NCBI RefSeq assembly: GCF_021117295.1
Contig: NZ_CP088247.1
Span: 1,079,501-1,143,500, forward strand
Length of the DNA stretch: 64,000 nt
Source of the DNA: Methylorubrum sp. B1-46
Lineage (GTDB): Bacteria; Pseudomonadota; Alphaproteobacteria; Rhizobiales; Beijerinckiaceae
Reading direction: 5' to 3'
Position numbers and translations under genes: made by a program. Positions 1 through 64,000 of the stretch are shown in pieces. The notes under the pieces are model-generated. The model had not been told where the DNA came from. It searched no databases and was given only the letters and a program-made list of their open reading frames with translations. Numbering within the stretch: the first letter of the stretch is position 1; every line of letters starts with the position of its first letter.

Positions 1-709
1 GGGCCTCGGTCGAGGCAGCCTCATCCTTCTTGATGCCTTCCTCGCCGGCGCCTTCCGTCTGCTCGAAGCGCTTGCGCCACGCGCCGACGCGGGAGCCGTC
101 GAACAGGCTCTCGTCAGTCAGGGTGTGGACCGCGTCCTTGGGCTCGGAGGAGATCCGGCCGATCTGCGAGCCGACCTTGACGGGGCGGCCGGCGGCGAGA
201 TCGTCCATGAGCTTGTTCAGGCTCTCAGGGGTGAGATCCTCGTAATAGTCCTGGTTGATCTGCACCATCGGCGCGTTGCAGCAGGCGCCGAGGCACTCGA
301 CTTCGAGCCAGGAGAAATTGCCGTCCGCCGAGACGTGGCCGGAGGGGCCGAGACGCTCGTGGAGCGCAGCTTTCAGCTCCTTGGCCCCGCAGCAATCGCA
401 GGGCACGGTGCCGCAAACCTGAATCCAGAACCGGCCGACCGGCTCCAGAGCGAACATCGTGTAGAAGGTCGCAACCTCCAGCACGCGGATATGCGGCATG
501 CCGAGCTGATCGGCGACCGCCTCGATCGCCTTTTGCGGCAGCCAGCCGCCATTCTGCTCCTGCGCCTTCCACAGGAGCGGAATCACGGCCGAGGCCTGCC
601 GACCTTCCGGATACTTTTCGATTTGGCCGCGGGCCCAGTCGGCGTTCTCCGGAGTGAACGCGAAGTCTTGGGGCTGCTCGGCGGCGGGGGCTAGCCTGCG
701 GTTCGCCAT
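1..709 (-). CDS. nuoE: NADH-quinone oxidoreductase subunit E (NuoE), 3' end outside window
   Basis: This is the 24-kDa thioredoxin-like subunit of the complex I electron-input module. It carries a 2Fe-2S cluster and works with NuoF at the cytoplasmic NADH site. The reading frame begins at ATG 709-707 (MANRRLAPAAEQPQ) and stays open to base 1, so the stop and the following gene, normally nuoF, lie outside the window. The cluster ligands are visible as a Cys pair in CGTVPCDCCG and a second pair in CLGACC. It follows nuoD on the same strand after a 19-base gap, in the usual alphaproteobacterial nuoABCDE order. The visible C-terminal tail is rich in Glu and Ala, as in related proteins. Family assignment is firm. 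Confidence 0.95.
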   Translation of the reverse strand, partial: MANRRLAPAAEQPQDFAFTPENADWARGQIEKYPEGRQASAVIPLLWKAQEQNGGWLPQKAIEAVADQLGMPHIRVLEVATFYTMFALEPVGRFWIQVCGTVPCDCCGAKELKAALHERLGPSGHVSADGNFSWLEVECLGACCNAPMVQINQDYYEDLTPESLNKLMDDLAAGRPVKVGSQIGRISSEPKDAVHTLTDESLFDGSRVGAWRKRFEQTEGAGEEGIKKDEAASTEA

Positions 710-728
710 GGCGTTTCGACCCGTCTCC

Positions 729-1919
729 TCAGCGGTCCACTTCGCCGAACACGATGTCGAGCGTGCCGAGCACGCAGGACACGTCGGCGAGCAGGTGGCC
801 GCGGCACATCCAATCCATCGCCTGAAGATGGGCGAAGCCCGGAGCGCGGATCTTGCAGCGGTAGGGTTTGTTGGTGCCGTCGGAGACGAGGTAGACGCCG
901 AACTCGCCCTTGGGCGCTTCGACAGCCGCATACACCTCACCCTCGGGCACGTGGAAACCCTCGGTATAGAGCTTGAAGTGGTGGATGAGCGCTTCCATCG
1001 AGCGCTTCATCTCCCGGCGCGGCGGCGGCGCGAACTTGCCGTCGAGGGAGGCGATCGGCCCCTGCCCGGCGGGCTCGCGCAGCTTGGCGCAGCACTGCTT
1101 CATGATCTTCACGGATTCCCGCATCTCTTCCATGCGGATCACCTGGCGGTCGTAGGTGTCGCCGTTCTTCCCCACGGGGATGTCGAACTCCATCTCCTCG
1201 TAGAGTTCGTAGGGCTGCGACTTGCGCAGGTCCCACGGGATGCCGGAGCCGCGCACCATCACGCCGGAGAAACCCCAGGCCATCGCCTCGTCCACCGAGA
1301 CGATGCCGATGTCGACGTTGCGCTGCTTGAAGATGCGGTTGGCCATGACGAGGTTGTCGAGGTCATCGACCACCTGCAGGAACGGATCGCAGAACGCCTC
1401 GATGTCGTCGATCAGCGCGGGCGGCAGGTCCTGATGCACGCCGCCGGGGCGGAAGTAGTTGGCGTGAAGACGAGCGCCGGATGCGCGCTCGTAGAAGATC
1501 ATCAGCTTCTCACGCTCCTCGAAGCCCCACAGCGGCGGCGTCAGCGCGCCGACGTCCATCGCCTGCGTGGTGACGTTGAGGAGGTGAGAGAGCAGTCGCC
1601 CGATCTCGCAGAACAGGGTGCGGATGAGCTGAGCCCGGCGCGGCACCTCGATGCCGGCGAGCTTCTCGATCGCGAGGCAGAAGGCATGCTCCTGATTCAT
1701 CGGCGACACGTAGTCGAGCCGATCGAAATAGGGCGTCGCCTGGAGGTAGGTCTTGTGCTCGATCAGCTTCTCGGTGCCGCGATGGAGCAGGCCGATATGC
1801 GGATCGACCCGCTCGACCACCTCGCCGTCGAGCTCCAGCACGAGGCGCAGCACGCCGTGCGCAGCCGGGTGCTGCGGCCCGAAATTGATCGAGAAATTGC
1901 GGATGTTGTGCTCAGACAT
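729..1919 (-). CDS. nuoD: NADH-quinone oxidoreductase subunit D
   Basis: NuoD is the 49-kDa, NiFe-hydrogenase-derived subunit of complex I that forms much of the quinone-binding cavity on the cytoplasmic side of the membrane. The 396-residue product has the normal length. It starts [20 protein letters not shown] and keeps the family signatures [10 protein letters not shown] near residue 13 and LHRGTEK near residue 45, and ends in VFGEVDR. ATG at 1919 is preceded by the nuoC stop 11 bases upstream. It is cotranscribed with nuoC and nuoE. Nothing unusual is seen. Confidence 0.97.
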
Positions 1920-1930
1920 GACCGCAGCCC

Positions 1931-2590
1931 TCAGCTCGACTTCTTCTCATCGCCCGGCAGCACGTAGTCCGTACCCTCCCACGGCGACAGGAAGTCGAAG
2001 TTGCGGAATTCCTGGGTGAGCTTGACCGGCTCGTAGACGACCCGCGCCTCGTCCTGATCGTAGCGGACCTCGACGAACCCGGTGAGCGGAAAGTCCTTGC
2101 GCAGCGGGTGGCCCTCGAAGCCGTAATCGGTCAGCAGCCGGCGCAGATCGGGATGGCCCGAGAACAGGATGCCGTAGAGATCGTAGGTCTCGCGCTCGAA
2201 CCAGTTCGCCGCCGGGAAGACCGGAATGGCCGAGGGAACCGGCGTCGCGGCGTCGGTCTGCACCTTCACCCGCACGCGCATGTTATGGCGCAGACTGAGC
2301 AGGTGATAGACGACGTCGAAGCGGCGTGCCCGCTGCGGGTAGTCGGCGCCGCAGATGTCGATGAAGCAGCGGAAGGCGCAATTCGGATCGTCGCGCAGAT
2401 AGGTCAGCGCGTAGACGATGTCGCTGCCCTGGACGATCAGCGTCAGCTCGCCGAAGGCGATGGTCCAACCCGTGACCGCGGGACCGAGCGCCCCGGCGAT
2501 GCGCTCGCCCATGGCGCGGAGCGCATCCTCGCCCTGGGCCGCCGCGACGGTGCGGCGGAGCGTGATGCCGTTGGTGGTGATGGCCTCCAT
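1931..2590 (-). CDS. nuoC: NADH-quinone oxidoreductase subunit C
   Basis: NuoC is the 30-kDa connecting-arm subunit of complex I and is separate from NuoD, as is usual in alphaproteobacteria. The 30-kDa signature is clear: [12 protein letters not shown], then [13 protein letters not shown] and [11 protein letters not shown] chose the ATG at 2590 (MEAITTNGI) because a GGGAGGG ribosome-binding site lies just upstream of it. A longer frame from GTG 2605 overlaps the nuoB stop as GTGA but has no comparable site. With the chosen start the product has 219 residues. It lies between nuoB and nuoD. Confidence 0.95.
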
Positions 2591-2601
2591 CGTGCCCTCC
2601 C

Positions 2602-3189
2602 TCACCGCTCAATCGTGCCGGTGCGGCGGATTTTCCGCTGCAGCAGCAGCACGCCGTAGAGCAGCGCCTCGGCGCTCGGCGGGCAGCCTGGCACGTAGAT
2701 GTCCACCGGCACCACCCGGTCGCAGCCGCGCACCACCGAGTAGGAATAGTGATAGTAGCCGCCGCCATTGGCGCAGGAGCCCATGGAGATGACGTAGCGC
2801 GGCTCCGGCATCTGGTCGTAGACCTTGCGCAAAGCCGGGGCCATCTTGTTGGTCAGCGTGCCGGCGACGATCATCACGTCGGACTGACGCGGCGAGCCGC
2901 GCGGCGCGAAGCCGAAGCGCTCGCAATCGTAGCGCGGCATCGACATCTGCATCATCTCGACCGCGCAGCAGGCGAGACCGAACGTCATCCACATCAGCGA
3001 GCCGGTGCGGGCCCAGTTGATGAGTTCGTCGGCGGAGGTGACGAGGAAGCCGCGGTCGGCCAACTCGTTGTTGATCGACAGGAAGGTCGGATCGTTCGCG
3101 CCGATCGGGCGGCCGGTCGAGGGATCGATGATCCCTTTGGGCGCCGGCGCGATATCGGGCGCGCGGGAAAAGGTCGGAGTCAGGGCCAT
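2602..3189 (-). CDS. nuoB: NADH-quinone oxidoreductase subunit B
   Basis: NuoB (PSST, 20 kDa) carries the terminal 4Fe-4S cluster N2, which passes electrons to quinone in complex I. All the expected cysteines are present: the tandem pair in [10 protein letters not shown], one in MGSCANGGG and one in [11 protein letters not shown]. The product has 195 residues and starts [12 protein letters not shown]. The proline- and glycine-rich N-terminal extension of about 30 residues precedes the conserved core and is typical of alphaproteobacterial NuoB. It is separated from nuoA by 52 bases and is part of the same operon. Confidence 0.97.
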
Positions 3190-3241
3190 CTCTGCCTCTG
3201 AGCGAGAGCGGAAGGGAAACGACGCGAGAGCAGCCGCGCCG

Positions 3242-3607
3242 CTAGTCCCATTCGAGGGCGCCCTTGCGCCACTCGTAGACGAAGCCGACGGTGAGGACGC
3301 CGAGGAAGACCATCATCGACCAGAAGCCGAACCAGCCAAGTTCCCCGAAGGTGATCGCCCAGGGAAACAGGAAGGCGACCTCAAGGTCGAAGATGATGAA
3401 CAGGATCGCCACGAGGTAGAAGCGCACGTCGAATTTCATGCGCGCGTCATCGAACGCGTTGAAACCACACTCGTAGGCGGAGAGTTTTTCGGGGTCGGGG
3501 CTCGAATAGGCCACGACGAAAGGCGCGATCAGCAGCGCCACCGCGATGAACAGCGACACGCCGAGGAAAATGATGAGCGGCAGGTAGTCTGCCAGCAGGC
3601 CGGTCAT
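3242..3607 (-). CDS. nuoA: NADH-quinone oxidoreductase subunit A
   Basis: NuoA is a small membrane subunit of complex I at the junction with the peripheral arm. The 121-residue product has three predicted membrane spans: [18 protein letters not shown], then the segment after [19 protein letters not shown], then [17 protein letters not shown]. The conserved [12 protein letters not shown] and KFDVRFY loop motifs are intact. The frame is open upstream to 3772, but ATG 3607 ([10 protein letters not shown]) has a GAGAGGTG site directly before it and matches the family length. It is the first gene of the nuo operon. Confidence 0.95.
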
Positions 3608-4149
3608 GCCGCACCTCTCATATGGTTGCGCGTGAGGATCATGAGCGACGGCCCTCGCGACGGTTTCCGGCATGCAGAATCCCTCGGATGGAATTCCTCC
3701 AATGCCAGACTGAGCGCGGGCGAGGCTTAGACGAGCCCCCCCGGCGAAACAAGGGCATTGCGCGTCGCACAATCACCTCTTTGCCTGACAGATGGGGGTA
3801 TCCGTGCCTCGGACGGCGAGACGGATCGGCGCATGCCCTGCCACGCTTGAGCTTTGCCGTTTCATCCCTGCCGTCTCATCGGCTTTTACTCCTGACACGC
3901 GGCCTGGCATTTGGCATACCAAGAGGGGTCGCCACAAGAGCGCTCGCTACACCTCCGTTCCCATGCAGGCCGAAGCGCTGCCGCCGTATCGAGGACCCAT
4001 GTGCTCCGACGCGGTCTTCCGAGACGTCGCATCCATGCCCCGTCGTCGAACCGTCGCATTCCGCGATTCTGCGGCTTGACAGCCCAGAGCGGCCCACCTA
4101 AACCCCGCCTCGTCGCCGACACGAGCCCAGCCGGCCGGCGACGCAGAAC
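3608..4149. other. Intergenic region with the presumed nuo and tRNA-Asp promoters
   Basis: These 540 bases hold no convincing gene; the short frames on both strands lack ribosome-binding sites and known motifs. The region must contain the promoter of the minus-strand nuo operon, but I cannot point to a clear box for it. Near the right end, TTGACA at 4076-4081 and TAAACC at 4099-4104 are 17 bases apart and are well placed to drive the tRNA gene beginning at 4150. Confidence 0.4.
4076..4104 (+). promoter_or_regulatory. Candidate sigma-70 promoter of tRNA-Asp
   Basis: A perfect TTGACA -35 hexamer is followed after 17 bases by TAAACC, a weak -10. Transcription would start near 4111, about 40 bases before the tRNA. 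The -10 is poor, so this is a suggestion only. Confidence 0.35.
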
Positions 4150-4226
4150 GCGGGCGTAGCTCAGTCGGTTAGAGTGCCGGCCTGTCACGCCGGAGGTCGC
4201 GGGTTCGAGCCCCGTCGCCCGCGCCA
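4150..4226 (+). tRNA. tRNA-Asp (GTC)
   Basis: The 77-base gene folds into a standard cloverleaf. The acceptor arm pairs GCGGGCG (4150-4156) with CGCCCGC (4216-4222), followed by the discriminator G and an encoded CCA at 4224-4226. The anticodon stem CCGGC/GCCGG encloses the loop CTGTCAC with anticodon GTC, which reads Asp codons. The T arm shows the invariant GGTTCGAGCCC. Confidence 0.97.
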
Positions 4227-4439
4227 TGTTCCCAGCTTCAAGCCGGAACATCTCCTTCCAGAAGGTCGCCCGATGATCGCCTTGCGCCAACGCTTGTTGG
4301 TGGGCGCCGTCACACCTCGCTCGAGCGTGTCCGCGATGTCACAGAGGCCTGCCTCATCAGACACCGGCAGCTGGCCGCCGCGGTTTCGCCGCACCGTCCG
4401 CGGAAGCGGGCGCCTCCTGTGGCAATCCCATTCACCTCG

Positions 4440-4928
4440 ATGCCGAACCTGCGCCTCTCCGTCGTTGCGACTCTGACTATCCTCATGCTCGCCGGCTGCG
4501 GCGGCTCCCCTGTGCTCGATGCAGGGACGCCGACATTGCCCGTGATCCTCGACGAGCAGGCGGCCGCCGCCGCGATCTCCCGCTACCGGGCGCAGCATGG
4601 TCTCGGTCCGGTCACCCTCGATCGCAGCCTGATCACCGCAGCCTCGTTCCAGGCGAGAGCCAACGCGAGCGCGGGGCGGCTCAGCCACGAGATTGCCGGC
4701 AGCTTCGACAGCCGTATGGCGAGCGCCGGGCTCGGCAAGCGCTACGCCTCGGAGAACCTCAGCGCGGGCTCGGAGACCTTCGAGCAAGTGCTCGCCCGCT
4801 GGAAGGCCTCGCCCGAGCACAACCGCAACATGCTGATGCCGCAGTTGCGCCGGGTCGGCATCGCCCGGGTCGATGCTCCGGCGACGCGCTACAAGCGCTA
4901 CTGGGCGCTCGTGATGGCGGGCGAGTGA
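4440..4928 (+). CDS. CAP/SCP-domain lipoprotein (cysteine-rich secretory protein family)
   Basis: The product is predicted to be an exported lipoprotein with one CAP (SCP/PR1) domain. The chosen start gives MPNLRLSVVATLTILMLAGC, a lipoprotein signal with a LAGC lipobox. An upstream GTG at 4419 would add seven residues. The CAP domain begins near ISRYRAQHGLGPVTLD and includes LSHEIAG, RYASENLSAG and SPEHNRNMLMP, which correspond to the His, Glu-Asn and HxxNmL family motifs. The specific role of bacterial CAP proteins is mostly unknown. It follows tRNA-Asp, separated by about 210 bases, and converges on pseudoazurin. Confidence 0.85.
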   Translation: MPNLRLSVVATLTILMLAGCGGSPVLDAGTPTLPVILDEQAAAAAISRYRAQHGLGPVTLDRSLITAASFQARANASAGRLSHEIAGSFDSRMASAGLGKRYASENLSAGSETFEQVLARWKASPEHNRNMLMPQLRRVGIARVDAPATRYKRYWALVMAGE

Positions 4929-4967
4929 GGCGAACGGCCCGGGCCCGAGGGGACCGGGCCGCCGACA

Positions 4968-5399
4968 TCACTGAACCTGGGCGAGCAGCGGTTCCATGCG
5001 CTTCTGCGTCAGCTTGTTGTGCTGGACGCTCTTGGCCGCTTCGAGGTTGTCGCGCTTGTCGCCGACCACGACCAGGGCGACCATGCCCATCATGTAATGC
5101 GGCGAGCATTTGAAGCCGTAGACGCCTTCCTTGTCGAACTTGACCACGGCCTCCTGCCCCACGGCCGACTTCACGTACTCCGCGCCCTCCGGCGCCATGC
5201 CCTTGATGGTCTCGACGTTGTGCCCCTTGTCGGTGGGCACGAACTTGATGCTGTCGCCGGGCTTCAACCGGACGAAGGCGGGATCGAACACCATCATTCC
5301 GCCCGGCCCGCTGTTCAGCATCTTGACCGAGACCTCGTCAGCCATCGCCGGCAAGGTCACGGCGAGAGCGGCGGCGGCCACCAAAGCCCTGAAGATCAT
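4968..5399 (-). CDS. Pseudoazurin (type 1 blue copper protein)
   Basis: Pseudoazurin is a periplasmic one-electron carrier that donates to copper nitrite reductase, nitrous oxide reductase or peroxidases in related bacteria. A signal peptide runs to LPAMA with cleavage after about residue 20. The copper ligands are visible as His60 (KGHNVE), Cys98, His101 and Met106 (KCSPHYMMGM). I chose ATG 5399 because AGGA lies about nine bases upstream. An in-frame ATG at 5414 adds five residues but lacks a site. No nitrite reductase gene is in the window, so its partner is unknown. The upstream 120 bases are unusually AT-rich for this genome. Confidence 0.93.
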   Translation of the reverse strand: MIFRALVAAAALAVTLPAMADEVSVKMLNSGPGGMMVFDPAFVRLKPGDSIKFVPTDKGHNVETIKGMAPEGAEYVKSAVGQEAVVKFDKEGVYGFKCSPHYMMGMVALVVVGDKRDNLEAAKSVQHNKLTQKRMEPLLAQVQ

Positions 5400-5697
5400 T
5401 GCCTGTTTCCTCATAATAATTCTTACTATCATCGACAAACCCGTCGATATACACGAAATATAGAATCCATACCGATCCATCAAATCGATATTTTATTGCG
5501 AAATTGATTAGTTATACTTCGATATGCACCACTGCGGCGGCCCTGCGCGGCATAGGCCGGGCGGCCCTTTCAAACCCGCGCGGCTGCGTGTAAACGCGGG
5601 GCTTGACGATCATCCCAGCGCCTGCGCCCCCTTGGCGCCGCCTTCGAAACGGCGGTGCGCGAGGGCGAGCGCGCGCGAACTCGATTCAAGGCGCTCA
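5400..5697. other. AT-rich divergent promoter region between pseudoazurin and carB
   Basis: The part next to pseudoazurin (about 5410-5525) is strikingly AT-rich compared with the GC-rich surroundings, while the carB side is normal. It must hold both divergent promoters. I looked for an FNR-type TTGAT-N4-ATCAA box and did not find one. No gene is seen. Confidence 0.5.
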
Positions 5698-9171
<3,474 letters not shown>

Positions 9172-9247
9172 ATAGACGTTCGTGTGCCGGGTGGCCCGCC
9201 GCGCGGAGGCGGGCGGCCTGGGACCACACATCGAGAGCCGTTATCCC

Positions 9248-9286
9248 GGCCCGGAAGGAGTGTTTCGCTCCGGCCGGGCCTCTTCA
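9248..9286 (+). terminator. Intrinsic terminator after carB
   Basis: GGCCCGG at 9248-9254 pairs with CCGGGCC at 9274-9280, with an inner GGAG/CTCC stem, and is followed by TCTTCATT. It lies between the carB stop and greA. A smaller GC hairpin precedes it near 9193-9213. Confidence 0.65.
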
Positions 9287-9301
9287 TTGTGGCGCGAGAC
9301 C

Positions 9302-9784
9302 ATGAGCATCGACAAGCTTCCCATCACGGCACGCGGCTACGCAGCCCTCGAGGAAGAGCTGAAGCAGCGCCAGCAGGTGGAACGTCCCCGGATCATCCAG
9401 GCGATTTCCGAGGCCCGCGCGCTTGGCGACCTCTCCGAGAACGCCGAGTACCACGCCGCCAAGGAGGCCCAGTCGCACAACGAGGGCCGGGTGCTCGAAC
9501 TCGAGAGCATGATCGCGCGCGCCGAGATCATCGACACCTCGAAGCTGTCGGGCTCGAAGATCAAGTTCGGCGCCCGCGTGAAGCTCGTGGACGAGGACAC
9601 CGAGGAGGAGAAGACCTACCAGCTCGTCGGGGAGCCGGAGGCGGATGTTCGCGAGGGCCGCGTCTCGATCTCCTCGCCCATTGCCCGCGCCCTGATCGGC
9701 AAGACGGTCGGCGACACGGTGGAGGTCACGACGCCGGGCGGCGGCAAGTCCTACGAGGTCGTCGCCGTCGAATGGGGAGCCTGA
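9302..9784 (+). CDS. greA: Transcription elongation factor GreA
   Basis: GreA binds the RNA polymerase secondary channel and stimulates cleavage of backtracked transcripts. The 160-residue product has the N-terminal coiled coil ([18 protein letters not shown]) with the acidic tip motif [13 protein letters not shown], followed by the C-terminal FKBP-like domain ([20 protein letters not shown]). ATG 9302 (MSIDKLPI) agrees with the family; the frame is open upstream but without conservation. A second gene begins within a few bases of its stop, so the two may be cotranscribed. Confidence 0.96.
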
Positions 9785-9789
9785 GCCCC

Positions 9790-10311
9790 GTGCGCGTCCT
9801 CGGCCTCGCGGCCGCGCTCGGCCTCTTGGCCACGCTTGGCCTCTCGGCCGGAGCCATGCTCACCGTCCCGGCCGCGGCGCAGGATTTCGGCCGTTTCGGC
9901 GGCATTGCCGTCGATGTGCGACCGTTGCAGGCCTATGCCAGGGGCCCGCAGACCGAAGCGCTGCGGGCAGACCTGACGGAGGCCCTGCGGCGCAGCTTCA
10001 GTGACCGCATCATGCGCGGCGGCCCCACGCTGGTGGTGCGCGTGAGCGGCCTGTCGCTCACACCCTATGCCGGCAGCGAGGGCTTCGGCCGCGGCGGCAG
10101 CCTCGGCGGCGGCGGCGCGACCGATTACCTCGACGGCGAGGCCCTGCTGGTCGGGCGCGGAGGCGAGATCCTCGCGCGCCACCCGCAGCTCTCGGCTTTG
10201 CCCGCGAGTTCCGGCGGTGCGTGGTATGATCCGGCCTCCGAGCGGCGGCGGGTCGCAGCGCTCGCCGAGCACTACGCGCAGTGGCTGCGGCGGAGATTCC
10301 CGGCGCAGTAG
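9790..10311 (+). CDS. Exported protein of unknown function
   Basis: I do not recognise a named family. The GTG start at 9790 gives a clear signal peptide (MRVLGLAAALGLLATLGLSA) ending near AAAQDFG. GGAG about ten bases upstream, inside the end of greA, could serve as the ribosome-binding site. An ATG at 9772 would overlap greA by 13 bases. The mature part has about 140 residues with a Gly-rich stretch (GRGGSLGGGG), a helical segment with LRADLTEALRRSF, and no cysteines, suggesting a soluble periplasmic protein. It sits between greA and the ELM1-like gene. Confidence 0.7.
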   Translation: MRVLGLAAALGLLATLGLSAGAMLTVPAAAQDFGRFGGIAVDVRPLQAYARGPQTEALRADLTEALRRSFSDRIMRGGPTLVVRVSGLSLTPYAGSEGFGRGGSLGGGGATDYLDGEALLVGRGGEILARHPQLSALPASSGGAWYDPASERRRVAALAEHYAQWLRRRFPAQ

Positions 10312-10344
10312 GCCGGGTTTCGTGGGACCAAGGGTTTGCGTCGC

Positions 10345-11418
10345 GTGAACGAACAAAGGCCGGCAAAGGCCGACCGCAGCGGACCGCCGGAACTCGCGCG
10401 GGCCCGCACTTGGATTCTCACCGACGGCAAGGCCGGCGACGAGAACCAGTGCCTCGGCATCGCCGAGGCGCTCGGCCTCACCTACGAGACGCGGCGGATT
10501 CCGGACGGACGCCCCCTGACTTGGATGGCCCCCTGGGGACCGATCGATCCGCGGGACGCGCCGGGCCGGGCCGGGGGCCTGCTGCAAGGCCCGCTGCCCG
10601 ACGTGCTGATCGCCTCGGGGCGGCGCGCCGTGCCCTATCTGCGCGCCCTGCGCCGGGCCTCCGGCGGCAAGACATTCACCGCCTTTCTCAAGGATCCGCG
10701 CACCGGCCACGACACCGCGGACTTCATCTGGGTTCCTGACTACGACGACCTGCGCGGGCCGAACGTCTTCACCACGCTCACCGCGCCGCACCCTGTCTCC
10801 CGCGCCCGGCTCGACGCGGCCCGCACAACGCCCGACCCGCGGCTCGCGCGCCTGCCCTGGCCGCGCATCGCCGTGCTGATCGGCGGCGATAGCCGGCACC
10901 TGCGCTACCGCAAGGCCGACATGCAGCGGCTCGTGCGGGACCTCACCAAGCTCGCCGAGGGCGGCTGCTCGCTGATGCTGACGGTCTCGCGGCGCACGCC
11001 GCCGGAGCTGCGCACCGCGCTGGAAAATTTGGTGAGGGACAAGGGCGGGTTCTTCTGGGACGGCAGCGGCGATAACCCTTACGTCGGCATGCTGGCGATC
11101 GCCGACCACATCGTCGTCACCTCCGATTCCGCCAACATGGTCGGCGAGGCTGCGAGCACCGGCGTGCCCCTCCTGCTGTTCGACCTGCCGCGCACCTATA
11201 TCCGACACAGGCGGATGTTCGCGGGCCTGGCCATGGCTGGTGCGCTGAAGCCCTTCATCGGCCGCCTGGAGGCCCTGCGCTACGCCCCGATCGACGCGAC
11301 GCCGGAGATCGCCGCAGCCCTGGCCGAGGCGTATGGGCAGCATCGACGGCGCTTCGCGCCGGGGTCACCGGGGGACGATCGTCCCGCGCTCGCCTCGTCA
11401 GCGCGCAGGTCGCTCTAA
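10345..11418 (+). CDS. Mitochondrial-fission ELM1 family protein (DUF1022)
   Basis: The 357-residue product matches the DUF1022 family, named after the plant mitochondrial fission factor ELM1 and common in alphaproteobacteria, where its role is unknown. The family opening is seen in WILTDGKAGDENQCLGIAEALGL, broken here only by variable residues. Later motifs include LPWPRIAVLIGGDSRHLRY, MLTVSRRTPPELR and VTSDSANMVGEAASTGVPLLL, which resemble the nucleotide-sugar-binding half of GT-B glycosyltransferases. GTG 10345 is preferred, with a TTG at 10336 as alternative. It starts shortly after the exported protein gene on the same strand. Confidence 0.8.
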   Translation: MNEQRPAKADRSGPPELARARTWILTDGKAGDENQCLGIAEALGLTYETRRIPDGRPLTWMAPWGPIDPRDAPGRAGGLLQGPLPDVLIASGRRAVPYLRALRRASGGKTFTAFLKDPRTGHDTADFIWVPDYDDLRGPNVFTTLTAPHPVSRARLDAARTTPDPRLARLPWPRIAVLIGGDSRHLRYRKADMQRLVRDLTKLAEGGCSLMLTVSRRTPPELRTALENLVRDKGGFFWDGSGDNPYVGMLAIADHIVVTSDSANMVGEAASTGVPLLLFDLPRTYIRHRRMFAGLAMAGALKPFIGRLEALRYAPIDATPEIAAALAEAYGQHRRRFAPGSPGDDRPALASSARRSL

Positions 11419-11575
11419 GGCTGCGGCTAGACAAGACGGGACGTTTCCACGCGTCCCGATCTTCGGAAGGAAATGTTTGCTCGTGCCGTGCAGGATCGGG
11501 CGGGACGCAACATAGGACGAGTGGACGGCCGGCCTTTCAGAAGACCGTGCCCGCCCCTGACAGGAGACGGCACAG

Positions 11576-12550
11576 ATGGCGCACACTCATGCGAGGCTCG
11601 TGATCATCGGCTCGGGGCCGGCCGGCTACACCGCCGCGATCTACGCTGCCCGCGCCATGGTCGAGCCCCTGCTGATCTCGGGCTTCCAGCCCGGCGGGCA
11701 GTTGATGATCACCACCGACGTGGAGAACTATCCGGGCTTTGCCGAGGCGATCCAGGGCCCCTGGCTGATGGAGCAGATGCGCCTCCAGGCCGAGCATGTC
11801 GGCACCAAGATCGTTTCGGAGTACATCACGAGCGTCGATCTCAACGTCCGCCCGTTCCGGCTCGAGGCCGATTCCGGCGAGACCTACACCTGCGACGCGC
11901 TGATCATCGCCACCGGCGCCCAGGCGAAATGGCTCGGCCTTCCCTCGGAGGCGAAGTTCCAGGGCTTCGGCGTCTCGGCCTGCGCCACCTGCGACGGCTT
12001 CTTCTTCCGCGGCAAGGACGTCACCGTGGTCGGCGGCGGCAACACCGCGGTCGAGGAAGCACTCTATCTGGCCAACCTCGCCAAGTCGGTCACCGTCATC
12101 CACCGCCGCGGCGAGTTCCGCGCCGAGCGCATCCTGCAGGAGCGCCTGTTCAAGCACGCCAACGTCACGGTGAAGTGGCACCACGCGGTGGAGGAGATCT
12201 GCGGCTCCGACGCGCCGCCCTCCGTCACGCATCTGCGCCTCAAGGACCTGCGCACCGGCGAGATCGTCGAGCAGCCCACCGACGGCCTGTTCGTCGCCAT
12301 CGGCCACCAGCCGGCTACCGCGATCTTCGAGGGCCAGTTGCCGATGCGGCACGGCGGCTACATCAACGTGACGCCGGGCACCACGGCGACCGAGATTCCG
12401 GGCGTGTTCGCGGCCGGCGACGTCACCGACGACGTCTACCGCCAGGCGATCACCGCGGCCGGCATGGGCTGCATGGCCGCGCTGGAGGCGGAGAAGTTCC
12501 TCGCCAATCTCGATGTCGGAGAGAGCCCGGCCAAGGCCGCGGCCGAGTAA
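11576..12550 (+). CDS. trxB: Thioredoxin-disulfide reductase
   Basis: TrxB transfers electrons from NADPH through FAD to thioredoxin in the cytoplasm. The 324-residue protein has the FAD-binding motif IGSGPAGYTAAIYAAR near residue 11, the redox-active CATC at residues 136-139, the NADPH motif VVGGGNTAVEEAL and the C-terminal FAD motif GVFAAGDVTDDVYRQA. Length and motif order are normal for the low-molecular-weight type. A good terminator follows it. The next gene is a LysR regulator on the same strand about 420 bases away. Confidence 0.96.
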   Translation: MAHTHARLVIIGSGPAGYTAAIYAARAMVEPLLISGFQPGGQLMITTDVENYPGFAEAIQGPWLMEQMRLQAEHVGTKIVSEYITSVDLNVRPFRLEADSGETYTCDALIIATGAQAKWLGLPSEAKFQGFGVSACATCDGFFFRGKDVTVVGGGNTAVEEALYLANLAKSVTVIHRRGEFRAERILQERLFKHANVTVKWHHAVEEICGSDAPPSVTHLRLKDLRTGEIVEQPTDGLFVAIGHQPATAIFEGQLPMRHGGYINVTPGTTATEIPGVFAAGDVTDDVYRQAITAAGMGCMAALEAEKFLANLDVGESPAKAAAE

Positions 12551-12561
12551 AAGACCTCTCG

Positions 12562-12614
12562 AAACGCCCGATCACCGGCCGTCGTCGCACCGGCAGCGGT
12601 CCGGCGGGCGTTTT
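12562..12614 (+). terminator. Intrinsic terminator after trxB
   Basis: AAACGCCCG (12562-12570) pairs with CGGGCGTTT (12605-12613), with a long GC-rich loop that can form further stems, and ends in a TTTT run. It starts 12 bases after the trxB stop. Confidence 0.6.
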
Positions 12615-12973
12615 GCGAGGACACCGAACCACCGGGCCGGTGGCCCGCGCGCGTTGGGTCTTGTGTGCGCGTTTCAAGTACTGCTCAAAAGAAGGCCCGC
12701 CCCACCGTCGTGTCGGACGCGCAGACCGAGCGGGAACCGACGCTGTCGAAGCATTCAAGACGTTGTTCGATACGCATTTCCCTGTTGATGGCGAAAAAGA
12801 CGCAACGAAATCGCAAGCTTGCCGCCCTAACCTGAAGGCTGCGGGAGCCGGCAGGTTTCGCAAAGGAGCCTTCCGCTGGGCACGGCGGAGTAGCAGACTG
12901 GCGTCGTGCAACGCCCGAAGGTCGTGGTCCCCGTGACGGGCTGACCGCGACGGGCCGACCTCGACGGGCGGGA
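12615..12973. other. Leader of the LysR gene with short direct repeats
   Basis: No gene is supported here. Just before the LysR start, a 14-base unit GACGGGCTGACCGC (12935-12948) is repeated as GACGGGCCGACCTC (12949-12962) and partly again from 12963. Such repeats could be a regulator site or simple slippage. Confidence 0.4.
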
Positions 12974-13873
12974 GTGACGGCCTTGGATTGGGATAAGATC
13001 CGGATTTTCCTCAACGTCGCGGAGGCCGGGAGCTTCACGCGGGCAGGCGACGACATCGGCCTCAGCCAGTCGGCGGTGAGCCGGCAGATCAGTGCGCTCG
13101 AGCGCGAGTTGAAGGCCCCCCTGTTCCACCGGCACGCCCGCGGCCTGATCCTGACCGAGCAGGGCGACCTGCTGTTCCGCGCCGCCCGCGACATGAAGCT
13201 TCGGCTGGAGAACACCCGCGCCCGCCTCGTCGAGACCAGTGAGCGCCCCTCCGGCGACCTGCGGGTGACGACGACCGTGGGGCTGGGCACCTCTTGGCTG
13301 TCACAGCGTGTCTCCGAGTTTCTCGATCTCTACCCGGACGTGCGGATCGAGTTGGTGCTCACCAACGAGGAACTCGATCTCGCCATGCGCGAGGCCGACA
13401 TCGCCATCCGCATGCGCCGTCCGGCCCAGCCCGACCTGATCCAGCGGCGGCTGTTCACGGTGCACTACCACGCCTTCGCGAGCCCCGATTACGTCAAGCG
13501 CTTCGGCGAGCCCAAGACCATTGCCGATCTCGACGAACACCGCCTCGTCTCCTTCGGCGGCAACGAGCCGTCCTACCTGCTCGCCACCCACTACCTCGCC
13601 AGCATCGGCCGCGAGGGCGACGAGCGCCGTCCGGTCCATTTCACGGTCAACAACATCACGGCGCTCCACAAGGCGATGGAGGCGGGCGTCGGTGTCGGCA
13701 TCCTGCCGGACTACGCCGTCGACGGGAACGAGAGCCTCGTCCAGGTGCTGCGCGAGAGTGAGATGCCGACGATGGAAAGCTATCTCGTCTATGCCGAGGA
13801 AATGCGCTCGGTCGCCCGCGTCCAGGCATTCCGTGATTTCCTCGTGAACAAGGCGCAGCGCTGGACTTACTGA
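12974..13873 (+). CDS. LysR-family transcriptional regulator
   Basis: This is a 299-residue LysR-type regulator with an N-terminal winged helix-turn-helix (WDKIRIFLNVAEAGSFTRAG and LSQSAVSRQISALERE, about residues 5-45), a linker helix, and a periplasmic-binding-protein-like effector domain from about residue 90. The start is GTG at 12974. It lies between trxB and aroQ on the same strand, with no divergent partner, so its target is not evident from context. Its position after trxB suggests a possible redox or metabolic link, but that is only a guess. Confidence 0.88.
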   Translation: MTALDWDKIRIFLNVAEAGSFTRAGDDIGLSQSAVSRQISALERELKAPLFHRHARGLILTEQGDLLFRAARDMKLRLENTRARLVETSERPSGDLRVTTTVGLGTSWLSQRVSEFLDLYPDVRIELVLTNEELDLAMREADIAIRMRRPAQPDLIQRRLFTVHYHAFASPDYVKRFGEPKTIADLDEHRLVSFGGNEPSYLLATHYLASIGREGDERRPVHFTVNNITALHKAMEAGVGVGILPDYAVDGNESLVQVLRESEMPTMESYLVYAEEMRSVARVQAFRDFLVNKAQRWTY

Positions 13874-13989
13874 AAGCTTGGCCGCAACGTCCTTCACGAC
13901 TACCCTTGTCGCGCCCCGACTCCCTCGTCTAAGACCGCCCCTCTTGCCGGGCGGTTCGCGAAGCCTCCGGCCGACGATAGCCGGACGGC

Positions 13990-14445
13990 ATGATCGCGAT
14001 TCACTGCCTCAACGGGCCGAACCTCAACCTTCTGGGCCAGCGTGAGCCGGGCATCTACGGTGCCGCCACGCTCGCCGACATCGAGCGAAACCTGCGGGAT
14101 CACGCGGTTCGCCTCGATATCGCCCTGACCTTCCGTCAGACGAATCACGAGGGCGAACTCGTGACGTTCGTGCAGGAGGCGGGTGCTGCCGGGGCCGGCG
14201 TTCTCATCAACGCCGCCGCCTACACGCACACCTCGATCGCGCTGCGCGACGCGATCAAGGGAGCGGGGGTGACGGCGGTGGAGATCCACCTCTCGAACGT
14301 CCATGCCCGCGAGGAATTCCGGCACGTGTCGCGGATCGCCCCGGTCTGTGCCGGTGTGATTTCGGGCTTCGGACCCCACAGTTACGTTGTCGGGCTCGAT
14401 GCCCTCGCCCATCTCCTGCGTGGACAGTTCCTGTCCGCCTCCTGA
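13990..14445 (+). CDS. aroQ: Type II 3-dehydroquinate dehydratase
   Basis: AroQ converts 3-dehydroquinate to 3-dehydroshikimate in the shikimate pathway. The 151-residue product shows all family motifs: [17 protein letters not shown] with the catalytic Tyr near residue 24, the NHEGELV segment, [16 protein letters not shown] and [15 protein letters not shown]. Length is standard for the dodecameric type II enzyme. It is followed after 16 bases by accB, an arrangement shared with many alphaproteobacteria, so the three genes aroQ-accB-accC likely form one operon. Confidence 0.96.
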
Positions 14446-14461
14446 CGTGAACCAAGAGCCG

Positions 14462-14935
14462 ATGGCCAAGAACGAACCCTTCGATCCCGAACTGGTGCGC
14501 GAACTCGCCCGGATGGTCGCCGAGACCGACCTGAGCGAGATCGAGGTCGAGAAGGGTGACTTGCGCATCCGCGTCGCCCGCAAGATCGAGGCGGTCTCGG
14601 TTCAGGTCGCGCCCCCTGCCCCGGCCCTGGTCGCGGCGGCACCGGCCGCGGCGCCGCCCGCCGCCCTGGCGCCGGCTCCGGCCAAGTCCGGCGCGGGCCA
14701 TCCCGGCGCCGTGCCCTCCCCGATGGTTGGCACCGCCTATCTGCGCCCCTCGCCGGACGCCAAGCCGTTCATCGAGATCGGCACGAAGGTCCAGGCCGGC
14801 GACAAGTTGCTGCTGGTCGAGGCCATGAAGACCTTCAACGAAATCGTCGCGCCCCGCGCCGGTACGGTGACCGCGATCTTCGTCGAGGACGGGATGCCGG
14901 TCGAGTACGGCGAAGCCCTCCTCGTTCTCGAGTAG
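14462..14935 (+). CDS. accB: Acetyl-CoA carboxylase biotin carboxyl carrier protein
   Basis: AccB carries biotin between the carboxylase and transferase parts of acetyl-CoA carboxylase, the first step of fatty acid synthesis. The 157-residue protein has an N-terminal helical domain ([20 protein letters not shown]), an Ala/Pro-rich hinge at about residues 60-85, and the C-terminal biotinyl domain with the EAMKT motif, biotinylation being expected on Lys123. ATG 14462 ([10 protein letters not shown]) was chosen. accC begins ten bases after the stop. Confidence 0.96.
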
Positions 14936-14945
14936 CCTCCCCGCG

Positions 14946-16313
14946 ATGTTCGACAAGATCCTGATCGCCAACCGCGGCGAGATCGCGCTCCGCATCCTGC
15001 GGGCGGCGAAGGAGCTCGGTATCGCCACCGTGGCGGTCCACTCGACGGCGGACGCCGACGCCATGCATGTGCGGCTGGCCGACGAGAGCGTCTGCATCGG
15101 CCCGCCGGCCGCCCGCGACAGCTACCTCAACATCCCCTCGATCATCGCCGCTTGCGAGATCACCGGGGCGGACGCCGTGCATCCCGGCTACGGCTTCCTC
15201 TCGGAGAACGCCCGCTTCGCCGAGGTTCTGGCCCACCACAATATCGGCTTCATCGGCCCCAAGGCCGAGCATATCCGGGTGATGGGCGACAAGATCGAGG
15301 CCAAGCGCACCGCCAAGCGCCTCGGCATCCCCTGCGTGCCGGGTTCCGAGGGCGGCGTCACCGATCCGGACGAGGCCAAGCGGGTCGCCGCCGAGATCGG
15401 CTATCCCGTGCTGGTCAAGGCGGCCTCCGGCGGCGGCGGGCGCGGCATGAAGGTCGCCCGCTCGGAAGCCGAGCTGGAACAGGCCCTCGACATGGCCCGC
15501 ACCGAGGCCAAGGCCGCTTTCGGCGACGACGCGGTCTACCTGGAAAAATACCTGACCAAGCCGCGCCATATCGAGGTGCAGATCCTCGGCGACGGGCGCG
15601 GCGGGGCCGTGCATCTGGCCGAGCGCGACTGCTCGCTCCAGCGCCGCCACCAGAAGGTCTGGGAGGAAGGCGGCTCGCCCGCGCTCAATGCCGAGATGCG
15701 CGCCGAGATCGGCGGTATCTGCGCCAACGCCATGCGCGAGCTCGGCTATATCGGTGCCGGCACCATCGAGTTCCTCTACGAGGACGGGCGGTTCTACTTC
15801 ATCGAGATGAACACCCGGATTCAGGTGGAGCACCCCGTCACGGAGATGATCACCGGGATCGATCTCGTGAACGAGCAGATCCGGGTCGCGGCCGGCGGCG
15901 GTCTGTCGGTGGCACAGGAAGACATCAAGGTCGAGGGCCACGCCATCGAGTGCCGGATCAACGCCGAGCATCCGGCGACCTTCCGCCCCTCGCCGGGGCT
16001 GATCACCTACTTCCACCCGCCGGGCGGCCTCGGCGTTCGGGTCGATTCGGCCGCCTTCCAGGGCTACCGCATCCCGCCGCACTACGACTCGCTGATCGGC
16101 AAGCTGATCGTGCACGGGCGCACCCGCAACGAGTGCCTGATGCGTCTGCGCCGGGCACTGGACGAGTTCGTGGTCGACGGCATCGACACCACGCTGCCCC
16201 TGTTCCGGACGCTGGTGCGCAACGCCGACGTCCAGAACGGCCAGTATGACATCCACTGGCTGGAGAGCTTCCTCGCCCGCGAGGAGGCCGCCGGCGTCGA
16301 GCTGCGGCGCTGA
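14946..16313 (+). CDS. accC: Acetyl-CoA carboxylase biotin carboxylase subunit
   Basis: AccC is the ATP-grasp enzyme that carboxylates biotin on AccB. The 455-residue protein has the expected N-terminal domain ([20 protein letters not shown]), the glycine-rich ATP loop [14 protein letters not shown] near residue 160, the catalytic region [21 protein letters not shown] and the C-terminal domain. It is cotranscribed with accB. A hairpin directly after the stop probably ends the operon. Nothing is unusual. Confidence 0.97.
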
Positions 16314-16315
16314 GG

Positions 16316-16336
16316 GACAGGGCTTCGTGCCCTGTC
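16316..16336 (+). terminator. Hairpin after accC
   Basis: GACAGGGC and GCCCTGTC form a perfect eight-base-pair stem with a TTCGT loop, starting three bases after the accC stop. The following sequence is only moderately T-rich, so it may be a weak or Rho-assisted terminator. Confidence 0.5.
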
Positions 16337-16410
16337 ACCTTCGCTTCCTCGTCACGCCTGCGCCCCCGTGCCGGCTGGCGTTCGGGCCGGGAGCGCGCGA
16401 CAACGCTCCG

Positions 16411-17085
16411 ATGCACGACAGGCATCCCGTGGACATCACGCCTGACATCCTGCTCAAGGCCTATGCCGCCGGGATCTTCCCGATGGCCGAGGATGCCGAC
16501 GATCCGACGATCTACTGGGTCGAGCCCCGAGTTCGCGGCGTGCTGCCCCTCGACCGCTTCCACGTGCCGAAGCGGCTCGCCCGCACCGTGCGCTCTGACC
16601 TGTTCGAGGTCGTCAGCGACCGGGACTTCGACGCGGTGATCGACGGCTGCGCCGCGCCGCGGCGGGACACGGCCCGGACCTGGATCAACGCCCGCATCCG
16701 CGATCTCTACGGTGCCCTGTTCGATCTCGGGCATTGCCACACGATTGAGGTCTACCACGAGGGACGCCTCGCGGGCGGCCTCTACGGCGTCTCGCTCGGC
16801 GCCGCCTTCTTCGGCGAGAGCATGTTCCACGAGGTGCGCGACGCCTCGAAGGTCGCCCTGGTCCACCTCGTCGCCCGGCTGCGGGCGGGCGGCTACCGGC
16901 TCGCCGACACGCAGTTCCTCACGGAGCACCTGAGCCAGTTCGGCGTCGAGGAGGTGCCGCGCCACATCTACAAGCGCCAGCTCGCCGCCGCGATCACCGA
17001 GCGCGCCGAGTGGGGCCCGCCCAACCGGAGTTTCTGCGGAAGCGAGGCTCTGGCCGCCCTCGGAATCGGCAGCGCTCCCGCATAG
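16411..17085 (+). CDS. aat: Leucyl/phenylalanyl-tRNA--protein transferase
   Basis: Aat adds Leu or Phe from aminoacyl-tRNA to proteins with N-terminal Arg or Lys, marking them for ClpS/ClpAP in the N-degron pathway. The 224-residue product starts [20 protein letters not shown] and contains the family motifs [34 protein letters not shown] and [15 protein letters not shown]. The frame is open further upstream, but conservation begins at ATG 16411. The accBC-aat-DUF2155-NDUFA12 order is familiar from alphaproteobacteria. Confidence 0.95.
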
Positions 17086-17118
17086 TCGGGGTTTCGAAAG
17101 GGCGAGTCCTTGTCATTG

Positions 17119-17196
17119 GGTCCAGGGCGGAGCCCTGGCTGAAGAGAGAAGCCGGGGCTCTACCCCGGCGCCCCGCCAAAGGGATGATCCCTTTGG
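17119..17196. repeat. Mosaic of short palindromes between aat and the TetR gene
   Basis: Three perfect or near-perfect hairpins follow each other: CCAGGGC/GCCCTGG, a GCCGGGG/CCCCGGC pair, and CAAAGGGAT (17177-17185) with ATCCCTTTG (17187-17195), then a T-rich tract. It lies between convergent genes and looks like a REP-type intergenic element that may also end transcription from both sides. Confidence 0.5.
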
Positions 17197-17210
17197 GAAC
17201 CGACTTTTCT

Positions 17211-17846
17211 TTATCCGGGAATCGGTTCGAGCCGCAGGAGCCGGCCAGCCAGGGCTGCCGCCGCCCTCGGATCGGCCTGCACGGCGTCTCCGACCATGCC
17301 GTCGACGACGAGCGAGGCAATCCCGTGGACCAGCGCCCAGGATCGCAGGGCTTCCTCGGCCGCGGTCGCGGGCGGCACCAGAGTGGCGACGCGGTCGGAC
17401 AGCACCGCGTAGGCGGCAGCCGAGGCATCACACAAGTCCTGAGGGCGTGACCCGCCGGCGCGGGCCGCAAACATCAGGCGAAACAGGCCGGGCTGGGCGC
17501 AGGCGAAGGCGACGTAGGCCTCCCCTTGAGCGTACAGCGCCTCCCGCTTCGCCTCTTCGCCCTCCCCTCTCCTGTCAGCCAATTCCAAGGCCGCACTCAG
17601 TCGCTCGAACCCGACCGTCGCCACCGCTGCGAGCAGAGCTTCCTTGTCGGGGAAGTGCCGATAGGGCGCCATGGCCGAGACACCGGCCCGGCGCGCCGCC
17701 TCGCGCAAGCCGAGAGCGGAGGGATCCCCTCCCTCCTCCAGGATCGACAGGCCGGCCGCGACCAAAGCCTCGCGCAACTCGCCGTGGTGGTATGCGCCCC
17801 TACCCGATCCCGACTCACCCCTTGATGTTGACACTGTAAGCAGCAC
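17211..17846 (-). CDS. TetR-family transcriptional regulator
   Basis: The 211-residue protein has an N-terminal TetR helix-turn-helix (HHGELREALVAAGLSILEEG, then LGLREAARRAGVSAMAPYRHFPDKEALLAAVA) and a C-terminal ligand-binding domain of the WHG type (FACAQPGLFRLMFAA). It is divergent from the DUF4188 gene, with two 14-base direct repeats between and over their starts, so it probably controls that gene and itself. The GTG start at 17846 is uncertain: the first repeat would fall inside the first codons, and a GTG at 17834 is an alternative. Confidence 0.85.
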   Translation of the reverse strand: MLLTVSTSRGESGSGRGAYHHGELREALVAAGLSILEEGGDPSALGLREAARRAGVSAMAPYRHFPDKEALLAAVATVGFERLSAALELADRRGEGEEAKREALYAQGEAYVAFACAQPGLFRLMFAARAGGSRPQDLCDASAAAYAVLSDRVATLVPPATAAEEALRSWALVHGIASLVVDGMVGDAVQADPRAAAALAGRLLRLEPIPG

Positions 17847-17868
17847 ACCTATGATGACACCGTAAACA
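17829..17868. promoter_or_regulatory. Direct-repeat operator candidate between TetR and DUF4188 genes
   Basis: TGACACTGTAAGCA (17829-17842) and TGACACCGTAAACA (17855-17868) match at 12 of 14 positions and are 26 bases apart, on the same face of the helix by about 2.5 turns. They lie in the short divergent promoter region and are the best operator candidates for the adjacent TetR protein. Confidence 0.5.
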
Positions 17869-17881
17869 TGGAGGGGATGCC

Positions 17882-18361
17882 ATGCGAACGGTGGACGAGC
17901 AAGCGGGTGCGAGCGGTCGACCCCGGCGGGACTCGGTCGATCTCTCGGCCTATCCCAGCCTCGTGGTGGTCTATCTCGGCTTTCGGGTCGGCCGGTTGCG
18001 GGGCCTGAGGGCGTTGCTCGGCATCGGACGCGGCCTCGCGCAGGTGCAGCGGGCGATGCCGGACGGGCTGCTCGCGCACGAGAACCTCGTCTACGGCCTC
18101 AACCATATCGGCATGCGGCAGTACTGGCGCGATCTGGAAAGCCTGGAGGCCTTCACCCGCTCGGACCCGCACAAGACGTGGTGGCGGGAGTTCGGCCGCG
18201 ATCCGGCCGGCAACGGCTTCTGGCACGAGGCCTATCGCCTCTCCGGCGGGATGGAGGCGATCTATGTCGGCATGCCCCACCCGGTCGGGCTCGGCACCTT
18301 TGCCGCCGCTCGCCAGCCGGAGGGTCCGTTCATGACCTCGCGGCAGCGGCTGGCTTCGTAG
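17882..18361 (+). CDS. DUF4188 (monooxygenase-like) family protein
   Basis: The 159-residue product resembles DUF4188/monooxygenase-family proteins, which share a dimeric alpha-beta-barrel-like fold and have a distant link to phenylacetaldoxime dehydratase. Recognisable parts are PSLVVVYLGFRVGRLRGLRALL, QYWRDLESLEAFTRSDPHKTWWREF and GFWHEAYRLSGGMEAIYVGMP. A strong GGAGGGG site precedes ATG 17882. The divergent TetR gene and the shared repeats suggest inducible expression by an unknown compound. The reaction is unknown. Confidence 0.75.
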   Translation: MRTVDEQAGASGRPRRDSVDLSAYPSLVVVYLGFRVGRLRGLRALLGIGRGLAQVQRAMPDGLLAHENLVYGLNHIGMRQYWRDLESLEAFTRSDPHKTWWREFGRDPAGNGFWHEAYRLSGGMEAIYVGMPHPVGLGTFAAARQPEGPFMTSRQRLAS

Positions 18362-18384
18362 GAGCCCCCCGGAGCCTCGTCATA

Positions 18385-18421
18385 CCAAATCCGGATGATC
18401 CCTTCGGGATGGCGGATTTGG
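18385..18421. terminator. Bidirectional hairpin between convergent genes
   Basis: CCAAATCCG (18385-18393) pairs with CGGATTTGG (18413-18421), with an inner ATCCC-TTC-GGGAT hairpin. It sits 24 bases past the DUF4188 stop and faces the DUF2155 gene. It shares the core GGATGATCCCTT with the palindrome mosaic near 17182. Confidence 0.5.
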
Positions 18422-18521
18422 CCGTCGCTCAAGCCCCGCGCGGGCTTGCTGATCCGAACTCCGCTTTGATCAAGCGGCGACCGTATCAGACAAGCCGACG
18501 GCCACCTTTCGGGACGATGCT

Positions 18522-19181
18522 CTACCGGAAGAGCGCGTCGAACAGCGATTGCGGCTCGCGCGGGGGCGGCGGGGCCGGTGCGGGGCCCTCGTTGTTCGGG
18601 AAGAACTTTCGCGAGGGCTTCTGCTTGGGCTGCACCGGCACGCCGCGCGGACCCTCGACATCGACCTGACCGTTCTGGTTGACCTGTTGAGCCGTCTTGG
18701 TCGGGTCCGCGCCCTTCTTCTTCGGCTTCTCCTGGCGGGAGGCGAGCGCCGGCACGTCCTCCTGCTCCTTCGCCTCGGCGATCACGTCGGTGCCGCCCTT
18801 ACAATCGGTCAGCCACACGTCGTAGATCGGGTGCTCGATGGCGTGGAGCCCTGGGCTCGACGCGAACATCCAGCCCGTGAAGATGCGCCGGTACTTGCTG
18901 TCGAGCGTCACCTCGTCGACTTCGAGGAAGGCCGTCGTCTTCGGCGTCTCGGTGGGCGGGCGCGAGTAGCAGACCCGCGGCGTCATCTGCAGGGCGCCGA
19001 ACTGCACCGTCTCGTCGATGGCGACCTCGAAGGTCACGATCCGGCCGGTGATCTTGTCGAGGCCGGAGAACACCGCAGTCGGGTTCTTGATCTTGTCGGC
19101 GGAGGCCGGCAGCGCGGACAGGATCAGCGCCAGCGTGCCGAGCGCGGTCCGGCGCAGAACGGTTGCGGGGTTGCGGCTCAA
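18522..19181 (-). CDS. Exported DUF2155 domain protein
   Basis: The TTG start at 19181, with AGAGGG just upstream, gives a 219-residue protein with a signal peptide (RRTALGTLALILSALPASA) followed by the DUF2155 domain: TAVFSGLDKITGRIVTFEVA, TPRVCYSRPPTETPKTTAFL and FTGWMFASSPGLHAIEHPIY. The two cysteines in VCYSR and WLTDCKG could form a disulfide. The C-terminal 70 residues are low-complexity, rich in Lys, Pro and Gln. Its role is unknown, but in alphaproteobacteria it commonly neighbours the NDUFA12 gene, as here. Confidence 0.82.
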   Translation of the reverse strand: MSRNPATVLRRTALGTLALILSALPASADKIKNPTAVFSGLDKITGRIVTFEVAIDETVQFGALQMTPRVCYSRPPTETPKTTAFLEVDEVTLDSKYRRIFTGWMFASSPGLHAIEHPIYDVWLTDCKGGTDVIAEAKEQEDVPALASRQEKPKKKGADPTKTAQQVNQNGQVDVEGPRGVPVQPKQKPSRKFFPNNEGPAPAPPPPREPQSLFDALFR

Positions 19182-19250
19182 GGCGCCCTCTTGAGTCTGG
19201 CTCCGGCCACTACGGCCGGCAAACGATCCGGCCGTTCCAACACCGCAAGG

Positions 19251-19286
19251 GTGGTCGAAAAAGGGCGAGTGGTCGAAAAAGGGCGG
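19251..19286. repeat. 18-base tandem duplication
   Basis: GTGGTCGAAAAAGGGCGA (19251-19268) is followed directly by a second copy (19269-19286, last base differing), between the royal-jelly-family gene stop and the DUF2155 start. It is probably a slippage product. Confidence 0.7.
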
Positions 19287-19300
19287 CCGGACCGTGTTCC

Positions 19301-20398
19301 CTAGTTCCGCACCGGCTTGGCGCCGATCGACATGCGGAAGATCGTGGTCGGGAAGACGATCTTCGACGTGCCGCCGTTCATGCCCTTGCTGCGGTTCATC
19401 TGCGCGGCCGGAATCCACAGGCCGCCCTCCTCGTCGATCCACATCGCGTCGCCCCAGACCAACCGCGGGTCCTGCACCAGCGTGCTCTGGCTACCGTCCG
19501 GGGCGAATTTCAGGATACGCAGATTGTCGGTGTCGGAGGCGTAGATGTTGCCGTCCGCATCGATCGCCGTGCCGCCGGTCGAGACGGTGGCCGCGAACAG
19601 CTCGACATGCTTGGCCCGCTCCGCATCGCTGAGCCCTGCATCGTCGAGCCATTGCGTCTCGATCCGGTAGAGCGGGCCGGTGCAGGCTTGGAAGTAGAAC
19701 CACTTGCCGTCCGGCGAGACTTCGAGCTGGTCGGCGTGGATCGCGATGGGTTTGTCCTTCGCGTCGAGCAGCACCTTGTTCTCGCCGGTGAGCGGGCGCT
19801 GCGCCACGGTCGAGGGATGCCCGTCGAGGACGCGCCGCAGCGCGCCGTCGTCGAGGTCGAGCACGATGATGCCGGGCTGGCCGGCATCGGTCAGGTAGAC
19901 CTTGCGGCCATGGAAGCGGAAATCGTCGATGAAGCTCTTGTCGGTGGTGCCCTTCTCCAGGGGGAAGACCTTGCGGACGGTATTGGTCGAGAGGTCGATC
20001 TGTACGAGCTTCGGCCCGCCGGGCAGCGGCGCCCCGCCGAGTTCGGCCGCACCCTTGTCGACCACCCACAGGTCGCTATCCGGGCCGATGCGGATCGTGT
20101 TGGCGCCGACGAAGGCCTTAGAGGCATCCTCGCCGGTCTTCCAGCCGTTCCAGGCGGTGTCCGGATAGGGCACGGGCTTGCCGTCGATCCACTCGCCGAG
20201 TTGGAGGCCCTTGTCCTTCTGCTGCCGCTGGAACGGCGAGAACAGCCGCCCGTCCTTCGAGCGGGTGATGCCGTTGAAGACGAGGTTCTCCGATTTCAGG
20301 ACCGGCGTCAGCTCGGCCTGGGCCCCGGCATCGGCCTCCTGCGCCCGCACCGCGCTCGCGCCGAGGCACAGCAACAGGGCCAACATCGTCGCTCGCAT
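19301..20398 (-). CDS. Major royal jelly protein / yellow-family beta-propeller, exported
   Basis: The 365-residue product has a signal peptide (MRATMLALLLCLGASAVRAQ) and then a six-bladed beta-propeller of the MRJP/yellow family, related to SMP-30 lactonases. Family segments include SENLVFNGITRSKDGRLFSPF, NTIRIGPDSDLWVVDKG, FRFHGRKVYLTDAGQPGIIVLDL, GKWFYFQACTGPLYRI and GTAIDADGNIYASDTDNLRI. Bacterial members have no settled function; a sugar-lactone or ligand-binding role is possible. It lies between the DUF2155 and NDUFA12 genes, on the same strand. Confidence 0.82.
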   Translation of the reverse strand: MRATMLALLLCLGASAVRAQEADAGAQAELTPVLKSENLVFNGITRSKDGRLFSPFQRQQKDKGLQLGEWIDGKPVPYPDTAWNGWKTGEDASKAFVGANTIRIGPDSDLWVVDKGAAELGGAPLPGGPKLVQIDLSTNTVRKVFPLEKGTTDKSFIDDFRFHGRKVYLTDAGQPGIIVLDLDDGALRRVLDGHPSTVAQRPLTGENKVLLDAKDKPIAIHADQLEVSPDGKWFYFQACTGPLYRIETQWLDDAGLSDAERAKHVELFAATVSTGGTAIDADGNIYASDTDNLRILKFAPDGSQSTLVQDPRLVWGDAMWIDEEGGLWIPAAQMNRSKGMNGGTSKIVFPTTIFRMSIGAKPVRN

Positions 20399-20499
20399 GG
20401 ATTGTCCCGCTCCATCTTCCGATGGAGGGACAAGGCCCGACGCGCCGATCCGTTCACCGGCAAGCCGGCGAAGCGATCAACGAGCGAGGGAGAGACCGG

Positions 20500-20916
20500 C
20501 TACTCGCCCGGCGTCCACGGCACGTAGTCGCCGGTGGCAGCGGGGCGCTGGCCCCAGGAGAGCTGCGAGCCCTTCGGCCGGTAGGCGGCCGCCGTGCCGG
20601 TGAGGTTCTCCTCGTGGGGCTTCTGCCACTCGCGCGGGCGGTAGTCTTCCTCGCTCGGAGCCGTGTCGCCGTTGTGGCACAGCCACGCGCGCCAGCCCGG
20701 CGGCACGCGGGAGGCGTCGGCGTAACCGTTATAGACCACCCAGCGCCGCTCCGAGCCGACCGAGCGGTCGATCAGCGGGCCTTGCGCCTTGTAGTACTTG
20801 TTGCCGAGTTCGTCCGAACCGACGAACGTGCCGCTGCGCGCGGTGTAGAGCGCGAGCGATAGGGTCTGCCCGTTCCACCACGTGAAGATGCGCAGCAGCG
20901 TGTCCTTGAGGGCCAT
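20500..20916 (-). CDS. NADH:ubiquinone oxidoreductase subunit NDUFA12 homologue
   Basis: This is the alphaproteobacterial homologue of the mitochondrial complex I accessory subunit NDUFA12 (B17.2). The 138-residue product shows LLRIFTWWNGQTLSLALYT, GNKYYKAQG, RRWVVYNGYADASRVPPGWRAWL and ENLTGTAAAYRPKG, all typical. ATG 20916 (MALKDTLLR) was chosen over the longer frame. It is far from the nuo operon at the left end of the window, as usual. It strengthens the alphaproteobacterial assignment. Confidence 0.92.
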   Translation of the reverse strand: MALKDTLLRIFTWWNGQTLSLALYTARSGTFVGSDELGNKYYKAQGPLIDRSVGSERRWVVYNGYADASRVPPGWRAWLCHNGDTAPSEEDYRPREWQKPHEENLTGTAAAYRPKGSQLSWGQRPAATGDYVPWTPGE

Positions 20917-21435
20917 GGTTCCTCCGGCAGGCGACGGCTCGGCGGGCGCCGTCGCCGCGCCGTTATGGTCGTCACGCGCGCGCGAGTCCAGCGCCCTACG
21001 GCGGTGTCGCATTTTCGGCACGCCCGCCCCCGCCCGGCGCGGTCGTTAACCCTACCAAATCCTTGGGTCAGCGCCCGGCCCTCGGTCACGCCTGTGAATC
21101 GAAAAAATTTCCCGCATGATTCATCCAGGCCGAAAGGCCACTTAGCGCGACGCCCCGGATATCCACAGATTTATAGCGCAGAACACAACATCTAGCGCGG
21201 AACACGGGTAGCCGGCACTAGTTGTTGACGCAGATGGCCACCCGGACGTAAGCTTCGGGCATCGCTTCGGACGGCTCGGCGGGGTTTCTCCAAAACCCCG
21301 TTTCCGCATGACGGACAGGCTCGCACTTCATCTGACGCGGGTCGACGAACCGGCCGAGGGCATTCCGGCTTTTCATCCATGAACCGCGGCCCGCGCCGCG
21401 GCACGGGGTCGCTTGACTCCGAGGGAGAGGGATTC
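20917..21435. other. nrdJ upstream region with candidate control sites
   Basis: No gene is seen in these 519 bases. ATATCCACA at 21161-21169 matches the DnaA box TTATCCACA at eight of nine positions. Two short similar segments, CACAGATTTATAGCGC (21164-21179) and ACACAACATCTAGCGC (21183-21198), resemble NrdR boxes loosely and overlap it. A hairpin CGGGGTTT/AAACCCCG at 21280-21300 sits in the likely leader. I searched for a cobalamin riboswitch, expected for a B12 enzyme, and saw none. Confidence 0.35.
21280..21300 (+). promoter_or_regulatory. Leader hairpin upstream of nrdJ
   Basis: CGGGGTTT and AAACCCCG form an eight-base-pair stem with a CTCCA loop, followed by TTTCC. It could be an attenuator in the nrdJ leader or the terminator of an unseen short transcript. 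Confidence 0.35.
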
Positions 21436-24400
21436 ATGCGGTTCGAGCGGCGCTACACCACGGCAGGCCAGTCTCCCTATGCGTCCATCGCCTTCCGCAA
21501 GGCGGTGAGCGAGATCCGCAACCCGGACGGCTCGATCGTCTTCCGGCTCGACGGCATCTCCGTGCCCGAGAGCTGGAGCCAAGTCGCCGCCGACGTTCTG
21601 GCCCAGAAGTATTTCCGCAAGGCCGGCGTCCCCGCCCGCCTGAAGAAGGTCGAGGAGAACAGCGTTCCCTCCTTCCTGTGGCGCTCGGTGCCGGACGAAG
21701 CCGCGCTCGCCGCGCTGCCCGAGGAGGAGCGCTTCGTCTCAGAGATCTCCTCGACCCAGGTGTTCGACCGGCTCGCCGGCTGCTGGACCTATTGGGGCTG
21801 GAAGGGCGGTTACTTCTCCTCGGAAGAAGACGCCTCGGCCTTCATGGACGAGCTGCGCTTCATGCTCGCCCGCCAGATGGTGGCGCCGAACTCTCCGCAA
21901 TGGTTCAACACCGGCCTGCACTGGGCCTACGGCATCGACGGCCCGAGCCAGGGCCATTTCTACTGCGACCCGAAGACCGGTGAGCTGACGAAGTCGGCCA
22001 CCGCCTACGAGCACCCGCAGCCGCATGCCTGCTTCATCCAGTCGGTCCAGGACGACCTCGTCAACGAGGGCGGCATCATGGACCTGTGGGTGCGGGAGGC
22101 CCGCCTGTTCAAGTACGGCTCCGGCACCGGCTCGAACTTCTCGATGCTGCGCGCGGAAAACGAAAAGCTCGGCGGCGGCGGCAAGTCGTCGGGCCTGATG
22201 TCCTTCCTCAAGATCGGCGACCGAGCGGCGGGCGCGATCAAGTCGGGCGGCACGACGCGGCGCGCCGCCAAGATGGTCATCGTCGATATCAATCACCCCG
22301 ACATCGAGGCCTTCATCGACTGGAAGGTGAAGGAGGAGCAGAAGGTCGCCGCGCTGGTGACAGGCTCGAAGGTCGTCTCGAAGCACCTTACCCTGGTGAT
22401 GAAGGCCTGCACCCAGTGCGAGGCCGAGGGCGACGCCTGCTTCGACCCGGAGCGCAACCCGGCGCTGAAGCGCGAGATCAAGGCCGCCCGCAAGGCGATG
22501 GTGCCCGACGCCTACATCAAGCGTGTCGTGCAGTTCGCGCGCCAGGGCTTCACCAAGATCGAGTTCCCCGTCTACGACACCGACTGGGATTCCGAGGCCT
22601 ACCTCACGGTGGCCGGCCAGAACTCCAACAACTCGGTCTCGCTGACCGACACGTTCCTGCGCGCCGTCGAGGCCGACGACGACTGGAGCCTGACCTCGCG
22701 CACCACCGGCAAGGTCACCAAGACCGTGAAGGCGCGCGAGCTGTGGGAGAAGATCGGCGAGGCCGCCTGGGCCTCGGCCGATCCGGGCCTGCACTTCAAC
22801 ACCACGATGAACGACTGGCACACCTGCCCGGAGGGCGGGCGGATCCGGGCCTCGAACCCGTGCTCCGAGTACATGTTCCTCGACGACACCGCCTGCAACC
22901 TCGCCAGCGCCAACCTGCTGACGATGTACGACCGTGAGACCAAGCACTTCGACGTCGAGGCCTTCGAACACCTCAACCGCCTCTGGACGGTGGTGCTCGA
23001 AATCTCGGTGATGATGGCGCAGTTCCCATCCAAAGAGATCGCCGAGCTTTCCTACAAGTATCGCACGCTCGGCCTCGGCTACGCTAATATCGGCGGCCTG
23101 CTGATGACCATGGGCCTGCCCTACGACTCGGATCAGGGCCGGGCGCTGGCCGGTGCACTCACCGCGATCATGACGGGCGTTGCCTACGCCACCTCCGCCG
23201 AGATGGCGGCCGAACTCGGCACCTTCGAAGCCTATCCCGACAACGCCGAGCACATGCTTCGGGTGATCCGCAACCATCGCCGCGCCGCGCATGGCGAGGC
23301 CGCCGGCTACGAGGGCCTCAACGTCGCCCCCGTGCCGCTCGACCACGCCAACATCCCGCAGGCCGATATCGGCGCCCATGCCATCGCGGCCTGGGACCGC
23401 GCGCTCCGCCTCGGCGAGCAGCACGGCTACCGCAATGCGCAGGCCACCGTGATCGCGCCGACCGGCACGATCGGCCTCGTGATGGATTGCGACACCACCG
23501 GCATCGAGCCCGACTTCGCGCTGGTGAAGTTCAAGAAGCTCGCCGGCGGCGGCTACTTCAAGATCATCAACCAAGCCGCCCCCGATGCCCTGCGGGCGCT
23601 GGGCTATCGCGAGGCCGAGATCGCCGAGATCGAAGCCTACGCTGTCGGCCACGGCTCGATGGGCCAGGCACCCGCGATCAACCCCGGGTCGCTCCGCGCC
23701 AAGGGTTTTTCGGATGACAAGATCGCGGCGGTGGAAGCAGGCTTGAAGTCGGCCTTCGACATCAAGTTCGTGTTCAACCGCTGGACCCTCGGCGACGACT
23801 TTTTGAAGGACACTCTGAAGGTGCCCGCCGAGAAGCTGGCCGACCCGACCTTCGAGCTGCTGCCCTTCCTCGGCTTCTCGAAGAAGGACATCGAGGCCGC
23901 CAATACCCATGTCTGCGGAGCGATGACGCTGGAGGGCGCACCGTTCCTCAAGCGTGAGCACTACGCGGTGTTCGACTGCGCCAACCCATGCGGACGCACG
24001 GGCAAGCGCTACCTCTCGGTCGAGAGCCACATCCGCATGATGGCGGCGGCGCAGCCCTTTATCTCGGGGGCGATCTCCAAGACCATCAACATGCCCAACG
24101 ACGCCACGGTGGAGGATTGCAAGGCGGCCTACCTGCTGTCCTGGCGCCTCGCGCTGAAGGCCAACGCCCTCTACCGCGACGGCTCCAAGCTGTCGCAGCC
24201 CCTCAACGCCGCACTGATCTCGGACGACGAGGACGAGGCGGAAGACACTCTCGAGGCGATCATCCAGGCCCCGGCCGCGGCCAAGGCGGCGGCCGCCGCG
24301 GAGAAGATCGTCGAGCGGGTGATCGAGCGCGTGGAGCGCATCCGCTCGCGGGAGAAGATGCCGGACCGGCGCAAGGGCTACACCCAGAAGGCCGTCGTCG

Positions 24401-25167
24401 GTGGGCACAAAGTCTATCTCCGTACCGGCGAGTACGACGACGGACGGCTGGGCGAGATCTTCATCGACATGCACAAGGAAGGCGCGACCTTCCGGAGCTT
24501 GATGAACAACTTCGCCATCGCGATCTCACTCGGCCTTCAATACGGCGTGCCGCTGGAGGAATACGTCGAGGCCTTCACCTTCACCCGGTTCGAGCCGGCA
24601 GGCTTCGTGCAGGGCAACGACGCGATCAAGAACGCGACCTCGCTGCTCGACTACGTGTTCCGCGAACTGGCGGTCTCGTATCTCGGTCGCACCGATCTCG
24701 CCCACGTCAACCCGGCCGAGATCGGCGGCACGGTGCTCGGCGGCGGCGAGGGCGACACCACCCGCGAGTCGGCCAAGCCCGCTCCGGCCGCCTCGGCCAT
24801 CGTCTCCCGCGGCCTGCTGCGCGGCTCGGCCGACCGGCTCACCCTGATCCAGGGCGGTCCGGGGGGTGTCACGACGGGGGTCGCCGCTTCCGCCACAGGC
24901 CAGACGACGCCGGCCGGCGGCACGGTCCACGCGGTGCGGGGTGCGACCGCCCTCAAGGCGGCCCCGCAGAGCCTCGGCAGCGTCGAGACCCTGCCCTTCG
25001 CCAAGCCGGAGCCCAAGCCGGAGCGCAGCGTCGCCGACCGGCGGGCCGAGGCGAAGATGAAGGGCTATGTCGGCGAGGCCTGCCCGGAATGCGCGAACTT
25101 CACGCTGGTCCGCAACGGCACCTGCCTGAAATGCGACACCTGCGGATCCACAACAGGGTGCTCTTGA
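21436..25167 (+). CDS. nrdJ: Adenosylcobalamin-dependent ribonucleotide reductase (class II)
   Basis: NrdJ reduces ribonucleotides to deoxyribonucleotides with a B12-derived radical and works with or without oxygen. The product has 1243 residues. Visible are the catalytic-barrel motifs [47 protein letters not shown] and [20 protein letters not shown], then a long C-terminal part ending in a zinc-ribbon-like CPECANF and [14 protein letters not shown], which supplies the terminal redox cysteines. A strong GAGGGAGAGG site precedes ATG 21436. An Ala/Gly-rich stretch near residues 1120-1180 is a linker. No nrdAB is in the window. Confidence 0.96.
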
Positions 25168-25238
25168 TTATGCCGTGTTGGCTGTAGCCTGTGTAGCTTG
25201 AGGCAAAAGATGAGCACTGTGAACGAATAGATGGTTTT

Positions 25239-25267
25239 CAGGCGCCCCTCCAGCGGAGGGGCGCCTG
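25239..25267. terminator. Perfect 13-bp hairpin downstream of nrdJ
   Basis: CAGGCGCCCCTCC (25239-25251) pairs completely with GGAGGGGCGCCTG (25255-25267) around an AGC loop, 71 bases past the nrdJ stop. No T tract follows on either strand, so it may stall polymerase without being a classical terminator. Confidence 0.5.
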
Positions 25268-25288
25268 TGGAGCATCTCTCAAAGCAGA

Positions 25289-25411
25289 TTTGATAGAGTT
25301 GCTTCGATCCTCTGTGCGATCCGCCAAGCGTTCTCGCGCTTCACTCCGCAGGAGTGCCGCAATTACCTCGCCGCAGCTGGCTACGAAGACGACTTGGCCG
25401 TCGCCACCTGA
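25289..25411 (+). pseudogene. IS630-family transposase remnant (C-terminal end)
   Basis: Read in frame from 25289, the translation contains FTPQECRNYLAAAGY followed by a stop at 25409-25411. This matches the characteristic C-terminus of IS630-family transposases. Only about 40 residues remain; the catalytic domain is absent. It marks the boundary where conserved housekeeping genes give way to the accessory block. Confidence 0.6.
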
Positions 25412-25625
25412 CCGGGAACAGCTCTAGGTTCGCGAGGGCCTGTATCGGCGGCAATAGGTTATGAGCCCTACTGGCTGTTCAAGCGCGTAGCATCGCCACT
25501 CTCTACGTTATGTTGCTTTATATTTTCTCAATTCGGCGAAGTCTGTAAGACGGTCGATCGCATGCATCCTGTTAAGATACTGACGCTACGACTGTGCCTG
25601 AACGCAAGGCACTTGGAAGGAAATC

Positions 25626-26960
25626 GTGGCGCACGGTCAAGGACGGCTCAGGAATACGATCCGACCGTTCAACCGGATCGCAGCCGGCTTTCGCCAGAAC
25701 GATGACGCCTCAGTCACCGTCATCTTCGCATTAGCCGCGACGACGCTGATCGGTCTCGTAGGTGGTGCCATTGACTATACCCGGCTGGTCTCGGCGCAGA
25801 GCCAGATCCAGCAGGCGGCTGACACCGGTGTTTTGGCCGGTGGCAATGCCCTCAAACTTGTGGTGTCCAACACCGACTCGATCATTGGCCTGACCACCCA
25901 GACCATCCAGGCCGAGATTAAGGACAGCGCCACGAACCCTGTCACAATCCAAGTTGACGTTGCTGGCGATAAAACCAGCGTGTCGGCCATAGTCGAGCAA
26001 ACCATCCACCTCACGTTCGGTCCGTTTGTCGGCATGTCGTCGCAGAAGGTTTCGGCCAAGGCCAAGGCCAGCGTGGTCGGCAAGATGCGCCTGTGCATGC
26101 TCGCGCTCGATCCGGCTGCGGCCGGCGCATTCAACCTCGAAAAGAATGCGCAGGTCACGGCCTATGATTGTGCGCTGTATTCCAACTCCAAAAGCGCCTC
26201 CGGCATGGTCGGCAAGGACAATGCGCTGGCCCGAGCGCAGACGATCTGCTCGGCGGGTGGGACCAGCACCACACGCGCAAACTTCACGCCCAACCCGCAA
26301 TCAGGCTGCCCGGTCGTTCCTGATCCCCTTGCCAACCACCCTGCGCCTGAAATCGGCAACTGCATGGAGTTGCCGTATGGAGCAGCCAAAAAGCCGAAGG
26401 CTGGCAAGAACCTAATAGACCAGAGCATTACTCTTAGTCCTGGAACGTATTGTGGCGGCCTTGAAATTAGAAAGAAGGCCGTCGTCACGCTCAATCCTGG
26501 CATCTATGTGATGAAGGATGGCCCCCTCATAGTCGCGAATGACGCAACATTGTCCGGCACAGACGTGGCGTTTTATTTCACAGGGAACAAAGGCAGCCTG
26601 CTCTTCGACAAAAAGACGACGATCAGCCTTTCCGCCCCAGTCAATGGCGTCATGGCCGGCTTGTTGATATCAGAGGAAAAGACCGTTTCAGCACCGGTCG
26701 ACCCCGTCTCGCAACTCGAAGACTTGCTCGAAGACGTGATTGAGGGTGTTGCCTCATTGGTCAATCTCAAGCCAGGTAAGACGCCCCCGCCACTCGCTGC
26801 CAGCAAACCGATGCGGACATATCGCATCATCAGCGACAATGCCCGCACCATGCTGGGGACCATCTACCTTCCAGCCGGGCGTCTCGTGATCGACTCCAGC
26901 AAGCCCGTGGCGGACATGTCAGCCTTGGCCTGCTGCCGGTTTCACGGACACCCTGTTTAG
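25626..26960 (+). pseudogene. TadE/TadG-like pilus-assembly protein, 3' end lost to an IS3 element
   Basis: The GTG start at 25626 has a good AAGGA site. The 444-residue frame begins with a TadG-type N-terminus: a short cytoplasmic part, a membrane span (VTVIFALAATTLIGLVGGAI) and IQQAADTGVLAGGNALK. The middle (PGTYCGGLEIRKKAVVTLNPGIYVM and following) resembles a beta-helix-like surface module. Codon usage is less GC-rich than in the neighbours, suggesting transfer. The native frame runs to about 26924; the last dozen residues come from the inserted IS. No matching 3' end is seen beyond the IS, so the protein is truncated. No other tad genes are nearby. Confidence 0.75.
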
Positions 26961-26987
26961 GTGTGAAGGTGAAGCCGGAGGTGCTCC

Positions 26988-27278
26988 ATGCAGCGTCGCA
27001 AGTTCGGACGTGAGTTCAAGATCGAGGCGGTTCGACTGATTCGGGAACGTGGTGTCAGTGTCGCGCAGGCCGCGCGCGATCTCGATGTTCACGAGACGAT
27101 GCTGCACCGGTGGGTGAGGCAGGCGGCGGCCGATCCCCAACACGCTTTTCCCGGTCAGGGGCAGATGAAGCCCGAGCAGATCGAGATCGACCGGCTGCGC
27201 AAGGAGGTCGCTCGTCTAAAAGCGGAGCGTGACATCCTAAAAAAGGCCGCCGCATACTTTGCGAGGGACGCGATATGA
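26988..27278 (+). CDS. IS3-family transposase OrfA
   Basis: The 96-residue protein has an N-terminal helix-turn-helix (FGREFKIEAVRLIRERGVSVAQAARDL, then HETMLHRWVRQ) that recognises the IS ends and a C-terminal leucine-zipper helix (IEIDRLRKEVARLKAERDIL). It overlaps orfB by four bases. Near its end the heptamer A-AAA-AAG allows a -1 shift into the orfB frame to make the OrfAB transposase. Confidence 0.92.
   Translation: MQRRKFGREFKIEAVRLIRERGVSVAQAARDLDVHETMLHRWVRQAAADPQHAFPGQGQMKPEQIEIDRLRKEVARLKAERDILKKAAAYFARDAI
27239..27245 (+). promoter_or_regulatory. Programmed -1 frameshift heptamer of the IS3 element
   Basis: AAAAAAG is placed as A AAA AAG relative to the orfA frame, the canonical slippery heptamer of IS3-family elements. 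The -1 frame is open from here through the orfB ATG at 27275, so a fused OrfAB can be made. Confidence 0.75.
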
Positions 27279-28135
27279 AGTTCGCGTTCATCGCAAAGCA
27301 TCGTGCTGTCTGGCCAGTTGCCTGGATGTGCGCGGCGCTGGGTGTCTCGCGCTCCGGCTTCCACGCTTGGCTCACCCGGCAGCCTAGCCGACGCACACGG
27401 GACGACGAAGCTATCCTGAGCAAGGCCCACGCGAGCTTCGTGGCCAGCGACCGCACCTACGGCGCGAGGCGCGTCTGGCGCGATGTGCTCGCCCAGGGCG
27501 TGTCATGCGGGCTGCACCGCATCGAGCGGATCATGCGCGAGAATGCCTTGCGAGCGCGACCGCGCCGACGGGGCCTGCCAAAGGACGAAGGTGAGCGGGC
27601 CGCTGCCTCGCCCAATCTCCTGGAGCGGCGGTTCGCGGCCGACGCTCCGAACCGGAAGTGGATCGCCGACTTCACGTATATCTGGACCGCCGAGGGCTGG
27701 CTCTACGTCGCCGCCGTCATCGATCTGTTCTCGCGCCGTGTCGTGGGCTGGTCGATGCAGGCCAGTATGACGGCTCAACTCGTGACAGATGCGCTCGTCA
27801 TGGCGATCTGGCGCAGAGGCAAGCCGGATGCCTTGCTGCATCACTCGGACCAGGGCTCGCAATACACGAGCGAAGCCTTCCAGCGTCAAATGACCGAGCA
27901 CGGCGTGACCTGCTCGATGAGCCGTTCGGGCAACGTCTGGGACAACGCGGCAATGGAGAGCTTCTTCTCCTCGCTGAAGACCGAGCGCACCGCCCGACGG
28001 ACCTACCGGACGCGGGATGAAGCCCGTGCAGACGTGTTCGATTCCATCGAGCGCTTCTACAACCTGGCGCGGCGGCACTCGACCTTGGGCTACCTCAGCC
28101 CCGTCGAGTTCGAAAACCGAACCCAATTAGCTTAG
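27275..28135 (+). CDS. IS3-family transposase OrfB (DDE integrase core)
   Basis: The 286-residue protein has the HTH_21 region (DRTYGARRVWRDV) and an rve DDE core with all three acidic residues: Asp132 (WIADFTYI), Asp192 (HHSDQGSQY) and Glu228 (NAAMESFF). The K/R residues after the Glu (SSLKTER) and the C-terminal RRHSTLGYLSP motif are intact. The frame is complete, so the element may still be active. Confidence 0.93.
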   Translation: MKFAFIAKHRAVWPVAWMCAALGVSRSGFHAWLTRQPSRRTRDDEAILSKAHASFVASDRTYGARRVWRDVLAQGVSCGLHRIERIMRENALRARPRRRGLPKDEGERAAASPNLLERRFAADAPNRKWIADFTYIWTAEGWLYVAAVIDLFSRRVVGWSMQASMTAQLVTDALVMAIWRRGKPDALLHHSDQGSQYTSEAFQRQMTEHGVTCSMSRSGNVWDNAAMESFFSSLKTERTARRTYRTRDEARADVFDSIERFYNLARRHSTLGYLSPVEFENRTQLA

Positions 28136-28166
28136 GACGGTGTCCAACAAACCGGCAGCAGGCCAA

Positions 28167-28353
28167 TCAGCGACTCTCCTGGTGTGATCACCTAAGCGGC
28201 GCAGTCCCAACCTAGAACATAGGTTGAGCCGAGAGGCCCGCAAATTGGGGTTACCTCCTTCGAGATACTCCGAAATAGCCGATGCACGGATCGACCAGCC
28301 TGCCTGCACTGGGGGGCGGTTGAAAGTCGGGGCGGCCAAGGGGCCGTTACCGC
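28167..28353. other. Unassigned segment right of the IS3 element
   Basis: If the insertion were simple, the 3' end of the TadG-like gene should continue here. No reading frame in this segment resembles a TadG C-terminus, which supports a deletion next to the IS. I see no other gene. Confidence 0.4.
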
Positions 28354-28797
28354 ATAGGTAAGATCGAGGCGCTGATTGACGCCGAGGTCCCGCCGCCGTG
28401 GTCCGGCCGGATCCCCGGCATCAAGACCGACAGCACCGCCTTGTGTGCGGCTTTCGTCAATGCCGTGCTGGAGCGCGCGGGGCATCGCGGCTCGCGCAGC
28501 TTCGCAGCTCGGCCGTTCGAGTCCTGGGGCGTCGGGCTGCCGGCGCCCGCGCTCGGCGCCATCGCCACGAAGAAGCGCACCAGCTCCGCGTGGCAGGGTC
28601 ACACCAGACTCGTGTTCGGCGCGAACGTCACTCAGGTATTCTTGCTCGGCGGCAATCAGAGCGACGCGGTCAACGTAGCAGCGTTCAAGCGCTCGGAAAT
28701 CGTCACCTATTGCTGGTCGGCGGATGTGCCGCTTCCGGCGCCGCACACGCTGCCGGCGACGATCGCCGGGGCTCGCTCGGGCGTGAGCGAGGCGTGA
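28354..28797 (+). pseudogene. Decayed TIGR02594-type phage endolysin (NlpC/P60-like)
   Basis: The frame reads GKIEALIDAEVPPPW, then ALCAAFVNAVLERAG with the expected nucleophile Cys, a central GLPAPALGAIATKKR and LGGNQSDAVNVAAFKRSEI near the end. These match the TIGR02594 family of small phage-associated peptidoglycan hydrolases. The catalytic His segment is not recognisable (the expected GHxG reads QGHTRLVFG), there is no credible start codon or ribosome-binding site, and a stop lies upstream. It ends TGA at 28797. It is probably a dead prophage lysis gene. Confidence 0.55.
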
Positions 28798-29377
28798 TCG
28801 CAGCGGGCCGGCCCCCAGCGCCCCCTCCCAGGCACCGACCCGCAGGCCGTCTGTCCAGGAGCTGACCGGCAACAGACAGAGCGGCAGCAGCTTTATTTCA
28901 GCGCTTTAGGAAGAAGATCAAGTTGTTTCAAGTACTTACATCAAATGTAATCCGAGGCCTTCAAACCTGCAGCCGTACCGCGCGCTCGGATGCGAACGAG
29001 GCCTGAGTACAGCGGGCCGGCATCGAAGGGGACATAATACCGACCCGCCGGTCGCTTGCCGCAGCGTTGGAAGGCGATCCGCAGTATCACGACACCTCTT
29101 CATACACTTCGCGCTGGAAGGGCTCAGCCGAACATTGTGGCGTACCGCGATCGGGGTGCTGGTCCAGAACGCCAGAGCCCGACCCTAGAGCAGCGGGCCG
29201 GTGCTTCCCTGCACCAGCCCGCCGTCGACGCTCTGCTGGAAGGTGGTGCGGTCCCACAGCAGCGCTCATTCGTGCTCCTTGTCTCAGGGTCGCTCAAGTA
29301 GCGCCTCTGACCTACCCCGATCGAAGTACCCGAGCCGGCCGGGCCAGCCGCGCATCTCCTCACATCGTGATAACACC
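28798..29377. other. Gene-free segment in the decayed prophage region
   Basis: About 580 bases without a supported gene. Short frames on both strands have no ribosome-binding site or recognisable motif. The part at 28890-28960 is AT-rich against the local background. Confidence 0.5.
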
Positions 29378-29563
29378 ATGAACGCAGCTCGGATCGCGAG
29401 CGCGCTGCGTTTCGCCATTGCCTTCCTCGGCGGCTTCGCCGTCGCCTGCGGCTGGCTCACCCAAGAGCAGGTCGACTTGGCCCGCGACGGCCGTGGTCGG
29501 CGGCGTCGCGGCGATCGTGGCCGCGGTCTACGGCATCTGGATCCGGCGCCCAGCCGGCATCGT
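29378..29563 (+). pseudogene. Frameshifted small holin-like membrane protein
   Basis: ATG 29378 opens MNAARIASALRFAIAFLGGF, a hydrophobic span followed by VACGWLTQEQVDLA. After about 29485 the natural continuation, VVGGVAAIVAAVYGIWIRR with a second span, is in another frame. A one-base shift has therefore split the gene. Two short spans and a location next to an endolysin remnant fit a phage holin. The family is not certain. Confidence 0.5.
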
Positions 29564-29664
29564 CGCTCACCCAAGTCTGCTCACGCATCAACAGCGGACC
29601 CGCCAGCGCGCGAGGGCGGAGGTCTGCAGATGGCGCAGAGCCGGGCAAACGGCGAGCGAACTCC

Positions 29665-29714
29665 TGACCCCTTGCGGTCATTCGACCTGTGCCTGCCGAA
29701 GGTCCGGATGGGGT
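29665..29714 (+). repeat. Dispersed intergenic repeat, copy 1
   Basis: The segment contains TGACCCCTTGCGGTCATTCG and then AAGGTCCGGATGGGGTG. Close relatives occur at 38000, 51528, 54721 and 58527, with partial copies near 39017 and 59391. All lie outside intact genes. Confidence 0.6.
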
Positions 29715-29797
29715 GAGGAAGCGGACCTGACAGAGGTGGCCACGGGACAGACAAGTCGGTCACATCGGGGGGCAGAACCCCGATGGGCCTTCCCGTG

Positions 29798-31735
29798 TCA
29801 AAAGCCGAAGCTGACCTCCCGGCTGTTGCCCCGTTGTAGGTTGTGAAGCCGCGAGAGGGCGAACAATGGGAAGAACAGCCGGTAGCCGTGATACTTGAGG
29901 TAGAACACGCGCGGGAAGCCGACGGCGTTGTAGGCCCGCTCCTGCCACTCGCCGTCCGGCCCTTGCGTGCGCTGCAGGTAGGCCGCACCGCGTAGGACGG
30001 CGGGGTGGTCGGCCTGGCCGACCGACATCAGGCCGAGCATCGCCCAGGCCGTCTGCGAAGGCAGGCTCTCGGCGTTCTCGACGTAGTGGCCAACGTCGTA
30101 GCTGCGCTCGTCCTCGCCCCAGCCGCCGTCCGCGCGCTGGATCGAGACCAGCCAGTCCACGGCCCGGCGCACCATCGGGTCGTCGTGCGGCACCCCGGCC
30201 GCGTTCAGAGCGCAAAGCACCGTCCAGGTACCGTAGACGTAGTTGGTGCCCCAGCGCCCGTACCAACTGCCGTCGCGCTCCTGTTCGGCCCGAAGGTAGG
30301 CCAAGGCGCGCTCGATCACCGGCCGGTCCTCCTCGTGGCCGAGCTGGGACAGGAACGAGATGCACCGGCCGGTGACGTCGGCCGTCGGCGGGTCGAGCAG
30401 AGCACCGTGATCCGAAAACGGGATGTGGTTGAGGAACTCGCGATCGTTGTCGGCGTCGAAGGCGCCCCAACCGCCGTTGCGGCTCTGCATCCCCACGATC
30501 CAGCGCCGCGCCTTCTCGACCGCCTCGGCATGCTCGGGCCGGCCGTTGCGGTGGAGCAGCATGGCGACCACCGCCGTGTCGTCCACGTCGGGGTAGTGGT
30601 CGTTGCGGTACTGGAAGGCCCAGCCCCCGGGCTCGGCGTCCGGCCGCGTCTCGGCCCAGTCGCCCCGCACGTTCGTGACCTGGCGCGCCACCAGCCAGTC
30701 GCACGCAGCGTCGAGCTCCGCTTGGGCCTCGATGCCCCCAGTCCGCGCCGCCTCGATCATGGCATGCCCGGACAGGCTCGTGTCCCACACGGGCGAGACG
30801 CAGGGCTGGCAGTAAACCTCCTCGTCCGTCTCGACGAGCAGCTTGTCGATGGCCTTCCAGATCGTGACGCGGCGTGGGTCGTCCTCGGGGTAGCCCAGCA
30901 CGTCGTACATCATCAGCGCGTAGGCCATGGCCGGGTAGATCGCGCCGAGCCCGTCCTCGCCGTTCAGTCGCTCCTCCACGAAGTCGACAGCCTTGGCGAT
31001 GGCGCTCTCGCGCGCGACCTTCGAGAACAGGGGCTCGGTCCAGCGCAGCACGGTGTCGATGTGCTTAAACACCACGCCCCAGCGGGATCGGTAGGGACCG
31101 CGGATCCAGTCGCGCACTTGTCCCGGCGGCGTCCAGAAGATCTCCTCGAAGCTTACCCGGCGCGGGTTGCGGGCACGGGGCTTCAGCGCCTGCAGCACGA
31201 GGAGCGGCACCACGCAGGTGCGCGCCCAGTAGGACACCGCCCAGATGTTGAAGAAGAACCACTTGGGCAGGTGCATGATCTCGACCGGCATCACCGGCAC
31301 GCCGCGCCAGGGGATGGCGCCGAACAGGGCGAGTTGGATGCGCGTGAAGACGTTCGCGCGCTCCGCGCCGCCATGGCCTAGGATGGCCTGGCGGGCCCGG
31401 ACCATATGCGGCGCTTGCGGATCGTCGCCGATGGCCTTCAGCGCGCAGTAGGCCTTTACGCTGGCCGAGATGTTGAACTCGCCCGCGTGGAACATGGGCC
31501 AGCCGCCATGCTCGCCCTGGATGCGCCGGAGGTAGGCGCCGACCCGGGCCTGCCGCTCCGGCGTGATGCGGTCCATGTAGTGCTCCAGGAGCACGTACTC
31601 GGCCGGGATGGTTGCGTCCGCCTCCAACTCGAAGACCCAGTGGCCGTCCCGGCGCTGGTGGCGGCCCAGGGCACGCCCCGCGCCGGCGATGGCGCGCAGG
31701 GTCTCGGGCGCGGAGAAGCGAGGCTCCGTGTTCAT
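29798..31735 (-). CDS. shc: Squalene-hopene cyclase
   Basis: Shc cyclises squalene to hopene and hopanol, membrane hopanoids that order the outer membrane and help tolerance to stress and solvents. The 645-residue protein has the catalytic Asp-rich motif DVDDTAVV near residue 381 and several QW repeats such as RRIQGEHGGWPMF, GMQSRNGGWGAFD and VSIQRADGGWGEDE. It starts MNTEPRFSAPETLRA. It stands alone here, without hpn genes, 105 bases downstream of a TetR gene on the same strand, inside an IS-rich accessory block. It may thus be an extra copy under separate control. Confidence 0.95.
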   Translation of the reverse strand: MNTEPRFSAPETLRAIAGAGRALGRHQRRDGHWVFELEADATIPAEYVLLEHYMDRITPERQARVGAYLRRIQGEHGGWPMFHAGEFNISASVKAYCALKAIGDDPQAPHMVRARQAILGHGGAERANVFTRIQLALFGAIPWRGVPVMPVEIMHLPKWFFFNIWAVSYWARTCVVPLLVLQALKPRARNPRRVSFEEIFWTPPGQVRDWIRGPYRSRWGVVFKHIDTVLRWTEPLFSKVARESAIAKAVDFVEERLNGEDGLGAIYPAMAYALMMYDVLGYPEDDPRRVTIWKAIDKLLVETDEEVYCQPCVSPVWDTSLSGHAMIEAARTGGIEAQAELDAACDWLVARQVTNVRGDWAETRPDAEPGGWAFQYRNDHYPDVDDTAVVAMLLHRNGRPEHAEAVEKARRWIVGMQSRNGGWGAFDADNDREFLNHIPFSDHGALLDPPTADVTGRCISFLSQLGHEEDRPVIERALAYLRAEQERDGSWYGRWGTNYVYGTWTVLCALNAAGVPHDDPMVRRAVDWLVSIQRADGGWGEDERSYDVGHYVENAESLPSQTAWAMLGLMSVGQADHPAVLRGAAYLQRTQGPDGEWQERAYNAVGFPRVFYLKYHGYRLFFPLFALSRLHNLQRGNSREVSFGF

Positions 31736-31840
31736 AGGGTCATTCCGCTCGCGTAGGGTGTGGGGACGGATCGGGGCCGCGCCAACGCGAACCAGGCGGG
31801 ATCCGCCGAAGTCAGGTCGGTCGGGACAGCTTGAGGACGG

Positions 31841-32374
31841 TCAGAGCAGCTTGAGGATGTCGTCGAAGGCGTCCTCCCAGCCGGCCTGATCCAGTTCGAT
31901 CAGGCCGAGCCCGCGTAGGAAGAAGGCCCCCTCGGCAGCGAGGAACGCCGTCCGCGCGCGTCGCCCCGCCTCGGAACCGGGGTCGAGCCGCTCCAGCCAC
32001 TCGGCGTACCAGCCGCGCGCCTTCTCCATGTGCTCCGGCGATTGCAGCAGGCTCACGAGCATCCCGGACATCTTGGTCTGGCTCGGCTCGTCCATGCGCG
32101 CCGACGCAGTCACGTAGCCACGCACCCGGTCCAGAACGGTCCCGTCCGGCGGGGTGTGGCGCGCCACCTCCGCATCGAAGCCCCTCAGCCAACGCTCGGC
32201 GATGGCCGCGATGAGGTCGTCCTTGCTGCCGAAGCAGTATTGCAGCCCGCCTTTGGTGATACCCGCGGCCTTGCAGACCGCGTCGAAGGTCAGCGCCGTG
32301 GCGCCCTCCTCACGCACGATCCGCTCGGCGACATCGAGCACCCTGTCCCGGTCGATGCTTCTCGGACGCCCCAT
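31841..32374 (-). CDS. TetR-family transcriptional regulator (next to squalene-hopene cyclase)
   Basis: The 177-residue regulator has a TetR DNA-binding domain (RVLDVAERIVREEGATALTF, DAVCKAAGITKGGLQYCFGSKDDLIAAIAE) and a C-terminal domain of the type common in SMR-pump regulators. I chose ATG 32374 (MGRPRSIDRD). It lies upstream of shc on the same strand and divergent from the SMR efflux gene. An inverted repeat in the shared promoter region (32388-32414) is its likely operator. It therefore probably links the efflux operon with the cyclase. Confidence 0.88.
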   Translation of the reverse strand: MGRPRSIDRDRVLDVAERIVREEGATALTFDAVCKAAGITKGGLQYCFGSKDDLIAAIAERWLRGFDAEVARHTPPDGTVLDRVRGYVTASARMDEPSQTKMSGMLVSLLQSPEHMEKARGWYAEWLERLDPGSEAGRRARTAFLAAEGAFFLRGLGLIELDQAGWEDAFDDILKLL

Positions 32375-32387
32375 CCGGGATTTCCTC

Positions 32388-32414
32388 TTTAAATTCCGTA
32401 TGGATGGATTTAAA
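32388..32414. promoter_or_regulatory. Inverted repeat, candidate TetR operator
   Basis: TTTAAATTCC (32388-32397) is mirrored by GGATTTAAA (32406-32414), one base apart from perfect symmetry, 14 bases upstream of the minus-strand TetR start. The core CCGTATGGATGG resembles operators of TetR proteins that govern small efflux pumps. Confidence 0.5.
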
Positions 32415-32529
32415 CGATCATGCATGCGGTGGCAAGCTGCGTCCCAACCCGGGGGCGGAGCTGCCGACGAGATCGAGAATGAACCGGACCGAGGGGTCCG
32501 GGGGCATGGGGACGAGAGCAGGCCTTCGG

Positions 32530-32874
32530 ATGTCCGTATCCACCATCAGCTACGCCGCACTCGGCGCCGCCATCACCTGCGAGGTCGCGGGCTCGGCCCT
32601 GCTGCAGAAGTCCGAGCAGTTCACGAAGGCCGGGCCCACGCTCGGGATGGCGGCCTGCTACGGCGCGGCGTTCTTCCTGATGTCGGTCGCCCTCAAGGCG
32701 ATGCCGCTCGGCGTCGTCTACGCGATCTGGAGCGGCGTCGGCATCGTCCTGATCGCCGTCGTCGGTGCCCTGGTGTTCAAGCAGTCCCTCGACGGGCCGG
32801 CGATGTTCGGCATGGCGATGATCGTCTGCGGGGTCGTGGTGATGCAGGCGTTCTCCGCCACCACGGGGCATTGA
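32530..32874 (+). CDS. Small multidrug resistance (SMR) family transporter
   Basis: The 114-residue product has four membrane spans and the SMR signature: the essential membrane-embedded Glu18 in YAALGAAITCEVAGSALLQKS corresponds to Glu14 of EmrE, and AIWSGVGIVLIAVVG is the conserved third-fourth span region. Such proteins export cationic compounds in exchange for protons as antiparallel dimers. ATG 32530 (MSVSTISYA) fits the family; an ATG at 32506 is a possible longer start. The TetR gene 32877-33491 follows after two bases. Confidence 0.88.
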   Translation: MSVSTISYAALGAAITCEVAGSALLQKSEQFTKAGPTLGMAACYGAAFFLMSVALKAMPLGVVYAIWSGVGIVLIAVVGALVFKQSLDGPAMFGMAMIVCGVVVMQAFSATTGH

Positions 32875-32876
32875 CC

Positions 32877-33491
32877 ATGGCGAGCGCCCTCACCCGCAAG
32901 AAGCAGCCCGAGTTCGTGCGGCGGAACCTGCTGGAAGGTGCCGCGCGCCTCGTCCTGGAGCATGGGCCGGCCGGGCTCACGATGCAGGCCGTCTCGGACG
33001 CAGCCGGCGTGACCAAGGGCGGTCTCTTCCACCACTTCCCGAGTAAGCAGGCCCTGGCCTTAGGGATCTTCGCCGCACTGACCGAACGGCTCGACGCCGA
33101 GATCGACGCGGCGATGACCAGGGATCCCTCGCCAAGCGGCAGCTTCACCCGCGCCTATGTCGAGGCGGTCTTCTCCGATCCGGTTCTCGGGCGGGAGAGC
33201 CGAACGGCGACCCTCCACCTTACCGCCCTGGCGGACCCGGGCGTCCGCCGCCTACAAGCCGAGTGGATCGCGCGACGGCTGGAGCGGCACCGCGCCACTG
33301 ACGGGGCGCCGGCCCTTGAGGTCGTGCGCCTCGCCGCCGACGGGGCTTGGCAGGCCTGCCTGCTTCACGCGGCCGGTGGCCCGCTCCCCGACATGGCGGC
33401 CTTGCGCGTCCGCCTTCTGGCGATGGCGCCGCCGGACCCACGGCAGGGCGACGTCGCCCCCCACCGATTCGAGAAGGAACTCCACGCATGA
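32877..33491 (+). CDS. TetR-family transcriptional regulator (efflux operon)
   Basis: The 204-residue protein has a TetR helix-turn-helix (RRNLLEGAARLVLEHGPAGL, MQAVSDAAGVTKGGLFHHFPSKQAL) and a C-terminal region ending in HRFEKELHA. It is embedded in the SMR-TetR-MFP-RND operon: its ATG is two bases past the SMR stop, and its own stop overlaps the start of the membrane fusion protein gene as ATGA. It probably represses the operon, giving induction by a pump substrate. Confidence 0.9.
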   Translation: MASALTRKKQPEFVRRNLLEGAARLVLEHGPAGLTMQAVSDAAGVTKGGLFHHFPSKQALALGIFAALTERLDAEIDAAMTRDPSPSGSFTRAYVEAVFSDPVLGRESRTATLHLTALADPGVRRLQAEWIARRLERHRATDGAPALEVVRLAADGAWQACLLHAAGGPLPDMAALRVRLLAMAPPDPRQGDVAPHRFEKELHA

Positions 33492-34645
33492 CCCGGCGTG
33501 ACCACCGACGCCTGCCCCTCGTCACGCTGCTGCTCGCCGGGACGCTCACCGCCTGCAAGCCCGCGGCCAACGACCCGGCCGCGGCCGCGGCGGAGACGCC
33601 GCCGATGGACGTGTCCACCGCGACGGTCGAGCCGGCGACCGTGCCGCGCACCTTCGACCTACCCGGGCGCCTCGCCTCGACGCGGCTGGCCGAGGTCCGG
33701 GCCCAGGTCTCCGGCATCGTCCGGGAGCGGGCCTTCGAGGAGGGCAGCCTCGTCGGCAAGAACGACGTGCTCTTCCGTATCGACCCGGCCGTCTACAAGG
33801 CCGAGGTCGATGCCAAGGCGGCGGCCCTCGCCCGGGCCGAGGCGACGCGCGTGCAGGCGCTGAAGCAGTCGGAGCGCACCGAGACCTTGCTGGAGAAGCA
33901 GGCGGCTAGCACCGCCCAGCACGACATCGCCACCGCGACGCTGCGCCAAGCCGAGGCCGACGTCGCGAGCGCGAAGGCGCAGCTCGACCGGGCCCGGATC
34001 GACCTCGACTTCGCCACCGTGCGGGCGCCCATCGCGGGCCGCATCGGCCGGGCCCTCGTCACAGAGGGGGCCCTCGTCGGTCAGGGCGACGCCACCAAGC
34101 TCGCGGTCATCCAGCAGGTCGACCCGATCTTCGCCGACTTCAACGCCTCCGCCACCGATTACGGCCTCCTGACCGAACGCGGCGGCAACGAGAGCGCCGA
34201 GGTCCGGCTCGTCCACGCGGACGGCACCCTGCATCCCGATGCCGGCAAGCTCCTGTTCTCGGACGTGAGTGTCGACCCCGGCACCGGGCAGGTCTCCCTG
34301 CGCGCCACCTTCGCGAACCCGAAGGTGGCCCTGCTGCCGGGCACCTACGTCCGCATCCGCGTCGCCCGCGGGCTGCTGCCCGGCGCCGTCGTCGTTCCGG
34401 CGCAGGCCATCCAGCGCTCCAGCGCCGGCGAGGCCCAGGCCTTCGTGGTCGGCGCCGACAAGGCGGTCGCCCTGCGGCCCCTGCGCACCGGGGCGCTCAC
34501 GGACGCCGGCTGGATCGTCGAGGACGGGCTGAAGCCCGGCGAGAGCGTCGTCGTCGAGGGCTTCCAGAAGATCCAGCCCGGCATGACCGTGAACCCGGTG
34601 TCCTGGAAGGGCGCCCGGACGGCCACCGCCTCCCAGCAGCCCTGA
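33488..34645 (+). CDS. RND efflux membrane fusion protein (lipoprotein)
   Basis: This periplasmic adaptor links an RND pump to an outer-membrane channel. The 385-residue product has a lipoprotein signal with lipobox TLTAC at residues 19-23, then the barrel-sandwich hybrid (GRLASTRLAEVRAQVSGIV), a coiled-coil hairpin (about residues 105-180), the returning lipoyl half (ATVRAPIAGRIGRALVTEGA) and beta-barrel domains. It overlaps the TetR gene by four bases and is followed after 23 bases by the pump gene. No outer-membrane channel gene is in the operon, so an external TolC-like protein must serve. Confidence 0.93.
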   Translation: MTRRDHRRLPLVTLLLAGTLTACKPAANDPAAAAAETPPMDVSTATVEPATVPRTFDLPGRLASTRLAEVRAQVSGIVRERAFEEGSLVGKNDVLFRIDPAVYKAEVDAKAAALARAEATRVQALKQSERTETLLEKQAASTAQHDIATATLRQAEADVASAKAQLDRARIDLDFATVRAPIAGRIGRALVTEGALVGQGDATKLAVIQQVDPIFADFNASATDYGLLTERGGNESAEVRLVHADGTLHPDAGKLLFSDVSVDPGTGQVSLRATFANPKVALLPGTYVRIRVARGLLPGAVVVPAQAIQRSSAGEAQAFVVGADKAVALRPLRTGALTDAGWIVEDGLKPGESVVVEGFQKIQPGMTVNPVSWKGARTATASQQP

Positions 34646-34668
34646 CCCCTCCGCGCAGGCCCAAGCCC

Positions 34669-37600
34669 ATGACCCGCTTCTTCATCGAGCGCCCGATCTT
34701 CGCCTGGGCGGTCTCCATCTTCATCATGCTGGTCGGCGCGATCTCCATCGCGTTCCTGCCGGTCTCGCAGTACCCGGACGTGGCCCCCGTCACGATCCAG
34801 GTGACGGCGACCTACCCGGGCGCACCGCCGGAACGGCTCTACGACGGCGTCACCCGCATCATCGAGGAGGAGCTCAACGGCATCCCGGGGCTGATGTACT
34901 TCGAGAGCACCAGCGACACCTCGGGCCAAGCCCAGATCATGGCCTCGTTCGCTCCGGGCTCGGACCCGTCGAAGTCGACCGTCGCGGTCCAGAACCGCAT
35001 CAAGCGCATCGAGGCGCGCCTGCCCCGGGCGGTGACCCAGCAGGGCGTCATCGTCGAGGAGGCCAGCACCAGCTTCCTCCAGTTCGTCATCGTCTCCTCC
35101 AAGGACGGAGCCTTGAGCGAGACGGACCTCGGCGACCTCGCCGCCCGACGCATCCTGGGCGAGCTCAGGCGGGTGTCGGGTGTCGGCCGGGCGACCCTGT
35201 TCTCGTCCGAGAAGGCGCTGCGCATCTGGATCGATCCGGTCAAGCTCGTCGGGTTCAGTATGACGCCGGGCGACGTCACGGCGGCAGTCAGCGCGCAGAA
35301 CGCGCAGGTGGCCTCGGGCATCGTCGGCGCCCAGCCGGCCAAGGAAGGCCAGCGCATCGCCGCCAACGTCCTGGTGAAGGGCCAGCTGACCACGGTCGCG
35401 GAGTTCGAGGAGATCGTGCTGCGGGCCAACCCCGACGGCTCGCTAGTCCGACTGCGCGACGTGGCCGAGGTCGAGCTCGGCGGGCAGTCCTACACGATGC
35501 AGACCCGCCTCGACGGGCGCCCCGCCGCCGGCATCGGCATCCAGCTCGCGCCCGGCGGCAACGCCCTCGCGGCCGCAACCGGCGTGAAGGCCAAGATCGC
35601 CCAACTCCAGCGCACGTTGCCCGCCAACGTGAGCGTGACGGTGCCCTACGACACCACGCCCTTCGTCGAGGTCTCGATCAAGAAGGTGCTGATGACGCTC
35701 GCCGAGGCGATGGCGCTCGTCTTCGCGGTCATGTTCCTGTTCCTACAGAACTTCCGTTACACCATCATCCCGACCATCGTGGTGCCGGTGGCCCTGCTCG
35801 GGACCTGCGGCGCGCTGTTGGTCGCCGGCTTCTCGATCAACGTGCTGACGATGTTCGGCATGGTGCTGGCCATCGGCATTCTCGTCGACGACGCCATCGT
35901 CGTGGTCGAGAACGTCGAGCGCATCATGGCCGAGGAGGGGCTGCCGCCGCGGGAGGCCACCGCCAAGGCCATGAGCCAGATCACGGGGGCCATCGTCGGC
36001 ATCACCTCGGTCCTGGTGGCGGTGTTCGTGCCGCTCGCCTTCTTCCCAGGCTCGGTCGGCGTGATCTACCGCCAGTTCGCGGTGAGCATGGCGACCTCCA
36101 TCGCGTTCTCGGCCTTTCTGGCGCTCTCGCTCACCCCGGCGCTCTGCGCCACGCTGCTCAAGCCCGTCGAGGCCGGCCACGGCCACGCCAAGGGCGGTTT
36201 CTTCGGCTGGTTCAACCGCCGGTTCCAGGCCGGCACGCTGGCCTACCGCACGGGCGTCGCCGGGATGCTGCGCCGGCCGGTGCGCTCGCTCCTCGTCTAC
36301 GCGGCGCTCGTCGCGGCGCTGGGCTGGGGCTACCTGCGCATGCCGTCGAGCTTCCTGCCCATCGAGGACCAGGGCTACGTCATCGTCGACGCGCAGACCC
36401 CGCCGGAATCCTCCACCGGCCGCACCCTCGACGTGGCCAAGCGGATCGAGGAGCATTTCGGCGCCGAGCCGTCGGTGGTGGCCCGGGTCGTGCTCCTCGG
36501 CTACGGCTTCTCGGGCCAGGGACAGAACGCGTCCATCGCCTTCGTCACCCTGAAGGACTGGAAGGAACGTGGGCCGGACGACGGCGCGGAGGCGCTCAGC
36601 GCCCGGGCCAACGCCGTGCTCGGCGGCCTGCCCGACGCCATCGCCATGGCGCTGTCGCCGCCGGCCATCGAGGCGCTCGGCAACTCCAGCGGCTTCGCCT
36701 TCCGCCTGCAGGACAAGGCGCAGCAAGGCTACGCGGCGCTGGCCGCCGCCCGCGACCAGTTGCTCAAGGCGGCGAGCCAGAGCCCGGTCCTGCAGGGCGT
36801 CTACGTCGAGGGCCTGCCGACCGCGCCGCAGATCGAGCTCACGCTCGACCGGCAGAAGGCGAACGCGCTCGGTGTGACCTTCGCCGACATCAACGACGCA
36901 CTCTCCACGAGCCTCGGCTCGGCCTACGTCAACGACTTCCCGAACCAAGCGCGCATGCAGCGGGTGATCGTCCAGGCGGAGGCGTCCCGGCGCATGAGGG
37001 CCGAGGACCTGCTCGACATCAACGTCCGCAACGCCAAGGGTCAGATGGTGCCGCTCCAGTCCTTCGCGCGTGTCGCCTGGACGATGGGGCCGGCGCAGGT
37101 CGTCGGCTTCAACGGCTACCCGAGCATCAAGATCTCCGGCAGCGCCGCCCCGGGCTACGCCAGCGGCGACGCCATGGCCGAGATGGAGCGGCTCGCCGGG
37201 CAACTGCCCGCGGGCTTCGACTTCGCCTGGACCGGGCAGTCGCTGCAGGAGAAGCTCTCCGGCTCGCAGGCCGTCTACCTGCTCGCGCTGGCGCTGTTCT
37301 GCGTCTTCCTCTGCCTGGCCGCGCTCTACGAGAGCTGGTCGATCCCGCTCGCCGTGCTGCTCGTGGTACCCACCGGCGTGGTCGGCGCCGTGTTCGCGAT
37401 GCTCGCGCGCGACATGCCGAACGACGTCTACTTCAAGGTCGGCCTGATCACGGTCATCGGCCTGACGGCGAAGAACGCGATCCTCATCATCGAGGTGGCC
37501 AAGGACCTCGTCGCGCAAGGCCGGTCCCTGCACGAGGCGGCGCTGGAGGCGTGCGAACTGCGCTTCCGGCCCATCGTGATGACCTCGTTCGCCTTCATCC

Positions 37601-37830
37601 TCGGCGTGGTGCCGCTCGCCATCGCCACGGGCGCCAGCATGAACAGCCAGCGGGCCATCGGCACCGGCGTGTTCGGCGGCATGGTCACCGCGACGGTGCT
37701 CGCGGTGTTCGCCACCCCGCTCTTCTACGTGCTGATCGCCCGGGCCTTCCGGTCGCGGAAGGCCCGCGGGACGAAGGAGGGGTCGGCCCACGCCGGTGCC
37801 CCCGCCACCCACGGCATGCCCGCGAGCTGA
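34669..37830 (+). CDS. Multidrug efflux RND transporter permease (HAE1 family)
   Basis: The 1053-residue protein is an AcrB-type, proton-driven trimeric pump. It opens MTRFFIERPIFAWAVSIFIM. The paired Asp of span 4 (GMVLAIGILVDDAIVVVENV) and the Lys of span 10 (IGLTAKNAILIIEVAKD) needed for proton transfer are present. The two large periplasmic loops each contain the usual porter subdomains. It closes the operon and is followed by a 12-bp inverted repeat. Substrates cannot be told from sequence. Confidence 0.95.
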   Translation: MTRFFIERPIFAWAVSIFIMLVGAISIAFLPVSQYPDVAPVTIQVTATYPGAPPERLYDGVTRIIEEELNGIPGLMYFESTSDTSGQAQIMASFAPGSDPSKSTVAVQNRIKRIEARLPRAVTQQGVIVEEASTSFLQFVIVSSKDGALSETDLGDLAARRILGELRRVSGVGRATLFSSEKALRIWIDPVKLVGFSMTPGDVTAAVSAQNAQVASGIVGAQPAKEGQRIAANVLVKGQLTTVAEFEEIVLRANPDGSLVRLRDVAEVELGGQSYTMQTRLDGRPAAGIGIQLAPGGNALAAATGVKAKIAQLQRTLPANVSVTVPYDTTPFVEVSIKKVLMTLAEAMALVFAVMFLFLQNFRYTIIPTIVVPVALLGTCGALLVAGFSINVLTMFGMVLAIGILVDDAIVVVENVERIMAEEGLPPREATAKAMSQITGAIVGITSVLVAVFVPLAFFPGSVGVIYRQFAVSMATSIAFSAFLALSLTPALCATLLKPVEAGHGHAKGGFFGWFNRRFQAGTLAYRTGVAGMLRRPVRSLLVYAALVAALGWGYLRMPSSFLPIEDQGYVIVDAQTPPESSTGRTLDVAKRIEEHFGAEPSVVARVVLLGYGFSGQGQNASIAFVTLKDWKERGPDDGAEALSARANAVLGGLPDAIAMALSPPAIEALGNSSGFAFRLQDKAQQGYAALAAARDQLLKAASQSPVLQGVYVEGLPTAPQIELTLDRQKANALGVTFADINDALSTSLGSAYVNDFPNQARMQRVIVQAEASRRMRAEDLLDINVRNAKGQMVPLQSFARVAWTMGPAQVVGFNGYPSIKISGSAAPGYASGDAMAEMERLAGQLPAGFDFAWTGQSLQEKLSGSQAVYLLALALFCVFLCLAALYESWSIPLAVLLVVPTGVVGAVFAMLARDMPNDVYFKVGLITVIGLTAKNAILIIEVAKDLVAQGRSLHEAALEACELRFRPIVMTSFAFILGVVPLAIATGASMNSQRAIGTGVFGGMVTATVLAVFATPLFYVLIARAFRSRKARGTKEGSAHAGAPATHGMPAS

Positions 37831-37902
37831 GATCGGCTCCGAGAAATCCGGGTCTCGCCCGGCAGAAGTCGCGCGACCGTTCCTTCCCACGGTCCGCGAT
37901 AG

Positions 37903-37942
37903 CGGTCGGCCTGCTTCCCAGCCCTCCTCGGCAGGCCGACCG
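37903..37942 (+). terminator. Inverted repeat after the RND pump gene
   Basis: CGGTCGGCCTGC (37903-37914) and GCAGGCCGACCG (37931-37942) are perfectly complementary over 12 bases with a 16-base loop, 72 bases past the pump stop. It is the likely end of the efflux operon. Confidence 0.5.
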
Positions 37943-37999
37943 TGACAATCTTAAGGAGACCTGGACCGACCATTCCGTTTCAATAGCAGCTCTCGGGCG

Positions 38000-38046
38000 A
38001 CAAGCGGCCATTCCGCTCGCTTTGGGTGAAGGTCTGGAAGTGGCGC
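38000..38046 (+). repeat. Dispersed intergenic repeat, copy 2 (divergent)
   Basis: It reads CAAGCGGCCATTCCGCTCGC and then AAGGTCTGGAAGTGGCG, a diverged relative of the family described at 29665. Confidence 0.4.
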
Positions 38047-38160
38047 CACGCAGCCTCAAGGCCCACTCCGCCTTTGCATGATGGATCAACGCAGGATCAT
38101 CTCGAACACCGGAGCGTTGCGCCTCCGCACCCGCGAGGGCAATCGGAGACGGGACCAACA

Positions 38161-38961
38161 ATGGAAGTGCGAGAGCGCAAGGGGCTGGCGGTGGTGACGG
38201 GCGCCTCCAGCGGCATCGGGTTGGAGCTGGCGAAGCTGTTTGCAGCCGATAGCTACGATCTTCTGATTGCCGCCCGCAGCGAGCACGTCCACGAGGTGGC
38301 CAGTCGGATGCGAGAGGCCGGGACCACAGTCCAGGCCTGTCAAGCCGATTTGTCGACGCCTGAAGGTGTCGAAACACTCCATGCCGCGATCCTGGCTGCT
38401 GAGCAGCCCCTTGAGGCCATCGCCATCAACGCCGGTGTCGGCCTCGGCGGTCCTTTCGTCGAGAACCGCTGGGAGGACGAGTTGAACCTCATGCGGATCA
38501 ACGTCGTCGAAACAGTCCACCTCGCTAAGCTCATTGTGCCCGGCATGGTTGCCCAAGGCCGCGGTCGTATCCTGTTCACATCCTCGATCTCTGGCACCAC
38601 ACCGGTGCCGTTCGAGGCGGTCTATGGCGCATCTAAGGCCTTCGTTCTCTCGTTCGCCGAAGCCATTCGCAACGAGCTGCGCGACACCGGCGTCACCGTA
38701 ACAGCTCTCCTGCCGGGTCAGACGGAGACCAACTTCTTCCATCACGCTGGCATGGACGATACCAGCATCGGGGCAGGTCCCAAGAGCGACCCGGCCGATG
38801 TAGCCAGAGCGGGCTACGAGGCGTTGATAGAGGGCCGGGAGAAAGTTGTAGCTGGTAGCATCGCGACGCAGTTCGAAGCTGCGGTGCTGAACCGCATCCT
38901 GCCCGACTCGATAAAGGCGGAGCGGCACAGGAAGATGTCCGAGCCGGGCGGCGCAGAGTAG
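38161..38961 (+). CDS. SDR-family NAD(P)-dependent oxidoreductase
   Basis: The 266-residue product is a classical short-chain dehydrogenase. It has the cofactor motif VVTGASSGIGLELAK at about residues 11-25, NAG at 90-92, the catalytic Ser in FTSSISG near 141, and YGASK with Tyr155 and Lys159. The substrate is unknown; the closest general type is the DltE/short-chain reductase group. The start is ATG 38161. It is a single gene between the efflux operon and an IS5 remnant. Confidence 0.9.
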   Translation: MEVRERKGLAVVTGASSGIGLELAKLFAADSYDLLIAARSEHVHEVASRMREAGTTVQACQADLSTPEGVETLHAAILAAEQPLEAIAINAGVGLGGPFVENRWEDELNLMRINVVETVHLAKLIVPGMVAQGRGRILFTSSISGTTPVPFEAVYGASKAFVLSFAEAIRNELRDTGVTVTALLPGQTETNFFHHAGMDDTSIGAGPKSDPADVARAGYEALIEGREKVVAGSIATQFEAAVLNRILPDSIKAERHRKMSEPGGAE

Positions 38962-39093
38962 CGGAGGCATTCAGAAGGCGCTGCCTGGATCTTGCTTATG
39001 ATCAGCATGAGAACTCATGACCCCTTGCAGACTTTCGAGCATGTCGGCTCAGAAGTCCGCGCAGTAGTAGGATGCGGACCTGTAAGCGGCGGC

Positions 39094-39213
39094 CATCTTC
39101 TGACCCTGCATGTCACGCCGGCCAATGCCGATGACCACGCCCAGGTCGAGCGGCTGGCCAAGACCGTGCAGGCGGCTATCGACGACAGCGTCGAAGTCGC
39201 CTTCGTTGATCAG
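39094..39213 (+). pseudogene. IS5-family transposase fragment
   Basis: About 40 residues remain: HLLTLHVTPANADDHAQVER, then an Ala-rich stretch and VEVAFVDQ, part of the DDE core of IS5-type transposases. After this the expected GYTGE continuation is lost. A partial copy of the dispersed repeat (TGACCCCTTGCAGACTTTCG) lies just before it near 39017. Confidence 0.55.
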
Positions 39214-39525
39214 CTCTGTAGGGCGAATCGGAGAAGCTGTAGGTGGGGCAGGCTGTCTCTCTCGTCGGCGACGCGCAGGACGGCGTCGAGCGTTCGTTGT
39301 TCGGGCTGAAGGTTGTTTCCTTCCCGCTGCCGGACGGCTGCCTCAGCGCTTTCAGCTTCTAATTTTCCGCATTTTCTTCAAGCATCCCAACGGGCCCTCG
39401 AAGACGCCGGCCGCGAAGTCGGAGACCGTGCGGATCGGAGCCGCGGACGAGACGGGAGCGGTCACGCAGCACCGCGAGCCGCCGGACCACGCGACGCATC
39501 CGGCCCGACGCGCCGTGCGATCTCC
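39214..39525. other. Gene-free segment before the caa3 operon end
   Basis: About 310 bases with no supported gene. It contains decayed IS-like sequence on the left and must hold the 3' end signals of the minus-strand respiratory operon; I see no clear T-tract terminator. Confidence 0.4.
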
Positions 39526-39828
39526 TCAGCTGTTGGCGAGGCGGCTCAGCGTGTCGGTCAGCGTTAGAGCGAACAGGATGGCGAGCCAGAACAGGCCGGA
39601 GGCGGCGGCGAGGCGTACCAGGGTGTCGGCCAGGTCGAGCCGCATGAACAGCAGCGCCACGAGGCTGGCCTGGGTCGCGGCGATGCCGAAATTGAGGACT
39701 GTCGACCAGGGAGCAGGCGCCGCGTAGGCCGAGAACAGGCTCAAAGCCGTCAGCGCGAGCAAGAGGGCCCAGACGACGAGGCAGCGCCGCCAGATCTTCC
39801 CCACGGATTGTTGCGTGCCTGATCTCAT
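39526..39828 (-). CDS. Cytochrome c oxidase subunit IV-like small membrane protein
   Basis: The 100-residue product has three predicted spans (CLVVWALLLALTALSLFSAY, NFGIAATQASLVALLFM and SGLFWLAILFALTLTD), the shape of the small CtaF/CyoD-like subunit IV of bacterial heme-copper oxidases. Its ATG overlaps the ctaE stop as ATGA. It is the last gene of the ACIII-caa3 operon. Subunit IV proteins stabilise the oxidase and are poorly conserved, so the call rests on topology and context. Confidence 0.78.
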   Translation of the reverse strand: MRSGTQQSVGKIWRRCLVVWALLLALTALSLFSAYAAPAPWSTVLNFGIAATQASLVALLFMRLDLADTLVRLAAASGLFWLAILFALTLTDTLSRLANS

Positions 39829-40510
39829 CCGCCACGTCCGTCGAGGTAGAGCATCGGGTAGAGCACGATCCAGATCATGTCGACGAAGCCCCAGTAGAGC
39901 ATCGCCACCTCGACCTGGGGGCTCTCGAACAGGAAGCCCGGCGCCCGCCACTCCTTCCAGATCAGGCGAAGGACGAGGCCGATGCCGATCGACAGGTGGA
40001 TGGCGTGGATCGCGGTCGAGAGCCAGTAGAAGCCGAAGAAGAGCTGCGTCGCGGGCGCCGCGAGGGCGAAGCCGGCGCCGGGCACGAGGTGCCTCTCGAT
40101 ATCCTCGCGGTATTCCAGCCCCTTCACGACCATGAATGCAAGGCCGAGCAGGGCCGTCGCGGCGAGACACCCGAGCGTCAGGCGCCGCAATGCCTCCCGC
40201 TCAGAGGCCTGCGCGGCGAGCGCGGCGCAGAGGCCACTGGTGAGGAGGAGCGCGGTGTTGAGCGTGCCGTAGACGATGTTGGTTTCGCGCGCGGCGGCGG
40301 CGAAATCCGCGGCGTGCTCCAGCCGCATCGCGGTGTAGAGCAGGAACAGCGCACCGAAGAACAGCACCTCGCTGGCGATGAAGACCCAGATGCCGAAGGT
40401 CGCCCCAGCCCGCTGGTGAGCGAAGGCGCGGTCCTCCGCGAGGCGGAGTTCGTCCCACGGCTCGCGCAGGTGGCGCTTGGCGGCCGTGTCGACGACATCG
40501 CCGCCCGCGC

Positions 40511-40514
<4 letters not shown>
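39825..40514 (-). CDS. ctaE: caa3-type cytochrome c oxidase subunit III
   Basis: Subunit III stabilises the oxidase core. The 229-residue product starts with GTG 40514, which overlaps the ctaD stop as GTGA. It has five or more spans and the family motifs [18 protein letters not shown], the Glu in YREDIERH, and [20 protein letters not shown]. The C-terminus is [20 protein letters not shown]. The long upstream extension of the frame is not conserved in sequence and runs antisense in phase with ctaD, so it was rejected. Confidence 0.93.
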
Positions 40515-42202
<1,688 letters not shown>

Positions 42203-42236
42203 CGGGCAGGGCTCCCGGCAGGATGTGGAATGCGCA

Positions 42237-43325
42237 TCATGGCGGCGTGTCTCCCGAGGCGGGTGCGCCGGGCACCAGGGCCGGGCTGCGCAGGGATTGG
42301 TTCGGCGACGAATCCTGCGGCGTCTGGCCCGGTGCGCAGATGTTCTGGGCCGGCGTGAGGTTGAGCGAGCCGATCAGGTCGAACCGGTCGGTGCCGTGGC
42401 GGATATAGGCGGTGAGCGCCTGGATCTCGCCGTCGGAGAGCTTGCCCTCGTAGCTCGGCATGATCGGCTCGTAGCCGGCCACCACGTCGCGCTGCGGCTG
42501 GAGGATCGAGTCACGGACATAGGCCTCGTCGACACTCGCGGTGCGCCCGCCCTCCAGCGGCACCGACTGTCCCCAGATGCCGGCGAGCGAGGGCGCGTGC
42601 ACCTTCGATCCCGCATTGTGGCATCCCGAGCAGCCCCGCTCGGAGAACAGCCGCTCGCCGAGTTCGGCGAGCCCGTCGCGCTCCGGCTGCTTGGTGAGCC
42701 ACCGGGCGTAGTCCTGCGGCTCCATCACGATCACGCGGCCGAGCATGCGCGAGTGGTCGGTGCCGCAATACTCGGTGCAGAGCAGGTGATAGGTGCCGGT
42801 CTTGGTCGCCTGAAACCACGTCTCCGTCTGCTGATAGGGCAAGGCGTCGCGCTTCAGGCGGAAAGCCGGGACGTAGAACGAGTGGATCACGTCCTGCGAG
42901 GTCAGGAGCAGGCGCACGGGCGCGCCGACGGGGACGTGCAACTCGTTGATCTCGCGGGTGCCGCTGGGCCCTTGCGTCTTCCACATCCACTGCTTGCCGA
43001 CGACGTGGATCTCGATGGCGTCCTTCGGCGGGGAGAAGGCGCCGATCTCCACCGAGGCGGCCCACCAGAAGATGAAGACGAAGATGAACAGTGTCGCGGC
43101 GGTCCAGACAACCTCGAATTCCCGCGAGACGAGGCTCGGCATCTCGCCGCGCTCGGCCGCGGAGCCGCGGCGGTACCGGATCGCGAAGGTGACGACCAGC
43201 CCGACCACGAGCAGCACGATCGCCGAGGAGATCAGGAGAAGGCCGATGAAGATCGCGTCGACCTTCGCCGCTTGAACCGAGGCCGATTCCGGCCGCAAGA
43301 AGGTGGGAATGAGGGCGTCGAGCAT
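42237..43325 (-). CDS. ctaC: caa3-type cytochrome c oxidase subunit II with fused cytochrome c
   Basis: Subunit II accepts electrons. The 362-residue product has two N-terminal spans ([37 protein letters not shown]), a cupredoxin domain with the binuclear CuA ligands in [12 protein letters not shown] near residue 185, and a C-terminal cytochrome c domain with GCSGCH near residue 232. The fused heme domain defines the caa3 type, which can receive electrons from alternative complex III directly. Its start overlaps the stop of the preceding unknown gene by one base. Confidence 0.95.
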
Positions 43326-43846
43326 CAGGGCGACCCTCTCGCCGGCCCGGCGACCGCGGGTGTGTCGACGGCGCCCGGTCCGGCACCGGGGGCGAACACG
43401 GTGCTCGAGGCGCCGCCGCGGCTGCCGAGCGCGGGCGTCCGTTCCGGTTGGACCGGCGCCGCGTAGGCCGCGTTGCCGCGCTCGGCGAGGCGCCGAATCG
43501 CCTCCGTGATCGGCATGCGGGCGATCCCCTTCTTGCGGTCGATCCAGGCGTAGCCGTCGAGCTTCGTCCGCTGATCCTTGAGCATCGCCGCGAGGTCGGC
43601 CTGCGGGCTTTGCTGAAGCCGCGGCGCCGGGAAGACCCGCGCCGTCTGAACCAGGGGGCCGAGGTTCTGGCGGCTGTAGTAGTATCGCAGGCCGCCGATC
43701 GTGACGGCGGTAAAGACGACGATGAACAACCCGGTCAGCAGCAGGGGTTTGAGCCGGATATCCGGCGCCTCGGTGCCGGGCGGGGCGTGGCCGACGACGT
43801 CGTCGTGGACTCGCCTGTGGAGCTGGCCGGGGGCCGCGTCAGACAT
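43325..43846 (-). CDS. Single-pass membrane protein of unknown function in the ACIII-caa3 operon
   Basis: The 173-residue product has a polar N-terminus of about 32 residues, one span (LLLTGLFIVVFTAVTIGGLR) and a periplasmic part with APRLQQSPQADLAAMLKDQR, then YAWIDRKKGIARMPITEAI and LAERGNAAYAAP. The last motif pattern (Y-W-DR-G-R-PI--A) recurs, to my recollection, in small proteins beside other alternative complex III operons. The position, where many such operons carry a SCO-type copper chaperone, suggests an assembly or structural role. No Cys or His copper-binding motif is present, so it is not SCO. The C-terminus is Gly/Pro-rich. Confidence 0.7.
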   Translation of the reverse strand: MSDAAPGQLHRRVHDDVVGHAPPGTEAPDIRLKPLLLTGLFIVVFTAVTIGGLRYYYSRQNLGPLVQTARVFPAPRLQQSPQADLAAMLKDQRTKLDGYAWIDRKKGIARMPITEAIRRLAERGNAAYAAPVQPERTPALGSRGGASSTVFAPGAGPGAVDTPAVAGPARGSP

Positions 43847-44795
43847 GACGGGGCCTCCCGGCGCGCCGCAAGATCAGTCGTGACACGAATCCCGAGACGA
43901 GTAGCAGCATGGGAAGGGCGACCACGGCCGCCGTCGCCGCGCCGCCCGCCTGGGCCCCGTAAGCTGGAAGAACGAGCCACGCGAAATGCAGGGCGAGGCC
44001 GATCAGCACGAGCAGGCCGACGCCGCGCAGCAGGGCCGGGCTCTTCCGGACGGACGCGAAGAGCAGGGCGAGGAAAGGTAGGATACCGCCGAGGACGAGG
44101 CTCGCGACGAGGACGCCACCCCAAGGGCTCGCACCGCGCTTCAGGTACCAGGTCGCCTTGGGCGGCAGGTCGCCGTACCACACGACGATGTAGGACATCA
44201 GCTCCAGGTAGATCACGCCGAGGAGAGCCGCGAGCATCAGGCCAGCGAGGTCGGAGGCGCCGCGGGCGTCGAGGCTCGACGGGCTTGCCAGCGCTGCGAA
44301 GGCGAGAGCCGCCAGGATCTGGTGCAGCGCGACGTCGGCGGCGAAGGCCGAGGCGTTGAAGCCGGGCTCGACCGAAAGGATCCAATCGACGGAGACGAGG
44401 CTGATCGTCAGGCCGTAGAAGCCGAGGCCGAGGCCGGCGACGAGCGGGCCGGCGCGCCCGGACAGGGACAACACCGCGAGCACCGACCAGCCGAGAAGAG
44501 CGACCGTCGCGCGCACGAGGAACAGCGTCGGGTCGAGGTAGAGGCGCAGGACATCCGGCTTAGCGCCCGTGCCGGCGGCCCAAGGGTAGGCGGACTGGAG
44601 CCCGAGGGCGACACCGAGGAAAGCGAGGGCGGCGAGCGGCACGAGGGCGGTCGCCGGCCGCAGGGCGGGCGCCAGGACCGCGCCCCATCGCCCGCCGGTC
44701 ACAATATGGATCATGGCGAGGACCAGGGCGCCGAACGGCACCGCGCTCCACACGATCCAGGCGAGCAGCCAGCCGCGGAACAGGGCATCGCTCAC
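43839..44795 (-). CDS. actF: Alternative complex III subunit ActF
   Basis: ActF is a membrane subunit of alternative complex III, related to ActC but smaller, and helps form the quinol-oxidising membrane domain. The 318-residue product starts GTG 44795, overlapping the actE stop as GTGA. It has about nine or ten spans, including FRGWLLAWIVWSAVPFGALV and LYLELMSYIVVWYGDLPPKA-like segments; the YIVVWYGDLP motif and VSVDWILSVEP are typical of ActF. Its end overlaps the next gene by eight bases. Confidence 0.88.
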   Translation of the reverse strand: MSDALFRGWLLAWIVWSAVPFGALVLAMIHIVTGGRWGAVLAPALRPATALVPLAALAFLGVALGLQSAYPWAAGTGAKPDVLRLYLDPTLFLVRATVALLGWSVLAVLSLSGRAGPLVAGLGLGFYGLTISLVSVDWILSVEPGFNASAFAADVALHQILAALAFAALASPSSLDARGASDLAGLMLAALLGVIYLELMSYIVVWYGDLPPKATWYLKRGASPWGGVLVASLVLGGILPFLALLFASVRKSPALLRGVGLLVLIGLALHFAWLVLPAYGAQAGGAATAAVVALPMLLLVSGFVSRLILRRAGRPRHV

Positions 44796-45319
44796 GGCAG
44801 CTTCTCTGCGAGATCGGGAGCCTCGGCGACGCGGGCGCCCTGCGAAAGCTGCAGAGCGCGGATATAGGCTGCGATCGCCCAGCGGTCGCGCGGCTCGACC
44901 CGGTTGGCGTAGGCGTACATCACGCCGTAGCCGCGGGTGATAACATCGACGAAGTAGGCGGCCGGCGCCGCCCGCAGACGTTCCTCGTGATAGGAGGGCG
45001 GGGCGGGAAAGCCGCGCTGCACCACCATGCCGTCGCCGTGGCCGGTATAGCCGTGACAGGGCGTGCAGATCGCGTCGTAGCGCTGGCGTCCGCGCTCCAG
45101 CAAAGCGGCATCCAAGGGCGGCGGATCGCGCAAGGACGCCTCGCGGCTGAGCGCGCCGACCTCGACCGCTCCCTCGGGCGGGCGGCGGGCCTCGGCTTGG
45201 TCGGGGAAGAGTGGCGCCTTGCCGTAGACCTCGTAGCGCGCCTGCCGGCGCATCGACTGGTCCTCGCAGGCACCGAGCGAGGCGAGGAGCGGCAGCAGGA
45301 GCGGGAAGAGGCGCCTCAC
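44792..45319 (-). CDS. actE: Alternative complex III monoheme cytochrome c subunit ActE
   Basis: The 175-residue product is a membrane-anchored lipoprotein cytochrome c. The GTG start at 45319 gives a signal sequence (RRLFPLLLPLLASLGAC) whose Cys is the lipid attachment site. The heme motif CTPCH is in YDAICTPCHGYTGHGDGMVV, and a candidate distal Met is in YGVMYAYANRV. It is thought to pass electrons from ActA to the oxidase. The start overlaps the actD stop as GTGA. Confidence 0.9.
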   Translation of the reverse strand: MRRLFPLLLPLLASLGACEDQSMRRQARYEVYGKAPLFPDQAEARRPPEGAVEVGALSREASLRDPPPLDAALLERGRQRYDAICTPCHGYTGHGDGMVVQRGFPAPPSYHEERLRAAPAAYFVDVITRGYGVMYAYANRVEPRDRWAIAAYIRALQLSQGARVAEAPDLAEKLP

Positions 45320-45830
45320 GGATGCATCTCTGCGACGAGCAGGGCGCCGGCCCGTTCCAGGCTCGCGCGCAGGGCGGTCGCGTCCGCATCCTTCGGCGCG
45401 ACGAGGAGCAGAAATCGGTCCTGGCTCGCCCGCTCGAATTGCGGGATCGCGAAGAGCGGATGATGCAGGCGCGGCAGGCCGCAGGTCCAGAACATTGCGA
45501 CGAGCCCGGCGATGGCGGCCATCAGCACCCCGAACTCGAACGGCACCAGCAGGAAGACCGGCCAGGAATGCAGCGGCCGTCCGCCCGCGTTCAGCGGGTA
45601 ATCGATGACCGACGAATACCATTGCAGGGCGTACATCGCCGCCGCCGCGCCGAAACCAGCCACCGCCATCACCGGCCGCACCGGGTTGCGCTTCGGCGCG
45701 AAGGCGTCCGTGAGATCCGGTACGGGGAAGGGCGTGAAGGTGTCGAGCGCCTGGTGACCGTCGGCGGCGGCGAGCCGCATCGCCCGCACCAGCGCCTCGG
45801 GCGTGTCGAACTCGGCTAGCAGCGGGGCGC

Positions 45831-45834
<4 letters not shown>
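45316..45834 (-). CDS. actD: Alternative complex III subunit ActD (DUF3341)
   Basis: The 172-residue protein belongs to the DUF3341 family, the ActD membrane subunit. It starts MSAPLLAEFDTPEALVRA, has the conserved FTPFPVPDLTDAF segment and two spans (VMAVAGFGAAAAMYALQWY, FLLVPFEFGVLMAAIAGLVA), and a C-terminal domain with FERASQDRFLLLV. Its start overlaps the actC stop as ATGA. Exact function is not known; it contacts ActC in the complex. Confidence 0.9.
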
Positions 45835-47197
<1,363 letters not shown>

Positions 47198-47201
<4 letters not shown>

Positions 47202-50008
47202 GCATCGTCCTCCTTCAGGTCCGGGTTCGGCGCGCGGAGGTTCGCGAGGTAGGTCGTGCGTGGGCGGGTGTTCAGCTCCTCCATCAGCGCGTAGTGGCGC
47301 GGATCCTTGCGCAGTTCGGTGATGGCGTTGCCGGGCTTGGCGAGATCGCCGAACTGGATCGCCCGCGTCGGGCAGGCGGATTGGCAGGCTGTGGTGACGC
47401 GGCCCATCGCACGGCCGTCGCGCTCGGCCGCCTGCCGCTCGGTGGCGATGCGCTGGATGCAGTAGGTGCATTTCTCCATCACGCCGCGGGCGCGGACCGT
47501 GACGTTCGGGTTGCGCTGTGCCTTCACCGATTCCGCGCCGAGGTTCGCGTAGGGCTGGCCGTCCGCGTAGCCGAAGAAGTTGAAGCGGCGGACCTTGTAG
47601 GGGCAGTTCGCCTCGCAGAAGCGGGTGCCGACGCAGCGATTGTAGACCTGAAGGTTCAGGCCCTCGCCGTCATGGACGGAGGCCGCGACGGGGCAGACCG
47701 GCTCGCAAGGCGCGTGCTCGCAATGCATGCAGGGCACGGGCTGGAACCCGGCGCGCGGCGCCTCCGGGCCGCCCTCGTCGTAGATGTCGATCCGCAGCCA
47801 GTGCATCATCCGGCCGCGCGCGATCTCTTCCGGGCCGACCACGGGCACGTTGTTCTCGGATTGGCAGGCGACTACGCAGGCATTGCAGCCGATGCAGGCA
47901 TCGGTGTCGATCACCATCGCCCAGGCATGGCCGTCCTTGTCGCCCTTCCACGCATCGAGCAGGGACGGCTGATCTGCCCCGATCCCCTTCGGCTCGGCGC
48001 TCGCCAGTGCGGCAAGGTCGATCTGCCGGAACAGTTTTCGGGTTTCGCCTTCGAGCTCGACGTAGTTCTGCGTGCGCAGGATCGTCTCGGTCCTGTCCGT
48101 CTTCGCGAGATCGACGCCGGTCACGAGCCAGGGCGAAGCGCCGCTCGCCAGACCGTAGGCATCCGTGCCGACGCCGTTGCCGATGGCGCCGGCCCGCTCG
48201 CGGCCGTAGCCGAGCGTCAGCACGCCGACGCCGTTGGCGACGCCGGACTCGATGATCACTGGCACCTCGATGGTGCGGCCGCCCGCGCTCGCGCGCACCA
48301 CGTCGCCGGCCTCGAGCCCGCGCCACCCGGCCTCGGCGCGGGAGAGCGCGAGCGCGTTGCCCCAGACCTGCTTCGATATTGGCTTCGGGCATTCCTGAAG
48401 CCACGCATTGTTGGCGAAGCGCCCGTCCCAGAGGCATGGATCCGGCCGCAGCTCGACGGTGAGGCTGTCGCTCCGGCGGCTTTGCGGCAGCGGGATCAGG
48501 CGCGGCTCGCCGGGCTGTAGGGTCGGTGCGGCGGTCCCCTCGATGATCCCGTCGTGCAGGCAGCGGCGCCACCAGCCCTCGAAGTCCGCGCCCCCGCGCT
48601 GCTGCCACGTCGCCCGGACGAGAGCGTAGCCCGCCGTCGCCGTGCGGCCGGCGAACAGTGGCACGATCTCGTGGAGCGAGCGCCCATCGTAGAGCGGACG
48701 CAGAAGCGGCTGGACGAGGCTCGCGGTGCCGTCGGTCGCGCGGAGATCCGACCAGCTCTCAAGTTCGTGCGTCAGCGCTAGGTGCCAGTGAGTGGCGCCC
48801 GCGCTCTCGTCGCCGTAAAGCCCGGCATGGACGCTGAAGCGGGCGCGCACGATGCGCTTGGCGAGGTCGAGCTCGGGTGGTGCCGTGGCGACCGGATCGG
48901 CGTCGAGGATCGCGAGGCAGGTCACCGCGCCGCGGTCGAGCGCGCCGGCCAAATCAGCGAGGGTCGCGGGCGCTCGCCCCTCGATCCCGTCGGGCGGGAC
49001 GATGAAGTCGACGGGCGCCCGGAGGCGCGCGTTGATCCAGTGCGCAAGCGCGTGGCCTTCCGGCGCGAGTGCGGCCCCGGCGAGCACGAGCGCGCGGCCC
49101 TCGTGCGCTTCGAGATCCTCGGCGGCCGCCTCGGCGAACAGCCGGGCCGCTTTGGGCAGTTCAGGTATGGGCAGGCCGGCGCCGAGTGCGTTCGCCACCG
49201 TCGCCAGCACCCCCGGCTGATCGAGGGGATGGACGGCCCGACGCGTGTCGGCCTTGACCCCCGTCAGAGTCAGCGCCGCCTCCGCGACGTAGAGGCGGCC
49301 GAACCGCTCCCGGTCACGGCGGCGGTCGGCGAAGGCGCTCGCGAGCCGGATCTGGTCCGGTCCGGCCCCCAGCGGGTCGGCCCCAACGCACAGGATCGTC
49401 TCGGCCCGCTCAAACCGGGGCAGGGCGCGCAGGCGTCGGCCGAAGGCAAGTTCGGCTCCGCGCTCCGCATTCCCGTCATCGACCGGCTCGTGAACGTGCC
49501 ACGCCGCCTCCGGCAGCGCGCGCAGCAGCGCATCGATCTGGCGGGCGAGCGTCGGCGAGGTGACGCGGCCGGTCACGAGGTGCAGGCCGCGCCCGCGGGC
49601 AGCCTGCACCGTCGCGAGCGGCCCGCTCAGCGCCCGCTCGAACATGTCCCAGGAGGCGATGCCGCCCACCCGCTCGGTCACTGTGCGCGAGCGGTCGGGA
49701 TCGTAGAGGTCGAGGATCGCGGCCTCCGCGAACACGTCCGTTGCGCCGAGGCTTGCCGGATGCAGCGGATTGCCTTCGATTTTGATCGGCCGCCCGTCGA
49801 CGGCGATGGCGTGGACCCCGCGCGCCCAGCCGCTGAGCGAGAGGGTCGTGGCGTAGCGCACCGGCACGCCGGGCAGGAGCTGCTCGGGCGCCCGCACGTA
49901 CGGTACGATGGTCTCGACCGGTCTGGAGCAGCCGCCCGCGGCGAGCGTGATGCCGGCGCCGAGGAGGCGCAGCGCCTCGCGGCGCGAGGGCGGCGTCAGC
50001 GGTGGCAT
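47198..50008 (-). CDS. actB: Alternative complex III iron-sulfur subunit ActB
   Basis: ActB is the large periplasmic subunit, combining a molybdopterin-oxidoreductase-like part that lacks the cofactor with a C-terminal iron-sulfur part. The 936-residue product begins with a Tat-type lipoprotein signal (SRREALRLLGAGITLAAGGC). Cluster motifs near the C-terminus are CIGCNACVVAC, CMHCEHAPCEPVC, CVGTRFCEANC and CTYC with a later CPTRAI, enough for four clusters. ATG 50008 overlaps the actA stop by 13 bases. The protein is near the lower end of the usual size range. Confidence 0.94.
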
Positions 50009-50655
50009 ATCGAGCACTCGCTCAGCCGCTTGGGCGATTTGATGTGGCGCTCCTCGACGAAGCGGGCACCGATCATCGCCTGATCGGCGGGTGGCTTCCA
50101 AGCCATGTCGAACACCGCCTCGTGCGGACGGAGGTTCGGCGCGGGGTCGCGATGGCAGTCGAGGCACCAGCCCATGGTGAGCGGGGCCGTCTGCCGCATC
50201 AGTTTCATGGTCTGGACGGGGCCGTGGCAGGTCGAGCAGCCGACGCCCTTGGCCACGTGGACCGAGTGATTGAAGTAGACGTAGGCCGGCAGGTTGTGGA
50301 CCCGGTTCCAGGTCAGCGGGCGTCCCTCGGCGAGGCTCTGGCGCACCGGCGCCAGCATCGGCGCGTTGGTCCATTCCTGCGAGTGGCAGCTCATGCAGGT
50401 CTCGGTCGGCGGGATGCCGGCGAATGCCGCCTTCTCCACCGAGGTGTGGCAGTAGCGGCAATCGATCCCGAGGCCGCCGACATGGTGCTCATGGCTGAAC
50501 GGCACCGGTTGTTCACGAGTCACGTCCTGGGCCGTCACGTAGGGGGAGCACCACAACGTGTAGGCGAGGCCGACCGCCAGAACCGGAACGGCACCGATGG
50601 ACGCGAGGACAACGCGGGCGACGGTGTCCGCCCCCGGGTGGAAGATCTGCACCAT
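49996..50655 (-). CDS. actA: Alternative complex III pentaheme cytochrome c subunit ActA
   Basis: ActA is the membrane-anchored multiheme cytochrome of alternative complex III. The 219-residue product has an N-terminal span (VVLASIGAVPVLAVGLAYTL) and five CxxCH motifs: CRYCH, CMSCH, CSTCH, CLDCH and CSICH. It is the first gene of the eleven-gene operon that ends with the caa3 oxidase, so the promoter should lie just upstream of 50655. It starts MVQIFHPGAD. Confidence 0.95.
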   Translation of the reverse strand: MVQIFHPGADTVARVVLASIGAVPVLAVGLAYTLWCSPYVTAQDVTREQPVPFSHEHHVGGLGIDCRYCHTSVEKAAFAGIPPTETCMSCHSQEWTNAPMLAPVRQSLAEGRPLTWNRVHNLPAYVYFNHSVHVAKGVGCSTCHGPVQTMKLMRQTAPLTMGWCLDCHRDPAPNLRPHEAVFDMAWKPPADQAMIGARFVEERHIKSPKRLSECSICHR

Positions 50656-51225
50656 CCCGACAGAGGAGCCCCTTGTCCGTTACCGTTGTTGTGATTGCCG
50701 TTTGAGGCTGCTCAGTCGCAGACGAGCCGGCAAGAACATTTGTTTCCCTCCCGCGCATCTCCGGTCTGCTGCAGTTTTTCACGAATACAGATCATCGCAA
50801 GGCGCCGAAAACAACACATTCGGTTCTAGATTTATTGGCAAGATGTAGCCGACGCGAGGGATCGTTGTTACGCCAAAGCGGCGAGATATCGTGTGCGGAC
50901 AGCGAAGACGAGAGCACTTTCGTCGTCCGCGGATGGTTCAGGTAACGATCTCGTTTGCTCCGACATTCGCGGACGCATTGAACCGACGTCTCGACCGGGC
51001 CGACCTGATCGGCCTCGATCGAAGTGACTGCGCAGTTTGCGCGTCGATGACCGAACGCGGGGGCTGGAAGGAACGATCGCGATGATCCTGCGCACGAGCA
51101 CGTTCGAAGTGGTAACGGGCGCCAATCTCGGGGGGATGATCGCCTTTCGAGCTGCGTGGAACAGGTCCGCGGTGCCGAGGCGAATCGCGTTGCCGCTGAC
51201 AGCGCCTGCGGATCGGCCGATCTCC
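50656..51225. other. Upstream region of the ACIII operon, no gene
   Basis: About 570 bases. The left part should contain the operon promoter; I see AT-richer stretches at 50740-50850 but no box I can defend. The frames on both strands from 50870 on have no recognisable motif. An IS remnant follows. Confidence 0.4.
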
Positions 51226-51408
51226 TCGCAACGCGAGCGCAAGAAGGTTGAGATGCTGTTTGCCCACCTCAGACGGTTCCTGAAGTGGGATCGACTCTGA
51301 GTACGGGGACCGAACGGGGCCTGGGACGAGTTCCACCTCGCCGCGGCGTCCCAGAACCTCAGGAAGTGCGCCAAGCCGATCCCGCTTCAGCAGTTCATCC
51401 CGGCCTGA
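51226..51408 (+). pseudogene. IS1182-type transposase C-terminal remnant with in-frame stop
   Basis: The frame contains KKVEMLFAHLRRFLKWDRL, a TGA stop at 51298-51300, then VRGPNGAWDEFHLAAASQNL and a final stop at 51406-51408. This is the typical C-terminal end of IS1182/IS5-like transposases. The TGA stands where CGA (Arg) is expected, so a single nonsense change interrupts the frame. Confidence 0.6.
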
Positions 51409-51527
51409 TCGATCAGGATCGCTCTCGCGTCGGACCGGCGCGTTCGTCCGTTGAGCGCTCGATCCAGATCCGACGCGAGTTTTTCATCGAAATCGGCGCG
51501 TCGCAGATCAAGACGAGCGCGAACTCC

Positions 51528-51578
51528 TGACCCCAAGCGGGCATTCGACGTGCTGCCGCTAAAGGTCCGGATGGGGGC
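51528..51578 (+). repeat. Dispersed intergenic repeat, copy 3
   Basis: It reads TGACCCCAAGCGGGCATTCG, a variable middle, then AAAGGTCCGGATGGGGGCGG. It directly follows the IS1182 remnant. This is one of the best-preserved copies. Confidence 0.6.
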
Positions 51579-51728
51579 GGCAACCAGACCTTGGCGCTTC
51601 GTCCGGCAGCAGACGTTCCGTGTCTGACCCATGTCGATCGCCAATCGAGCTGCTCAGCCTGCTTGGAAGCGGACGCAGATGCGCTCGGCTGGAAGATGAT
51701 CCGCTTCGAGCGAGAATGTGGCATCGCA

Positions 51729-51755
51729 TGTCACACTCAAGTCGCTTGGCTCGTC
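51729..51755 (+). promoter_or_regulatory. ECF41-type promoter upstream of the carboxymuconolactone decarboxylase-like gene
   Basis: TGTCACA at 51729-51735 is followed after exactly 16 bases by CGTC at 51752-51755. As I recall it, this is the published ECF41 promoter pattern. The start codon at 51803 is 48 bases downstream. The same arrangement occurs at 52364, and an ECF41-type sigma gene lies in the cluster. Confidence 0.75.
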
Positions 51756-51802
51756 ATGGCTTTGAGCGTCGATCACTGGCACTCCGAGCACAAGGAAAAG
51801 AC

Positions 51803-52258
51803 ATGAGCAAGAACAGGCGACTGGTCTGGAACGAGGTAGCCCCGCAGGGTGCAAAAGCGCTGTATGGCATCCACCACTACATAACCACCGGCACCGATCT
51901 ACCCCATGAGTTGATCCACCTCATCTTCCTGCGGGTGTCACAGATCAATGGCTGTGCGCACTGCATCGACCTGCACACGAGAGACCTTCTCAAGACGATG
52001 CCGCTCGAGAAGGTCGTCTTGGTTTCTGTGTGGGCTGAGGTGCCCCACTTGTTTTCTGAACAGTACCGCGCCGCTCTCGCCTGGGCGGAGGAAGTCACGC
52101 TGATCAGCGAGACCCACGCCTCCGATGAAGCCTATGCCGCCGCTAACACTGTCTTTACGGCCAAGGATCTCGTCGACCTGACGATCACCATCGCCGCGAT
52201 GAACGCATTTAACCGCCTCGGCGCACCCTTCCGCCTCCCGGTCCAGGCGAAGGCCTAG
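51803..52258 (+). CDS. Carboxymuconolactone decarboxylase / AhpD-like protein
   Basis: The 151-residue product is of the CMD/AhpD family. The redox motif is intact: Cys51, Cys54 and His58 in INGCAHCIDLHTRDL. Such proteins act as thiol peroxidases or reductases, or as decarboxylases. AAGGA before ATG 51803 supports the start. It is the first gene of an ECF41 neighbourhood, where CMD-like, oxidoreductase and epimerase genes are the typical targets, and is preceded by a matching promoter. A role in redox stress is likely but not proven. Confidence 0.88.
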   Translation: MSKNRRLVWNEVAPQGAKALYGIHHYITTGTDLPHELIHLIFLRVSQINGCAHCIDLHTRDLLKTMPLEKVVLVSVWAEVPHLFSEQYRAALAWAEEVTLISETHASDEAYAAANTVFTAKDLVDLTITIAAMNAFNRLGAPFRLPVQAKA

Positions 52259-52363
52259 TCGGCTCTGCCGCTCCGTAAGGGGCCAGCACCGTTCCGTTCA
52301 CGCCGATGTCAATCGATTCCTGACCGCAGGTCCACGTGTCACCCCACTGACTTTCCCGGGGCA

Positions 52364-52390
52364 TGTCACATCGGGCTCACCTACCTCGTC
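52364..52390 (+). promoter_or_regulatory. ECF41-type promoter upstream of the NAD(P)-binding protein gene
   Basis: TGTCACA at 52364-52370, 16 bases, CGTC at 52387-52390: the same motif and spacing as at 51729. Other TGTCACA words I noticed (near 4339, 13301 and 51937) lack CGTC at this distance, so the two hits are not simple background. Confidence 0.75.
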
Positions 52391-52460
52391 CTTTGTTCGA
52401 CGGGCGCCTGAAAGCGGCGAGGAGCTGCCCAGTCCGTTCTCGAACAAGGAAGCGGGTGCC

Positions 52461-53210
52461 ATGAAGATCGTGGTGATTGGCGGAAGCGGCCTCATAGGGC
52501 GTCACCTGACGGCCGAACTTTCGCGACAGGAACATGAGGCCATCGCTGCCTCGCCGAGCAGCGGGGTGAATGCGCTGACGGGCGAGGGCTTGGCCGGGGT
52601 TCTTGCCGGAGCCGACATCGTCGTCGACGTGTCGAACTCTCCGTCCTTCGAGGACGTGGCAGTGCTCGACTTCTTCGAGCGCTCTGGCCGCAACCTCCTC
52701 GCCGCGGAGCGCGAGGCGGGTGTGAAGCATCACGTCGCCCTATCCATCGTCGGCACGGACCGCCTGAGGGGGAACGGCTACTTCCGGGCCAAGGTGGCGC
52801 AGGAAGCGCTCGTCAAGGCCTCCGGCATCCCCTTCACCATCGTGCGGGCGACGCAATTCTTCGAGTTCGTCGCCACCATCGCCGAAGGATCGGTCGACGG
52901 CACCCGCCTCGTCGTGCCCAATGCGGACTTTCAGCCCATCGCCGCCGCCGATGTCGCCGTAGCGCTCGCCGATGTCGCGCTCGCTCCACCACGCAACGCG
53001 ACGATCGAGATCGCCGGGCCAGACCGCCTTCCGTTCCGCGACTTCGTCGCCCACTGGATTGCGTCCACCGGCGACCGTCGGGAGGTGCAGGCCGACAGGG
53101 CGGCGCGCTACTTCGGCGCCGAGCTCGATACGGGGTCGCTTGTTCCCGAGCATGCGGAAGCGGCGCGGCTTGGGCCGACGCGGTTTGAGAGCTGGCTCGC
53201 TTCCGCCTGA
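52461..53210 (+). CDS. NAD(P)-binding SDR/NmrA-type oxidoreductase or epimerase
   Basis: The 249-residue product is an atypical short-chain dehydrogenase of the NmrA/epimerase-like type. It starts MKIVVIGGSGLIGRHLTAEL with the GxxGxxG cofactor loop, lacks a canonical YxxxK, and contains VVDVSNSPSFEDVAVLDFFE and ASGIPFTIVRATQFFEFV. It matches the epimerase/oxidoreductase class found beside ECF41 sigma genes. A second copy of the ECF41 promoter precedes it. The cupin gene follows after 40 bases and may be cotranscribed. Confidence 0.88.
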   Translation: MKIVVIGGSGLIGRHLTAELSRQEHEAIAASPSSGVNALTGEGLAGVLAGADIVVDVSNSPSFEDVAVLDFFERSGRNLLAAEREAGVKHHVALSIVGTDRLRGNGYFRAKVAQEALVKASGIPFTIVRATQFFEFVATIAEGSVDGTRLVVPNADFQPIAAADVAVALADVALAPPRNATIEIAGPDRLPFRDFVAHWIASTGDRREVQADRAARYFGAELDTGSLVPEHAEAARLGPTRFESWLASA

Positions 53211-53250
53211 ACCGCTGCACTTTTCTATATACTAAGAAAGAACCCCTGCT

Positions 53251-53667
53251 ATGTTCAGAACATATCTTCTGGGAGCCCTCTTTGCCGTCTCCGCCGTTAC
53301 TGCGGTGGTGGCTGATGTTGCGAGGGGCGAGGCCCGCGTCACGACGATCTTCGACCATCCGCTGCCTTCGGTTCCTGGCAAGAGCCTGCGCGGCGTCCTC
53401 GTTGAGTACGGTCCGGGCGGCTCCTCACCGTCCCACACCCACGCCGCATCTGCCTTCATCACGGCAACTGTGATCGAGGGTGCGGTGCGCAGTCGGATCA
53501 ACGACGGCCCAGAGAAGGTCTTCCGCGTCGGCGAGAGCTTTGTCGAAATGCCCGGTGATCACCACGGTGTCAGCGCCAATGCCAGTGATGTCGAGCCCTC
53601 CAAGCTCCTCGCCGTCTTCGTCGTGGATACGGCCGACCGGGCATTGACGATGCCGGACCGGCCGTAG
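53251..53667 (+). CDS. Exported cupin-domain protein
   Basis: The 138-residue protein has an N-terminal signal or anchor (YLLGALFAVSAVTAVVA) and one cupin barrel. Likely metal ligands are in PSHTHAASAF (two His), and the second motif GDHHGVSAN supplies another. It is probably periplasmic. It lies between the SDR-type gene and the ECF41 sigma gene on the same strand, so it is probably part of the same regulon. The ligand or reaction is unknown. Confidence 0.82.
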   Translation: MFRTYLLGALFAVSAVTAVVADVARGEARVTTIFDHPLPSVPGKSLRGVLVEYGPGGSSPSHTHAASAFITATVIEGAVRSRINDGPEKVFRVGESFVEMPGDHHGVSANASDVEPSKLLAVFVVDTADRALTMPDRP

Positions 53668-53761
53668 CAACGGCGGCGCGGGAACGCACCTGTTCAAGGC
53701 GGCAAGGATAACCGATGGTCGTCCACATCTGCTCAAGCGACTTTGTTTTCTAGGAAGGGCC

Positions 53762-54667
53762 ATGTCGCAGGCCGAAATCGCCACGGTGACCTTCGAGACC
53801 CATCGCGCGCGGCTTCTGCGCATCGCCTACCGCATGCTTGGCTCGCGCAGCGAAGCGGAGGATGTCGTGCAGAATGCCTGGCTGCGCTGGGTGGCGGTGG
53901 ACCAGACGAAGGTCGCTGCTCCTTATCCGTTTCTCGCGCGCATCGTTACGCGCCTCTGCCTCGACGAGATGAAGTCGGCCCGCGCCCGCCGGGAGACCTA
54001 CGTCGGCGCTTGGCTGCCTGAGCCACTCGTCGAAAAAGATGATGATGGAGTGGACGAAGATGACCTGACATTGACGCTGATGATGGCGCTGGAGCGCCTG
54101 TCGCCGCTTGAGCGGGCGGCATTCCTCCTCCACGACGTCTTTGGGGTGCCGCTCGGCGAGGTGGCGAACACACTCGACCGGGAGGCGGCGGCTGTGCGCC
54201 AACTCGCCGTCCGGGCACGGCGGAACGTGCAGACTGCGCGTCCGCGCTTCCCTGTAGAGCGCGAAGAGGGCGAGCGGATCGCACGCGCCTTCTTCGCGGC
54301 GTCCACCAGCGGCGACACCGCAGCGCTGCGAACCATTCTCGCCGACAACGCGGTGCTGCACTCGGATGGCGGCGGCAAGGTTCTGGCCTTCATCAACCCC
54401 ATCACTGGATTGGACCGTCTCCTGCGCATGTTCGAGGGTGTGCGGCGCAAATGGGGACAAGACTGGGCGCAGATGCTCGAACCTGTCTGGATCGACGGCT
54501 TGCCCGGCTATGTCAGCCGCGAACGCGGCAATGTTCTCCAAACCACTGCACTCGCCATTGAGGACGGCCGGATCACTGCGATCTACATCACCCGCAATCC
54601 GGACAAGCTCCGCCACGTCGCGCAGGCTCTCGCGGTGAGACCGAATCCAACCTCGCGGACGCAGTGA
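53762..54667 (+). CDS. ECF41-type RNA polymerase sigma factor with fused C-terminal domain
   Basis: The 301-residue protein has sigma region 2 (HRARLLRIAYRMLGSRSEAEDVVQ) and region 4 (LSPLERAAFLLHDVFGVPLGEVANTL), plus a C-terminal SnoaL-like extension of about 130 residues. The three signatures I associate with ECF41 are all present: WLPEP at 84-88, DGGGK at 202-206 and NPDKL at 279-283. In this group the extension, not a separate anti-sigma factor, controls activity. No anti-sigma gene is nearby. I found no TGTCACA-type promoter directly upstream, so it may be transcribed from the 52364 promoter or by other means. A strong hairpin follows. Confidence 0.92.
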   Translation: MSQAEIATVTFETHRARLLRIAYRMLGSRSEAEDVVQNAWLRWVAVDQTKVAAPYPFLARIVTRLCLDEMKSARARRETYVGAWLPEPLVEKDDDGVDEDDLTLTLMMALERLSPLERAAFLLHDVFGVPLGEVANTLDREAAAVRQLAVRARRNVQTARPRFPVEREEGERIARAFFAASTSGDTAALRTILADNAVLHSDGGGKVLAFINPITGLDRLLRMFEGVRRKWGQDWAQMLEPVWIDGLPGYVSRERGNVLQTTALAIEDGRITAIYITRNPDKLRHVAQALAVRPNPTSRTQ

Positions 54668-54720
54668 TCAGGCAGCGGGCGTCCCCGAGTCGCTCCACTC
54701 GACATTCAGCTTCGCACTCT

Positions 54721-54772
54721 TGGCCCCAAGCGGACTCTGGGGTGACGGCCGCTAAAGGACCGGATGGGGTGG
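54721..54772 (+). repeat. Dispersed intergenic repeat, copy 4
   Basis: It reads TGGCCCCAAGCGGACTCTGG, a middle part and CTAAAGGACCGGATGGGGTG. It lies between the ECF41 sigma gene and a strong hairpin. Confidence 0.55.
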
Positions 54773-54773
54773 G

Positions 54774-54811
54774 AAGCCGTCGTTCAGTATCTGCCTGCTG
54801 AACGACGGCTT
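54774..54811 (+). terminator. 14-bp inverted repeat after the ECF41 cluster
   Basis: AAGCCGTCGTTCAG (54774-54787) pairs perfectly with CTGAACGACGGCTT (54798-54811) around a ten-base loop and is followed by TGTGCC. It may be a terminator or the palindromic tail of the dispersed repeat, since copy 5 also has an inverted repeat behind it. Confidence 0.55.
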
Positions 54812-54966
54812 TGTGCCCAAATGCCAACTTCAATCGACGGCCAAGGGCCGGCATTCGGTTCCTGAGGTTGTCCGTCCGGTGTCAGAAGCTGCCGCCCCCC
54901 AGCAGTCGTTCCACCGCTGGGGTGAACAGCGAGCTTGACGGGGCGGAGCAGGCGAGCGTGATTCTC

Positions 54967-55245
54967 TCAATTCGGGATCAGCTCCCGCGCGGGGCCTCCC
55001 GTCTCCTGTCCTCGACCGCGGGCGTAGGGCGGTAGGGCGGGGTTGTTGGCGTTGGCCGAGTCCGTGTCGGTCTCAAAGAATTCGCGGCGCTGCGCCGCAC
55101 CGGCCGTCCAATCGGAGGCGAGTGCGGAGATGCAGAGGCCCGAACAGACCCGCTCCGGCGCGACGGTCTTCGCACTGGCGCCGGCGCTGGCCAGTATACC
55201 GACGGCCGCGAACAGGACGAGAGCTTTGTGCTTGATGCTGTACAT
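54967..55245 (-). CDS. Small exported protein of unknown function, predicted ECF regulon member
   Basis: The 92-residue product starts at ATG 55245 with AGGAG upstream. It has a signal peptide (YSIKHKALVLFAAVGILASA, cleavage near GASA) and a mature part of about 65 residues with two cysteines in ERVCSGLCISALASDW, which could form a disulfide or bind a ligand. The C-terminus is polar and proline-rich. No family is recognised. It is divergent from the sigma-anti-sigma-catalase-b561 operon and has its own copy of that operon's promoter motif (55302-55327), so it is probably controlled by the same sigma factor. Confidence 0.7.
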   Translation of the reverse strand: MYSIKHKALVLFAAVGILASAGASAKTVAPERVCSGLCISALASDWTAGAAQRREFFETDTDSANANNPALPPYARGRGQETGGPARELIPN

Positions 55246-55301
55246 GTCAGGCTCCTCGAATTTCCTACCGAACATTGGGCTCGGCCTGGCGACGACCTGA
55301 C

Positions 55302-55327
55302 AGACGCCGCTTTTCGAGGATTATTCC
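55302..55327 (-). promoter_or_regulatory. ECF promoter motif for the small exported protein
   Basis: On the minus strand GGAATAA (55327-55321) is followed after 14 bases by CGTCT (55306-55302). This is the same pair and spacing as the plus-strand motif at 55407-55432, facing the opposite way. The start codon is 57 bases downstream. Confidence 0.7.
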
Positions 55328-55406
55328 GTGCACAGTTTAAAAAAATCGCGGCTTCATCGTTCCGCGCCGGGCCTGCGGTGCAACGAAGAAAAAATCCGGA
55401 GGGCTT

Positions 55407-55432
55407 GGAATAAACGTCGAGAAACGGCGTCT
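55407..55432 (+). promoter_or_regulatory. ECF promoter motif for the sigma/anti-sigma/catalase operon
   Basis: GGAATAA (55407-55413), 14 bases, CGTCT (55428-55432), 80 bases before the sigma gene. Even the spacers of the two divergent copies are similar (both contain TCGA followed by A-rich sequence and CGG). A self-regulated ECF operon is the natural reading. Confidence 0.7.
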
Positions 55433-55511
55433 CTGCTCCCATGCCGTCGCCGGGCACCCCTGCCGCGGGCAACCCGGCATAGGAAAGTCCGCGCATGTCA
55501 GGAGACTGGCC

Positions 55512-56042
55512 GTGAGCGATATGGTCCGCCTCATCGAGCCGCTCATCCCGGCGCTACGCCGTTATGCCCGCGCGCTCCTGCGCAACCCGACCGATGCCGA
55601 CGACCTCGTGCAGGACTGCTTGGAGCGCGCCATCGGCCGCTGGCATCAGCGCCGGGCGGACGGTGACGTGCGCACGTGGCTCTACGCCATCCTCCACAAT
55701 CTCGCCGTGAGCCAGATGCGCCAGCGCGCTCGCCGCGGCATGTCCCTGCCCGTCGAGGACGCCCCTGAGGCGGTCCTCGCGGTCGCCCCGAACCAGCATG
55801 AGGGCCTGCTCCAGCGCGACCTGACGGCGGCGCTCGATGCGCTGCCGGCAGAACAGCGCGGGGTACTGCTGCTCGTGAGCGTCGAGGGGCTGTCCTACGC
55901 CGAGGCGGCCCAGGTGCTCGCCATCCCGATCGGGACGGTGATGTCGCGTCTGGCGCGGGCCCGCGACCGCATGATCCAGCTCATGGACGGGGAGCGCACA
56001 TCCGCCCCCGCCGGGCGTCCGCTGCTCAGGAGGGTGAAGTGA
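55512..56042 (+). CDS. ECF RNA polymerase sigma factor (ECF26-like context)
   Basis: The 176-residue sigma factor has region 2 (LIPALRRYARALLRNPTDADDLVQDCLERA) and region 4 (LPAEQRGVLLLVSVEGLSYAEAAQVLAIPIGTVMSRLARAR). GTG 55512 with CAGGAG upstream is the start. Its stop overlaps the anti-sigma start as GTGA. The following anti-sigma, catalase-like and cytochrome b561 genes match the neighbourhood I recall for group ECF26. It probably drives its own operon and the divergent small gene from the paired motifs. Confidence 0.92.
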   Translation: MSDMVRLIEPLIPALRRYARALLRNPTDADDLVQDCLERAIGRWHQRRADGDVRTWLYAILHNLAVSQMRQRARRGMSLPVEDAPEAVLAVAPNQHEGLLQRDLTAALDALPAEQRGVLLLVSVEGLSYAEAAQVLAIPIGTVMSRLARARDRMIQLMDGERTSAPAGRPLLRRVK

Positions 56043-56812
56043 CCGTGCGCCCGATCACCGAGGACGACATCCAGGCCCTCATCGATGACCGCCTGGAGGC
56101 GGCGCGCCGGGCCGAGGTCGAGGCCTACCTCGCCCGCCATCCCGATCTCGCTTTGCGCGTCGAGCGCATGCGCGGGCTCGGCGACGCCCTGCGCGACGCC
56201 TTCGCGCCGGTGGCCGCCGAGCCGGTCCCGGCCCAGCTCAACCTCGCCCACCTCGTCGCGGCGCGGCGGCGCCCGCGTCTGCCGGCGTGGCAGGCGGCGG
56301 CCGCGGCCGTGTTGCTGGCGCTCGGGGGGATCGGTGGCTGGGGTCTTCGCGGCACGCTGTCCGCACCTATGACCGGCGTCGATGCCCTGGCCCAGGAGGC
56401 GAGCGCGAACTACGCCGTCTACGCCCCCGACCGCCTGCGCCCGGTCGAACTCGCGGCGAGCAGCAGTGACGAACTCGCCCGCTGGTTCTCCGCCCGGCTC
56501 GACCGCCGCGTCGGCGTGCCGGACCTGAGCGGCTCCGGCTACCGGCTGATGGGCGGGCGCCTCGTCGCCACGCCGCACGGCCCGGCGGGCCTGCTGATGT
56601 ACGACGATTCGCGCGGCACGCGGCTCGTCATGCTGATGCGCCCCATGGCTCAGCCGGGCGACGCGCCAATGCGCGAGCACCGGACGGGATCGGCCACCGG
56701 CTACGCCTGGGCCCAGGGCGGGCTCGGCTACAGCCTTGTCGGCGCGAGCGATCCCGCCGTTCTGCATCCCCTCGCCAACGAAATCCGCCGCACGACTGCG
56801 ACGAACACCTGA
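56039..56812 (+). CDS. Anti-sigma factor, membrane-anchored
   Basis: The 257-residue protein has an N-terminal cytoplasmic anti-sigma helix region (ITEDDIQALIDDRLEAARRAEVEAYLARHP), one span (QAAAAAVLLALGGIGGWGL, about residues 85-104) and a C-terminal periplasmic domain with RLDRRVGVPDLSGSGYRLMG and GLLMYDDSRGTRLVMLM. It is translationally coupled to the sigma gene (GTGA overlap). It should hold the sigma factor inactive until an envelope signal, plausibly oxidative, is sensed. No zinc-binding HxxxCxxC motif is visible. Confidence 0.88.
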   Translation: MTVRPITEDDIQALIDDRLEAARRAEVEAYLARHPDLALRVERMRGLGDALRDAFAPVAAEPVPAQLNLAHLVAARRRPRLPAWQAAAAAVLLALGGIGGWGLRGTLSAPMTGVDALAQEASANYAVYAPDRLRPVELAASSSDELARWFSARLDRRVGVPDLSGSGYRLMGGRLVATPHGPAGLLMYDDSRGTRLVMLMRPMAQPGDAPMREHRTGSATGYAWAQGGLGYSLVGASDPAVLHPLANEIRRTTATNT

Positions 56813-56819
56813 GGCTTCC

Positions 56820-57932
56820 ATGGCTCTGCTGCACCGCCTGACCGGGGCTCCGCCCGGAATGCCCCCGCGCGCCCTGATGCTACGTGTCTCCGCCATCGGG
56901 GCGCTGCTCGCCGGCACGGCCGGGGCCTTTGCCGCCGCAGGCGGCTGGCTGTCGCCGGCCGCGCTGACCCCGGCCCGCATCGTCGATCGCTTCGAGCAGG
57001 TGAACGGCCCGCATCCGGGCTTCCGGCGCAACCATGCCAAGGGCCTGTGCGTGGTCGGTGAATTCGCTGGCAACGGGGCAGGCACCGGCCTCTCGAAGGC
57101 GGGCGTGTTCGCAGCGGGGCGGGTGACGCCGGTCGAGGGGCGGGTCGCGCTCGCGGGCGGGCAACCCTACGCGGCGGATGCCGCAACGACCGTGCGCAGC
57201 CTCGCCCTGCGGTTCAGGCTCCCGGATCGGGAGGAGTGGCGCACGGGCATGAACGCCCTCCCGGTCTTCCCCGTGCGCACGCCCGAGGCGTTCTACGAGC
57301 AATTGCTCGCAGCCAAGCCCGATCCGGCCACCGGCAAGCCCGACCCGGAGCGCATGAAGGCGTTCTTCGCCGTTCATCCGGAGAGCGCGAAGGCAGCAAG
57401 CCTGATCAAGGCGCGCCAGATCACCGCGGGCTTCGCCGACAGCACCTTCCGCAGCCTGAACGCCTTCCGGTTCGTGGCCGCCGACGGCCGCGCCAAGCCG
57501 GTGCGCTGGGCCCTCATACCGGAGCGGCCGGCGGTGCCGGAGACCACCGCGCAAGCCGCGCGGACGGACAAGAACTACCTGTTCGACGACCTCATCGCGC
57601 AGCTTCGGCAGGCACCGCTGCGCTGGCACCTCGTCGTCACGGTCGGCCGGTCGGGCGATGCCACCGCCGACGCGACCCTGCCCTGGCCAGCCGACCGCGA
57701 GAGCCTGGACGTGGGCACGCTGACCCTCACCGGTGCGACGCCCGAGGAGGCCGGCAATTGCCGGGACGTCAACTTCGACCCGCTCGTCCTGCCGGACGGC
57801 ATCGCCCCGTCCGACGATCCGCTGCTGAGCGCCCGCTCGGCCGCCTATGCCCGCTCCTTCACCCGCCGGGCGGGCGAGGCGACGAGCCCCAGCGCCGTGA
57901 TCGCGACGGCCGGCAAAGGAGACGCCCTGTGA
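56820..57932 (+). CDS. Catalase-family peroxidase, membrane-anchored or exported
   Basis: The 370-residue product is a small heme catalase-like peroxidase. It starts with a hydrophobic signal or anchor (LRVSAIGALLAGTAGAFAAA), then the distal His72 in GFRRNHAKG and the proximal heme ligand in RSAAY (Arg339, Tyr343). It is about 130 residues shorter than monofunctional catalases. It follows the anti-sigma gene by seven bases and overlaps the b561 gene, suggesting that the cytochrome supplies electrons for periplasmic peroxide reduction. Confidence 0.9.
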   Translation: MALLHRLTGAPPGMPPRALMLRVSAIGALLAGTAGAFAAAGGWLSPAALTPARIVDRFEQVNGPHPGFRRNHAKGLCVVGEFAGNGAGTGLSKAGVFAAGRVTPVEGRVALAGGQPYAADAATTVRSLALRFRLPDREEWRTGMNALPVFPVRTPEAFYEQLLAAKPDPATGKPDPERMKAFFAVHPESAKAASLIKARQITAGFADSTFRSLNAFRFVAADGRAKPVRWALIPERPAVPETTAQAARTDKNYLFDDLIAQLRQAPLRWHLVVTVGRSGDATADATLPWPADRESLDVGTLTLTGATPEEAGNCRDVNFDPLVLPDGIAPSDDPLLSARSAAYARSFTRRAGEATSPSAVIATAGKGDAL

Positions 57933-58483
57933 TGCACCCCACCCACTTCAATGCGCCGGCCCGCCTGCTGCACTGGAGCATGGCGGTGCTGATCCTGGCC
58001 ATGCTGTTCATCGGCGTCGCGATGGTGACCTCACTCGCCGATTACGGCAGGCTGGTCGCACTGCATCGCCCGCTCGGCTTGCTGATCCTGCTTCTGGCGG
58101 TCCTGCGGCTCGCCAACCGCTGGCGTCGCTCCCCGCCGCCCCTGCCGACGGATCTGCCTCCGTGGCAGCGGCGGGCCGCGCAGGCCTCGCACATCGCCCT
58201 CTACGGGCTGATGCTGGCCATGCCGCTCGTCGGCTGGGCGATGCTGTCGGCGGGGCGCCTTCCCGTCGCGGTGGTCGGGCCGCTGGTGCTGCCGCCGATC
58301 CTGCCGCAGAGCCCGATGCTCTATGCGTGGCTGCGCGGACTCCACACCGTTCTGGCCTACGGACTGTTCGGGCTCATCGTGGCGCATCTCGGGGCGGCCC
58401 TGCTGCATGGGTTGATCCGCCAGGACGGCGTCTTCGCCAGCATGGCACCTTGGCTTTCGCGGCGCTCGGCTGGGGATTTATGA
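57932..58483 (+). CDS. Cytochrome b561
   Basis: The 183-residue protein is a di-heme b561-type membrane cytochrome with four spans. Candidate heme His residues are in ARLLHWSMAVLIL, LVALHRPLGLLILLL, ASHIALYGLML and GLHTVLAYGLFGLIVAHLGAA. It would pass electrons from the quinone pool to the catalase-like peroxidase. ATG 57932 overlaps the preceding stop; a GTG at 57929 is directly upstream. It is the last gene of the ECF operon. Confidence 0.92.
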   Translation: MHPTHFNAPARLLHWSMAVLILAMLFIGVAMVTSLADYGRLVALHRPLGLLILLLAVLRLANRWRRSPPPLPTDLPPWQRRAAQASHIALYGLMLAMPLVGWAMLSAGRLPVAVVGPLVLPPILPQSPMLYAWLRGLHTVLAYGLFGLIVAHLGAALLHGLIRQDGVFASMAPWLSRRSAGDL

Positions 58484-58526
58484 GCAGCGGCCTCTGACAG
58501 GCCTGGCTTCCTTCGGCTGTCGTGCA

Positions 58527-58642
58527 ACAAGCGGGCATTCGAGGTGCTGCCACCAAAGGTCCGGATCGGGTCGGGAGCAACGGTCTAGGCCCGCCGGCTC
58601 CAATGTCGGCTTGTGTTGCAGAGAGCCGTCATTCGACATTGG
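58527..58642 (+). repeat. Dispersed intergenic repeat, copy 5, with inverted-repeat tail
   Basis: The first part reads ACAAGCGGGCATTCGAGGTG, then ACCAAAGGTCCGGATCGGGT. It is followed by CCAATGTCG (58600-58608) and its inverted copy CGACATTGG (58634-58642). Copy 4 also has a nearby inverted repeat of different sequence. Confidence 0.55.
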
Positions 58643-58697
58643 GCGCACTGGCAGCATCGGGTTCCTCATGGCGGGCTCCTGAACCCAGGAGCCTGTC

Positions 58698-59327
58698 ATG
58701 CCCGAAGTCGTTACCGTTTCCACAAAACCGCGTGTTCCCTGGAACCGCGGGCGTATCGTCGGACCCAAACCGCCGCTGAAGCCGAAGCACATCTGGGCCC
58801 TGCGCACGCGCCTCCAACTCGCCAACCGCACGCGAGACCTCGCCCTGTTTAACCTTGCCGTCGACAGCAAGCTGCGCGGGTGTGATCTCGTCGGCCTGCG
58901 CGTGAGCGATATCTACCTGGGCGACGCCGTGCGTCTCCGAGCGACCGTCTGCCAGCGCAAGACCGGCAGGCCGGTTCCATTCGAGATTACCGAACCGACG
59001 CGCGAGGCTCTCTCGGCTTGGCTGACGGCACGCAGGTTGAAAGCCGGCGACTGGCTGTTTCCAAGCCGGAGTCGGCTCGGAGAGCATCTCACGACGCGGC
59101 ACTACAGTCGGCTGGTCGACCGCTGGGTTGCCCTGATCGGCCTGGACCCTTCGGCGTTCGGCACGCACAGCCTGCGCCGCACGAAGGTTGCGCTGGTCTA
59201 CAAGCGCACCGGCAACATCCGAGCCTGCCAACTGCTCCTTGGCCATACCAAGCTTGAGAGCACGGTTCGCTACCTCGGCATTGAGGTTGACGACGCGCTG
59301 ATCCTCTCAGAGCAGACCGAGATCTGA
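58698..59327 (+). CDS. Tyrosine recombinase (phage-type integrase)
   Basis: The 209-residue protein has the complete catalytic set of tyrosine recombinases: Arg60 (SKLRGCDL), Lys88 (QRKTGR), His157 and Arg160 (HSLRRTK), His183 (LLGHTKLES) and Tyr192 (TVRYLGI). It is shorter than typical integrases, with only a minimal N-terminal domain. It stands alone, between the ECF operon and an IS5 remnant. No att site or excisionase gene is seen. It looks functional but its target is unknown. Confidence 0.88.
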   Translation: MPEVVTVSTKPRVPWNRGRIVGPKPPLKPKHIWALRTRLQLANRTRDLALFNLAVDSKLRGCDLVGLRVSDIYLGDAVRLRATVCQRKTGRPVPFEITEPTREALSAWLTARRLKAGDWLFPSRSRLGEHLTTRHYSRLVDRWVALIGLDPSAFGTHSLRRTKVALVYKRTGNIRACQLLLGHTKLESTVRYLGIEVDDALILSEQTEI

Positions 59328-59590
59328 AACGGGCGCCGCGGTCGAAATGGCCGCGGCGTGTCAGTAAAATGGTCGCCCCCAGGGTGCCAAATGACCCCTT
59401 GCGGACTTTTCGCCGAGTCAGTTCGAATGTCCCATCCCAAAGCAGTAGCGGATCTGGTGTGCAATAGAAGGTCTGGGTAGAAGCACCCGGTTAGACCCCG
59501 TTTCATAAGAGTTAGTCGGACGGTCGTTTGGGGTGAGCGGCGAGCATCGTCGACGTTGGGGGAGTGTCTGACGCTCACCCTGGATCGCCG

Positions 59591-59998
59591 ATGTGGACAG
59601 CCGCCGCCCGCGCCGAGCTTGCGCGCGAGAGCCTGCCCTACGCAAGCAGCTTGACCGACACGGAGTGGGCGCTGATCGCCCCGCTCCTGCCTGAGCCGTC
59701 GCGCGCGGGTCGTCCCTGGCGCTGGCCGTTGCGGGCAATCCTGGACGGCATCCAGTACGTCCTGCGCACCGGCTGCGCGTGGCGGCACCTGCCGTTGGAC
59801 TTCCCGCCGTGGTCCACCGTTCACCGCTGGTTCCTAAGGCTGTCGAAGGCGGGCGTGTTCGAGCGCCTCGCCCACGCCCTCACCCTGGCCGACCGCGAGC
59901 GTACCGGGCGCGAAGCTAGCCCGACCGGCGCCATCCTCGATGCGCAGGCCGCACGCTCGGGCGGCGTTGGCCTCACCTTGTCAATGGAATCTGGCTGA
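59591..59998 (+). pseudogene. IS5-family transposase, N-terminal half only
   Basis: The frame starts MWTAAARAELARESLPYASS and contains the IS5 N-terminal domain: LTDTEWALIAPLLPEP, GRPWRWPLRAILDGIQYVLR, TGCAWRHLPLDFPPWSTVHR and ASPTGAILDAQAARSGGVG. From about 59969 the homology stops abruptly and the frame ends in LTLSMESG. The DDE core is thus missing. The left end is probably near 59494, where a GACCCCGTTTCATAAGAGTT sequence resembles IS5-type ends. Confidence 0.75.
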
Positions 59999-60174
59999 AA
60001 ACACAATGGGAGGCGCCTGAAGATCGGCTAACGGCGTATCGCACAACTGCAGTCTGATGCGATCGGGTGCGCCTTCGTCGCGGCACCGACAAGACCGACC
60101 GTCGAGCGTTGTCAGCCCTCGACTCAAGAGGCTCAGACACGCCGGCTGCTTGACACGCAACGACGGCTGGCAGG

Positions 60175-61275
60175 TCAAGCCCTGTGGATCGAACCAACCC
60201 CTGCGCTACCCGACGGAGCTGCGGCGGGCGCGGCGACGTTCCGCGCGGCGCTCGCCACCGCGGAGACCGCCTCCCTGATGGTACCCGCCACGTCTTGGCA
60301 GTCCGACAGCAGGCAGCTTCTCACCCGCACCTTCTGCCCCAGGGCGAACTCATCGGCGTTCGGTAGATCGATCCGCACGAGCTGGCCCCGCTCGCGTTGC
60401 CTGTTGGGCAGCTGGAATTCCGGCGGGAGCGCCTTCGTGACCGGCAGCACCTTCTCGATCTCGCCCGTGTAGGACCGGCCGCGCACTTTCACTCTGACCG
60501 GCTCTCCTTCACGGAGTTCGAACATGTAGGTTTCGGGGATGTAGGCGACCGCGAAACTCGGCCCTTTGAAGATCTTCGTCACCTCCGAGTCGTTGCCGTT
60601 CAGCATTTCCCCGACCGAGGCGACCACCGGCCCGACATAGCCTCCGGCCGGGGCCAGGAGGATGCCATCATTGTAGATGTCCTTCAGGTTCTGTGAGGTG
60701 CCTTCGATCTCCTTCAGCGCGGCACGGTTCGCCTCGATCTGCTCATCGATGGCCTTCTCGTCGGAGAGAAGCGAGAGGTATTTCTCGGCAGCCTGCACAT
60801 GCAGGACCGACATCTCGTGAACGCTCCTTTCCACGGTCAGCCCTTTTTCGCGCGCATCCTTGAGTTGCTCCAGGTATGCCAGCGTTTCGTCCCTGTTCTT
60901 CTTGGCATCCGGAAGCAGCGTCTGCGTGACGGCGCGGCGGCTCTTCAGCTGAGAGATCTCCGCGACGATCTTCCCCTTCTGGATCGAGAGGTTGGCGAGC
61001 GTGTGCGAGATGCTGGGCGATTCCACGATCGCGATCTTCTGCCCCTCCCGGACCAGCTCGCCTCGATGGACGAGAACCTGCCTGATGATCGAGTCGTTGT
61101 ACGGAGCCGACACCGACACGTACTCGCGCGTGATCACGCCATCGGCGTCCAGCAACAACCGTCCTGTCGCGAGGAAGTAGAAAGCTCCTCCGACAGACAG
61201 GGCGCAAATGACGATGCCGGCCAGGACCTTCCTGGCTCGTTTCCACCTCACTGCGCTGACTTTGAGTTCCGACAT
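60175..61275 (-). CDS. HlyD-like periplasmic adaptor in an exopolysaccharide operon
   Basis: The 366-residue product has one N-terminal span (VLAGIVICALSVGGAFYFLA), a barrel-sandwich half (ITREYVSVSAPYNDSIIRQV and VREGQKIAIVES), a long coiled coil at about residues 85-195, the return half (DGILLAPAGGYVGPVVASVG) and a beta barrel (YSGE-type segment GRSYTGEIEKVLPV). The layout resembles Alg44/HlyD proteins that connect glycan synthases to the periplasm, but no PilZ domain is present. I chose ATG 61275 for its GAGGGAG site; ATG 61290 overlaps the wecB stop as ATGA. It is the last gene of the operon. Confidence 0.82.
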   Translation of the reverse strand: MSELKVSAVRWKRARKVLAGIVICALSVGGAFYFLATGRLLLDADGVITREYVSVSAPYNDSIIRQVLVHRGELVREGQKIAIVESPSISHTLANLSIQKGKIVAEISQLKSRRAVTQTLLPDAKKNRDETLAYLEQLKDAREKGLTVERSVHEMSVLHVQAAEKYLSLLSDEKAIDEQIEANRAALKEIEGTSQNLKDIYNDGILLAPAGGYVGPVVASVGEMLNGNDSEVTKIFKGPSFAVAYIPETYMFELREGEPVRVKVRGRSYTGEIEKVLPVTKALPPEFQLPNRQRERGQLVRIDLPNADEFALGQKVRVRSCLLSDCQDVAGTIREAVSAVASAARNVAAPAAAPSGSAGVGSIHRA

Positions 61276-61286
61276 GTCTCCCTCGT

Positions 61287-62423
61287 TCATCGGTTCGCGG
61301 CGACCAGAGCGTTCACCGCAGGTGCGAGGAGCCGATCGGCGATTCGCAGCGATGCACGGCCGTCGCCGAACGGGTTCGCGGTCTCGAGAAGCAGAGGCCT
61401 GTCGTCAGCCGTGAGGCGGCGCACGCCCTCCACGATCGCACCGTAATCGGTTCCCACGAGCTTGCCGAAACCAGCGCTCACGCATTCGGGGCGCTCGGTC
61501 GTATCTCGGGTGATCAGAATCTGGAGGCCGAAGGTCGGGGCCTCTTCCTGCAGCCCGCCGGAATCGGTCACAACGGTCCAGGCACGGCTGAGAAGGTGCA
61601 CGAAGTCGGGGTATTGCAGCGGAGCGAGCAGATACACGCCAGGCTCATCTTCCAGAACATCGAGCACCTCCCCGCGCACCTCCGGGTTGAGGTGGACGGG
61701 GAGCGCGACGACCTTGTCACCGTCCCGGGCCAGCGTCCGCAGGGCTCTCAGGACGTTTCGATGCCCCTCGCCGATGGTCTCGCGGCGATGGAGCGTCGCC
61801 AGGACCAGCTTCCTGCCCTTTGGCAGCTTGGCGATGTCGGGATCCCGCGGCCGGTAGTTTCCCTGCACCTGCTCCCGGACATGGAGCAGGGCATCCACGA
61901 CGGTGTTTCCGGTCAGGATGACGTCGCGGCTAGGCACCCCCTCTCTCAGCAGGGCGTCCCTTGCCATCGCGGTCGGCGCGAAATGCACCGAGCTGGACAA
62001 GGTGATGACACGCCGGTCGAATTCCTCCGGCCATGGAGAATGGAGGTTCCCGGTGCGCAGCCCGGCCTCCACATGCGCGACCGGTACGCAATTGTAGAAG
62101 CCGGCGACGGCCGCGGCGGCCGCCGTGATCGTATCGCCCTGCACGACAACCCAGTCATACCGCTTCTGGCGCAGCACGCCCCCGATCTGCTGCGCCATGA
62201 CACTGAACTTCCCGGCGAGGTCAGGTTCGCCCATGACCTTGCTGCCGTTGTGGCTGATCTTCAGGTCGAACAAGTCGGCGAGGCCGGCCGCGAGCTCGAT
62301 GTGCTGGCCCGTCCAGAACACCTCGAGCTCGACGCCTGAGCGCCTGCTCAACTCCTGGCAAACAGGCCCGAGCTTGATGATCTCGGGCCGCGTGCCCATC
62401 GTGACGAGGATACGCACCGTCAT
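61287..62423 (-). CDS. wecB: Non-hydrolysing UDP-N-acetylglucosamine 2-epimerase
   Basis: WecB interconverts UDP-GlcNAc and UDP-ManNAc. The 378-residue product begins MTVRILVTMGTRPEIIKLGP and has the family motifs GDTITAAAAAVAGFYNCVPV, VAHVEAGLRTGNLHSPWPEE, LATLHRRETIG and the signature TDSGGLQEEAPTFG. These include the active-site Asp, Glu, His and Arg positions. It lies four bases after a small unknown gene and overlaps the HlyD-type gene, so it most likely supplies UDP-ManNAc to the neighbouring NfrB-like glycosyltransferase. Confidence 0.93.
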   Translation of the reverse strand: MTVRILVTMGTRPEIIKLGPVCQELSRRSGVELEVFWTGQHIELAAGLADLFDLKISHNGSKVMGEPDLAGKFSVMAQQIGGVLRQKRYDWVVVQGDTITAAAAAVAGFYNCVPVAHVEAGLRTGNLHSPWPEEFDRRVITLSSSVHFAPTAMARDALLREGVPSRDVILTGNTVVDALLHVREQVQGNYRPRDPDIAKLPKGRKLVLATLHRRETIGEGHRNVLRALRTLARDGDKVVALPVHLNPEVRGEVLDVLEDEPGVYLLAPLQYPDFVHLLSRAWTVVTDSGGLQEEAPTFGLQILITRDTTERPECVSAGFGKLVGTDYGAIVEGVRRLTADDRPLLLETANPFGDGRASLRIADRLLAPAVNALVAANR

Positions 62424-62427
62424 GACG

Positions 62428-62622
62428 TCAGCTCTTCCGGGTCGGTAGGGGCTTGCGGCGGCGCAGCTTCGCATCGTCTTCGCGGCTCGGCTCCGGCCGC
62501 TCATTGCGTTCCGGGAAGTACGGCGAGAAGACGACACCGTTCCGCCGATTTGGTGGAGGCACTAGAGTCCAGGGATCGAGCAAGAATGCACGGGGTTCGG
62601 TCTTGACCGGATCGTCGGTCAT
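62428..62622 (-). CDS. 64-residue protein of unknown function in the glycan operon
   Basis: ATG 62622 has an excellent GAGGAAATT site and lies ten bases after the glycosyltransferase stop; the wecB start is four bases past its own stop. The product starts MTDDPVKTEPRAFLLDPWTL, continues with PPPNRRNGVVFSPYFPE and ends in a basic tail rich in Arg and Lys. No signal or span is predicted, so it should be cytoplasmic. No family is recognised. Its tight position argues that it is a real gene and perhaps a synthase accessory. Confidence 0.68.
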   Translation of the reverse strand: MTDDPVKTEPRAFLLDPWTLVPPPNRRNGVVFSPYFPERNERPEPSREDDAKLRRRKPLPTRKS

Positions 62623-62632
62623 AATTTCCTCT

Positions 62633-63979
62633 TCACCTGCGGGCGGCCATGAAATCTTCGGGAAGTTCGTGCGCCGTCTTCGACCAAACGATCGGTTTCG
62701 TGCCGAAATTCGATTCACCGAGAAAGATCTTCCACGCCCCGAACACAGCCATCATGTTGATGTAGAGGGCGACGGGCCAGCGTACGGCCACGCCGATCGG
62801 GTCGTACTCTCCATAGACCTGATGGTTCGCGAAGATCCGGAACACGTAGCGCATGAACGCCGAAATGGAGTTCAGGACGAGCGAGACATGGAAGATCCTC
62901 TCCCACTCGATCGGCATTGCGTCCGCGGACAGCAAGCCGACGGCATAGAGGAGCAGGAGCGTCAGCAAGATCGGCGGCAGAAAATTCGTGATCATCCCCT
63001 TGCGATCACGCATGAAGAAATACTTGTCCCAGAGGTCTCCTTCCCAGCCGAGTTTGCGCATGGCCTCGAAGTTGATGCCGTAGATCCAGCGTGTCTTCTG
63101 CTTAACCGACGCTGCCAGGGTCCGGGGAAAGAACTCGCGGGTGGCGACGAAATCGAATCCGCGCGTCTCGTCGGCGGAGACCGCGGCAAAGGCCGACTTG
63201 AAACCTGCCCGCTTCGCCTCGACACCGAGGATGTAATCCTCCGTGACGGTGCCGGAGAGAAGCACCATTCCGCGCTCGCGGACGAAGTGGCGCACGAGCT
63301 TCTTCGTGAGGGCCGTGCCGACACCCGCTGAGGGGATCATGGCCCCGACCGCGTTGCGGACGACCATCTCGCGCGTGTGCCTTTCGGCGAACTCGTCCAT
63401 GTAGGTCGAGGCGACGTGGGCATTCCTGCCCCGGTTCAAGGAGAACACCGGCACCTGGATGAAGTCGTAGCCGTTCCTCGCGTATTCGGCGTAGATCCGG
63501 AACGTTCTTGGGTCGATCACATCCTCGCTATCATGCAGGACAGCGATGTCCGGGCAGTCGTTCCTGCTGAAGACCTGATTGAACATCTCATTTAGCATCT
63601 GCCCCTTTGAGGTCGGCCCATCGAGCGTATTGACGATCACCTGGACGCGATCCGGGTATTTTGCCTCCAGTTCTTTGGCGACCCGCAGCGTTCCTGTGTC
63701 GTTAGGGTAGACGCCGAGGAAGAGGCTCACTGCTGGATCGGTGATACGGCGGAGGTTCCCCTCGACCATTTTCCCGAGAACATCTTCCTCGTGCCAATTG
63801 GCGACAAAGACTGCGATCCGGGGGAGCCCGGATTCGGACCCTACCGGGGACAGGCCCGGCACTCCAAGCCTGACGATGCCGAGCGCCGCGATGTCGATGA
63901 AGGCATCGTCGATGGAGGAGAGGCTGATCAGCACACTCATGAGCAGCGTGAAGCTGAGTAGTATAAAACCCGAGTCCAA
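62633..63979 (-). CDS. NfrB-like processive family 2 glycosyltransferase
   Basis: The 448-residue membrane protein has an N-terminal span (FILLSFTLLMSVLISL), a cytoplasmic GT2 domain and at least three C-terminal spans (LPPILLTLLLLYAVGLL and others). Catalytic motifs are HDSEDVIDP near residue 150, YMDEFAERH, PSAGVGTAL, TVTEDYILG near 246 and QKTRW near 293, the latter a Q-x-x-RW processivity motif. The pattern is that of E. coli NfrB, without its C-terminal c-di-GMP-binding part. The TTG start at 63979 has GGAG upstream, and an in-frame TAG at 63985-63983 rules out a longer protein. Confidence 0.88.
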   Translation of the reverse strand: MDSGFILLSFTLLMSVLISLSSIDDAFIDIAALGIVRLGVPGLSPVGSESGLPRIAVFVANWHEEDVLGKMVEGNLRRITDPAVSLFLGVYPNDTGTLRVAKELEAKYPDRVQVIVNTLDGPTSKGQMLNEMFNQVFSRNDCPDIAVLHDSEDVIDPRTFRIYAEYARNGYDFIQVPVFSLNRGRNAHVASTYMDEFAERHTREMVVRNAVGAMIPSAGVGTALTKKLVRHFVRERGMVLLSGTVTEDYILGVEAKRAGFKSAFAAVSADETRGFDFVATREFFPRTLAASVKQKTRWIYGINFEAMRKLGWEGDLWDKYFFMRDRKGMITNFLPPILLTLLLLYAVGLLSADAMPIEWERIFHVSLVLNSISAFMRYVFRIFANHQVYGEYDPIGVAVRWPVALYINMMAVFGAWKIFLGESNFGTKPIVWSKTAHELPEDFMAARR

Positions 63980-64000
63980 GTTCTATCTCCGGCCCGTTCG

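Follow-up and report, generated by a model that had tools for sequence, protein, structure and literature searches.

The window analyzed here is a stretch of 64,000 nucleotides from Methylorubrum sp. B1-46, whose genome is 5.5 Mb in size. Close to its end, three linked minus-strand open reading frames (ORFs) for a synthase, WecB and an adaptor lie where an original prediction, made from the DNA letters alone, had put them. A further ORF of 64 amino acids (62622-62428), absent from that prediction, occupies the gap between the synthase gene and wecB. The features of the cluster are as follows.

62633..63979, minus strand: NfrB-type processive GT2 synthase, 448 aa; glycosyltransferase domain and membrane helices, without an MshEN tail; first gene
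62428..62622, minus strand: small ORF, 64 aa; AGAGGA upstream; ends 4 bases before the wecB ATG
61287..62423, minus strand: wecB, non-hydrolysing UDP-GlcNAc 2-epimerase, 378 aa from ATG 62423; ORF open from GTG 62537
60175..61290, minus strand: HlyD/EmrA-type periplasmic adaptor, 371 aa, or 366 from the second ATG; N-terminal membrane helix and long alpha hairpin

From strand and spacing, the cluster is predicted to be an operon. All of its reading frames are intact, and the stop codon of wecB overlaps the ATG of the adaptor gene. The likely start of wecB is ATG 62423, not GTG 62537. Judged by its letters, the AGAGGA before the small ORF is ribosome-binding-like, and a counterpart of this ORF was found at the equivalent place in one relative, L006. 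A promoter scan yielded three sites against 0.8 expected, with no site upstream of the synthase start on the synthase strand, and a terminator scan yielded two against 3.1 expected.

The flank on the adaptor side contains a DUF4096 transposase fragment and a phage-integrase-family gene. The region past 64000 was examined over 12.5 kb as locus L002 (window coordinate = L002 coordinate + 56499). There, about 640 bases without an assigned gene are followed by a divergent 719-aa AAA/M41 gene and, further on, by rve-type transposases, a resolvase, an amidase and a DUF4198 gene; one IS3 element is 94% identical to that of a Methylobacterium plasmid. Besides the AAA/M41 gene, ten further ORFs of L002 were scanned, three of which had no Pfam match, and a tRNA scan and an Rfam scan at the gathering threshold gave no matches in this locus. 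The original prediction had suggested looking on this side for an outer-membrane porin, c-di-GMP enzymes or modifying enzymes, and the 11 larger ORFs scanned in these 12.5 kb included no porin, GGDEF or sugar-modifying gene. Because this upstream region consists of AAA/M41, transposase, resolvase and amidase genes, we regard the synthase gene as the first of the cluster.

The glycosyltransferase (63979-62633) matched Pfam Glyco_tranf_2_3 with 220 bits and NCBIfam PRK14716.1-4 (NF011306) with 767 bits, above the cut-off of 504. Its score against the NfrB equivalog NF008411 was 228.8 bits, far under the full-length cut-off of 1170; this was expected, because the profile spans a tail that the window protein is without. 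The original prediction had called the protein NfrB-like and had named phylogeny as the test, and in a 57-row tree it grouped with NfrB: its 49 NfrB-like rows were separated, with support of 100/99, from BcsA, PgaC and six GT2 proteins of the host genome, with long outgroup branches that drew a program warning. Membership of the BcsA or PgaC groups was ruled out by both alignment and tree. The NfrB catalytic residues D169, D267 and W330 are kept as D150, D248 and W298. The structural model has a processive-synthase fold, with membrane helices along the full length and 26 residues after the last helix; solved structures sharing this fold include cellulose and hyaluronan synthases, and none of the solved structures was matched by the profile in a search by sequence. 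By these comparisons, the glycosyltransferase is classified as an NfrB family synthase.

Pfam detected no MshEN domain in the window protein, in agreement with the claim that it lacks the c-di-GMP-binding tail; as a control, MshEN of E. coli NfrB scored 52.9 bits. A blastp search with the NfrB tail flagged 17 of 90 ORFs and left longer ones unflagged, a figure that is not a count of MshEN. The absence of a known c-di-GMP domain does not prove independence of c-di-GMP, because BgsA binds c-di-GMP via a tail without a recognizable domain (PMC5567048, available text). The earlier notion of a simpler variant thus holds for the domain make-up and does not extend to control by c-di-GMP.

WecB scored 346 bits against TIGR00236 (cut-off 210) and far under the cut-off of the NeuC model. 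Five of five E. coli WecB residues (K15, D95, E117, E131 and H213) are kept, and D95, E117, E131 and H213 are ones that we take to be catalytic. A role of K15 is named in the available text of PMC8669472. As the sole Epimerase_2 match of its genome, this wecB is dedicated to the cluster, as had been proposed.

We then determined how often wecB and the adaptor accompany NfrB-type synthases, with counts made by tblastn in the best 80 of 354 confirmed synthase relatives. Among these 80, 12 were 60-72% identical to the window synthase; wecB was in the same locus in all 12 and the adaptor in 10. For the other 68 of the best 80 (30-41% identity), wecB was in the fetched locus in 56 and the adaptor in none. 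In those distant NfrB-like loci that extend 4.5 kb or more to each side, wecB was present in 52 of 57, and in the 56 distant loci with both genes their median distance was 2.4 kb (4 kb or less in 52). These results indicate that nfrB-wecB linkage is usual and not special to the window cluster, contrary to the earlier emphasis on it. It is also in print: section 11 of PMC8669469, in its available text, reports that wecB adjoins nfrB in every genome that lacks a wecB in another pathway, and that 1,705 of 1,841 NfrB homologs carry MshEN, the homologs being mostly from gamma- and betaproteobacteria and occasionally from alphaproteobacteria. The main text of that section, as available, mentions no HlyD-type adaptor.

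Four more distinct carriers (G139, G194, G323 and G343) came from genome searches; G342, G662 and G190 are repeats of L004 (Methylobacterium sp. WSM2598), L005 and L008, and each was counted once. In the resulting clade of 17 genomes, the host included, wecB occurred with the synthase in all 17. Fifteen of these loci also hold the adaptor; a 16th genome (L008/G190) has it on a different contig, at the end (L124). The adaptor is missing only from the 17th, Bradyrhizobium MOS002 (L014), whose synthase is shortened and whose wecB is interrupted. The order synthase-wecB-adaptor without large gaps was found in 12 clade loci; in L011 the adaptor precedes the synthase, in L003 about 2 kb separate the synthase from wecB, and in L005 wecB-adaptor is inverted and apart.

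The distribution of the clade is rare and patchy. At E <= 1e-60 and with the host included, the synthase was carried by 4/297 genomes of the order, 4/111 of the genus and 4/347 of the family, two of the last four being 36%-identity NfrB-like proteins. Close relatives are far more numerous in a protein database, which gave 1044 matches among 7996 scored candidates; the 120 listed were 63-95% identical and had two GT2 domains as their only Pfam domains. On plasmids, 27 records held a relative of the glycosyltransferase, all under 60% identity and the best-ranked at 33%.

The adaptor has weak sequence scores, 23.1 bits against HlyD_3 (cut-off 22.2) and 26 against HlyD_D23 (cut-off 30), but a clear fold. 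Its model (43-row alignment, mean pLDDT 84, pTM 0.60) has an N-terminal helix from residue 8, lipoyl-like and beta domains and a long alpha hairpin, and its closest solved folds are EmrA of EmrAB-TolC and MacA. By sequence, solved structures gave 25 weak, mostly partial matches, including several adaptors (MexJ, MacA, EmrA) and more biotin/lipoyl domains. The model thus identifies the protein as an HlyD/EmrA-type periplasmic adaptor. Alg44 is an HlyD-type protein with an N-terminal PilZ domain; Pfam found no PilZ in the adaptor, so that of the earlier label "HlyD/Alg44-like" only the HlyD part stood and Alg44 was ruled out.

Relatives of the adaptor were surveyed in 297 genomes of the order (E <= 1e-20, at most six candidates scored per genome). 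They occupied at least 28 places in 27 of these genomes, 4 in the four synthase-bearing genomes and 24 in genomes without this synthase. Of the latter, 22 were fetched (L125-L146; G157 and G224 were left out). In 21 of the 22, the adaptor gene is preceded on its own strand, at a distance of 46-329 bases, by a match to another GT2 type (PgaC-like by BLAST); no GT2 was found in L139. A TackOD1-domain match was present in 22/22 fetched loci and a wecB match in 0/22. These adaptors are homologous to that of the window at 26-35% identity, and the one from G285 carries a C-terminal GH16 domain. Since the relatives follow GT2 synthases in this way, the adaptor belongs to a synthase-adaptor family, and we consider this pairing the strongest new evidence for a probable role in polysaccharide export. 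In a quick unrooted tree of 37 rows, the two adaptor sets part on one branch (SH-aLRT 100), so that one coupling event, in either direction, is enough.

The known partner NfrA was missing, as predicted: NfrA_C had no match in the whole host genome at E <= 0.001, with a positive E. coli control. E. coli NfrA/YbcH gave no tblastn match in L003-L014, with a query that is weak even among other NfrB loci. The host genome has five OEP matches at three places elsewhere. In L006, an OEP gene lies upstream of the synthase; by tblastn it was beside the synthase in no other clade locus, where a divergent one could escape. The exit channel is therefore a guess. The host genome also encodes two WecG/TagA-family proteins and an NDP-sugar dehydrogenase matching UDP-ManNAc dehydrogenase models below cut-off, and so may contain users of UDP-ManNAc besides the synthase.

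Taken together, the sequence comparisons suggest that the cluster is probably working as an NfrB-type exopolysaccharide system that makes and exports a surface polymer. WecB would convert UDP-GlcNAc to UDP-ManNAc, which the synthase would polymerize, presumably into a homopolymer, and pass through its own membrane channel. The EmrA-like adaptor would take the place of the NfrA pore and link the synthase with an outer-membrane channel of TolC type whose gene lies elsewhere; control would be by transcription and not by c-di-GMP binding to the synthase. We hold this route, from WecB through synthase and adaptor to a TolC-type channel, with reasonable confidence. More tentatively, at somewhat short of even chances, an EmrA-like adaptor family that otherwise accompanies PgaC-like synthases, in the TackOD1-GT2-adaptor loci of the same order, became joined on a single occasion to an NfrB/WecB synthase. 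Export parts would then be interchangeable modules, and the result a machine for a ManNAc polymer that works independently of both NfrA and c-di-GMP and sends its product out via TolC-type channels.

That the polymer contains ManNAc is our inference, and for E. coli, too, it is only proposed: a ManNAc-based polymer is introduced with "we postulate", its identity needing further study (PMC8669472, available text). A polymer built from a different sugar, or one mixed from, for example, GlcNAc and ManNAc with WecB providing just one unit, is unlikely and still carries some weight, given that the cellulose and hyaluronan synthases sharing this fold work with other donors or with two and that the available texts of PMC8669469 and PMC8669472 describe no NfrB donor assay. 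It is opposed by the position of wecB as the most frequent companion of NfrB-type synthases (17/17 clade genomes, 56/68 distant loci) and by the finding that, of the ECA pathway, the E. coli N4 glycan receptor needs only WecB (PMC8669469 and PMC8669472, available texts). A role in attaching a short ManNAc glycan to a lipid or protein, with no free polymer made, for which the WecG/TagA-family proteins might speak, is very unlikely in view of the modeled processive-synthase fold with membrane helices over its full length and the apparently trans-periplasmic type of adaptor.

In a further reading, the HlyD-like protein is part of a system for efflux or type I secretion and is a neighbor of the synthase by position only. 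EmrA and MacA, its best solved folds, are drug-efflux adaptors, and many relatives are named "multidrug resistance efflux pump" in one source. No pump gene was seen adjoining the adaptor in the cluster flanks, however; its start overlaps the wecB stop, it accompanies the synthase in 16/17 genomes, and its other relatives follow GT2 synthases in 21/22 loci. We therefore set the efflux-pump reading aside and give either version hardly any weight. The mobile-element genes of the flanks (phage-integrase family, transposases, resolvase), the GC content of 62.5% against 67.3 +/- 2.3% in same-size windows and the rarity in the genus would fit an island passenger no longer expressed or used by its host; intact frames and kept catalytic residues make this rather improbable.

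The exopolysaccharide system proposed here resembles the E. coli NGR system, NfrBA/NfrC (WecB), in its GT2 synthase, a homolog that shares the catalytic residues D, TED and QxxRW. WecB is needed in that system and is linked to the synthase in the window cluster, which has its own wecB copy, whereas E. coli uses that of the ECA operon. Unlike the E. coli system, the window cluster is without MshEN and the NfrA pore and has an EmrA-like adaptor instead. Sinorhizobium and Rhizobium, the hosts of the BgsBA mixed-linkage glucan system, belong to the same bacterial order as the window host. BgsBA likewise combines a GT2 synthase with an HlyD-domain partner, in a bicistronic operon (PMC9495663 and PMC5567048, available texts), and the partner is believed to assist in expelling the glucan (PMC9495663, available text). 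In contrast to the window synthase, BgsA is a glucan-producing relative of cellulose synthase whose tail of 139 aa binds c-di-GMP, and wecB, present in the window cluster, is not mentioned with BgsBA in the available texts of these two papers. The cyanobacterial XcsAB-TolC cellulose model also proposes a synthase, an HlyD-like adaptor and a TolC route, but with a cellulose synthase that has PilZ, and the route itself is unproven (PMC12430437, available text). The TackOD1-GT2-adaptor loci of the same order differ from the window cluster in their PgaC-like GT2, their TackOD1 match and their lack of a wecB match.

The nfrB-wecB linkage and MshEN-less NfrB homologs are already published, and pairs of GT2 and HlyD proteins are known (BgsBA) or proposed (XcsAB). 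The novelty lies in the combination, an EmrA-like adaptor in an NfrB/WecB system that lacks NfrA and MshEN; titles and abstracts on NfrB with alphaproteobacteria or adaptors, and on newer glycan work, included none describing this variant. The cluster links polysaccharide export to an adaptor family that carries drug-efflux annotations, and it suggests that recombination between synthases and export parts can occur. The NfrB glycan is a phage receptor, and a compact cluster with its own wecB and without the MshEN switch and NfrA would be convenient for purifying and identifying an NfrB-type polymer.

Seven GT-only NfrB-like loci (L015-L019, L024 and L040, five labelled Bdellovibrionota kin), with synthases of 461-497 aa, group together with the clade (100/99). 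The adaptor was found in 0/7 of them and DUF2334 has no match in the host genome, whereas these loci have DUF2334 relatives in 7/7, GH113 relatives in 4/7 and wecB in the locus in 4/7.

A DUF2334 relative was found in the fetched loci of 13 of 80 NfrB-type synthases (the best 80 of 354 relatives), namely L006, which belongs to the close synthase clade, L015-L021, L024, L028, L029, L040 and L081; none was detected in loci L003-L005. All seven Bdellovibrionota-type NfrB-like loci carry such a relative, and our guess is that the DUF2334 protein is a possible polymer deacetylase. By Pfam, GH113 glycosidase genes were identified in three loci of Bdellovibrionota-type NfrB-like synthases (L016, L018 and L040), and tblastn gave a partial, short GH113 match in L019. 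GH113 is a beta-mannanase family, and a mannan-like backbone would fit its presence in NfrB-like loci.

Additional genes in and around the cluster and at related loci
L006:7657-9342, DUF2334 relative, close-clade locus
L016:12726-14042, GH113 glycosidase (Pfam)
L011:12509-13846, phosphoglucomutase/phosphomannomutase-family gene directly after wecB
L014:4115-5272, phosphoglucomutase/phosphomannomutase-family gene directly after wecB
L003:15873-21320, 1816-aa ORF with Ig/cadherin-like repeats, Microvirga pakistanensis
Window 62622-62428, minus strand, 64-aa ORF in the gap between the synthase gene and wecB
Window 56736-58483, two paired genes, one for a catalase-family peroxidase and one of cytochrome b type

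Close-clade loci bear further genes. In two Bradyrhizobium loci, wecB is followed immediately by a phosphoglucomutase/phosphomannomutase-family gene, whose product could feed into UDP-GlcNAc synthesis. In Microvirga pakistanensis, an ABC transporter gene lies upstream of the synthase gene, and the repeat ORF is immediately downstream of the adaptor gene. A short ORF resembling the 64-aa ORF occupies the same position in L006, with a common pattern around DP...PYFP; the remaining loci searched yielded no convincing counterpart.

Among the 22 loci fetched for adaptor relatives from the host's own bacterial order (L125-L146), 21 have the arrangement TackOD1 - GT2 - HlyD-type adaptor, and in L125 GH16 is fused to the adaptor. 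The function of TackOD1 is termed obscure in PMC5847659.

The cluster is flanked by a phage-integrase-family gene, transposases and a resolvase (window 58698-59998; L002:10519-18348, on the host's own extended stretch). One flanking IS3 element shares 94% identity with an IS3 element of a Methylobacterium plasmid. Separately, a Methylobacterium plasmid has DNA 80% identical to the peroxidase/cytochrome b-type pair.
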